Below the pieces are notes generated by a model. That model worked only from the letters and a program-made list of their open reading frames with translations, was not told the origin of the DNA and ran no database searches. Position numbers and translations under genes: made by a program. Below, in pieces: positions 1-39,576 of a DNA stretch of 39,576 nucleotides. The number at the start of each line of letters is the position of its first letter. Position 1 is the first letter of the stretch. Origin of the DNA: Sphingobacteriales bacterium (GTDB lineage Bacteria; Bacteroidota; Bacteroidia; Chitinophagales; Chitinophagaceae); assembly GCA_023251235.1 (NCBI GenBank), contig JAHEZE010000019.1:1-39576 (forward strand), read 5' to 3'.

Positions 1-2637
1 CAATTTGCATTTGCACAACCACAAACAATAAAAGCAATAACAATGGTAGGTGGTGGCGAACCCGGTGTTTTTGGTTTCGGCGCTGCTGCAAAAGATAGTC
101 GTAAACTGGAAGCAAGTGACGACGGTATTAATTTTAAATTTATTTGCATCATTCCGCCCGGCGCTGTGTTACAGCAAACAATTGCAATCTCTGTTACTAC
201 TGCAAAATATTTTCGTGTTACTGTAAAAAATCCACCACCACCGGTAAACATAGGAGCCGCTTTTGGTATGGGCGACCTGGGATCACCAAAAGATGCCGGT
301 GGTACTGAGATCGCAGAAATTGTTTTGCATACTGCTGATCGCATTAATATGTTTGAAGAAAAAGATGCTTTTGCACCAGTGGGAGATTTGAATAAAAAGA
401 TAACTGTAAATGCTCATGATGTTGTAGCTACCGCTGATATCATTGATCTTACTGACAAATTAAATACAGACGGTACATTGAATTGGAATGCTCCTGCAGG
501 CAACCTGCCTACCGGACAGGCAGGTTGGAATATTGTTCGCTTTGGTTATTCACTTATGGGCATCAATAATCATCCGGCTTCACCTGAAGCAACAGGTTTG
601 GAAGTGGATAAGCTGGATCCTGTTGCTATAAGAAAATATTTCACTAATTATTTGGATCAATATAAAAATGCAACAGGTGGATTAATGGGTAATAAAGGTG
701 GTCTACAATATATTATTACTGATAGCTGGGAAGCCGGTGCACAAAACTGGACAGGCAATTTGCCGCAGGAATTTCAAAAACGTCGCGGCTATAGTATGAT
801 ACCATGGATGCCTGTATTAACGGGTCATATAATAAAAAGTGCTGAAGCGAGTGAACAATTTTTATTTGATTTCAGGCATACATTAAGTGATCTTGTTTCA
901 GAATATCATTATGACGGGTTAACAAAAATTCTAGCTGAACGAGGTATGAAGCGTTATTCCGAATCACATGAAGATGGAAGGGCACTGATTGCTGATGGTA
1001 TGGAAGTGAAAAGAACTGCAGCAGTACCGATGTCCGCTTTATGGACACCCAATCCATTCATAAACCAGAATGATCAAACAAAGCATACAGTTGATATTCG
1101 TGAGTCAGCATCTGTTGCGCATATTTATGGTCAGAATCTTGTTGCGGCTGAATCGTTAACTGCTTTGGGTATTGGTGGTACTGCATGGGCTTACTCACCT
1201 GAAATTTTAAAACCAAGTGCAGATCTTGAATTAGCAAGCGGATTGAATCGTTATGTTATTCATACATCAGTTCATCAACCTGTCGATGATAAAATTCCGG
1301 GTTTGGGTCTCGGACCTTTTGGTCAGTGGTTTACCCGCCATGAAACCTGGGCAGAGCAGGCGAAAGCATGGACTGATTATTTAAGTCGCAGCTCTTATAT
1401 GTTACAACAGGGAAAATTTGTTGCTGATATTGTTTACTATTATGGTGAAGACAATAACATTACTTCATTGTTTGGTAAAAAGCTACCCGCAATTCCTGAA
1501 GGATATAACTATGATTTTATAAATGCTGATGCATTAATAAATGTATTGTCTGTTAAAGATGGTAAACTGGTTACACCAAGCGGCATGAGTTACCGGGTAC
1601 TGGTATTAGATAGTAATGCAACAAAAATGTCTTTACCTGTTTTGCGTAAAATAAGTAAGCTGGTAAAAGCAGGTGCAACAGTTACAGGTGTTAGGCCTGT
1701 AGCTACACCCAGTTTATCAGATGACAAAAATGAATTCAGCAAATTGGTAAATGAAATCTGGTTTTCATCCAATGCAAAAGTTACAGAAGGCAAATCATTA
1801 AACGAAGTGTTGAATACAATTAATGTTTCCCCTGATTTTAGTTACGATAAACCACATAGCAATACAAAGCTTCTGTATGTGCACCGCAAAACAGATGATC
1901 GTGATATTTATTGGGTGAATAGCAGAACAGGTAATGTGGAAGATATCGAACTGACATTCCGTGTCGCAGGGAAAGTCCCTGAATTATGGTTTGCAGAAAC
2001 AGGTAAAACAGAGCCCTTGTCTTATAGTATTGCCAATGGTATTACAAAAGTTAAACTTCATATGGAGCCTAATGATGCATTGTTTGTCGTCTTCAAAGAC
2101 AAGGCAACAAAAATTTCTGTTGAATTACCTCCTGTTAAAACAACAGAACTATCAACTATCAACGGTGCATGGGATGTAAGCTTCCAGAAAAACAGGGGAG
2201 CACCATCTTCTTCAGTATTTAATGAATTAACTTCTTACACAAATAATGCAGGTGCTGGTATAAAATATTTTTCCGGAACAGCAACATATACAAAAACAAT
2301 CACCGCTTCTGCTGATTGGTTTACAAAAAATACAGAGTTGTGGTTAAACCTTGGTGATGTAAAAAATCTTGCAGAAGTAATTTTAAACGGTAAATCATTA
2401 GGCATTCTTTGGAAAAAACCTTTCCGTGCGAATGTGACAGGTGCATTAAAAGCTGGTGATAATAAGGTGGAAATTAAGGTAACCAACTTATGGGTAAATC
2501 GGTTGATCGGCGATGCGCAACCCGGTGTCACGAATAAGATCACTTATACAACGATGCCTTTTTATCAGGCCGATTCAAAGTTGTTACCTTCAGGTTTGTT
2601 GGGGCCCGTGCAGGTAATAGCTGTTGTTAGAAAATAA
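1..2637 (+). CDS. Alpha-L-rhamnosidase, GH106 family, 5'-truncated by the window
   Basis: Glycoside hydrolase expected to cleave terminal alpha-L-rhamnose from plant or microbial glycans in the periplasm or at the cell surface. The reading frame is open from base 1 through the first ATG at 43, so the N-terminus and any signal peptide lie outside the window. Counting from that ATG (864 residues), the GH106-type core includes DSWEAG (227-232), ESHEDG (307-312) and AAESLT (368-373). These Glu-containing motifs are candidates for the acid/base and metal site, not proven. A jelly-roll, galactose-binding-like domain follows at the C-terminus (about 720-864). Residues 155-161 (LPTGQAG) are encoded by an inserted palindrome. 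It opens the rhamnose operon, 38 nt before an esterase gene, which supports the substrate. Family assignment is strong; exact linkage specificity is unknown. Confidence 0.88.
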   Translation, partial: QFAFAQPQTIKAITMVGGGEPGVFGFGAAAKDSRKLEASDDGINFKFICIIPPGAVLQQTIAISVTTAKYFRVTVKNPPPPVNIGAAFGMGDLGSPKDAGGTEIAEIVLHTADRINMFEEKDAFAPVGDLNKKITVNAHDVVATADIIDLTDKLNTDGTLNWNAPAGNLPTGQAGWNIVRFGYSLMGINNHPASPEATGLEVDKLDPVAIRKYFTNYLDQYKNATGGLMGNKGGLQYIITDSWEAGAQNWTGNLPQEFQKRRGYSMIPWMPVLTGHIIKSAEASEQFLFDFRHTLSDLVSEYHYDGLTKILAERGMKRYSESHEDGRALIADGMEVKRTAAVPMSALWTPNPFINQNDQTKHTVDIRESASVAHIYGQNLVAAESLTALGIGGTAWAYSPEILKPSADLELASGLNRYVIHTSVHQPVDDKIPGLGLGPFGQWFTRHETWAEQAKAWTDYLSRSSYMLQQGKFVADIVYYYGEDNNITSLFGKKLPAIPEGYNYDFINADALINVLSVKDGKLVTPSGMSYRVLVLDSNATKMSLPVLRKISKLVKAGATVTGVRPVATPSLSDDKNEFSKLVNEIWFSSNAKVTEGKSLNEVLNTINVSPDFSYDKPHSNTKLLYVHRKTDDRDIYWVNSRTGNVEDIELTFRVAGKVPELWFAETGKTEPLSYSIANGITKVKLHMEPNDALFVVFKDKATKISVELPPVKTTELSTINGAWDVSFQKNRGAPSSSVFNELTSYTNNAGAGIKYFSGTATYTKTITASADWFTKNTELWLNLGDVKNLAEVILNGKSLGILWKKPFRANVTGALKAGDNKVEIKVTNLWVNRLIGDAQPGVTNKITYTTMPFYQADSKLLPSGLLGPVQVIAVVRK
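502..526. repeat. REP-like palindrome inserted in the rhamnosidase gene
   Basis: Perfect inverted repeat with 9-nt arms, AACCTGCCT and AGGCAGGTT, around the 7-nt loop ACCGGAC. It is read through in frame and encodes LPTGQAG between Asn154 and Trp162 of the rhamnosidase. The surrounding protein reads naturally as PAGN-WNIVRF if the seven residues are removed, so this looks like a 21-nt insertion. Similar palindromes occur dispersed in Bacteroidota genomes; that generalisation is from memory. Confidence 0.7.
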
Positions 2638-2675
2638 TTCTTTATGTTTTATTATTTACTTTATAAAATCAGGCA

Positions 2676-3548
2676 ATGAAAAAATTATTTGTGAGCCTCT
2701 ATTGTTTTGTCACATTTTATTCCTGGGGCCAAACAGTTATACCACTCTATAATGGTGTAGCCCCCGGTTCTGAAAACTGGAACTGGACAGAAAGAGAAAT
2801 AAAAGTGGATATCGGTACGATTGTGTTTGATGTATCCAGCCCGTCTTTAACAGCTTTCCTTCCATCAAAACCAAATGGCACAGCCGTAATAATTGCGCCA
2901 GGCGGTGCTTTTCATGCACTTGCTTATAACCTGGAGGGAACTGAAGTAGCAAAACGGTTAAATGAAAAAGGTATAACCGCTTTTGTTTTGAAATATCGCC
3001 TGGTGCATGATGATCCTGTTCACCCTGAAAATGGGATTGGTGCATTAATGGCTACAAAAAATTTCAAAAAACTTGATTCGCTTAATGCACCTGTTGTGCC
3101 ACTTGCTTTGCAGGATGGGTTGACAGCAGTTAAATATGTTCGCCAGCATGCCGGAGATTATAAGATCGATCCTAATAAAATTGGTTTCATGGGTTTTTCT
3201 GCCGGAGGTACTGTAACCATGTCAGTAGTATATAATGCCACGGATGATAACCGCCCGAATTTTGTTGCACCAATATATACATACGAGGGGGCAATCATTG
3301 GTTCAACTGTTCCATCTGTAAAGACACCTATATTTATTGCAGCCGCAAGCGATGATGATTTAGGACTGGCAACACACAGTGTGCATATTTATCAGAAATG
3401 GTTTGATGCAAAACAACCAGCAGAGTTGCACATGTATGAAAGAGGAAAGCATGGTTTTGGTACAAAAAAACAAGATCTTCCTGTTGATTCATGGATGGAT
3501 CGGTTTAGTGACTGGCTTCAAATGCAGGGGTTATTAAAAAACCCATAA
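2676..3548 (+). CDS. Secreted alpha/beta-hydrolase esterase (acetyl-xylan-esterase-like)
   Basis: 290-residue alpha/beta hydrolase likely to remove acetyl or other acyl groups from the glycan attacked by the neighbouring rhamnosidase. It starts with a signal peptide (about residues 1-18, ending near SWG). The oxyanion region reads PGGAFHAL, the nucleophile elbow is GFSAGG, and the candidate Asp and His lie in SDDD and KHGFG near the C-terminus, giving a complete Ser-Asp-His set. Its layout resembles secreted BD-FAE or endo-xylanase-B-like esterases of Bacteroidota. It sits 38 nt after the rhamnosidase and 91 nt before rhaT, on the same strand. Substrate is inferred from context only. Confidence 0.8.
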   Translation: MKKLFVSLYCFVTFYSWGQTVIPLYNGVAPGSENWNWTEREIKVDIGTIVFDVSSPSLTAFLPSKPNGTAVIIAPGGAFHALAYNLEGTEVAKRLNEKGITAFVLKYRLVHDDPVHPENGIGALMATKNFKKLDSLNAPVVPLALQDGLTAVKYVRQHAGDYKIDPNKIGFMGFSAGGTVTMSVVYNATDDNRPNFVAPIYTYEGAIIGSTVPSVKTPIFIAAASDDDLGLATHSVHIYQKWFDAKQPAELHMYERGKHGFGTKKQDLPVDSWMDRFSDWLQMQGLLKNP

Positions 3549-3639
3549 TGAAAAAGAATTTTAGCCAACAGCACATGATAGTTATCTTTCAGGGAGCTGT
3601 ATTTTTATAATTTGAATTTTTGCTATAAAATAATAAATA

Positions 3640-4719
3640 ATGCAAGTCATATTAGGAGTTATTTTTCATTTCATTGGCGGTTTTGCTTCAGGAAGTTTTT
3701 ATGTGCCCTATAAAAAGGTAAAAGGATGGGCATGGGAAAGTTATTGGATCGTCGGCGGACTTTTTTCATGGCTCATTATTCCGCCGCTTGCCGCATGGCT
3801 TACTGTTCCCAATTTTACTGAGATCATCTCACAAACAGGTGCATCCACTTTCTGGTGGACATATTTCTGGGGAATACTCTGGGGCATTGGCGGTCTGATG
3901 TATGGATTGGGTATGCGTTATCTTGGCATGTCGCTTGGTAATTCAGTATTGTTAGGTTTTACTTCGGCATTTGGCGCATTGGTGCCTTCTATTTATTACA
4001 ACTTTCATCCGCAGCCAGGCAAAACAACTTTTAATGATCTGCTCACAACTTCATGGGGACGCATAGTATTGGTTGGCGCTGTACTTTGTTTGCTTGGTAT
4101 TTTTATTTGTGGCAGAGCAGGTGTATCCAAAGAAAAGGAATTGCCTGAAGAGAAAAAGAAAGAGAGTGTAAAAGAATTCAATCTTGTAAAAGGATTGGTC
4201 GTTTGTATTATTTCAGGTATTCTGAGTGCCTGTTTTAATTATGGTATTGAAGCGGGTTCGTCAATGGCAGAAACAGCAAACAACATTTGGAAGTCTGCGC
4301 ATCCAACCGAAACCATAAATTTTTTGTATCGGAATAATGTAATTTATGTAGTGTTATTATGGGGGGGGCTGACAACAAACCTTGTGTGGTGTATGATCTT
4401 AAATGCCCGAAATAAAACGTTTAGCGACTACACAAACAAAAAAACAAATCTTGCAAAAAATTATATATTCTCAGCGCTGGCTGGCACAACATGGTTCCTT
4501 CAATTTTTCTTTTATGGCATGGGCGAAAGTAAATTAGGTAATGGCGCCAGCAGTTGGATATTGCACATGGCATTTATTATACTGGTTGCAAACCTGTGGG
4601 GTTTTGCCTTAAAAGAATGGAAAGGGGTATCAACAAAAACCCGTACCACAATTATTCTTGGTGTTGCTACTATTATTTTGTCAGTGATACTGGTGGGATA
4701 TGGGAATGCGATAAAATAA
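3640..4719 (+). CDS. rhaT: L-rhamnose/H+ symporter RhaT
   Basis: Inner-membrane permease that imports L-rhamnose with a proton. The 359 residues align along their length with the pattern I recall for E. coli RhaT (344 aa): an N-terminal GxxxHFIGGxxSGSFYVPYKKVK segment followed by WSWE-like WAWESYW, then YGLGMRYLGMSLG in the middle and WFLQFFFYGMGESKLG plus SSWILHMAF near the end. About ten hydrophobic segments are visible. A charged cytoplasmic loop (about 160-180) rich in Lys and Glu separates the halves. It is flanked by the two esterases and precedes the catabolic enzymes, as expected for a rhamnose operon. The next start codon is only 10 nt downstream. Confidence 0.95.
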   Translation: MQVILGVIFHFIGGFASGSFYVPYKKVKGWAWESYWIVGGLFSWLIIPPLAAWLTVPNFTEIISQTGASTFWWTYFWGILWGIGGLMYGLGMRYLGMSLGNSVLLGFTSAFGALVPSIYYNFHPQPGKTTFNDLLTTSWGRIVLVGAVLCLLGIFICGRAGVSKEKELPEEKKKESVKEFNLVKGLVVCIISGILSACFNYGIEAGSSMAETANNIWKSAHPTETINFLYRNNVIYVVLLWGGLTTNLVWCMILNARNKTFSDYTNKKTNLAKNYIFSALAGTTWFLQFFFYGMGESKLGNGASSWILHMAFIILVANLWGFALKEWKGVSTKTRTTIILGVATIILSVILVGYGNAIK

Positions 4720-4729
4720 AAAATAAAAC

Positions 4730-5743
4730 ATGAAAAAAAATTATCTGCTTATAACTGCTTTTTTACTGCAACTATGTTTTTCAATAACAGCATCAACACA
4801 GGAATCAAATCTTAAAGAAGATTATTCCGCTTATCTACCCGAAATAAGAGGATTTAACAAATTGCTTTTGCAAAGCCCTCAGGCAGGAACTATATTGACA
4901 AAAGAAGGATTGCAGAATTCAAGGAACATGATGAAAAATTTTATAACCGGAAAAACTATTCTTCAATCAACTTTAAAAAGTATCAAAGGTCCGGGTGGTG
5001 ATATTTCACTGATGATCTTTAAGCCTGATACTATACATGCGGTTGTGTTCGATATTCATGGAGGGGGCTGGATGCAGGGAACCGCAGCTAATGATGCAGC
5101 GCTGAATGATGAAATGGCAAGAACCTGTAAAGTAGCTGTGGCTAGTGTTGATTACCGTCTTGCACCGGAATTTCCTTTTCCTGCATGTATTGAAGATTGT
5201 AAAGCTGTTGCCAGGTGGTTATTGAATAATGCAAAGAAAGAATTTGGCACAGATAAAATATTTATTTCAGGCGCATCGGCTGGTGGACATTTGGCTGCTG
5301 TAACAACGTTGTATATAAGAGATTCTTTAAAAGCAATTGACAAAGTGAAAGGTGTAAACCTTATCTATGGTTGTTTTGATCTTGGACGGACACCTTCAGA
5401 TAGAATGGCTTCCGATTCAGCAATCATTTTGTCTAAAAAAAGTTTAGAAGAAATTATGCAACTCGTATTTGGCGGCTGGAGTATTGAACAAAAACAAAAT
5501 CCTGCATACTCTCCTTTATTTGCTGAGTTGAAAGGATTGCCACCAGCTTTATTTACAGTTGGCACCGCCGACCCTTTATTAGATGATACATATTTTATGG
5601 AAAGCCGGTGGCGCAATGCAGGCAATAAAACTTTTCTCGCTGTGTATCCTGAATGTCCGCATGGCCTTAACCTTTTCCCTACAAAAATTGCAAAACTGGC
5701 AAATGAGAAAATGTATAAATGGATAATTGATCTCAGTAAATAA
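4730..5743 (+). CDS. Secreted alpha/beta-hydrolase esterase (HSL/lipase type)
   Basis: 337-residue hydrolase of the hormone-sensitive-lipase fold. It has a signal peptide (about residues 1-22), the oxyanion-hole motif HGGGWM, the nucleophile elbow GASAGGH, a candidate Asp in GTADPLLDD and a His in CPHGLNLF, so the triad is complete. Such enzymes deacylate small esters or acylated sugars. Lying 10 nt after rhaT and 62 nt before the aldolase fusion, it is part of the same transcription unit. It probably acts, with the other esterase, on acyl decorations that would block the rhamnosidase. This is an inference; the two esterases are not close copies of one another. Confidence 0.8.
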   Translation: MKKNYLLITAFLLQLCFSITASTQESNLKEDYSAYLPEIRGFNKLLLQSPQAGTILTKEGLQNSRNMMKNFITGKTILQSTLKSIKGPGGDISLMIFKPDTIHAVVFDIHGGGWMQGTAANDAALNDEMARTCKVAVASVDYRLAPEFPFPACIEDCKAVARWLLNNAKKEFGTDKIFISGASAGGHLAAVTTLYIRDSLKAIDKVKGVNLIYGCFDLGRTPSDRMASDSAIILSKKSLEEIMQLVFGGWSIEQKQNPAYSPLFAELKGLPPALFTVGTADPLLDDTYFMESRWRNAGNKTFLAVYPECPHGLNLFPTKIAKLANEKMYKWIIDLSK

Positions 5744-5805
5744 GTTCTTGTTACGTCGAACATTTTATTAGAAATTTATTTAACAAAGAATATTATAGAA
5801 ATGCA

Positions 5806-7944
5806 ATGACACAATTTAAGCATGTAAGCTATCTCTGGGATGAGGCCAAAGCAACTAAACTCGCCGGCGATGAAGTGGCGTTGTTAGTTTATCGTTCCAA
5901 TTTACTGGGAGCAGATCTGCGATTGACAAATTATGGAGGCGGCAACACTTCCTGTAAGGCGACGGCAAAAGATCCTCTTACAGGAAAAGAAGTCGAAGTG
6001 ATGTGGGTAAAAGGAAGTGGCGGTGATTTGGGAACAATGAACCGAAACGGCCTGGCTGCTTTATACGTTGATCGTTTAAGAAATTTAAAAAATGTTTATC
6101 GGGGTTTAGAGCATGAAGATGAAATGGTAGATTTATTTAATCATTGTATTTATGATCTTACATCAAAGGCCCCTTCAATTGACACACCGCTCCATGCTTT
6201 TCTTCCATTCAAACATATTGATCATTTACATCCGGATGCAGCGATCGCAATTGCTGCTGCAAAAGACGGGGAAAAAATTACGCAGAAATTATTCGATGGA
6301 AAAATTGGCTGGGTTGATTGGCAGCGTCCGGGTTTTGACCTGGGATTAAAATTAAAACAGTGCCTCGATGATAATCCGGGTATTAGTGGCATCATGCTCG
6401 GTTCACACGGTTTATTTACATGGGGCAATACAGCTTATGAAAGTTATATCAATACGCTGCAAGTGATTGAACGATGTGCTCAATATCTTGAAGATAATTA
6501 TGGTAAAAAACGTTCCCTATTTGGTGGTGAAAAAATTAAATCATTACCCAAAGAAGAAAGATTAAGTAAAGCTTCACTGCTTGCGCCTATTCTAAGAGGT
6601 TTCTGTTCCAATAGTGATGTTTCGCAAAATTCCCCTTTGAGAGGCAGGGGGGCCATCGGTCATTTCACTGATGATGACAGAGTACTTCAGTATATCAACT
6701 CAAATGATCTGGAAAGATTAGCTCCGATGGGAACCAGTTGCCCCGATCATTTCTTGCGTACAAAAATTTCTCCACTCGTTTTAAATCTTGCAGCAGATGA
6801 TGATGTAAATAATACTGCATTCATCAAAGAAAGAATTTCACCATTGTTTGAAGCATACAGAAAAATGTATGCTGAATACTATAATACTTGCAAGCATGCA
6901 AACAGTCCAGCTTTGCGGGATGCAAACCCTGTTGTGATTTTGTATCCCGGCATTGGCATGTTCACTTTTGCAAAAGACAAACAAACTGCAAGAGTAGCGG
7001 CAGAGTTTTATATCAATGCCATCAATGTAATGAAAGGAGCTGAAGCCATTTCAGAATATACTTCATTGCCAAGACAGGAGGCATTTAATATTGAGTACTG
7101 GTTGTTGGAAGAAGCAAAACTTCAACGAATGCCAAAACCAAAACCATTAAGCGGAAGAATTGCATTGATAACAGGAAGTGCCGGTGGAATTGGTAAAGCT
7201 ATCGCAAAGAAATTTGCAGAAGAAGGGGCATGCATCATGCTTAATGATCTTAATGAAGAAAGATTGAATGAGGCAAAAGAAGAATTTGTTCAGAAGTTTG
7301 GAAAAGATATTGTAAGCAGTACAGTTCTCAATGTAGCAGTTGCAAATAGTATTGAGCAGGCAATGAATGCAACCACGCTTGCTTTCGGTGGCGTTGATAT
7401 TATTGTAAACAATGCAGGCCTCTCAATTTCCAAACCCATAGAAGAACATACAGAAAAAGATTGGGATTTGTTATATGATGTTTTAGTAAAGGGTCAATTT
7501 CTTGTAACGCAGAAAGCTGTTGAAGTAATGCGTAAGCAGGGTTTTGGTGGAGATGTTTTAAATATTGTAAGTAAAAATGCGTTAGTAAGCGGTCCGAATA
7601 ATGCTGGCTATGGCTCAGCAAAAGCGGCGCAACTACATTTGTCAAGATTAAATGCAGCAGAATTAGGAAAAGATAAGATAAGAGTGAATGTGGTGAACCC
7701 CGATGCTGTAATTTCAGGAAGTAATATATGGAGCGGAGGCTGGGCGGAAGGAAGAGCAAAAGCATATGGCATTACAGTGGATGAACTTCCGGATTATTAT
7801 GCAAGCCGTACATTACTGAATGAAATTATTTTGCCGGAAGATATTGCCAATGCCTGTTTTGCATTTGTCAGCGGGATGTTGAATAAATCAACTGGGAATG
7901 TGCTGAATGTTGACGGAGGCATAGCCGCAGGTTTTGTCAGATAA
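5806..7944 (+). CDS. rhaD: Bifunctional rhamnulose-1-phosphate aldolase / lactaldehyde (short-chain) dehydrogenase
   Basis: 712-residue fusion. The N-terminal class II aldolase half (about 1-430) has DTPLHAF with His130 and the His cluster HIDHLH (137-142) expected to hold the divalent metal, and splits L-rhamnulose-1-phosphate into dihydroxyacetone phosphate and L-lactaldehyde. The C-terminal SDR half (about 449-712) has the nucleotide-binding TGSAGGIG (456-463) and catalytic Tyr602 with Lys606 (YGSAK), and probably oxidises lactaldehyde. This arrangement is the known RhaD-aldolase/SDR family (TIGR02632-like; B. subtilis YuxG type). Residues 276-282 (SPLRGRG) come from a GC-rich palindromic insert. 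It follows the esterase by 62 nt and precedes the beta-helix gene by 12 nt. Confidence 0.93.
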   Translation: MTQFKHVSYLWDEAKATKLAGDEVALLVYRSNLLGADLRLTNYGGGNTSCKATAKDPLTGKEVEVMWVKGSGGDLGTMNRNGLAALYVDRLRNLKNVYRGLEHEDEMVDLFNHCIYDLTSKAPSIDTPLHAFLPFKHIDHLHPDAAIAIAAAKDGEKITQKLFDGKIGWVDWQRPGFDLGLKLKQCLDDNPGISGIMLGSHGLFTWGNTAYESYINTLQVIERCAQYLEDNYGKKRSLFGGEKIKSLPKEERLSKASLLAPILRGFCSNSDVSQNSPLRGRGAIGHFTDDDRVLQYINSNDLERLAPMGTSCPDHFLRTKISPLVLNLAADDDVNNTAFIKERISPLFEAYRKMYAEYYNTCKHANSPALRDANPVVILYPGIGMFTFAKDKQTARVAAEFYINAINVMKGAEAISEYTSLPRQEAFNIEYWLLEEAKLQRMPKPKPLSGRIALITGSAGGIGKAIAKKFAEEGACIMLNDLNEERLNEAKEEFVQKFGKDIVSSTVLNVAVANSIEQAMNATTLAFGGVDIIVNNAGLSISKPIEEHTEKDWDLLYDVLVKGQFLVTQKAVEVMRKQGFGGDVLNIVSKNALVSGPNNAGYGSAKAAQLHLSRLNAAELGKDKIRVNVVNPDAVISGSNIWSGGWAEGRAKAYGITVDELPDYYASRTLLNEIILPEDIANACFAFVSGMLNKSTGNVLNVDGGIAAGFVR
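6631..6651. repeat. Degenerate REP-like palindrome inside the aldolase fusion gene
   Basis: G/C-rich insert with arms CCCCT and AGGGG around an imperfect centre. It is read in frame as SPLRGRG in a linker between the aldolase core and the conserved GHFTDDDRVL segment. From memory of the family, this linker is usually several residues shorter and lacks the SPLRGRG string. The composition contrasts with the AT-rich surroundings. The call as a mobile or REP-like element is tentative because the inner stem is poor. Confidence 0.45.
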
Positions 7945-7956
7945 AAATAGTTTTCC

Positions 7957-9336
7957 ATGCTTACATTTTTTATTTACTCCATAATAGTTTCCCGGAGTTT
8001 ATTCAATGATACGGGACAAACTTATTATGTTAGCCCATCCGGTAATGATCGTAATACAGGTCTTTCTCCCCGCAATGCATGGAAAACATTAGAAAAGATC
8101 AACCAAATGATTATAAAAAAGGGGGATCAGATTTTACTTGAAGGAGACAATGTTTTTAAAGGAAATATTCAATTAGATGATAAGGATGCCGGCGATGCAA
8201 AAAGGAAGGTTATTATCAGTTCGTATGGAAAGGGTAAAGCTATCATAGATGCAGGAAGCGGGACTGGAATTTTTGTGAATAATACATCTGGCATCCGTAT
8301 CAGTAATATTATAGTTAAAGGCGCCGGTGTTGGAAATAATACTGGCAGCGGCATTCATTTCTTTGCAGATGATGCTTCAAAAAAATTTTCTGATATTATA
8401 CTTGAAAACAGTGAAATAAAAGGATTTCATTTTTTTGGAATTCTTATTCAATCAGACAAAGAGGTAAACCTTGGATTCAGTAACGTTCAAATTACTAATT
8501 GCCTTACCAGTGAAAACGGGGAAGCAGGTATTGGATCACTGTCCGCTTATCCGGGCATTCCGCATCGTAATTTTAAAATAACGAAATGTAAGGCTTTCAA
8601 TAACCGGGGAATTCTTACAAAAAAAGATAATCATTCAGGCAATGGTATTGTTCTCTCGGGGGTAGAAATTTTTTTAATTGATTCCTGTGAAGCGTATGAG
8701 AACGGGGAAGATTGCCGATCACTTTCCGGTGGCCCTGTTGGTATTTGGGTATGGCATTGTAAAAAAGGGATCATTCAAAATTCAATTTCTCACAACAATC
8801 ATTCTGGTACCTGTTTGCATGATGGAGGTGGTTTTGATTTAGACGGTGGATCATCCGGCTGCATTATCCGTAATTGCCGTTCATACGATAATGAAGGAGC
8901 AGGTTATCTTGTATGCGAATTTGGTTCGCCGCTACCCTTTAAAAATAATCTCATCACTAATAATTACAGCCGCAATGATGGTTTGAAAAATGATTATGGA
9001 GCTATTACAATCAGTGGAGCCGGTAAAAAATTTCCTGTAACTAATACGCTTATCAGTAATAATAAAATAATTGTGGACAATAAAAATGTAATAAATGGGG
9101 TGCCCGCAGCTATTTATTTTAACAACAGTGATTGCAGCGATATTGTTTTCAGTAATAATAGTTTTAAAATTGTTGCCGGCGCATTTGTGTTGCGATCGGA
9201 TACCTTATTTAATCCTGCGCAGTCAGTTTTTAAAAACAACCGGTTTGGCATAAATGATAATCAGTTTCCGGTGCAATGTTTGAAATGCGGGCCGGTAAAT
9301 AATAAATTCTGGAAAGAAATTTTGCAAAAAAAATAA
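7957..9336 (+). CDS. Right-handed parallel beta-helix protein, possibly polysaccharide-active
   Basis: 459 residues with a YYVSPSGNDRNTGLSP start (after a short hydrophobic N-terminus) typical of secreted pectate-lyase-like beta-helix proteins, followed by many repeats of the type ISNIIVKG, IILENSEIKG and NCLTSENG, and a His/Asp-rich stretch around HDGGGFDLDGGSSG. The frame cannot be extended upstream because of a stop codon at 7948, so the N-terminal hydrophobic stretch (about residues 2-11) is the only signal candidate and it lacks a basic n-region. It lies between the aldolase and rhaM; its stop overlaps the rhaM start by one base, so it is surely co-transcribed. A lyase or hydrolase acting on a rhamnose-containing polymer such as rhamnogalacturonan is plausible, but I recognise no family catalytic motif. 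Confidence 0.75.
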   Translation: MLTFFIYSIIVSRSLFNDTGQTYYVSPSGNDRNTGLSPRNAWKTLEKINQMIIKKGDQILLEGDNVFKGNIQLDDKDAGDAKRKVIISSYGKGKAIIDAGSGTGIFVNNTSGIRISNIIVKGAGVGNNTGSGIHFFADDASKKFSDIILENSEIKGFHFFGILIQSDKEVNLGFSNVQITNCLTSENGEAGIGSLSAYPGIPHRNFKITKCKAFNNRGILTKKDNHSGNGIVLSGVEIFLIDSCEAYENGEDCRSLSGGPVGIWVWHCKKGIIQNSISHNNHSGTCLHDGGGFDLDGGSSGCIIRNCRSYDNEGAGYLVCEFGSPLPFKNNLITNNYSRNDGLKNDYGAITISGAGKKFPVTNTLISNNKIIVDNKNVINGVPAAIYFNNSDCSDIVFSNNSFKIVAGAFVLRSDTLFNPAQSVFKNNRFGINDNQFPVQCLKCGPVNNKFWKEILQKK

Positions 9337-9659
9337 TGGAGCCAATGAAACGAATTGCATTTAAAATGAAATTGCATGCCGGTAAGGAAGAAGAATACCG
9401 GAGAAGACATGATTCCATCTGGCCTGAATTAGCAGCATTACTGAAAAGATTCGGTATTGAAGACTATTCTATTTTTTTGGAAGAAGAAACTCATACTTTG
9501 TTTGCGGTATTGAAAGTGCAAAATGAAATATTGATGAATGAATTGCCAAAACAGGCTATAATGAAACAATGGTGGAGTTATATGCAGGATATGATGGAAT
9601 GTAATCCTGATCATTCGCCGGTCTCCATTCCGTTAAAAGAAATATTTTACCTGCCTTAA
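9336..9659 (+). CDS. rhaM: L-rhamnose mutarotase RhaM
   Basis: 107-residue cytoplasmic enzyme that interconverts alpha and beta anomers of L-rhamnose so that the isomerase is supplied with its preferred form. The family pattern is clear: RIAFKMKLHAGKEEEYRRRH near the N-terminus, IWPEL, YSIFLEE, and MKQWWSYMQDMMECNPDHSP before the C-terminal EIFYLP. Length matches the family (about 104 aa). The ATG overlaps the stop of the beta-helix gene (TAATG) and rhaI begins 9 nt after its stop, indicating translational coupling within the operon. Confidence 0.95.
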   Translation: MEPMKRIAFKMKLHAGKEEEYRRRHDSIWPELAALLKRFGIEDYSIFLEEETHTLFAVLKVQNEILMNELPKQAIMKQWWSYMQDMMECNPDHSPVSIPLKEIFYLP

Positions 9660-9668
9660 ATAATTATT

Positions 9669-10943
9669 ATGCGAATTGAAAATTATAAAATTGATGAACA
9701 TAATCATTCCTTGCTTGCAGAACATAAAAGGAGATTTGAATTTGTTTCTTCAGACATAAATAATGTAGAATCAATTTTAAAAAAACTGGTTGATTTTAAT
9801 ATAGCTATTCCTTCATGGGCATTGGGCACAGGTGGTACAAGATTTGGCCGTTTTTCGGGGGGCGGTGAGCCCGGGAGTATAGAGGAGAAAATAGAAGACG
9901 TAGGTTTGCTGCATGCACTCAACAAATCAAGCGGGGCAATTTCATTGCATATTCCATGGGACATTCCCAAAGATTATACAACAATTAAAAATCATGCAGC
10001 AGCATTAGGGTTAAAGTTTGATGCAATGAATTCAAATACTTTTCAGGATCAAAAGGATCAACCATTGAGTTATAAGTTTGGTTCTTTACAGCACGTAGAT
10101 AAAGCAGTCCGGCAACAAGCCATCGAACATAATATTGAAGTGATCAAACATGGTGTTGAATTAGGTTCAAAAGCATTAACGGTTTGGCTGAGTGATGGCA
10201 GTTGTTTTCCTGGGCAGTTGAATTTCAGGAAAGCATTTCAAAATACATTAGAAAGTTTACAGGAAATATATACAGCATTGCCCACGGACTGGAAAGTGTT
10301 TGTTGAATACAAAGCTTATGAGCCCAATTTTTATTCTATGACTGTCGGCGATTGGGCTCAGTCATTATTATATGCAAATAAACTTGGCCCCAAAGCTTAT
10401 ACATTGGTTGATTTGGGACATCATTTACCCAATGCAAATATTGAGCAGATCGTTTCCTTATTATTAATGGAGGGGAAACTCGCCGGGTTTCATTTTAACG
10501 ATAGCAAATATGGTGATGATGATTTAACAGCAGGAAGTATCAAACCTTACCAACTCTTTTTAATTTTTAATGAACTGGTAGAAGGAATGGATGCCAGAGG
10601 CATGAATCACGCAACTGATTTGGGATGGATGATTGATGCCAGTCATAACGTGAAAGACCCGCTGGAAGATCTGCTTCAATCTGTAGAAGCAATTATGCTT
10701 GCGTATGCCCAGGCATTGTTGGTTGATAGAAATAAACTAAATGTTGCGCAGGAATCAAATGATGTGGTGGCAGCACAGGAAATTTTGCAAAATACTTTTC
10801 GAACTGATGTACGGACTATCTTAGCAGAAGCAAGGATGAGAAGTGGCGGGGCATTGAATCCGCTGCAGTTTTTCCGGAAGCATAAAGTGAGGGAACGCTT
10901 AATTAAAGAAAGAGGCAGTAAAACAATTGCAACCGGACTTTGA
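9669..10943 (+). CDS. rhaI: L-rhamnose isomerase RhaI
   Basis: 424-residue TIM-barrel isomerase converting L-rhamnose to L-rhamnulose. It is of the RhaI type (TIGR02635-like, known from Gram-positives and Pseudomonas stutzeri), not the E. coli RhaA type. Motifs include WALGTGGTRFGRF (50-62), VEYKAYEPNF (212-221), LVDLGHH (246-252) and GFHFNDSKYGDDD (273-285). By analogy with P. stutzeri L-rhamnose isomerase, Glu213, Asp248, His275 and Asp323 are the likely metal ligands; their spacing is similar but I have not aligned them. Its stop TGA shares its last base with the rhaB ATG. Confidence 0.93.
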   Translation: MRIENYKIDEHNHSLLAEHKRRFEFVSSDINNVESILKKLVDFNIAIPSWALGTGGTRFGRFSGGGEPGSIEEKIEDVGLLHALNKSSGAISLHIPWDIPKDYTTIKNHAAALGLKFDAMNSNTFQDQKDQPLSYKFGSLQHVDKAVRQQAIEHNIEVIKHGVELGSKALTVWLSDGSCFPGQLNFRKAFQNTLESLQEIYTALPTDWKVFVEYKAYEPNFYSMTVGDWAQSLLYANKLGPKAYTLVDLGHHLPNANIEQIVSLLLMEGKLAGFHFNDSKYGDDDLTAGSIKPYQLFLIFNELVEGMDARGMNHATDLGWMIDASHNVKDPLEDLLQSVEAIMLAYAQALLVDRNKLNVAQESNDVVAAQEILQNTFRTDVRTILAEARMRSGGALNPLQFFRKHKVRERLIKERGSKTIATGL

Positions 10944-12298
10944 TGAATAAGATCCCGGTTATATTGATTTTTGATGTTGGTAAAACCAATAAAAAAGTCA
11001 TGCTATTTGATGAGCAGTACAAGGTTGTTCATGAAGAAAGCAAACAATTACCTGAAATAACAGATGAAGAAGGTTTCCCTTGTGAAGACGTGAATGCACT
11101 ATCGGATTGGGTCAGTGCTACCTTTAATTTACTGACCAACGATAAACGTTTCTATATAAAAGCGGTCAATTTTTCTGCATATGGCGCAAGCTTTGTTTAT
11201 CTGGATGAGAACAAAAAAAATTTCTTGCCACTTTATAATTATTTAAAGCCCTACCCGGAGGATTTGCAAAAAAGATTTTATAACACTTATGGTGGTGAAA
11301 GCTTAATTACAAAACAAACTGCCTCACCTGCTCTTGGCAATTTAAATTCCGGCATGCAAATCTATCGTTTAAAATATGAGAAGCCTGAAGCCTATGGCAG
11401 AATAAAATATGCTTTGCACTTACCACAATATCTGAGTTATATTCTTTGCAAAGAAACTAATACGGATATCACCAGCATTGGCTGTCACACCGGTCTTTGG
11501 GATTTTGAAAAAAACAATTATCACAAATGGGTAAAGCAGGAAGGGATTGATGCAAAATTTCTGCCCATAAAAAACTGTACTACTATAGCCGGGCATACTG
11601 CAACCGGAATTCCTGTCGGCATAGGAATACACGATAGTTCTGCAGCAATGATACCTTACCAGATTTTTTTTATAGAACCATTTATTTTATTATCAACAGG
11701 AACCTGGTGTATCAGTTTAAATCCCTTTAATCCTTATGCTCTAACAGACGATGAATTACAACAGGATTGTCTTTGTTATTTATCTTATGAAGGCAAACCG
11801 GTAAAAGCATCCCGTTTATTTGCCGGTCATCTCCATGAACAACAGGCTATGCGGCTTGCAGAATATTTTACTAAACCCGCAGATTATTTTACAACCATTA
11901 AGTTTGAAGAAAGGCTTTTAAAAAATCAGAAGACAGTAAACCTCAATACCGGTTCAATTCTTGGAGAATTTAATTTTGCAAACGAAGAACTCGATAAGTT
12001 TTCTTCTTATGAAGAGGCTTATCATCAATTAATGGCTGAGATTATTGCCTTGCAGGTAAAAAGCACCGGTCTTGTTTTGAAAGGAACAGCAGTAAATAGA
12101 ATTTTTGTTGATGGTGGTTTTGGTAAAAATTCCATTTATATGAATTTGCTGGCCAGGGCTTATCGGGGTATTGAAGTGTTTGCTGCTACTATGGCCCAGG
12201 CATCTGCTTTGGGGGCAGCATTGGTTATGCATAAACAATGGAATACAAAACCTCTTCCCACAGATATTATTAAGTTGAAATTATACTCAGTAAAATGA
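10943..12298 (+). CDS. rhaB: Rhamnulokinase, FGGY family
   Basis: 451-residue sugar kinase that phosphorylates L-rhamnulose at O-1 with ATP. FGGY-type landmarks are the N-terminal phosphate loop FDVGKTNKKV, the mid-protein HDSSAAM and LLSTGTWCISLN, and the C-terminal ATP-site segment FVDGGFGKNSIYMNLLA. I chose ATG 10943, which overlaps the rhaI stop, over the in-frame TTG three bases earlier. It resembles the Bacteroidota carbohydrate kinases found next to RhaI-type isomerases rather than E. coli RhaB. It is the last gene of the operon; its stop codon touches a strong terminator. Confidence 0.9.
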   Translation: MNKIPVILIFDVGKTNKKVMLFDEQYKVVHEESKQLPEITDEEGFPCEDVNALSDWVSATFNLLTNDKRFYIKAVNFSAYGASFVYLDENKKNFLPLYNYLKPYPEDLQKRFYNTYGGESLITKQTASPALGNLNSGMQIYRLKYEKPEAYGRIKYALHLPQYLSYILCKETNTDITSIGCHTGLWDFEKNNYHKWVKQEGIDAKFLPIKNCTTIAGHTATGIPVGIGIHDSSAAMIPYQIFFIEPFILLSTGTWCISLNPFNPYALTDDELQQDCLCYLSYEGKPVKASRLFAGHLHEQQAMRLAEYFTKPADYFTTIKFEERLLKNQKTVNLNTGSILGEFNFANEELDKFSSYEEAYHQLMAEIIALQVKSTGLVLKGTAVNRIFVDGGFGKNSIYMNLLARAYRGIEVFAATMAQASALGAALVMHKQWNTKPLPTDIIKLKLYSVK

Positions 12299-12335
12299 AA
12301 ACCTCACCAGCTTGAATAAAAGCTGGTGAGGTTTT
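12298..12335. terminator. Bidirectional terminator between rhaB and tRNA-Ser
   Basis: A perfect 16-bp stem, arms 12298-12313 and 12320-12335, around a 6-nt loop. The outer AAAA/TTTT pairs give a U-tract in both directions, so it can end the rhamnose operon on the plus strand and the tRNA-Ser transcript on the minus strand. Confidence 0.9.
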
Positions 12336-12397
12336 GAGTTGCTTGGTAGATATTCAGGAAGTTTTATAATTATTTGGCCTGAAACCCTGATCGTCAG

Positions 12398-12481
12398 CGG
12401 AGAGAGAGGGATTCGAACCCCCGGACCTTTTGGGTCAACGGTTTTCAAGACCGCCGCATTCGACCGCTCTGCCATCTCTCC
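12398..12481 (-). tRNA. tRNA-Ser(UGA)
   Basis: On the minus strand an 84-nt type II tRNA folds with a 7-bp acceptor stem GGAGAGA/TCTCTCC, a discriminator G, D-arm, an anticodon loop with TGA, a long variable arm (ACCC/GGTC region) and the T-arm GGTTCGAATCC. CCA is not encoded. It stands alone and reads toward the shared terminator at 12298-12335. Confidence 0.95.
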
Positions 12482-12589
12482 GGCGCAAAAATAGGTTTGC
12501 AGCCCATATCATCAAAATTCAATTTGAATTTAAGAATGTATGTTTTATCTGAATGGATAAATGGTACATGATTCACTCCATCTTCATCT

Positions 12590-12597
12590 TACTTTTG
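12590..12597 (+). promoter_or_regulatory. -7 promoter element (TACTTTTG) immediately before the ABC exporter
   Basis: TACTTTTG matches the Bacteroidota -7 consensus TAnnTTTG exactly. It ends only 6 nt before the ATG at 12604, so transcription would start at or next to the start codon. I do not see a clear TTTG at -33. Confidence 0.5.
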
Positions 12598-12603
12598 TAA
12601 TGA

Positions 12604-14442
12604 ATGAAACATCTAAAAGTTTTAAATAAATATTTCTGGAAATACCGGGTGCGGTTAGGTATTGGAGCTATTTTCATTGTTATCTCTAACTATTTTGCAG
12701 TACTTGCTCCGCAGGTGACGGGGTTTATTATTGATTATGTTCAAAAAAATTTTGAAGGGTATCATCTTTCAAAAAAACAACATGATTACGACCCGATTGT
12801 TCAGCAGTTCATTTATGGAATCGAAAAACATTTACCTGCAAGAGCGGATGTGTTTCAGGTTGTAATTCTGTGTGGGATAGTTATTCTTGTTTTGGCACTA
12901 CTGAGAGGGTTCTTTATGTTCCTGATGAGGCAAACAATAATTGTAATGAGCCGGCATATTGAATATGACCAGAAAAATGAAGTGTTTCAGCATTACCAGC
13001 AACTGGATACTGCTTTTTACAAAACACATAGTACCGGTGATCTGATGAGCCGGATGGCTGAGGATGTAAGCCGTGTAAGAATGTTTACAGGGCCCTCTAT
13101 TATGTACCTGATAAATCTTATTGCATTGATTTCACTTAGTGTTTTCTTTATGCTCAAAAGGGATGCTGAATTGACAATTTATGTATTGGCACCTTTGCCA
13201 GTATTAGCAATAACCATTTATTATGTTAACACAATTATCAATAAAAAGAGCGAAAGGATCCAGGCACTACTTGCCAGTTTGACAACAAATGCCCAGGAAT
13301 CATATTCAGGTATAAGAGTAATTAAATCTTTTGTTCAGGAAAAAGCCATGCTTGGTTTTTTTGAAAATAACAGTGAGGAATATAAGAAGAATGCTATCAG
13401 TCTTGCAAAAGTGGAGTCACTTTATTTTCCTTCAATGGCTTTGCTGATCGGTCTCAGTACGTTAATTACCATTATGATTGGCGGTATTTATTATATAAAC
13501 AGCCCTGACCGTATTACACTTGGCACCATAACAGAATTTATTATTTATATTAATATGCTCACATTTCCTGTTAGTGCTATAGGCTGGACAGCCAGTATGA
13601 TTCAAAGAGCGGCTGCTTCTCAAAAAAGATTGAATGAGTTTTTAAAAACGAAACCAGGAATTCAAAATCCTCCTATCACAAAAAATATAATTCTTGAAGG
13701 CAATATCAATTTTAATCATGTTGATTTTATTTATCCTCATACTGGCATTCATGCTTTAAAAGATTTCAATTTAAAAATAAAAAAAGGACAGAAGATAGCC
13801 GTGGTAGGTCGGACAGGCAGCGGGAAATCAACTATTGCTCAGTTATTGTTAAGGATGTATGATGCTACAAAAGGGAATATAGAACTTGAAGGTGTTGAAA
13901 TCCGGCAACTTGATATTAAAAGATTAAGAGAAGAAATAAGCTATGTGCCGCAAGATGTTTTTCTCTTTAGTGATACGGTTGAAAACAATATATCATTCGG
14001 AATCAAAGAAGGAACTTTTAGAACTGTTGAGAAAGCTTCTATGCAAGCAAGTGTCCATAATGAAATTTCCCGTTTTGATCAACAGTATAAGACAATGATC
14101 GGCGAGAGGGGAGTAACGCTAAGTGGTGGTCAGAAGCAAAGAATTTCCATTGCAAGGGCATTAATAAAAGAACACGGCCTTGTTATTTTTGACGATTGCT
14201 TAAGCGCTGTAGATGCAAAAACAGAAAACGAAATTATCAGCAACCTATATGAATACCTTGAAAACAAAACAGCAATAATTATTACTCACCGGATATTCTC
14301 TCTTTTCCACTTTGATAAAATTGTTGTAATAGAAGATGGAGAAATCGTAGAAGAGGGAACCCATGAAAATCTTCTGAACCAGAATGGATATTATGCGGAA
14401 CTCTATAACCGGCAACAGGAACAGGATGCCCAATCAAGGTAG
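12604..14442 (+). CDS. ABC exporter half-transporter (TMD-NBD fusion)
   Basis: 612-residue type IV ABC exporter: an N-terminal membrane domain (about 1-330, six helices) followed by a nucleotide-binding domain with Walker A GRTGSGKS (402-409), signature LSGGQ (506-510), Walker B VIFDD (527-531) and D-loop SAVD. The usual catalytic Glu after Walker B is Asp531. The same substitution marks degenerate sites in heterodimeric exporters such as B. subtilis YheI/BmrC, so a partner is possible, but none is encoded next door. Substrate is unknown (lipid, peptide or drug). The gene stands alone between tRNA-Ser and the DUF3276 gene, and its -7 element nearly touches the start. Confidence 0.9.
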   Translation: MKHLKVLNKYFWKYRVRLGIGAIFIVISNYFAVLAPQVTGFIIDYVQKNFEGYHLSKKQHDYDPIVQQFIYGIEKHLPARADVFQVVILCGIVILVLALLRGFFMFLMRQTIIVMSRHIEYDQKNEVFQHYQQLDTAFYKTHSTGDLMSRMAEDVSRVRMFTGPSIMYLINLIALISLSVFFMLKRDAELTIYVLAPLPVLAITIYYVNTIINKKSERIQALLASLTTNAQESYSGIRVIKSFVQEKAMLGFFENNSEEYKKNAISLAKVESLYFPSMALLIGLSTLITIMIGGIYYINSPDRITLGTITEFIIYINMLTFPVSAIGWTASMIQRAAASQKRLNEFLKTKPGIQNPPITKNIILEGNINFNHVDFIYPHTGIHALKDFNLKIKKGQKIAVVGRTGSGKSTIAQLLLRMYDATKGNIELEGVEIRQLDIKRLREEISYVPQDVFLFSDTVENNISFGIKEGTFRTVEKASMQASVHNEISRFDQQYKTMIGERGVTLSGGQKQRISIARALIKEHGLVIFDDCLSAVDAKTENEIISNLYEYLENKTAIIITHRIFSLFHFDKIVVIEDGEIVEEGTHENLLNQNGYYAELYNRQQEQDAQSR

Positions 14443-14490
14443 CACAACCCGATTTCTCTGATATTCAACCTGAATTCTGATTTTTTCAAA

Positions 14491-14521
14491 TTTGGCTGTT
14501 TCAAAAACATAGGTATATTTG
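14491..14521 (+). promoter_or_regulatory. Promoter of the DUF3276 gene
   Basis: TTTG at 14491-14494, a 19-nt spacer, and TATATTTG at 14514-14521 match the Bacteroidota primary sigma consensus fully. A short inverted repeat (AGGTA 14511-14515, TACCT 14524-14528) brackets the -7 element and could be a small operator. Confidence 0.75.
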
Positions 14522-14563
14522 TCTACCTGAAAAAAGGATTATTAATCAGTAAAAAAAATTAGC

Positions 14564-14986
14564 GTGGCATACGAAAATAACGATAACACCGAAAACAAAA
14601 TGGAAAGTATTTACAGTAAGAGAATTCGTGCTGGTAAAAGAAGAACTTACTTTTTTGATGTGAGGACCACAAAGGGAAATGATTATTACCTTACTATTAC
14701 AGAAAGCCGTAAACGATTTAATGATAACGGTTATGATCGGCATAAGATATTCTTGTATAAAGAAGATTTTAATAAGTTTATTAAAGCCCTGGGTGAGACT
14801 GTTGATTATGTAAAGACAGAATTAATGCCGGATTTTGATTTCGATGCCTTCAATCATGATACTGTACCTTCAGAAAATGGTGAAAGTGAAACAATACCTG
14901 TAGCCTCCGTAGTGGAACCACCGGTTGAAAATAAACCGGAAGAGGCGTCAGATAATGGTACCCAGGATGAAGTAGATAAATGGTGA
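14564..14986 (+). CDS. DUF3276 (PUR-alpha-like) nucleic-acid-binding protein
   Basis: 140-residue protein whose core (about residues 14-85) reads YSKRIRAGKRRTYFFDVR, then YYLTITESRK and HKIFLYKEDFNKF, the conserved pattern of the Bacteroidota DUF3276/PUR family. PUR-fold proteins bind single-stranded DNA or RNA; the cellular role in Bacteroidota is not settled. The C-terminal 50 residues are acidic, low complexity and probably disordered. I take the GTG at 14564 as start because MAYENN-type N-termini are usual; the alternative is ATG at 14600. It has its own promoter and a terminator right after the stop. Confidence 0.85.
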   Translation: MAYENNDNTENKMESIYSKRIRAGKRRTYFFDVRTTKGNDYYLTITESRKRFNDNGYDRHKIFLYKEDFNKFIKALGETVDYVKTELMPDFDFDAFNHDTVPSENGESETIPVASVVEPPVENKPEEASDNGTQDEVDKW

Positions 14987-15016
14987 TTCCTGCTTTAACT
15001 TAAAATAAATGAGATG

Positions 15017-15046
15017 AGGCTGCCTACTTTTGGACAGCCTTTTTAA
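15017..15046 (+). terminator. Terminator of the DUF3276 gene
   Basis: Stem AGGCTG/CAGCCT extended by CC/GG with one bulge, followed by TTTTTAATTTTT. It lies between the convergent DUF3276 gene and the small secreted protein gene. Confidence 0.8.
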
Positions 15047-15429
15047 TTTTTGTCAGGAATAATTTTAAGTGGAGGAGTTAAGCCTAGTGGCATTCCGGTT
15101 ATTTTTATTTTCCTTCCTGGATTTGGCATATTAAATTGAGACATATCTGGCTTAATACAAGCCATATTATCCTGCGGCAAACCATATAAACCACTTCCAT
15201 TTGGCAAGGCTATTAAAAATTTTGCCTGCGGAGGAATCGTCACTGCTTTGGAATTACGATATGCAAGCAGATGCTGAAAAAGTGTATCATTTGAATGCCT
15301 CAATTTCCAGTCCCTCCCGGAATTTTTATTTTTTTCTAATTGAGCTTTTATGCCTGGATAAGATGGAAGCACTTGTGCTGATACTGTGATCGAAAAATAT
15401 AGCAAAAAGAAAAACATCACTTTTTTCAT
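15043..15429 (-). CDS. Small secreted protein of unknown function
   Basis: 128 residues starting at ATG 15429, with a classical signal peptide (basic MKK, hydrophobic core, end near VSAQ), giving a mature protein of about 110 residues. The mature part is rich in Pro, Gly, Lys and Asn, with PGIKAQLEKNKNSGRDW near the start and PLGLTPPLKI at the end; it contains a single Cys. I know no matching family. The gene starts 25 nt after the pgi stop on the same strand, so it is probably transcribed with pgi, though no functional link is evident. The frame extends 8 codons upstream to another possible start, but that would mask the signal peptide. Confidence 0.65.
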   Translation of the reverse strand: MKKVMFFFLLYFSITVSAQVLPSYPGIKAQLEKNKNSGRDWKLRHSNDTLFQHLLAYRNSKAVTIPPQAKFLIALPNGSGLYGLPQDNMACIKPDMSQFNMPNPGRKIKITGMPLGLTPPLKIIPDKN

Positions 15430-15454
15430 AAGCAAATTTTGATTGTACTTCAAG

Positions 15455-17113
15455 TTACAAATTTTCTTTCATCTCTTTGAAGCTGTTAATAAGCCCGTTT
15501 GTGGAAGAATCATGTGAAAATATTTTTTCATCATCTTTTAATTCCGGCAAAATTTTATTGGCTAACTGCTTGCCTAACTCAACGCCATATTGATCAAAAC
15601 TGTAAATATTCCAGATAACTCCCTGAACAAATATTTTATGTTCATACAAGGCAATCAGCTGTCCTAAATTGAAAGGAGTGATTTTTTTTATTAAAAATGA
15701 ATTGGTCGGTTTATTTCCTGCAAAAACTTTATGGGGGAGTAGCATTGCAATTTCTTCATTAGTCAATCCGGCTTTCAATAATTCTTTCTCTGCGTCTTCT
15801 TCCGTTTTGCCATTCATTAAAGCTTCCGTTTGAGCAAAGAAATTACTCATGAGTTTTTGATGATGGTTGCCTATCGGGTTATGACTTTGCGCAGGAGCAA
15901 TAAAATCACATGGAATTAATTGAGTCCCCTGGTGAATTAGCTGATAAAATGCATGCTGGCCATTAGTGCCGGGTTCACCCCAGATAATAGGGCCGGTAAA
16001 ATATTCCACCAGCTCCCCGTTTCTATCGACGGTTTTTCCATTGCTTTCCATATTCGCTTGCTGAAAATAAGCTGGAAATCGATGCAGGTATTGATCATAA
16101 GGAAGTATGGCTTCGCTTTGTGCACCAAAAAAATTGATGTACCATAGGCTGATCAGAGCCATTAGTACGGGTATATTATTTTCAAATGAAGTTTTTTTGA
16201 AATGCATATCTGATTCATAGGCACCCATCAAAAGCCCTTCAAAATTATTATACCCGATAGTAAGGGCAATTGATAAACCAATAGCACTCCAAAGAGAATA
16301 CCGGCCTCCGACCCAATCCCAGAACCGGAACATATTTCTTTTATCAATTCCAAATTTCACTACTTCTGTTTCATTCGTACTCAACGCAACAAAATGTTTG
16401 GCAATATGCTCTTCTTCCACGGCATGTTCTAAAAACCACTCACGTGCCGTATAAGCATTCGTCATAGTTTCCTGGGTCGTAAATGTTTTGGAAGCAATCA
16501 GAAATAATGTTCTTTCTGGTTTAATTTTTTTAAGCGTCTCAGCAATATGAGTACCATCAATGTTTGAAATAAAATGGGTCTGAATATCTTCAACCCAAAA
16601 TGATTTTAAGGCTTCTGTCACCATCAAGGGGCCTAGATCACTGCCGCCGATACCAATATTTACAATATACTTTATTCGTTTGCCGGTATAGCCCCTCCAT
16701 CTGCCTTCATGCACCCTGTTGCAAAAGCTTTTCATCTGGCGAAAAACCTTTTTAACATCCGGCATTACATCTTTTCCTTCAAAATAAACGGGTTCGCCTG
16801 AAAAATTCCTAAGGGCAGTATGAAGAACAGAACGTTTTTCTGTTTCATTGATCTTGTCGCCATTAAACATAGAAGCAATAGCATCTTTTACTTTACATTC
16901 TTCTGCCAGTCGTAAAAGAAGTTGCATGGTTTTGTTTGTGATGATATTTTTTGAATAATCAAAAACAATATCCTTATTACACATCGAAAATTTAGAGAAT
17001 CGGTCAGGGTCATTTCTAAACAAATCTCTCATATGATTTTTTTTCATTTCTGAAAAATGATCTTTTAATTCTTTCCATGCCTGGGTGGAAGTTGGATTAA
17101 TTTTGGGTAACAT
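15455..17113 (-). CDS. pgi: Glucose-6-phosphate isomerase
   Basis: 552-residue cytoplasmic enzyme of glycolysis and gluconeogenesis interconverting glucose-6-phosphate and fructose-6-phosphate. The length equals that of the long (E. coli-type) PGI. Signature regions are all present: [18 protein letters not shown], the phosphate-binding [33 protein letters not shown], and [18 protein letters not shown]. It starts 3 nt after the stop of the threonine aldolase gene, so the two are co-transcribed. No anomalies are visible. Confidence 0.97.
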
Positions 17114-17116
17114 CTT

Positions 17117-18133
17117 TTACAGCTTGTTAATTGTTTCAATTGTTTTTTTTACCATTTCCGGTCTAATGTCCAAATGTACTACAAACCTCACCCGGTCTGG
17201 GGCAATGTCAAAACAGAGGATATCATTTTCTTTCAGCTTTGTTACTAAAGCAGGGGCAGAGAGGGAGTCCGACATTTCAAAAATGATAATATTGGTTTCA
17301 ACCGGCAAGAGATATTTTACAAATTCTCTTTTTATAAGAACGTTCGCAATTTCTTTTGTATGAAGATGATCATCAGATAATCTATCAATGTTATTTTGTA
17401 ATGCATATATACCGGCAGCAGCTAAAAAACCGGCTTGTCTCATTCCCCCTCCAAATACTTTTCTAATTCTTCTTGCTTTTTTGATAAAAGCATTTTTTCC
17501 TAATAACAGACTTCCAACCGGGCAACCCAGGCTTTTACTGAGACAGATAGAAATGCTATCAAAGATTTCACCGTATTGCTTCGGAGTTTCGTTTTTAGCC
17601 ACCAAAGCATTCCATAATCTTGCTCCATCAAGATGCAGGGCAAGATTATTTTCTTTACATACCGCTTTGATCTTTTTTATTTCTTCGAAATCATAACAAC
17701 TACCACCTCCTCGGTTACTGGTATTTTCCAGGCTTACTAAACGACTTATTGCTTTATGGTTGTCATCCGGATTAATTGCAGCTTTTAGCTGTTCAGCAGT
17801 TATTCTACCCCGGTCTCCATATAATAATTTTACTGAGGCTGAAGAATTAAATGCAATACCACCGCTTTCATATTGGTATACATGCGAGCTTTCATCACAG
17901 ATAACTTCATCACCAGGTTGCGTATGACATTTAATAGCAATCTGGTTGACCATAGTTCCCGAAGGGCAAAAGAGGGCCGTTTCCATCGCAAACATTTCAG
18001 CGGCCATTTTTTCCAGTTCATTAATTGAAGGGTCTTCTCCAAATACATCATCTCCCACTTTTGCTTTATACATGGCTTCCAGCATAGCAGGTGTAGGTTT
18101 GGTAACCGTATCGGATCGGAAATCAATTATCAT
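17117..18133 (-). CDS. ltaE: Low-specificity L-threonine aldolase
   Basis: 338-residue PLP enzyme splitting L-threonine or L-allo-threonine into glycine and acetaldehyde. I start it at ATG 18133 (MIIDFRSDTVTKPT), since the family begins at this motif and the 19 extra upstream codons do not look like protein. Motifs: DDVFGEDPS, CPSGTM, ENTSNRGGG, the PLP-anchoring LHLDGARLWNA (Asp169) and the Schiff-base lysine in SKSLGCPVGS (Lys200). The gene precedes pgi by 3 nt. It is divergent from the outer-membrane beta-barrel gene across a 384-nt gap. Confidence 0.93.
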   Translation of the reverse strand: MIIDFRSDTVTKPTPAMLEAMYKAKVGDDVFGEDPSINELEKMAAEMFAMETALFCPSGTMVNQIAIKCHTQPGDEVICDESSHVYQYESGGIAFNSSASVKLLYGDRGRITAEQLKAAINPDDNHKAISRLVSLENTSNRGGGSCYDFEEIKKIKAVCKENNLALHLDGARLWNALVAKNETPKQYGEIFDSISICLSKSLGCPVGSLLLGKNAFIKKARRIRKVFGGGMRQAGFLAAAGIYALQNNIDRLSDDHLHTKEIANVLIKREFVKYLLPVETNIIIFEMSDSLSAPALVTKLKENDILCFDIAPDRVRFVVHLDIRPEMVKKTIETINKL

Positions 18134-18440
18134 CCTGAAAAATTTCCTGCAATATAAAACAGCCTGTCGGTGAAATGCTAAAACTGTCATTAATCCTCCC
18201 CATCTGCCAGTTTACCGACAACAAGAGATTACCAGCCTTTCTAATATTGTCTTTGCACTCACGGAACAATAGTTTTAACCCGAAAACCAGTTCTTTAAAT
18301 AAGTATCCCTTTTATCTGGAAATAATGCCTTTTATCATGAAAGCCCAGTTTTCTGTAACCAGGTTTTGGGTGTACCGTCTTATTCATGTCCTTAGAAACA
18401 GCCATTTATCAATAAATATCACCGTTCATTATTAAACACT
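18134..18440. other. Intergenic stretch upstream of ltaE and the beta-barrel gene
   Basis: About 300 nt without a convincing ORF or RNA. The ltaE promoter must lie here but I find no clean TAnnTTTG on the minus strand. Short frames that cross it look like non-coding translations. Confidence 0.5.
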
Positions 18441-18496
18441 GTACTTGGCAATAACAAGTACTTATCTTTGGACTGTAATTATTAAAAACAAGTACT
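18441..18496 (+). promoter_or_regulatory. Promoter with operator-like repeats of the outer-membrane beta-barrel gene
   Basis: An inverted repeat GTACTTG (18441-18447) / CAAGTAC (18455-18461) is followed directly by a perfect -7 element TATCTTTG (18463-18470). CAAGTACT recurs at 18489-18496, 34 nt after its first copy and inside the expected 5' leader. TTG at 18445-18447 could be the -33 element, but the 15-nt spacer is shorter than the 19 nt seen elsewhere in this window. The layout suggests a repressor covering the promoter; a PadR-type regulator is a guess. Confidence 0.6.
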
Positions 18497-18517
18497 AAAC
18501 TTTAAACTTTGATTCAA

Positions 18518-20974
18518 ATGAAAAAATTTATAACTCTGCTGACAGTTGCAATAACCATATCCATTGCCAGTCTGGCACAGGCGAAAACTGGTCAGGTATC
18601 CGGCCAGGTAATTGATGGAAATGCCAAAACAATTGAAGCTGCAACCATTACATTATTAAGAGCCAAAGATTCTTCCGTAGCTAAAATAGGTGTAGCAAAT
18701 AAAGAAGGAAAATATGCTTTTGAAAATGTAAAAGAAGGAAAATATATGGTTTCCATAACTGCATTGGGTCATCAAAAAGGATATTCAGAAACTTTTGAGA
18801 TTACTGAGTCAATTTTGACTGTTAACTTGAAAACAGTTGAATTGGTTCCGATCGCTAAAAAACTTTCCGGTGTTACAGTTATAGGTAAAAAGCCATTGAT
18901 AGAGCAAAAGCTTGACAGAACAGTGGTAAATGTAGAAGCGGCAGTTACAAGCGTTGGAGCATCCGCTCTTGAAGTATTGGAAAAATCACCCGGCATTTCC
19001 GTAGATAAAGACGGAAATATCAGTCTGAAAGGAAAACCAGGAGTCCAGGTTTACATTGATGGCCGCCCCAGTTATCTAAGCGGAACTGATCTTGCCAATC
19101 TTTTAAAAAGTATGAACGCCAATCAACTTGAGCAGATTGAAATCATGACTAACCCTCCGGCTAAGTATGAGGCATCTGGAAACAGTGGAATTATTAATAT
19201 TAAAACCAAAAAGAATAAGCAGCTTGGATATAATGGAAGCGTAACGGTAGGATATGGTCAGGGCCGGTATCCAAAGTCAAATGAATCAGTGAACTTTAAT
19301 TACCGTAAGAATAAAATAAATTTATTTACCAATCTTTCTTATAACTATCGTAAAAATTTTAATGATCTTGACATTCAACGTAAGTTTATTGAAAACAGCA
19401 CCAAGGAAATAAAATCACTTTTTGATCAAAATTCAAAAATCAGGGAGAATGGTGAATCTTATAATGCTAAACTTGGCCTTGATTATAATATTTCTCAAAA
19501 GACAACTCTGGGTATAGTATTAAGTGGTTTTGATAATCCGGGTAAATTTAATAATCACAGTGATATTTTCATATCCAATTCAGCAAATGTGAAGCAAAGT
19601 ATAACCAGAGCGAATACAAGCAACGATAGGAAATGGAAAAACTTCGGCACCAATTTTAACTTCCGTCATGCAATTGATTCTACCGGAAGTGAAATAACAG
19701 CCGACCTGGATTATATTGGTTATAATAGCAAGAACAGCCAGGACCTCATTAATTCTTACTATGGAACAAATGGATTACCAACTTTTAAAGCAGATACTTT
19801 ATTGGGTAATCTGCCCCAGGATATTAATATTTATTCAGCAAAAGTTGATTATGTACTTCCATTTAAGAAAGGTGCGAAATTTGAAGCGGGTATAAAATCA
19901 AGCTATGTAAAGACAGATAATAATGCGGTTTATGACAGTTTGATTAATAATAACAGGGTAAGAGATCTTGGACGCAGCAATTATTTTATCTATACAGAGA
20001 ACGTAAATGCAGCTTATGTGAATTTCAGCAAACCATTTACTAAAAAATTCAGCGGTCAATTTGGATTACGTGTAGAGAATACAAATTCAAACGGCAACCA
20101 GGTAACAACCGGAGAAAAATTTGCACGTCATTACACTCAACTTTTTCCTACAGCATATCTTCAGTATACTATGAATCAAAAGAATTCATTTGTGTTGGAT
20201 TACGGACGCCGTATCAATCGTCCTGATTATGAAAACCTGAATCCTTTTATTCTATTCCTTGACAGGTATACATTCGAACAGGGTAATCCAAATTTAAAGC
20301 CGCAGTTTTCTCACAACATAGAATTAAGTCATACGTATAAAGGATTTTTAACCACCACATTAAACTATACAAAAACTACAGATATAATAACTGAAGTGCT
20401 GGAACAGCATACAGATAAGAATGAGACCTTTGTAAAACCATCCAACATAGCTGATCAGCGTCAATTTGGAATTTCAATAAATGCAGGTGGTCAAATCAAG
20501 AAATGGTGGAGCGCTAACTTATATGCCAATCTTTATAATAACCGCTATCATGGAATTGTAAACGGAGACGAAGTTACCACAGGTGCTACTACAGCAATGT
20601 TTAATGTTTCCAACCAATTTAAGATCAATAAAACATGGTCTGCTGAATTAAGCGGATTTTACAGAACAGCAGGAGTGGAAGGTGTTTTTAAAATCAAAGG
20701 ATTTGGAATGATGAATATGGGTATAGGTAAGCAAATAATGAAAGGAAAGGGAAGCTTAAGGTTCAATGTAAGAGATGTATTGTATACACAGAAAATCAAT
20801 GGAACCAGCCGTTTCAGTAATATTGATGCTGCTTTTCAACAAATTCGTGAATCAAGAGTTGCCAATATCAGTTTTACTTATAGATTCAATAAAGGAAAAA
20901 TAAAAGGCCAGCAAAGAAGAACAGGTGGTGCTGGTGATGAACAAAGCCGTGTAAAAACAGGAGGTGATAATTAA
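18518..20974 (+). CDS. Outer-membrane beta-barrel family protein (TonB-dependent-receptor-like)
   Basis: 818 residues from ATG 18518 (the TTG three codons earlier is less likely). Order: signal peptide (1-22), carboxypeptidase-regulatory-like beta-sandwich (about 25-115, GQVSGQVIDG to VTVIG), plug domain (about 120-235, with DRTVVNVEA, VLEKSPGISVD, VQVYIDGRPSYLSG and GIINIKTKK), then a long barrel rich in aromatic/Asn strands (RRINRPDYENLNPFI and similar). This is the OMP_b-brl_3 group, which usually lacks a SusD partner. Ligand unknown. The last residues are Gly/Lys/Arg-rich and hydrophilic instead of ending in an aromatic strand. It is a single-gene unit closed by a terminator; the upstream repeats suggest repression by a dimeric regulator. 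Confidence 0.85.
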   Translation: MKKFITLLTVAITISIASLAQAKTGQVSGQVIDGNAKTIEAATITLLRAKDSSVAKIGVANKEGKYAFENVKEGKYMVSITALGHQKGYSETFEITESILTVNLKTVELVPIAKKLSGVTVIGKKPLIEQKLDRTVVNVEAAVTSVGASALEVLEKSPGISVDKDGNISLKGKPGVQVYIDGRPSYLSGTDLANLLKSMNANQLEQIEIMTNPPAKYEASGNSGIINIKTKKNKQLGYNGSVTVGYGQGRYPKSNESVNFNYRKNKINLFTNLSYNYRKNFNDLDIQRKFIENSTKEIKSLFDQNSKIRENGESYNAKLGLDYNISQKTTLGIVLSGFDNPGKFNNHSDIFISNSANVKQSITRANTSNDRKWKNFGTNFNFRHAIDSTGSEITADLDYIGYNSKNSQDLINSYYGTNGLPTFKADTLLGNLPQDINIYSAKVDYVLPFKKGAKFEAGIKSSYVKTDNNAVYDSLINNNRVRDLGRSNYFIYTENVNAAYVNFSKPFTKKFSGQFGLRVENTNSNGNQVTTGEKFARHYTQLFPTAYLQYTMNQKNSFVLDYGRRINRPDYENLNPFILFLDRYTFEQGNPNLKPQFSHNIELSHTYKGFLTTTLNYTKTTDIITEVLEQHTDKNETFVKPSNIADQRQFGISINAGGQIKKWWSANLYANLYNNRYHGIVNGDEVTTGATTAMFNVSNQFKINKTWSAELSGFYRTAGVEGVFKIKGFGMMNMGIGKQIMKGKGSLRFNVRDVLYTQKINGTSRFSNIDAAFQQIRESRVANISFTYRFNKGKIKGQQRRTGGAGDEQSRVKTGGDN

Positions 20975-21043
20975 AAATCAATAATCATTACAACTTATCC
21001 CATCGGAGATGGTCAGCGTTTAGATCTGATACTTCTCATGAAC

Positions 21044-21077
21044 AAAAAAGTCCTGCAATTCAACGCGGGACTTTTTT
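21044..21077 (+). terminator. Terminator after the beta-barrel gene
   Basis: AAAAAAGTCCTGC pairs with GCGGGACTTTTTT (one G-U) around AATTCAAC. Its T-tract runs directly into the -7 element of yajQ. Confidence 0.85.
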
Positions 21078-21084
21078 ATATTTG
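21077..21084 (+). promoter_or_regulatory. -7 element (TATATTTG) of yajQ
   Basis: Exact match to TAnnTTTG, ending 21 nt before the yajQ ATG at 21106. It abuts the preceding terminator, so the terminator hairpin occupies the -33 to -10 region. No clear TTTG at -33. Confidence 0.5.
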
Positions 21085-21105
21085 CTCAATATAAAACAAT
21101 TCACA

Positions 21106-21597
21106 ATGCCATCATTTGATATAGTAAGCAAAGTAGACGCTCAGGCACTGGATAATGCTGTAAATATTACGACAAAAGAAATTACGAATCGTTTTGATTT
21201 CAAGGGGAGTCATGTTTTAATTGATCTTAATAAGAAAGATTTTAAAATCAATATCGAAACGGAAGATGACATGAAGATGCGACAGCTTTGTGATGTATTG
21301 ATCAGCCGTGCACATAAGCAAGGAATTGATCCTATGGCTTTTGATTTAAATAAGGAAGGTTTCCAAAGCGGTAAAACCTGGAAAAAAGAGGTTACTGTTA
21401 GAAACGGATTAATTCAAGAGGATGCAAAGAAGATTGTAAAACTCATTAAAGATTCCGGATTAAAAGTTCAGGCTTCAATAAATGATGATTTAGTAAGAGT
21501 GACTGGTAAAAAAATTGATGATCTTCAGACAATAATTCAATTAATTAAAACAGCTAGTCTTCAAATTCCTGTACAATATGTGAATATGAGAAACTAA
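21106..21597 (+). CDS. yajQ: YajQ family nucleotide-binding protein
   Basis: 163 residues starting MPSFDIVSKVDAQALDNAVN, the invariant family N-terminus, so ATG 21106 is chosen over the frame opening at 21082. Further family motifs: EITNRFDFKGS, GKTWKKEVTVRNGL and KASIND-like QASINDDLVRVTGKKIDDLQ. YajQ/UPF0234 proteins have two ferredoxin-like folds; members in Xanthomonas and Pseudomonas bind cyclic di-GMP, while the general role is unsettled. It has its own promoter and is followed by a 500-nt gene-free stretch that holds the RNA candidate. Confidence 0.93.
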   Translation: MPSFDIVSKVDAQALDNAVNITTKEITNRFDFKGSHVLIDLNKKDFKINIETEDDMKMRQLCDVLISRAHKQGIDPMAFDLNKEGFQSGKTWKKEVTVRNGLIQEDAKKIVKLIKDSGLKVQASINDDLVRVTGKKIDDLQTIIQLIKTASLQIPVQYVNMRN

Positions 21598-21718
21598 TTG
21601 GTTTGAAACATGTTTATAACTGATCTTTTTCGGTGGATAAAATGTAAAAAATAAGTGCAAAACAAGTGAGTATCAAATAGTAAAAAAATTTGGTGCAAAA
21701 TAAATAGTAATGCAATTT

Positions 21719-21946
21719 AGCGTCACAAGATTGAATGAGCCCTTTAATAAGGCATGTTTGATCTGAGGCTGGAAAAATCCTTCAACAAGATTTGAAAGCC
21801 TGCGGCTGAAGGAAACTGTCAAAGGAAGAATTTGGTCGCTGAGGTGGATGGGTCTCTAAACGGACACAAAGCCTCAAGGAAAGCGTTGGGTTAGTAAGAA
21901 ACTCAGGAGCCTCGGCAAATGGGTAGCTGAAAAATCTGGCGCTTTT
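21719..21946 (+). ncRNA. Unidentified structured RNA candidate upstream of rpmE2
   Basis: About 225 nt with nested pairing read by eye. Ends pair: AGCG and AGATT (21719-21732) with AATCT and CGCT (21933-21943), followed by CTTTTCATTTTTT. A second long helix pairs CATGTTTG and CTGAGGCT (21753-21770) with AGCCTCGG and CAAATG (21908-21921). Inside are hairpins TCCTTCA/TGAAGGA enclosing AGCC/GGCT, CGCTGAGG/CCTC..AGCG, and TGGGTT/AACTCA. Unpaired stretches are A-rich on this strand, favouring plus-strand transcription. There is no convincing ORF and it is set apart from rpmE2 by a separate promoter. It does not match tmRNA, RNase P RNA, SRP RNA or the cobalamin riboswitch by their conserved cores. 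A good TAnnTTTG promoter is not visible. Confidence 0.55.
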
Positions 21947-21981
21947 CATTTTTTATAACTTTCTCTATTTTTCGCTTACTT

Positions 21982-22012
21982 TTTGCCTGCTCCTTTTTTT
22001 CATTTAGCTTTG
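21982..22012 (+). promoter_or_regulatory. Promoter of rpmE2
   Basis: TTTG (21982-21985), 19-nt spacer, TAGCTTTG (22005-22012): a full match to the Bacteroidota consensus and the same spacing as the DUF3276 promoter. It predicts a leader of about 77 nt before rpmE2, long enough for autoregulation by L31. Confidence 0.75.
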
Positions 22013-22095
22013 CACTTCAAAATTTTTTTTAATCGTCACGGCAAAATCCCAGCCAAGCGACAGGCAGACATGCTGTTTATTAAAATCAAAGAATT

Positions 22096-22350
22096 ATGAA
22101 AAAAGGTATCCATCCTGAGTCTTATCGTTTAGTTGTCTTTAAAGATATGAGTAATGGTCATTCATTCCTAAGTCGTTCTACAGCAAACAGTAAAGAAAAA
22201 ATTAAATGGGAAGACGGTAATGAATATCCACTAGTAAAGTTGGAGATTTCAAATACTTCACATCCTTTTTTTACGGGTAAAAATATGCTGGTAGATACAG
22301 CTGGAAGAATTGACAAATTCAAGAAGAAATATGCAAAAAAAGCAGAATAG
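22096..22350 (+). CDS. rpmE2: 50S ribosomal protein L31, type B
   Basis: 84-residue ribosomal protein of the large subunit. [20 protein letters not shown] and [24 protein letters not shown] are the type B hallmarks. It has no cysteine, so it is the zinc-independent form that in many bacteria replaces the zinc-binding L31 under zinc limitation. In Bacteroidota it is usually the sole L31, which I cannot check here. It is a single-gene unit with its own promoter, a leader of about 77 nt and two terminators in a row. Confidence 0.95.
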
Positions 22351-22368
22351 TATTAAATTGTGAATCAG

Positions 22369-22415
22369 CTCTTGAAATGCTCCGCTTGACGAAGCAGTCA
22401 AAGAGTTTTGTTTTT
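22369..22415 (+). terminator. First of two tandem terminators after rpmE2
   Basis: CTCTTGA...TGC pairs with GCA...TCAAAGAG (one bulged A) around a 13-nt loop, followed by TTTTGTTTTT. Confidence 0.65.
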
Positions 22416-22431
22416 CATGGCTATACTTTAA

Positions 22432-22466
22432 GTCCCGGAGATTCTTCTTCGGGGCTTTTTGTTTTT
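22432..22466 (+). terminator. Second tandem terminator after rpmE2
   Basis: A 10-bp stem GTCCCGGAGA / TCTTCGGGGC (two G-U pairs) with a TTCT tetraloop, followed by TTTTTGTTTTT. Only 23 nt before the next start codon. Confidence 0.88.
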
Positions 22467-22489
22467 CGATAAATCTTTAGCTTTACCAG

Positions 22490-23671
22490 ATGTCAGCAAG
22501 AATCATCTTTACAGAAGAATTCTGTCAGCCAGAAAATCTTTATCCATTTACACTAACCAGGCAAATACAGGATATCAGGGTTGGAATACTTACGATCAGA
22601 GAGAAATGGGAACAACTCTTAAAAATGGCATCGTTTGACAGATGGGAAGATGATTATAAGGACCTTCATAAATCTATTCACATTGATAAGAATTTGGAAG
22701 ATGGGGTATTCTTTATGATTCACGGTAATATTCTTCCAACACCCCGTTTAATTAAAACCCTGAAGCATTTAAAAAACGGAGAATTTATTTCAGTAAATGG
22801 AAATGCCGGCGTTATATTCAGATTTACTAAAAATGAAATTAAAGAGCCTAATAAAATAAAAATTACAAAGGCTATTACCATACGGGATGATGTTAAAAGC
22901 ATTCAATTTCCCTGGGATATTTTTCAATTGAATGATTATGCAATACGACAGGACTTTGAATTAATAACCAGGAAAAGAAAATCTCAAAAGATTTCAAAGA
23001 CAAACAAAGTAATAGGGCCCGGAAAAATTTTTCTAGAAAAAGGAGCTGTGATGGAGCATTGTATTCTCAATGCGTCCGAGGGCCCGATTTATATTGGGAA
23101 AAATGCATTAGTCATGGAAGGTTCCTGTTTACGCGGCCCATTTTCAGTGGGAGAAGGAGCTATAGTTAAAATGGGGACTAAAATTTACGGAGCTACAACT
23201 ATAGGCCCGTACTGTATGGTTGGTGGCGAAATTAAAAATTCCGTTTTCTTTGCTTTTTCTAATAAGGCACATGATGGATATGTGGGAGATTCGGTCATAG
23301 GGGAGTGGTGTAATCTTGGAGCAGGCACCACTAATTCAAATATAAAAAATAACGCCAGCGAAGTAAAAGTATGGACGCCAAAAGGGGAAATGAATGCCGG
23401 ACCAAAATGCGGAATGTTTATGGGCGATTATTCAAAAACAGCAGTTAATACTTCTGTTAATACAGGATCTGTCATTGGTGTTTCCTGCAATATATTCGGG
23501 GCTGGCCTGCCACCGAAATACATTCCATGTTTTTCCTGGGGAAGCGATGGACTGCAACGGTATGAACTTGAGAAAGCTTTAATTGATATTGAAGACTGGA
23601 AAAGACTAAAAGGCAGGACGGTTTCCAAAAATGAAAAGATCATATTGAAGTATATCTTCGAAAACTTTTAA
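22490..23671 (+). CDS. GlmU-like sugar nucleotidyltransferase with left-handed beta-helix
   Basis: 393 residues. The N-terminal part (about 1-190) resembles the degenerate nucleotidyltransferase domain of the Bacteroidota GlmU-family proteins, opening RIIFTEEFCQPENLYPFTLTR. The C-terminal half has hexapeptide repeats (ILNASEGPIYIGKNALV, GAIVKMGTKIYGATTIG, LGAGTTNSNIKNN) forming a left-handed beta-helix of acyltransferase type. A classical GlmU pyrophosphorylase loop (LAAGxGTRM) is absent, so a bona fide UDP-GlcNAc pyrophosphorylase role is doubtful. It starts 23 nt after a strong terminator, and tpiA begins 9 nt after its stop, so the two form an operon. Confidence 0.8.
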   Translation: MSARIIFTEEFCQPENLYPFTLTRQIQDIRVGILTIREKWEQLLKMASFDRWEDDYKDLHKSIHIDKNLEDGVFFMIHGNILPTPRLIKTLKHLKNGEFISVNGNAGVIFRFTKNEIKEPNKIKITKAITIRDDVKSIQFPWDIFQLNDYAIRQDFELITRKRKSQKISKTNKVIGPGKIFLEKGAVMEHCILNASEGPIYIGKNALVMEGSCLRGPFSVGEGAIVKMGTKIYGATTIGPYCMVGGEIKNSVFFAFSNKAHDGYVGDSVIGEWCNLGAGTTNSNIKNNASEVKVWTPKGEMNAGPKCGMFMGDYSKTAVNTSVNTGSVIGVSCNIFGAGLPPKYIPCFSWGSDGLQRYELEKALIDIEDWKRLKGRTVSKNEKIILKYIFENF

Positions 23672-23680
23672 ATAATAAAA

Positions 23681-24445
23681 ATGAGAACACAGATTGCAGC
23701 AGCTAACTGGAAGATGAATCTGAAATATCAGCAAGGCGAAAAATTATTGGATGAAATTCTTGACACAAAATTGCTTTTGAAAGATCATCAAAAAGTAATT
23801 TTTGCTGTCCCTTTTCCTTATTTGATTATGGCGAGGAGTGAAGTAAGTGAAGAAAAGAATTATCATGCAGCTGCACAAAATTGTCATCATAAAAAATCAG
23901 GTGCTTTTACCGGTGAAGTGTCAGCAGAAATGATTCATTCATTAAACATCAGTTACTGCATAGTCGGACACAGTGAGCGAAGAGAATTTTTTTCAGAATC
24001 GAATGCGGTGCTTGCTGAAAAAATAAATCTCTGCCTGGAAAATTTTATTACACCGGTCTTTTGTTGTGGTGAAGCGCTGAAAATACGTGAAGCAGGAACC
24101 CAGAATGACTTTGTAGCTCTTCAATTAAAAGAATCGCTGTTTCATTTAACTCCCGGACAGGTAAGTTCCGTCATCATAGCATATGAACCTATTTGGGCAA
24201 TTGGTACAGGTAAAACGGCGACTACTGAGCAGGCACAGGAAATGCATGCACATCTTCGTTCTGTTATTGCCGGCCAATACGGTGATGAATTGGCTAACCA
24301 GATTTCAATTTTATATGGAGGAAGTGTAAAAGCAAACAATGCTAAGGAATTATTCAGTTGCCCGGATGTGGACGGAGGATTGGTTGGTGGGGCATCGTTG
24401 GTATCAGCCGAATTCATTGAAATCATCCGCTCACTGAAACCATAA
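23681..24445 (+). CDS. tpiA: Triosephosphate isomerase
   Basis: 254-residue glycolytic TIM barrel interconverting glyceraldehyde-3-phosphate and dihydroxyacetone phosphate, the latter also made by the rhamnulose-phosphate aldolase in this window. The active-site set is complete: AANWKMN (Lys), VGHSERR (His) and YEPIWAIGTG (Glu), plus ILYGGSVKANN for phosphate binding and DGGLVGGASL near the C-terminus. Length is standard. It is translated 9 nt after the GlmU-like gene, a pairing common in Bacteroidota as far as I recall. Confidence 0.97.
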   Translation: MRTQIAAANWKMNLKYQQGEKLLDEILDTKLLLKDHQKVIFAVPFPYLIMARSEVSEEKNYHAAAQNCHHKKSGAFTGEVSAEMIHSLNISYCIVGHSERREFFSESNAVLAEKINLCLENFITPVFCCGEALKIREAGTQNDFVALQLKESLFHLTPGQVSSVIIAYEPIWAIGTGKTATTEQAQEMHAHLRSVIAGQYGDELANQISILYGGSVKANNAKELFSCPDVDGGLVGGASLVSAEFIEIIRSLKP

Positions 24446-24514
24446 CCTATTACTGAGTCTTATAATATTGTTATAACAGGAGAACTTCTGTTAAAATACT
24501 GTAGTATCATTTTT

Positions 24515-25489
24515 TCATGAAGTAACAAGCTCCGGATGTAAGATCACATTTTCAATTTCGTTCAGTTTATCAAGCTGTAGTATAGTTTTCTTTTTGGAAA
24601 CATCTGGATGGTACATAATCTTGAACTTAGCCCCGTAAATAATTTCTGAATTACTGTATGATGTTCTAGCCACAACAGTGTTAGAATAATCTTCGTCAAA
24701 AGCCTTGAAAAAGGTTATTATCTCTATATAGTGATTCTTGTAATCATTTTCTGTAAACCCATACAAAGGGCTTCTATCATCAATTGGATGAACAACCGTC
24801 CAACTTAATGAAAGAGTATTTATTTTGGAAATTTCAAGGGGCAGATTAAAGAATTTATTTGTTAGTCTATCATCTTCTTCTATTCGCATGGCCATTGAAA
24901 CTTTAACTTCTGCCTCAGAAAGATGATTATTTTTAAAAGGAACCAATCTAAACATTAATGCAGTAGAATCTTTGAAAGGTGCTATTACTGCATTAGTGCT
25001 GAATTTTAAATACGCTTTTGGTTTAGCAAAACGCCCAAATAATAGTCCTGTAGCAAGGGCAAATGCCAATAAACCAAGAAAAGCTTCGAAAGCTGCTATG
25101 CTACTGGTGAGATATCCAACAGGATTTATCCTTCCGTAGCCCACTGTAGTAAAAGTCTGGGCGCTGAAAAAAAATGATTCAATAAAATTGTGAAAAAATG
25201 TTCCTTTTTCAATTCCTCCGAGATGATCAACTCCAATGGTATTGTAAATTAAAGCAAATAATAAATTGACTATAATGTATACAAGAAAAATAAAAAGAAA
25301 GAACTTCCAACGCGGTAATGAAAGCATCGAGTGATACCAGCTATATCTGTTCATTAGCGGAATGCCTCTTTTCTCCACATTGGGTTTGCCATCCCTATTG
25401 ACAAACCTGCCGCCGCTGTTTTCACTGTTTACGCCAAAACCAGTGGCAATATCGGATGCGATTTTATTATATCGTTTAAATATGGCCAT
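24515..25489 (-). CDS. Inward-rectifier-type potassium channel (KirBac-like)
   Basis: 324 residues from ATG 25489; an alternative start 20 codons upstream at 25549 is less likely because the frame there is not conserved-looking. Two membrane helices (about residues 60-85 and 128-155) flank a pore loop with the K+ filter TVGYG (115-119). The remaining 160 residues form the cytoplasmic Kir immunoglobulin-like domain, with LMFRLVPFKNN and SLSWTVVHPIDDRSPLYG, both typical of Kir channels. It mediates passive K+ flux across the inner membrane. The gene is convergent with tpiA and divergent from the flippase gene. Confidence 0.92.
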   Translation of the reverse strand: MAIFKRYNKIASDIATGFGVNSENSGGRFVNRDGKPNVEKRGIPLMNRYSWYHSMLSLPRWKFFLFIFLVYIIVNLLFALIYNTIGVDHLGGIEKGTFFHNFIESFFFSAQTFTTVGYGRINPVGYLTSSIAAFEAFLGLLAFALATGLLFGRFAKPKAYLKFSTNAVIAPFKDSTALMFRLVPFKNNHLSEAEVKVSMAMRIEEDDRLTNKFFNLPLEISKINTLSLSWTVVHPIDDRSPLYGFTENDYKNHYIEIITFFKAFDEDYSNTVVARTSYSNSEIIYGAKFKIMYHPDVSKKKTILQLDKLNEIENVILHPELVTS

Positions 25490-25611
25490 ATTGTGAATGG
25501 TTGAAAATACAAGGTGTAATTTATTAAAACATCCTGAAGGATTAAACAATTTATACTTACGGGCAGTTTCAACTGGTTTGTGACACTTAATTTTCCTTTA
25601 TTTGTATCGAA

Positions 25612-26898
25612 ATGATTCCAATGCGGGAAATATTCAAATCAGGACTATTCAGATTCTTATTTACGGGATTCAATTTCCTGGCTGGATTATTTATCGCAGG
25701 TTTTTCAGGAACTCATGTTTTTGGGATTATTTCTCTGATGGTTGCGAATGCAGCAGTATTTCATATCATTACAGGTTTGGGATTCGATTCTTCTATTGTA
25801 TGGCACGGCGCCAGCAGCCGGTTCAGTCCATTTAAAATATTCACGGTTACCTTTCTTTCTGCTATTACACAAATTTTGTTATTTGTTGCGGTATCATATA
25901 TTTATTCAAGAATTACCGGCCATTTATTCCTCAGTAAACTAAGTGCAGGAACGGGTTTTTATTATGAGTTATTTTACTTTTCGGGCCTTGTTTTACTGGA
26001 TAAATATGGTTCAATGTTATATGCACAACATAAATCTGTTATATGCAATAAGGTATTGTTGCTAATTACTTTTATTGGATTTGTATTTCTTGCACTTTGC
26101 TGGTTTAAATTAATTCATGTTGTGGTTGATCCATTTATTTTCTTTTGCCTCTTTACTTTTTTGCAGGCAGCTTCGCTTATCCTGCTTTATCATTTCAAAA
26201 ATAATATCCGGTTAATTCCCTTTACTAAAGATGATATTTCATCTTTTCTTGGTTTTTCATTCATAGTTTTTATTACCAACCTTATTCAGTTTATCGCTTA
26301 CCGGCTTGACTATTGGCTGATCAGTTATTATTTGGATAATGATCATGTGGGCGTTTATGCACAGGCAAACAAGTTTGCTCAGTTGTTATGGGTAATTCCT
26401 AATATAATAGCAGCTTTAGCGGCGCCTGCATTACTTTCCGGGAAAAGTAATTTTAAAGAAAAAGATTTTGCCGGCATTACCCGGACATTGAACTACTTGA
26501 ATCTTCTTTTGACAGGCGGAGTTATTTTAACTGCTTTGATTGTGTATACCAATTTTCTTCCGGATGAATTCAGTAAAGGCTTCAGGCCCTTATTATTTAT
26601 GCTGCCAGGATTTTATTTCTTTACAATTACACTTTTGCTGGCAGCGTACTTTTCTGCCAAAAGATTACTTTGGGTAAATTTTACAGGATCTTTCATTTGC
26701 CTGGCGATAATTAGCATTTCTGATATTATATTAATTCCCAGACTGGGCATTGAAGGTGCTGCATGGGCTAATACAATTGCTTATGCAACTGCTACAACTT
26801 TTAATATCATAATGTTTTTAAAAATAAGTAAAATACCTGTATCTGATCTTTTCAGATTTAAAAAAGAAGATTGGAATATTTTTAATAAACTTACATAA
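25612..26898 (+). CDS. Oligosaccharide flippase (Wzx/MATE-like)
   Basis: 428 residues, almost entirely hydrophobic, with about 12 membrane helices and the general look of Wzx-type polysaccharide flippases (for example YRLDYWLISYYLDNDHVGVYAQANKFAQ and GIEGAAWANTIAYATATTFN). It would move lipid-linked glycans across the inner membrane. The glycosyltransferase 5 nt downstream supports a glycan-assembly role. ATG 25612 lies 8 nt after a near-consensus -7 element (TTTATTTG, 25597-25604; TTTG at 25577-25580); ATG 25621 three codons later is an equally good start. Confidence 0.82.
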   Translation: MIPMREIFKSGLFRFLFTGFNFLAGLFIAGFSGTHVFGIISLMVANAAVFHIITGLGFDSSIVWHGASSRFSPFKIFTVTFLSAITQILLFVAVSYIYSRITGHLFLSKLSAGTGFYYELFYFSGLVLLDKYGSMLYAQHKSVICNKVLLLITFIGFVFLALCWFKLIHVVVDPFIFFCLFTFLQAASLILLYHFKNNIRLIPFTKDDISSFLGFSFIVFITNLIQFIAYRLDYWLISYYLDNDHVGVYAQANKFAQLLWVIPNIIAALAAPALLSGKSNFKEKDFAGITRTLNYLNLLLTGGVILTALIVYTNFLPDEFSKGFRPLLFMLPGFYFFTITLLLAAYFSAKRLLWVNFTGSFICLAIISISDIILIPRLGIEGAAWANTIAYATATTFNIIMFLKISKIPVSDLFRFKKEDWNIFNKLT

Positions 26899-26903
26899 TT
26901 GTA

Positions 26904-28085
26904 TTGGAAAAATCTTTACCATATGTTCTCTGGCTACCTTCCTGGTATCCGAATAAATTGGCACCCTATGACGGGGATTTTATTCAAAGACATGCAAAAG
27001 CAGTATCGGCTTATATACCTGTCCATGTTTTGCACCTGGTTAGAGATGTAGAAGGAGTAGTCACAAAGTCAGTTAAAGTTGAAGAGAAAAAAGATGGCAA
27101 TCTTAAGGAGATCATAATTTATTACTACTGCAAAAGATTTATTTCAAAAATCCCGGATCAGTTTTTCTCGTTGCAAAAATTTGGCAGACTGTATCGGAAA
27201 TTTCTTTCAGAATATTTTTCACTTAATGGATTGCCGGCTCTTGTTCATGTACATATAGCATTCAAAGCTGGTCTTATTGCACGATGGATCAAAACAAAAT
27301 GGGGAATTCCTTATCTGCTCACGGAGCAATGGACCATTTATCTTGATGAAGCGAAACCCCGGATGAATGACCTTTCTTTTGTTCATCAATACATGATCTC
27401 AAAAATTATTTCAGATGCTTTATTAGTTTTGCCGGTATCAGAATACCTGGGAGAAGCGTTACAAAAAAAATGGCCCGCTATCAAATATGAAGTTGTTCCC
27501 AATGTAGTGAATACAGATATTTTTTATCCTTTTAATCCTACTCTGAACGATAAGCTAAGGTTAATACACATATCTACACTTACATATCAGAAAGATCCGG
27601 AGAGTCTATTTAACGCAATTGGTATATTGAAAAAACAAGGGATTGATTTTTCTCTTGATGTCTTTGGCACAGGTTCTGATTATATATTATCGCTGGTTAA
27701 AAAAGAAAACGTGGAGCAAGAAGTGAAATTGCATGGAGAAGTGCCTCAGCCAATACTTTCAGAATCTCTGAGAAAGAGCGATGCCCTTATTCTATATTCA
27801 AGGTTTGAAACTTTTGGATGCGTGATAATTGAGGCTAATGCATCTGGAGTTCCTGCCATAGTCCCGGATACAGCTTTGATGCATGAGTTGGTAACAGATC
27901 ATTTCAATGGATTACTGGTACCAAAAGGATCTGCTACAGAACTTGCAAAAGCTTTAATTGATTTTTCAAAAATAAAAAACTCTTTTAATAAAAATTTGAT
28001 CGCCAATCAGGCAGCTGAAAAATTCTCCTATAACAGGGTAGGAAAAATGTATGCTGATATTTATACCCGTTATTATTTTATTTAA
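26904..28085 (+). CDS. Family 4 glycosyltransferase
   Basis: 393-residue GT-B fold enzyme. The N-terminal acceptor domain opens LPSWYPNKLAPYDGDFIQRHA; the donor domain includes VVPNVVNTDIFYP, HISTLTYQKDPESLF and the GT4 signature region SRFETFGCVIIEANASGVPAIVPD with the conserved E-x7-E pattern. It transfers a sugar from a nucleotide donor to a lipid- or glycan-linked acceptor at the cytoplasmic face. The start is TTG at 26904, 5 nt after the flippase stop; the next Met is 150 residues on, and an in-frame stop lies just upstream. The two genes form a minimal glycan unit. Confidence 0.88.
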   Translation: MEKSLPYVLWLPSWYPNKLAPYDGDFIQRHAKAVSAYIPVHVLHLVRDVEGVVTKSVKVEEKKDGNLKEIIIYYYCKRFISKIPDQFFSLQKFGRLYRKFLSEYFSLNGLPALVHVHIAFKAGLIARWIKTKWGIPYLLTEQWTIYLDEAKPRMNDLSFVHQYMISKIISDALLVLPVSEYLGEALQKKWPAIKYEVVPNVVNTDIFYPFNPTLNDKLRLIHISTLTYQKDPESLFNAIGILKKQGIDFSLDVFGTGSDYILSLVKKENVEQEVKLHGEVPQPILSESLRKSDALILYSRFETFGCVIIEANASGVPAIVPDTALMHELVTDHFNGLLVPKGSATELAKALIDFSKIKNSFNKNLIANQAAEKFSYNRVGKMYADIYTRYYFI

Positions 28086-28342
28086 CTGGATTTCAGTTTC
28101 TCAACTAAAGAAACATATTCTTGCATTGCTTCTTCCTTTGTTTTTCCTTTAAGCACAACCCAAGCTTCGTATTTGGCTTTGTTGACAAAGTCAAAAGGAT
28201 TGGAAGGAGGTTCTGTATTTATATTTCCTACGGTTGCCTGCTTGTATAAGGAATAGAGTAGTAATAATGTATTATTACCGGGCTTCACGGCAAGTGTTTT
28301 ACTGTTCGCAATGGCTTGTTCAAATTGTTCGTAAAGGCTCAT
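28082..28342 (-). CDS. Acyl-CoA-binding protein
   Basis: 86 residues, the size of a complete ACBP four-helix bundle. Family motifs: LLLLYSLYKQATVGN (helix 2, with the ligand-contacting Tyr and Lys), KAKYEAWVVLKG and EEAMQEYVSLVEKL. ACBPs hold long-chain acyl-CoA esters in the cytoplasm and are common in eukaryotes but patchy in bacteria. The gene is a single unit, convergent with the glycosyltransferase: their stop codons interlock in TTAA at 28082-28085. A perfect -7 element lies 10 nt upstream of the start. Confidence 0.92.
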   Translation of the reverse strand: MSLYEQFEQAIANSKTLAVKPGNNTLLLLYSLYKQATVGNINTEPPSNPFDFVNKAKYEAWVVLKGKTKEEAMQEYVSLVEKLKSS

Positions 28343-28352
28343 AATTTATTTG

Positions 28353-28360
28353 CAAAGTTA
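28353..28360 (-). promoter_or_regulatory. -7 element (TAACTTTG) of the acyl-CoA-binding protein gene
   Basis: Exact TAnnTTTG match on the minus strand, ending 10 nt before the ATG at 28342. Predicted 5' leader of about 5 nt. No clear TTTG at -33. Confidence 0.55.
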
Positions 28361-28466
28361 GATTGTTTAATTTCTTCACATAATTTTTATAATAATGCCC
28401 GGATTTGCTAAGAGTCAATTATAAAATAAATTATAATAACTAACTTTATTCAAAATACATTTCAGT

Positions 28467-28922
28467 ATGAAAACAGTCAAAGATATTTTACTTAGCAAGC
28501 CAACTGCCTACAATATTATTGACCCCTCAGCATTGGTTATTGATGCATTGCAAATGCTCAATTCAGTAAATCTCAGTTACCTGATAGTAATGGAGGGGGA
28601 TATTTATAAAGGAATTTTCTGCGAAAGAGATTATAGCCGTAATGTCATTTTAAAAGGAAGATCCAGCGCTACCACCAGGGTTGAAGAAGTAATGACACGG
28701 GATCTTCCACTGGTGGATGTTTCAGATACCGTAGAACATTGTATGAACATTATGAATTCATTTAAATCCCGCTACCTGCTGGCATATGATGATCAAAAAT
28801 TTGAAGGGGTTATTACCATTCATGATCTTCTTAGACAGGTAATAACCAATAAAGAGGCCGTATTTGATCATACACTTGCAGAAAGATTACTGGCTCATGA
28901 TGAAAATGGAAGGGTTTATTGA
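28467..28922 (+). CDS. CBS-domain-pair protein
   Basis: 151 residues made of two tandem CBS domains: the first about 8-65 (SALVIDALQMLNSVNLSYLIV, then GIFCERDYSRNVI), the second about 75-135 (VEEVMTRDLPLVDVSDTVEHCMNIM, then GVITIHDLLRQVI). Such stand-alone pairs bind adenine nucleotides and act as energy or redox sensors for a partner. No partner is identifiable next door. The gene is divergent from the ACBP gene and is followed 18 nt later by the DUF2784-like gene on the same strand. Confidence 0.9.
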   Translation: MKTVKDILLSKPTAYNIIDPSALVIDALQMLNSVNLSYLIVMEGDIYKGIFCERDYSRNVILKGRSSATTRVEEVMTRDLPLVDVSDTVEHCMNIMNSFKSRYLLAYDDQKFEGVITIHDLLRQVITNKEAVFDHTLAERLLAHDENGRVY

Positions 28923-28940
28923 ATGTATTAATTTACCGGC

Positions 28941-29321
28941 TTGATCTACCAGTTTCTTAATATTTTTTTCTTTTTCTTTCACTCAGCATTGATGGTCTTT
29001 AATTGTTTTGGGTGGATCTGGAAAAAAACACGGCGGTGGAATTTATTAACTCTCATTCTTACTGCCGGATCATGGTTTATTCTAGGTATCTGGTACGGGT
29101 GGGGATATTGTGCATGCACCGACTGGCATTGGCAGGTGAGAGAACATTTGGGTTATTTTGATCAGTCAGTTTCTTATGTTCATTTCCTTTTATTGAAATT
29201 AAGCGGGATAAATTTTAATCCAAAACTTGTTGATAAAGTAACAGTGATTGTTTTCTTTGTTTCCATAGCAGCAAGTCTTTGGTTGAATGGAAGAGATTTT
29301 ATTAAAGCCCAAAAAAAATAA
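28941..29321 (+). CDS. DUF2784-like membrane protein
   Basis: 126 residues with four hydrophobic segments (about 3-24, 34-54, 78-92 and 99-115). The pattern NCFGWIWKKTRRWN followed by WYGWGYCACTDWHWQVREHLGY fits the DUF2784 family, in which a Cys/Trp-rich stretch follows helix 2. Function unknown. The start is taken as TTG 28941 because the first helix begins immediately after it; an ATG at 28923 in the same frame runs into a stop after two codons, and ATG 28992 would cut the helix. It probably shares a transcript with the CBS gene. Confidence 0.75.
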   Translation: MIYQFLNIFFFFFHSALMVFNCFGWIWKKTRRWNLLTLILTAGSWFILGIWYGWGYCACTDWHWQVREHLGYFDQSVSYVHFLLLKLSGINFNPKLVDKVTVIVFFVSIAASLWLNGRDFIKAQKK

Positions 29322-29346
29322 ACCGTTCTGTTTTGGCAGAACGGTT
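29321..29346 (-). terminator. Terminator of the Lys-rich protein gene
   Basis: A 10-bp stem AACCGTTCTG/CAGAACGGTT with a TTTTGG loop. On the minus strand it is followed by a run of T (TATTTTTTTT); on the plus strand the U-tract is poor, so it mainly serves the minus-strand gene, while also sitting right at the stop of the DUF2784-like gene. Confidence 0.8.
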
Positions 29347-29354
29347 ATTAAAAC

Positions 29355-29600
29355 TTACATAGTTAAATTTTCCGTTAGATCATTATTGACCTTTTCTTTC
29401 TTTTTCTTCTTCTTGTTTTTCTTTTTAGCCAATAGAGATCCGCTCAGGAATTTACCGGCTTTTTTAATAGCGGCAGTAAATCTTTTTTTACTTATTTCAT
29501 TTTTAAAATCTGCCAGGGATTCTTCTAATTTCGCCATAATTGATTTTCTCAATTCTTTTTTCTTCATTTTGCCGTTTGTTTCAGTTGTTTTCTTGCCCAT
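29355..29600 (-). CDS. Small Lys-rich protein of unknown function
   Basis: 81 residues, very basic: an amphipathic middle (about 16-55, KSIMAKLEESLADFKNEISKK) likely helical, and a tail with KKKNKKKKKKEK (about 59-70). There is no signal peptide or membrane segment. Composition recalls nucleoid or RNA-binding tails, but no family is recognised. A terminator follows 8 nt after the stop, which supports a real gene. The overlapping plus-strand frame in the same DNA is explained by the low-complexity A/T composition. Confidence 0.6.
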   Translation of the reverse strand: MGKKTTETNGKMKKKELRKSIMAKLEESLADFKNEISKKRFTAAIKKAGKFLSGSLLAKKKNKKKKKKEKVNNDLTENLTM

Positions 29601-29686
29601 TTTTTGAAAATTTATATTAAGGAAGGTATGAAAATCTTCAATTCATCCGGCACTATTTATGGATAAAATTTTTTAATCTGTGATTT

Positions 29687-30886
29687 TTAGGACTTACGGA
29701 TAAGTTGCCGGAATAACAGGGCAACAAGCAAACAAAGAGTGCCGGCAATACCCCATAACCATATAAAGCCAAAATGATCTGCTATTTGTGCCCCTGATAC
29801 TGGCCCAATCGTTTGTGCAGCAGACCATGCCATAGTATAAAGTGCTGCATATTGACCCCGGTTTCCCGTCTGTGTCCTGCTTATCCAGAAACTATTCATA
29901 AAGGGCATAGCAAGAATTTCTCCGATAGTAACAGTGATTATTAAAACAAATGCCAACGCCGGAACAATACCAGGAATATTCAGTAGTAAGAAAAACACCC
30001 CTACCAGGAATATGCCAATGGAAATGTAATGAATGCTCTTTCGTTTGCCTTCCAGTTTATAAATCAATACCATTTCCACTATAGCTATTATTATACCATT
30101 AGCAGCAAGTAATAAACCGATCAGGGGTTCTGAGAAATGAAGCTCTTTTTTAAAAAACACAGGCATATTAGTAAATAGTTGAAAAAAACAACTGGCAAAC
30201 AGCATAGTAAAAAGAATAAACAGAAGGTAAGTTTTATCCTTATATGCCGAGACAACCGGGGAAAAATGTTCCTTTTTATTACTTGAAATTTTAAAATTGA
30301 TCGGTTTAAGATATATCCATAACAAAATTGCTGCCATAATATTTGTACTGCCATCTACCCAAAACAGTAATTCATAATTTATTTTAGCAAGCAATCCGCC
30401 CAATCCACTACCAACAGCCCATCCCATATTTATTGCCAGCCGGTTCAATGCATATGACCGGGTTCTGTTTTCTTCTTTACTGTAAAATGCAATGGCTGTT
30501 GAGTTAGCCGGGCGGAAGGCTTCATTGATAAAACTGAGAAAATAAGTAAACAGGCAAATAAGGGAATAACTTTTCATTTGACCCAAAACAAAAAATAAAA
30601 TTCCGCCCCCGGTTAATGTGATAAGTTGTACCGGGTAAAAGCCTATCCGGTCTGTAAGCTTGCCTCCCAAATAGGCGCCACTAAATGCACCAAGTCCAAA
30701 CAGGCCAAATACAATCCCTGCCTGACCTACACTATATCCCATTTTAGGGCTGGTAAGATAAAGCGTCATGAATGGGACCACCATAGTACCGCTTCTATTG
30801 ATAAGCATTACCAAGGATAACAGCCATGTTGATCGTGATAACCCGGAATAGGCATTTCGATATGTGCTAACGGTAGTATGTATCAT
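29687..30886 (-). CDS. MFS transporter
   Basis: 399 residues from ATG 30886 with 12 hydrophobic segments. The motif between helices 2 and 3 reads GGKLTDRIGFYP, the classical MFS motif A (GxLaDrxGrr). Another copy-like region, NRLAINMGWAVGSGLGG, lies in helix 5. The first half resembles drug-efflux-type MFS. Substrate unknown. I reject the TTG at 30898 as start because it lies inside the -7 element (30896-30903). Single-gene unit on the minus strand, divergent from the haem lipoprotein gene. Confidence 0.9.
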   Translation of the reverse strand: MIHTTVSTYRNAYSGLSRSTWLLSLVMLINRSGTMVVPFMTLYLTSPKMGYSVGQAGIVFGLFGLGAFSGAYLGGKLTDRIGFYPVQLITLTGGGILFFVLGQMKSYSLICLFTYFLSFINEAFRPANSTAIAFYSKEENRTRSYALNRLAINMGWAVGSGLGGLLAKINYELLFWVDGSTNIMAAILLWIYLKPINFKISSNKKEHFSPVVSAYKDKTYLLFILFTMLFASCFFQLFTNMPVFFKKELHFSEPLIGLLLAANGIIIAIVEMVLIYKLEGKRKSIHYISIGIFLVGVFFLLLNIPGIVPALAFVLIITVTIGEILAMPFMNSFWISRTQTGNRGQYAALYTMAWSAAQTIGPVSGAQIADHFGFIWLWGIAGTLCLLVALLFRQLIRKS

Positions 30887-30895
30887 ACAAAACAG

Positions 30896-30903
30896 CAAAT
30901 TTA
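30896..30903 (-). promoter_or_regulatory. -7 element (TAAATTTG) of the MFS gene
   Basis: Exact TAnnTTTG match on the minus strand, ending 9 nt before ATG 30886, which decides the start codon. Predicted leader of about 5 nt. Confidence 0.55.
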
Positions 30904-30990
30904 CCGTTTGTATATTTTCATATTGTAATAATTAAAATAGCGTGGCAGATAGATTTTTTTTTATACATTTAAATCTTAAACTACTTAAGA

Positions 30991-31344
30991 ATGAAAAAAT
31001 ATTCTGTTTTACTTATTCTGGGAATTGCTTCCTTGTTTTTAACTTATTGCAGTTCTTCCAAAAGAGCTGCCCGAAGAGCTCCAAAAACTACTTATGTTAC
31101 TGATTTGTCAACTGTAATTGCCACTAATTGTACACCTTGTCACATCCCTTCAAAGGGTGGGAACAAAAAACCCTATAACAATTATGCTAATGCTAAAGCT
31201 GATATTGATGAAATGATTCGCCGTATCGAATTAAATCCCACAGACAAAGGGTTTATGCCATTCAAGAAAACAGAAAAACTTTCTGCAGATGTAGTTGCTG
31301 TTTTTAAAAAGTGGAAAGCTGATGGACTATTAGAAAACAGGTAA
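30991..31344 (+). CDS. Small haem-c lipoprotein
   Basis: 117 residues. A lipoprotein signal peptide ends at Cys20 (LTYC-SSS). The mature part carries one c-type haem motif CTPCH (47-51) and a plausible axial Met89 in GFMPF, which fits a small monohaem cytochrome c anchored in a membrane and facing the periplasm. It is shorter than typical cytochromes c (mature about 97 residues), but the helix following MPF (SADVVAVFKKWKADG) is present. Likely an electron-transfer or redox-sensing role; no partner oxidase or dehydrogenase is nearby. Confidence 0.85.
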   Translation: MKKYSVLLILGIASLFLTYCSSSKRAARRAPKTTYVTDLSTVIATNCTPCHIPSKGGNKKPYNNYANAKADIDEMIRRIELNPTDKGFMPFKKTEKLSADVVAVFKKWKADGLLENR

Positions 31345-31369
31345 AATAAAAAACAAAAAAATATTTAAC

Positions 31370-31394
31370 GGATACAGCAATGTATCCTTTTTTT
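31370..31394. terminator. Terminator between the haem lipoprotein and GNAT genes
   Basis: Perfect 7-bp stem GGATACA/TGTATCC with a GCAA tetraloop, followed by TTTTTTT on the plus strand; the minus-strand side is also T-rich, so it may serve both convergent genes. Confidence 0.85.
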
Positions 31395-31923
31395 ATTCAA
31401 TAACTGAAAGCTGAATATTTTTTTCTAAAATATCAAACTCCAGTTTTTGAGTGGGAATTCCAAATCGTTCATCAACCGGGAATGGTTTTTTTTCGCCTGT
31501 TTTAAAATATCCCTTTCGTTCATACCAGGCTATTAATTCATGCCGAATAGAAATGACAGTCATATATATTGAAATACAATGCAGATTCTTTGCATGCAAC
31601 TCAGCAGACTCCATTAATTGCTTGCCTATACCTTTTGCCTGGGCGGAAGGAGAGACACAAAGCATTCCCAGGTAGAGTTTATTTTCGTTTTTTTGAAGAA
31701 ATACACAGCCTTCAATGTTATTTTGATCATTAAGATATTTTAGGAAAGCGGTTCCGGGTGTATTCATCATTTCATGTACAATAGTTTCATCTGTTCTTTT
31801 ATTGCCCAGCAACAGATCAGCTTCTGAAGTCCACCCTTTTTTAGATTCTTCGCCACGGTAAGCAATATCCAACAAAGCAACCAGGGCAGGTATATCGGTA
31901 AAATCGGCAAAATCGATTGGCAT
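31393..31923 (-). CDS. GNAT family N-acetyltransferase
   Basis: 176 residues. GNAT motif A is clear: LGMLCVSPSAQAKGIGKQLM, where QAKGIG is the acetyl-CoA pyrophosphate loop; motif B reads YERKGYFKTGEKKPFP. Acetyl acceptor unknown. The gene ends within the convergent terminator and stands alone. A near-consensus -7 element ends only 4 nt before the ATG, predicting a leaderless mRNA. Confidence 0.88.
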   Translation of the reverse strand: MPIDFADFTDIPALVALLDIAYRGEESKKGWTSEADLLLGNKRTDETIVHEMMNTPGTAFLKYLNDQNNIEGCVFLQKNENKLYLGMLCVSPSAQAKGIGKQLMESAELHAKNLHCISIYMTVISIRHELIAWYERKGYFKTGEKKPFPVDERFGIPTQKLEFDILEKNIQLSVIE

Positions 31924-31927
31924 GTGG

Positions 31928-31935
31928 TAAAGATA
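31928..31935 (-). promoter_or_regulatory. Near-consensus -7 element (TATCTTTA) of the GNAT gene
   Basis: Five of six fixed positions of TAnnTTTG match on the minus strand. It ends 4 nt before the start codon, so the first transcribed base would be at the ATG. Confidence 0.4.
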
Positions 31936-32083
31936 TTTTTTTTATCACAATAATCTGACCGACAAATTATTTGTGTCAGTAAAGAGCCTGATGGTATAAT
32001 TTGTGCATAGCGACGACTCCTCACTTATTTTATTTATACTTTTCTCAATAGCGTGGGGGTCCTTTACTAAAAAGACAGAAACA

Positions 32084-32572
32084 TTATTTTTTTATTTTGA
32101 AAGTATAAGAGCCGGTTATATTATTACCATTGCTTTTATCCCAAACCCGGAAATTGATATTGAAGGATTTTATATCTCCGGTAATTGAAGTAATAATTGC
32201 TTTCAGGGATATATATTTTGCATCTTCCGCTTTATATTCCTCTTTACCCGGAAATAAATCATCTTCATATAAAACAAGTGAACCATTGTCAGTAGTAATT
32301 TTTTCTGATGCACCCAGAACTACTTTTTCATTATTAGTATTCCAACCTGCAATTTCCAGATGGAGGAATATGGGTTTATTCAGGGCAGTTTGGTTTTCCT
32401 TCAATTCATTTCTGTCTTCATCTGCCAGATAGGCTTTTGAAACTGTAAGCCCATCTGTTTTCAATTTGACCCCATTTTTAATCTGGCTGGATTTACCAGT
32501 TTGTGCTGATAAAGCAACTGATAAAATTGCAAAAGCAATTGTTAGAAAAAGAATTCGGAGATTTTTTTGCAT
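32084..32572 (-). CDS. Secreted protein of unknown function
   Basis: 162 residues from ATG 32572, where a good signal peptide begins (MQKNLRILFLTIAF, ending near LSAQ). The frame is open 54 codons further upstream, but that part looks untranslated. The mature protein (about 138 residues) has alternating hydrophobic strands (IFLHLEIAGW, YISLKAIITSI, SFNINFRVWDKSNG) that suggest an immunoglobulin-like beta-sandwich. No Cys in the mature part, no lipobox, no membrane segment. I recognise no family. The gene stands alone, divergent from the DUF4382 gene across 227 nt. Confidence 0.7.
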   Translation of the reverse strand: MQKNLRILFLTIAFAILSVALSAQTGKSSQIKNGVKLKTDGLTVSKAYLADEDRNELKENQTALNKPIFLHLEIAGWNTNNEKVVLGASEKITTDNGSLVLYEDDLFPGKEEYKAEDAKYISLKAIITSITGDIKSFNINFRVWDKSNGNNITGSYTFKIKK

Positions 32573-32799
32573 ATTTTTTATTATAAAGATAAAACTGTTT
32601 AAGTCTTTTAAACATAAACTAAATAAATAAGTAGGATGCGTTATGAATTTCTTTGAAGTATAATTTTGAAAGACATTGATGGAATGGGGAAAAATTTGTT
32701 CAGAATAAAAACATAATTGATTGGTTATTGGCACGATTTTGGAAATAAAATTGGCCTTAACATCCCCTCTATTAATTCTTTTTTAAAAACTGAAATGCT

Positions 32800-33675
32800 A
32801 TGAAAACTATCAAATCAACCTTACCGGGTATTTTCTTTGCCGTAGTTTCCGTTATGATTATATTGTTTGCCTGTCAGAAAGAATTTTCAGCAAATAAGGT
32901 GAATCGTACCGGTAAAACCCAATTATCAATATTTCTTACAGATGGACCGTATGACTTTCAGCAGGTAAAAGTTGAAATTCTTGGAATAGCAATAAAAATT
33001 GATACTTGTCGCCGGAACGGAGATGACGATCATGACCAGCCTGGCTGTGATGATGATCATGATTCGCTGAGGGCAAGTTGCGAAATATGGGATACGCTTC
33101 AAATACGTCCTGGTATTTATGATTTAATTAAACTGCGCAATGGTCTGGACACTTTGCTGGCGAGCGGATTTTTATTAAATGGCAAAATTGAAAGAATAAA
33201 AATTACACTGGGAAATAAAGACAGCGTAATGGTGGATAGTGTAGTGCATCCACTACACCTCTTCAATAACCAGAATTTTGTTTTTGTTAATATTCATCGG
33301 GAGCACCTTGATTCTATTTCTTCCAATAATTTTCAGTTGTTCCTGGATTTTAATCTCGCCAGGTCGATTAAAATTATCAATGGTGAATATTGGCTGAAAC
33401 CGGTGCTGAAACCTTTTGGCAAACACAGCAGTGGTGAAATAGAAGGGAAAGTAAGGCCTGTTCATTCTTTTGGTAGCATCATGGCCTATAATGCCACCGA
33501 TACAGCTTTTGCAAGACCCTGGGATGAAGGAGAATTTAAGATCCGGGGATTAAAAGATGGAACTTATAATTTGTTTGTTGATGGGTTAAATGGTTACAAA
33601 GACACAACGATTAACAATATTTCAGTATCCAGGGGTAGGAGTACTAAGTTGGGTACAATAGTTCTGAACCAGTGA
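32800..33675 (+). CDS. DUF4382 lipoprotein with acidic-His clusters
   Basis: 291 residues. A lipobox (LFAC) places the lipid anchor at Cys25. The DUF4382 domain follows (about 40-200, TQLSIFLTDGPYDFQQVKVEI). An insert after the second strand carries two DDDHD clusters (75-79 and 84-88) flanked by Cys70, Cys83 and Cys94, which looks like a metal-binding loop. A C-terminal carboxypeptidase-regulatory-like beta-sandwich (about 208-291, GEIEGKVRPVHSFGS to GRSTKLGTIVLNQ) completes it. Envelope location is certain enough; function is unknown. It is a single-gene unit with a strong terminator. Confidence 0.8.
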   Translation: MKTIKSTLPGIFFAVVSVMIILFACQKEFSANKVNRTGKTQLSIFLTDGPYDFQQVKVEILGIAIKIDTCRRNGDDDHDQPGCDDDHDSLRASCEIWDTLQIRPGIYDLIKLRNGLDTLLASGFLLNGKIERIKITLGNKDSVMVDSVVHPLHLFNNQNFVFVNIHREHLDSISSNNFQLFLDFNLARSIKIINGEYWLKPVLKPFGKHSSGEIEGKVRPVHSFGSIMAYNATDTAFARPWDEGEFKIRGLKDGTYNLFVDGLNGYKDTTINNISVSRGRSTKLGTIVLNQ

Positions 33676-33695
33676 TAATGCAAAATAAATTTTAT

Positions 33696-33720
33696 AAAAC
33701 CGGGTAAAGCCCGGTTTTTT
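33696..33720 (+). terminator. Terminator of the DUF4382 gene
   Basis: ACCGGG pairs with CCCGGT around a TAAAG loop, with AAA upstream and TTTTTT downstream. Confidence 0.85.
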
Positions 33721-33897
33721 TATTCTGATGATTAAAAATGTACTGAGTAAAAAGAAAGCTGAAGTTTTTGCCGGACATTATTTGTTTACGAAGAAATTTT
33801 TACAAGAATAATGCTCCCAAATAATAAAAAAATATTGGGGTGATAGTCCCTGTAAAGTAACAAGAGAGATTTTTTAAAAAATCAATACCCTTTTCTT

Positions 33898-36195
33898 CTA
33901 AATTTTTATAAATTTTTCTGTAATTTTTTTCTTATCCGCCAGCAATTTTATATAATAAATTCCGGTTGAAAGTTTTGAAGTGTTGATTTCAGAAGCTCTT
34001 CCAGTAACAGATGATTTGATCACTGTCTGCCCCATTGAATTATAAATAAGGAATTCTGTGCCGGTTTTTATGGAACTGCCGCAAAAAAGATTTAATTTTT
34101 CCCTTGTAGGATTAGGGAATAATTTTATCTCAAAAGGTTCAATATTGATCCTGAAAAACTTTGATGCAGGAACAGGTTGTTTGGATATACCCGGGCCATC
34201 ATATTGTAATGTTAACACCTGGGCGCCTCCTTTTTCAAAAAAAGAAATAGTTATCGCATGCTTACCTGCCTTTAGACCAATTCTTCCGGAAGCCTCTGTA
34301 GCTGGATGAAGGCCATCATTGTTAATTAAATTAAGATCGCCGATGTATAGTTTGCTGCCATCATCTGAATTAAGATAAAATGTATAATTGCCATCTGTTG
34401 GTATATCAATAAAACCGTTGTATTGCATGGCAAAATTATCGAGCTGCAAAACCGGAGAAAAATTCAAGTTGTCTGTATTGCCAGATTTAACAGGAATCAT
34501 CTGGCTGAAGTCTGGCAAATAATTCCATTCTCCTTCGTAGTATTGATAATCTAATCCGTTAGTTGTATTAACAGGATTTTCAGGATCTCTTAATTTACCC
34601 GCTTCAACAACTCCATATACTGCAACTTTATTGGAAAAAGTAGAAATATAAACTTTTCCATTGGCGATGGTAGGGGAGCAGAACTTAGCAAATTTTCCCA
34701 ACCTGTCTCTGGTTGTTAATTGTTCGCTGTTCCATAATTCGCGGGATATGTCAGCAGCATCAAAAGCACGGAGCATTCCATCTACAGTTCCATGATTGGC
34801 ATCTTCGATGGTGGGAATAGTTGCCCATAGTATAGCGGAACCCGGAGTATTTCCATTTGCAGAAATAGATAACATAGCTCCGGGCATCCCTTGATTGGGG
34901 GCCTGCGGACCAAGAGCAGCAGGTATTGTATTATACAAACCATTATTCAGCCTGGTTGCTTTCAACCGGTCATATTCCGACCACCAGTAAGTCATTCCTG
35001 TTCCGGCAACATCTGACCAGAAAACAGTAGAGCCATGCATATGCCCATTGAAAATTTTGAACCGTTGTAGACAGGTATCTTGCGCAAGGTTGAATTTTCC
35101 AAGATTGTCGCGATTGAGCAAATACAATATGCCTTCTTTTCCACTGCCTGTTACCAGGTTTGTTCCCGGTATCAGCAAAGCCCCATCACTTCCAAGATCA
35201 ATATCATCCTTATCAAGTGCAGCCTCATTATAAGGAGCAAAATAATCTACGACATCAAGCGTATTGCCACTGGGTTTTAATCGTAGAAAACAATCACCAT
35301 AGTCTTTTGTGACAGGATTGAATTTGCCATTGCCGGTGATGACATATAAATCACCATTGGCATCCACCGCAGGTCCTTGCCCCGACATCCAGATTCCGCC
35401 TTCATCTCCGTTGGGCGTGGTATTGAAAATTATTTTTTGTGAAAGATCGTTGGCATCATATCCAAATATCCATCCATGATAAGGTGGGGTATCACAATAA
35501 CCGGCATAACTCACATACAGGATTCCGTTGGATAATACCAAAGCAGAACGCTGGTTTTCATTTACACTTATAAAAGGGATCACTCCATTGGCGCCGCCAA
35601 CCCCGGTTCCGGTTGTATTGCCTTGTATGATTTTTGGTGAACCGCTTTTTTCCGCGCCGGTAGTAATATCAAGGGCATGAATATGGTCAATGTATTGGCT
35701 GCCTTCTTTTGTTTTGGCAACCAGGTAAATTGTTTTCGAAGACAAGTCAATATATGGAGTACTTAAAATTCCTATTTCAATTTTGATGTCATTATAAGTT
35801 CCACACGATTTACCAATATTTGGGTCGGGTAAAGGAACTGATGGCCCCATATTCACCTGCCACAGGGGTGAAGAAACCTGTGAGGGATCATCTGCATCAA
35901 AAGCATAAAGATCATTATGCATCGTGGCAATAAATAAAACATTCCTTGTTCCCTTGCCTGGTATATCGAGTCCACTTACATAAAGTGGCTGAGCATATAC
36001 ATGACCTGATACCAGATATTCAAAAAGTTTTCCGAAAGAGTAAGGCACAACATTATTTGTATTTAATATTGTTTCATTCAGGTTGGCGCCGGTGCGGAAA
36101 AGATCGTTGTGTTGTGTCAAAATATTTAATTGTGCATTTATCATCAACGATGACATTAAATAAAGAATGAGAAAAAAAGTAAGAAATCTTTTCAT
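33898..36195 (-). CDS. Secreted PQQ-like beta-propeller / PA14 protein with T9SS sorting domain
   Basis: 765 residues. Order: signal peptide (1-21, ending INAQ), a beta-propeller-like region (about 25-540, opening ILTQHNDLFRTGANLNET and carrying blades such as LFIATMHNDLYAFDADD and LYVITGNGKFNP), a PA14 domain (about 547-680, DGNYTFYLNSDDGSKLYIGD), and a C-terminal type A T9SS sorting domain (about 690-765, LFPNPTREKLNLFCG to GIYYIKLL). It is expected to be exported by the type IX system and attached to or released from the cell surface. PA14 domains often bind carbohydrate. Whether the propeller binds PQQ is unknown; the family is named by fold. Single-gene unit. Confidence 0.85.
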   Translation of the reverse strand: MKRFLTFFLILYLMSSLMINAQLNILTQHNDLFRTGANLNETILNTNNVVPYSFGKLFEYLVSGHVYAQPLYVSGLDIPGKGTRNVLFIATMHNDLYAFDADDPSQVSSPLWQVNMGPSVPLPDPNIGKSCGTYNDIKIEIGILSTPYIDLSSKTIYLVAKTKEGSQYIDHIHALDITTGAEKSGSPKIIQGNTTGTGVGGANGVIPFISVNENQRSALVLSNGILYVSYAGYCDTPPYHGWIFGYDANDLSQKIIFNTTPNGDEGGIWMSGQGPAVDANGDLYVITGNGKFNPVTKDYGDCFLRLKPSGNTLDVVDYFAPYNEAALDKDDIDLGSDGALLIPGTNLVTGSGKEGILYLLNRDNLGKFNLAQDTCLQRFKIFNGHMHGSTVFWSDVAGTGMTYWWSEYDRLKATRLNNGLYNTIPAALGPQAPNQGMPGAMLSISANGNTPGSAILWATIPTIEDANHGTVDGMLRAFDAADISRELWNSEQLTTRDRLGKFAKFCSPTIANGKVYISTFSNKVAVYGVVEAGKLRDPENPVNTTNGLDYQYYEGEWNYLPDFSQMIPVKSGNTDNLNFSPVLQLDNFAMQYNGFIDIPTDGNYTFYLNSDDGSKLYIGDLNLINNDGLHPATEASGRIGLKAGKHAITISFFEKGGAQVLTLQYDGPGISKQPVPASKFFRINIEPFEIKLFPNPTREKLNLFCGSSIKTGTEFLIYNSMGQTVIKSSVTGRASEINTSKLSTGIYYIKLLADKKKITEKFIKI

Positions 36196-36212
36196 TTTTA
36201 TAGATTGGAAAG

Positions 36213-36220
36213 CAAAAATA
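36213..36220 (-). promoter_or_regulatory. -7 element (TATTTTTG) of the propeller/PA14 gene
   Basis: Exact TAnnTTTG on the minus strand, 17 nt before the ATG at 36195. The AT-rich 233-nt divergent gap also must hold the esterase promoter, for which I find no clean match. Confidence 0.45.
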
Positions 36221-36428
36221 TGGGTTTAAAAACTTTGTTTGGAATCTTAAAAAAATAAAACAAACTGAACACTTACATAACTGATTTTTGTCTCCAATTT
36301 TACAATTTGATTTTTCGTGGATTATTTCTTTGCATTAACAGATGGACTTCTATTGAGTATATATTTTGAAGCCAGTGTCGGATCGCCAAATAAAAAATCT
36401 TTCCTAATTTCATTACACAATCTGTTTT

Positions 36429-37319
36429 ATGAGTATAATTTTCAAAAAAATCATCGCGGGAATTCTTAGTGGTTTCCTATTGCAATCAGCCCTTGCACAG
36501 CATATGGGTAAAGTAATTGAAGAAAGAACTGTAAAAAGTACGCTTCTTAACCGGTCTGTAAAGTACACAGTATATCTTCCGGCTGATTATGACCGGTCGG
36601 AAAGAACCTATCCGGTAGTGTACCTCCTCCATGGATATACAGATGATAATACCGGATGGCTCCAGTTTGGAGAAATTAACCGTTATGCCGATAAGGCGAT
36701 CGAAGATGGAACCATTCCTCCCATGATTATTGTGATGCCCAATGGAGATTCAAGCTGGTACATCAATTCTTATGATGGTAAAGAGAAGTATGAGGATTTT
36801 TTTATCACAGAATTTATGCCGTCTATTGAAAAGACTTACCGGATTAAATCGCAAAAAAAATATCGTGGTATAGCCGGGCTTTCAATGGGTGGATTCGGCA
36901 CATTGAATTATGCTTTGAAATACCCGGATCTGTTTGCTGCCGCTGCGCCATTGAGTGCCGCTGTGTTTGATGACAGCGCCATGGTTAAAATGCGGGATGA
37001 CCGTTATGAAAATATTTTCGGGCAGTTATATGGCCGTGGGTTGAAAGGAAGTGACCGTTTGAATAAAGCATGGTATGATAATTCAACATTAAAGATTGTG
37101 GAAACTAAAACCGCAGACGACCTGAAGAAAGTCCGTTACTGGATTGATTGCGGCGATGATGATTTTCTTACCAAGGGTAACAGCCTGCTGCATATTTTAC
37201 TTACAGATAAACAAGTACCACATGAATACCGTGTAAGAGACGGCGAGCATAACTGGACTTACTGGCGAACCGGCATTGTAGATGCTTTAGCGTTTATTGG
37301 TAAAAGTTTTCACCAGTAA
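36429..37319 (+). CDS. Secreted CE1-like esterase
   Basis: 296-residue alpha/beta hydrolase of the esterase D/feruloyl-esterase-like group. Signal peptide at 1-23 (ending ALAQ). Motifs: VYLLHGYTDDNTGW (oxyanion region), GLSMGGFGTL with the nucleophile Ser, a candidate Asp in DCGDDDF, and His in DGEHNWTYW, giving a complete triad. These enzymes cut acyl or phenolic esters on polysaccharides. It is the third secreted esterase in the window but lies far from the rhamnose operon and has no glycan-related neighbour. Confidence 0.85.
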   Translation: MSIIFKKIIAGILSGFLLQSALAQHMGKVIEERTVKSTLLNRSVKYTVYLPADYDRSERTYPVVYLLHGYTDDNTGWLQFGEINRYADKAIEDGTIPPMIIVMPNGDSSWYINSYDGKEKYEDFFITEFMPSIEKTYRIKSQKKYRGIAGLSMGGFGTLNYALKYPDLFAAAAPLSAAVFDDSAMVKMRDDRYENIFGQLYGRGLKGSDRLNKAWYDNSTLKIVETKTADDLKKVRYWIDCGDDDFLTKGNSLLHILLTDKQVPHEYRVRDGEHNWTYWRTGIVDALAFIGKSFHQ

Positions 37320-37440
37320 TATCGGTTTCACTTGTTGTGAGACCCGGTTCTTTTCAACTATGAATACAACCCCTGCCGGGCTGAAAACTTAACACTGCCT
37401 GCTAAATCTAAATTGTAGCTTTCAAGTAAATTTTCATATT

Positions 37441-37608
37441 ATGAACCTTTCTGTTTTAATTATTATAGGGATTGCAGCAGTTGTATTAATCGTTTTCCTT
37501 GCGATACGTAATCAAAAAGATAAAAAAGAAGTAGTGGAACAAATTAAAAATGATTTCCCGAAAGCAAAAGCAGGAGACGAGGACATTGGTGTTGAAGAAA
37601 AAATTTAA
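37441..37608 (+). CDS. 55-residue single-pass membrane protein
   Basis: Small protein with one hydrophobic helix (residues 3-22, VLIIIGIAAVVLIVFLAI) right at the N-terminus, followed by a charged Lys/Glu tail ending DIGVEEKI. The N-out/C-in orientation is likely because RNQKDKK follows the helix. An AT-rich upstream region with TAGCTTTC (one mismatch to TAnnTTTG) could supply the promoter. I know similar short proteins in Bacteroidota but no function. Confidence 0.65.
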   Translation: MNLSVLIIIGIAAVVLIVFLAIRNQKDKKEVVEQIKNDFPKAKAGDEDIGVEEKI

Positions 37609-37635
37609 TTGTTATTGACAGATTTTGCAAAACTT

Positions 37636-37695
37636 GTTCCGACCTTGTCGGGAACTGATCCGCAAACACTCCCGATAGCCAGCGGAACTCCCGAT
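37636..37695. repeat. REP-like GC-rich repeat cluster
   Basis: Inverted repeat GTTCCGAC / GTCGGGAAC (37636-37655, one bulge) followed by two direct copies of ACTCCCGAT (37668-37676 and 37687-37695). GC content stands out from the flanking AT-rich DNA. This composition is typical of dispersed intergenic elements in Bacteroidota, from memory. Confidence 0.55.
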
Positions 37696-37760
37696 TACAA
37701 TTAAACACTTTTTATTTCTTTGAACATCCGGGATAACAGGGGCTTTGTATTTAAGGAAAA

Positions 37761-38234
37761 CTATTTTGAAAAAATTGTCCTGAGCTTTTCTATATTTTGA
37801 GTGCCTTCATACCTGATGGGTACCTCCTTAGTGATCCCGGCTTTCTTTACACGGGCAATACCATCAATTCTTATCATTGCTTCCTTCTTGTTCCAAATAT
37901 CATGATGATTGGTTAAAACACTGAAGTTATCCAGTTTGATAATGGCTGGCACCACAAAATCACTTGTTTTAAGAACTTTTACATCATGCTCCATATCGAA
38001 ACGGCCAAGGAAAATATCATCAACATAAACTTTGCCGCTGGCATCGTTCAGTTGTACACCATACCTGTTGGGATTGTAGTAAATAAGGTTGAGGCCGGCT
38101 GTTGTTTGTAAAAGGCCGACACTTATCAGACGTACATCCCGGATATCTCTGTATTCCGGTTCTTTGATAATCCCTGAATTACAAGATGCAAGTAAAAAAA
38201 CAGCAGGGGCAAGGGTAAATATTAATTTTTTCAT
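37761..38234 (-). CDS. LEA14-like lipoprotein
   Basis: 157 residues from ATG 38234 (14 codons inside the open frame, where MKKLIFTLAPAVF begins). A lipobox LLASC gives the lipid anchor at Cys18. The mature part has the water-stress/LEA14-like pattern: RDVRLISVGLLQTTAGLNLIYYNPNRYGVQLNDASGKVYVDD, with the conserved YNPN, then FVVPAIIKLDN. Such domains are beta-sandwiches of unsettled function in the bacterial envelope. Single-gene unit flanked by repeat-rich DNA. Confidence 0.78.
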   Translation of the reverse strand: MKKLIFTLAPAVFLLASCNSGIIKEPEYRDIRDVRLISVGLLQTTAGLNLIYYNPNRYGVQLNDASGKVYVDDIFLGRFDMEHDVKVLKTSDFVVPAIIKLDNFSVLTNHHDIWNKKEAMIRIDGIARVKKAGITKEVPIRYEGTQNIEKLRTIFSK

Positions 38235-38473
38235 GGTTGTAATTTTTTTTGGTGAATTAAAATATAACGCAGACACTAATCAAACTATCGGGCCACTTTA
38301 CGTTAAATAAATGTGAAGGTAGGTTCTTAGCAGGAATTAAATAGTAGCCGGGCATTTTAAGAATACTGAACACTTGAGATAATGGGGCAATTGAGATGCA
38401 ATTTGTCCTTCATCGTAACAAAATTTAATTCCTTAAAGGTTAAATTCTGTTACCGAATTATCTGACTTCTACA
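38235..38473. other. Intergenic stretch without a recognisable gene
   Basis: The promoter of the LEA14-like gene must lie at its left edge (TATATTTT on the minus strand near 38264 matches five of six consensus positions). Otherwise I see nothing before the palindromic repeats. Confidence 0.4.
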
Positions 38474-38534
38474 GCAATGACGAAGTCTCCGTGACTTTAA
38501 AATGTCTTTCTCACAGCGGAGTCTTCGTCATTGC
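38474..38534. repeat. Long imperfect palindrome, REP-like
   Basis: Arms 38474-38493 and 38514-38534 pair over about 18 of 20 positions (core GCAATGACGAAG / CTTCGTCATTGC) around a 20-nt loop. It is followed by GCGAGGCGGTGA and GCCGAAGCAATCT, a pattern I recall from dispersed repeats in many bacterial genomes. Confidence 0.75.
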
Positions 38535-38595
38535 GAGGCGGTGAAATTAAACTGGATGCACTTTAGTTCGGTGAGCCGAAGCAATCTGTAGTCTG

Positions 38596-38639
38596 TTTGT
38601 TGGTACACCTTGCACAAGCCTAAGCGACATACCAACAAA
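38596..38639. repeat. Second palindrome, TTTGTTGGTA / TACCAACAAA
   Basis: Perfect 10-nt arms (38596-38605, 38630-38639) around a 24-nt centre that itself contains CTTG/CAAG. It ends 8 nt before the stop of the neighbouring minus-strand gene, so it could also act as its 3' end structure, though no U-tract follows. Confidence 0.65.
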
Positions 38640-38646
38640 GGCGTAA

Positions 38647-39234
38647 TTATTTATTATAACTAGTGGAGATTATTTGAATCTTTTGTTGTGCTTGCCAATT
38701 CCTTTTTTCTTCTTTTAATGAACAAGTTCGAAATAATAAAATTATAAAAGAAATAATTACTAGTATAAAAAACCAATTTATTGCGCCTATATGAGTTCGT
38801 AGATTCAATAGCTTGGGTTTGTCAATAGCTTTTAATTCAATATCAGGTTTTTTTTCAGTATCTATTCTGTCCTTTATTTCACTTTTAATTATTGCACCAA
38901 ATAACCCATGTACAGGTTTGTCCGATTCAAAATCTATTAGACCTAATTTCTTTTCGTACATGTACCCATTATTTTGATACGTCCATATTATTTCATTATT
39001 CCTATGGTTTAACAAAAAAAACAGAATAGAAAGTAAAATACCAACCAAGCATGATAATACGTAAATAAAGACGGTGAAATGTTCAGGCAGGGACATCCAA
39101 GTAAGTATAAAATAGTACAAAGCGGAAATGATTACAATATATCCACCAAGTAACTTATGCCGCCAATCAAGAAAAAATCTACTAGATGTAACAATCTGTT
39201 CGTAAACAAATTTTAATTTTTCATCTTGATCCAT
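38647..39234 (-). CDS. Membrane protein of unknown function
   Basis: 195 residues with two adjacent helices in the first half (about 31-49, GGYIVIISALYYFILTW, and 57-76, VLSCLVGILLSILFF), a soluble middle with acidic and basic residues (about 80-148), and a third helix (about 150-168, FFILVIISFIILLF). There is no signal peptide. The N-terminus is hydrophilic and acidic (MDQDEKLKFVYEQ). I do not recognise a family. It stands alone beside palindromic repeats, and its unusually low GC and lack of relatives in the neighbourhood would fit an acquired gene. Confidence 0.65.
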   Translation of the reverse strand: MDQDEKLKFVYEQIVTSSRFFLDWRHKLLGGYIVIISALYYFILTWMSLPEHFTVFIYVLSCLVGILLSILFFLLNHRNNEIIWTYQNNGYMYEKKLGLIDFESDKPVHGLFGAIIKSEIKDRIDTEKKPDIELKAIDKPKLLNLRTHIGAINWFFILVIISFIILLFRTCSLKEEKRNWQAQQKIQIISTSYNK

Positions 39235-39361
39235 AATTTAAAGATTTAATAGGTTACTCTAATATAGACATTCATTTAATTAAGTCCAATAATGCTTTGA
39301 ACGTACAAGTGAGTGACACAACAGACGATGATAGTAGCACAAAAGCTCAGTACCCAACTAT

Positions 39362-39381
39362 GCTTTTAATAAATTAAAAGC
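39362..39381. repeat. Perfect AT-rich inverted repeat
   Basis: GCTTTTAAT and ATTAAAAGC separated by AA. Could be an operator or weak terminator upstream of lepA; the gap 39235-39473 otherwise holds only the promoter regions of its flanking genes. Confidence 0.5.
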
Positions 39382-39454
39382 TTCGCCGGGCAGGCATAAT
39401 CCCTTCTCTCTAGTCGCTTTTCGTTACCTTCGCACCTCATTAAAAATCAATAAG

Positions 39455-39466
39455 CCCCTTTAGGGG
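39455..39466 (+). promoter_or_regulatory. Hairpin just before the lepA start
   Basis: CCCC-TTTA-GGGG tetraloop hairpin ending 7 nt before the lepA ATG. It would sit under the initiating ribosome and could slow translation initiation. Confidence 0.45.
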
Positions 39467-39473
39467 TTTGGCT

Positions 39474-39576
39474 ATGAAGAACATCCGTAATTTTTGCATC
39501 ATCGCACATATTGATCATGGCAAATCCACCCTTGCTGACCGCCTGCTGCAAAGTACCGGCACCGTCAGCGACCGTG
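39474..39576 (+). CDS. lepA: Elongation factor 4 (LepA), 3'-truncated by the window
   Basis: The first 34 codons read [20 protein letters not shown] and continue ADRLLQSTG, the N-terminus of the translational GTPase LepA/EF4 with the G1 P-loop AHIDHGKST. LepA binds ribosomes and affects elongation or initiation. The gene continues beyond the end of the window. The ATG is preceded by a CCCC/GGGG hairpin. Confidence 0.95.

Follow-up and report, generated by a model that had tools for sequence, protein, structure and literature searches.

The locus and its RNA gene

The window, by which we mean the whole stretch of 39,576 nucleotides analysed here, contains an intergenic segment (21719-21946) flanked on its 5' side by yajQ (ORF 21082-21597) and on its 3' side by rpmE2 (ORF 22096-22350), both gene names being those assigned by an earlier, sequence-only reading of this DNA (hereafter the first-pass annotation). 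A structured RNA had been claimed there on the plus strand, and folding agrees: the minimum free energy (MFE) of the segment is -69.9 kcal/mol (z -2.48; 1 of 200 shuffles equally good), and the opposite strand reaches z -1.25 (25 of 200 shuffles equally good). No ORF of annotated size explains the RNA, as had also been stated; the only ORF of at least 50 amino acids inside the segment encodes 55 amino acids on the minus strand (21782-21949). The A-rich loops and the U-rich run after the last hairpin, both described earlier, are present in the sequence. We regard it as almost certain that an unlisted, free-standing noncoding RNA gene lies at nearly these coordinates, with the following features:

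21632..21640, plus strand, DnaA-box-like site GGTGGATAA, sharing 8 of 9 letters with TGTGGATAA (the reverse complement of TTATCCACA), family pattern
21655..21663, plus strand, box-like repeat GTGCAAAAC, first of a pair spaced 11 bp, among the conserved repeats GTGCAAAAC / GTGCATAAC of the promoter alignment
21666..21674, plus strand, box-like repeat GTGAGTATC, weak here (GTGCATAAC in the consensus of the promoter alignment)
21689..21693, plus strand, -33 element TTTGG, from the sequence and the promoter alignment
21713..21720, plus strand, -7 element CAATTTAG (family TAtCTTnn), 19 bp after TTTGG, from the alignment and the Bacteroidota consensus
21726..21952 (about), plus strand, noncoding RNA, start predicted from the -7 box and end from the U-run
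21728..21764, plus strand, hairpin H1, four-orthologue consensus fold
21766..21801, plus strand, hairpin H2, apex UCCUUCAACAAGA, compensatory changes in the outer stem, four-orthologue consensus fold
21802..21839, plus strand, hairpin H3, apex ACUGUCAAAGG, four-orthologue consensus fold
21841..21875, plus strand, hairpin H4, four-orthologue consensus fold
21878..21947, plus strand, 3' hairpin H5 (AAAGCGUUGGGUUAGUAAG ... GGCGCUUUU), also the intrinsic terminator, from the consensus fold, model R2 and a stem test
21950..21955, plus strand, U-run of the terminator, from the sequence

The AGCG at the 5' end of the segment (21719-21722) overlaps the predicted -7 box, that is, it lies upstream of the predicted RNA start. 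The MFE and centroid folds of the window copy both consist of five side-by-side hairpins. A consensus fold made from the window copy together with three other orthologues places H1 to H5 in a row, with compensatory changes, above chance, in 7 of its 65 pairs for these four sequences. The architecture proposed by the first-pass annotation, in which the paired ends of the RNA enclose a nested long helix and a branched core, is absent from all three folds, and end pairing was rejected.

Downstream of the RNA, rpmE2 appears to have its own promoter, as had been proposed: TTTTTG (21980-21985) is followed after 19 bp by TAGCTTTG (22005-22012), two boxes found by eye that resemble the promoter consensus.

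Homologues and genomic neighbourhood

Among 59 relatives searched, three copies from the same genus were recovered, with 74-77% identity, above chance. A second search gave matches in 18 of 294 family genomes, often to the upstream part only or the 3' part only; read by eye, these loci share the upstream element and the 3' hairpin. The pattern AAAGCRTYGGGTTAGTAAG occurred in 39 stretches of a species-genome collection, assigned to Chitinophagaceae, Chitinophagales, Niabella, Flavisolibacter, Hydrotalea, Parafilimonas, Pseudobacter, Ferruginibacter and Bacteroidetes / Sphingobacteriales bins. Two models were then available, R1 for the promoter (28 sequences) and R2 for the 3' hairpin (40 sequences); they match the window at 21627-21730 (E 5.2e-10) and 21880-21951 (E 3e-10), respectively, the window being one of the sequences of each model.

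At E <= 0.01, R1 matches 162 of the 294 family genomes, the other 132 being without a match at a limited sensitivity; at E < 1e-6 there are, by our count, 97 matches in 93 genomes, and seven of these 97 matches were left out of the extracted loci. Across the phylum, R1 has matches at E <= 1e-4 in 6 of 296 genomes. Five of these genomes belong to the family, one of them with a partial match; the sixth, from outside the family, matches in what looks by eye like coding sequence. R2 matches 30 of 248 genomes of the order at E <= 0.01, of which 23 belong to the family; the seven outside (E 2.7e-5 to 0.0057), spanning 34-37 nt where coordinates were given, were taken as chance matches. Judged from these searches, the RNA is essentially confined to the Chitinophagaceae, which accords with the earlier idea of an RNA specific to a Bacteroidota lineage. 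Three genomes (G264, G150 and G168) carry two copies each, all six with an RNA body. Among the matches listed from searches of the open-licence literature, none names the RNA.

From these loci 109 distinct homologous promoter-plus-RNA sequences were extracted. As far as sequence comparison goes, the family-wide shared traits are a promoter with DnaA-box-like sites, a chain of hairpins and a terminator hairpin. Within the flanks covered (at most 2.5 kb and 3 kb, less at some loci), yajQ lies upstream on the same strand at 51 of the 109 loci, rpmE2 is near 46, dnaE and trxA accompany four, and 51 have none of these four genes. Since those 51 loci lack yajQ, rpmE2, dnaE and trxA nearby, we reject the idea of an rpmE2 leader and consider action in trans probable.

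A promoter with tandem DnaA-box-like sites

Bacteroidota promoters follow the consensus -33 TTTG / -7 TAnnTTTG. In the 28-sequence promoter alignment, GTGNATAAC..GTGCAAAAC..GTGCATAACAA..AAAATTTGGAA is followed after about 20 bp by TATCTT, so that the family promoter can be written as TTTGG / TATCTT, preceded by tandem DnaA-box-like sites with gaps of 2-3 bp. Upstream of 108 such promoters (17,496 bp), TTATNCACA occurs 60 times, 56 of them in one orientation. This is a density of 3.43 per kb, where 512 kb of flanks have 0.029 per kb and same-base shuffles give 1.3 occurrences in all; the enrichment is partly built in, as the promoters were collected with a model that contains box columns. TTATCCACA occurs 15 times (0.86 per kb against 0.002 in the flanks). 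The boxes are also phased: GTGNAWAA starts peak at -84 (55), -61 (26) and -72 (20) from the estimated RNA start, and successive GTGNANAWC repeats are spaced by 12 bp (29), 11 bp (20) and then 23 bp (9). Box pairs with 2-3 bp gaps are thus found near the promoter at the family level; many boxes are imperfect, the window's own are more degenerate than the family consensus, TTATNCAC is absent from 30 of the 108 promoters, and in G266 the stretch carrying the RNA holds no box cluster (best 1).

The C-terminal domain of DnaA was found in 12 of 12 genomes, and all 12 translations contain GGRDHTTV, a motif with a role in DnaA box recognition. According to PMC11317965, E. coli DnaA favours paired boxes that are separated by 2 or 3 bp, and the DnaA-regulated double-box promoters described there resemble the present ones in their TTATNCACA-like 9-mers, single orientation and 2-3 bp gaps; they differ in that here the putative boxes precede a noncoding RNA and many are imperfect. 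Transcription of the RNA gene is quite probably under DnaA control, and, because a phased tandem array of DnaA-box-like sites precedes the promoter, it probably tracks the state of DnaA. DnaA-type boxes at promoter distance can be read from the sequences; binding of DnaA to them is what we infer. In the dnaA genes of 12 family genomes (L231-L242), a TTATNCACA box lies in the approximately 350 bp upstream of 1 of 12.

A conserved 3' hairpin and a body of variable hairpin number

Both ends of the gene can be recognised across the family. The terminator hairpin AAAGCAUCGGGUUAGUAAG...GGUGCUUU is present in 79 of the 109 sequences by an automatic definition; many of the other 30 have a diverged 3' hairpin, and one is ended by the end of its contig. 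Among 38 distinct sequences out of 40, the H5 stem is 96.4% paired against 95.2 in shuffles (0 of 500), with two-sided changes in 6 cells (0.9 in shuffles), and slid stems are 36.8-52.2% paired; measures that count pairs or pair types are weaker (17 of 500 and 103 of 500).

Upstream of this hairpin, the RNA consists of one to about 19 consecutive similar hairpins, commonly of about 36 nt and with A-rich apical loops. The 73 of 109 RNAs recognised by a second definition of the 3' hairpin measure 99-758 nt and have 1-19 body hairpins, with a single one in 24. Their body lengths fall into classes, with 23 at 35-60 nt, none at 60-70, 26 at 70-100, none at 100-112, 1 at 112-130, none at 130-140, 6 at 140-160 and 17 at 200 nt or more, and these separate classes speak for modularity. 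The correlation of length with hairpin number was rejected as proof of modularity (0.982 against 0.978 in shuffles), and because shuffles match it, we rely on the length classes and on the covariation of the arms.

Covariation was measured independently of any fold, with the loop word [CT][CGT]T[CAT]AAAA as the sole anchor; it has 117 matches, 78 after removal of near-duplicates, some of which fall outside the RNA and dilute the signal. The score is 148 for the three pairs next to the loop (111.9, sd 5.9, when arms are dealt randomly) and 254 for the outer stem (192.8, sd 8.3), each with 0 of 1000 and uncorrected for relatedness. Homologues of the first-pass RNA with covarying hairpin arms therefore exist. 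With the terminator left out, bodies have an MFE of -0.240 per nt and their composition shuffles one of -0.120, the real body being the lower in 72 of 73 RNAs. With the terminator, which inflates z, the 87 RNAs under 320 nt (from 107 with an end, some long RNAs being cut short) have a mean z of -5.55, with 85 of 87 below -2; the opposite strand of the same 87 gives -2.67, with 54 below -2.

Note also that two attempts at a finer description were given up. A strict purine-internal-loop module occurs 53 times in 107 RNAs against 12.0 (sd 2.9) in shuffles and 6 in flanks, and was rejected as the unit, being too rare and partly spurious. When 27 of the 30 two-hairpin RNAs were folded together, the consensus retained only H5, because sequence alignment fails to register the body hairpins. 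At the long end of the range, L005/L028, L017, L020, L026, L034 and L173 have bodies of 432-464 nt; several lie between dnaE and trxA, and a second hairpin of the GCATCGG...GATGC type follows the first. The extreme forms L085, L189 and L190 reach an RNA of about 640-760 nt, bounded by a promoter and a 3' hairpin like those of the other copies, and L085 contains the repeats GCTGTCAAAGGC and CTGGCAACGG.

Comparison with known RNAs

At gathering scores, Rfam 15 has no match in 21719-21946 (five chance-level matches appear at E up to 10) and none in six homologous loci (L060, L023, L064, L085, L035 and L028); a 6S-Flavo control locus (L224) matches in the same search. ARAGORN finds no match at the RNA, only a tRNA-Ser elsewhere in the window. 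The first-pass annotation was thus right to see no likeness to tmRNA, RNase P RNA, SRP RNA or the listed riboswitches.

One close parallel is with CsrB and RsmZ, trans-acting, protein-titrating RNAs that have repeated similar hairpins in variable number, their own promoter and terminator, and GGA as loop motif. The present RNAs share the variable number of similar hairpins and the possession of a promoter and terminator of their own, but differ in their conserved UCNGUMAAAAGA-like loop in place of the GGA motif, their one-hairpin members and their DnaA-type promoter; moreover, CsrA was detected in none of 19 relatives, the window's genome among them (control matches in 3 of 14). RRM proteins were found in 16 of the 19 relatives, with four matches in the window's genome. 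The RNA is classed neither as CsrB nor as 6S. Two further candidate RNAs of Bacteroidetes appear in PMC2864571: the Flavo-1 motif (RF01705), which does not match the RNA, and the GUCCY-hairpin motif, reported without an Rfam number for Bacteroidetes and Proteobacteria, whose name resembles the recurrent GUCCG / GUCCU apex and which may be identical with the hairpins described here.

Proposed mechanism and alternatives

The best explanation, which we hold tentatively, is that of a free-standing, trans-acting, DnaA-responsive RNA of the Chitinophagaceae, the hairpins of which titrate or gather a protein. A Bacteroidota-type promoter with its phased tandem box array would make transcription follow the state of DnaA; the transcript would string together similar hairpins, from one to about nineteen of them and A-rich in their apical loops, with the conserved end hairpin terminating transcription; and the repeated hairpins would bind several copies of one RNA-binding protein, thereby titrating or gathering it. 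This would follow CsrB in its logic but involve a different protein, with RRM proteins as candidate partners, and the outcome would be gene expression tied to the replication cycle. That the repeated hairpins bind protein as a sponge is possible yet somewhat doubtful; the weak point of the sponge model is the one-hairpin forms, which make up about a third of the analysed RNAs and fit it poorly. The full chain, in which the RNA gene is a direct DnaA target that conveys a replication signal to gene expression through a variable hairpin array titrating an RNA-binding protein other than CsrA, is rather unlikely to hold in every link. If it does, the replication initiator would govern an RNA in a family whose members, as far as searched, showed neither CsrA nor canonical Hfq nor 6S RNA, which would offer an entry point to the coupling of replication and gene expression in Bacteroidota and to the targets of RRM proteins; the natural span of one to about nineteen hairpins would be a ready dose series for titration.

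The main rival is a base-pairing regulatory sRNA, in which the exposed A-rich loops or the conserved stretch GGGUUAGUAAG would serve as seeds for mRNAs. That the gene stands alone and has both a promoter and a terminator suits such a role, as do the recurrent exposed loop words CCGTCAAA (14 against 0.3 expected) and CTGTAAAA (16 against 0.6) enriched at the apices of 87 non-redundant bodies. We consider this reading unlikely, though a serious one: part of GGGUUAGUAAG is paired within H5 in many folds, canonical Hfq was over the cut-off in none of 19 relatives (one weaker match), although sRNAs can work without Hfq, and pairing with the dnaA mRNA, the sole target tried, was rejected at a mean z of 0.01 over 12 genomes.

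A scaffold or housekeeping RNP RNA, rather than the sponge we favour, would account for a constant 3' hairpin beside a variable body. The body can shrink to one hairpin, however, and the RNA goes undetected in 132 of the 294 family genomes at E <= 0.01 (with limited sensitivity), so that we judge this quite improbable.

6S RNA has the shape of one long rod with a central bubble. A lineage-specific 6S RNA binding RNA polymerase, also raised by the first-pass annotation, would likewise be a free-standing noncoding RNA, and it would fill a gap, as neither RF00013 nor RF01685 finds a 6S RNA in relatives (0 of 19, and 0 of 39 in a search with silent controls). 6S-Flavo, the Bacteroidetes form of 6S according to PMC2864571, occurs in 21 of 198 phylum genomes and in none of this family. 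The present RNA matches neither model, forms a variable chain of separate hairpins instead of a rod, and has another promoter, three 6S-Flavo loci appearing unrelated by eye in promoter and sequence; this reading is very unlikely. The searched relatives without a match (19 and 39) may have an undescribed 6S RNA.

It is equally hard to believe that the DNA matters over the RNA, as a DnaA-titration or origin-linked locus with incidental transcription. The box array is compatible with it, and in five closed genomes the distance between the RNA and the origin fitted by skew is 0.031 (G146), 0.078 (G262), 0.093 (G027), 0.131 (G266) and 0.151 (G168) of the genome; of these, G146, G262 and G027 are of one genus and G168 has a weak skew. 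Against it, the promoter core, the covarying hairpins and the terminator are all conserved, and an origin of replication at the RNA, suggested by the boxes, was rejected, the RNA lying away from the skew switch in all five. For G027, the RNA is located at 810.9 kb and the candidate origin at around 640.3 kb; the stretches sampled in G266, among them the one with the RNA, contain two boxes at most. A candidate oriC (L208:200-560, about 640.2-640.6 kb in G027) lies near the GC-skew switch and away from dnaA; it has TTATCCACA, TTTTCCACA and TGTGGATAT sites and a four-box cluster, as does the RNA promoter of that genome.

Finally, a cis-acting leader or attenuator of rpmE2 (L31), which the first-pass annotation had already doubted and which would have to lie always upstream of rpmE2 in its transcript, is effectively refuted for the family, rpmE2 being near 46 of the 109 loci, with a terminator in between and a separate rpmE2 promoter, and 51 loci lacking all four neighbours in flanks that are in part short. 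A hairpin-like TACGGCAAAATCCGTA, conserved in related loci, is found just before rpmE2 (22037-22060 in the window, where the copy is less complete), and could be an L31 leader; an ACGG..CCGT pair lies within 80 bp upstream of 32 of 46 rpmE2-like starts.
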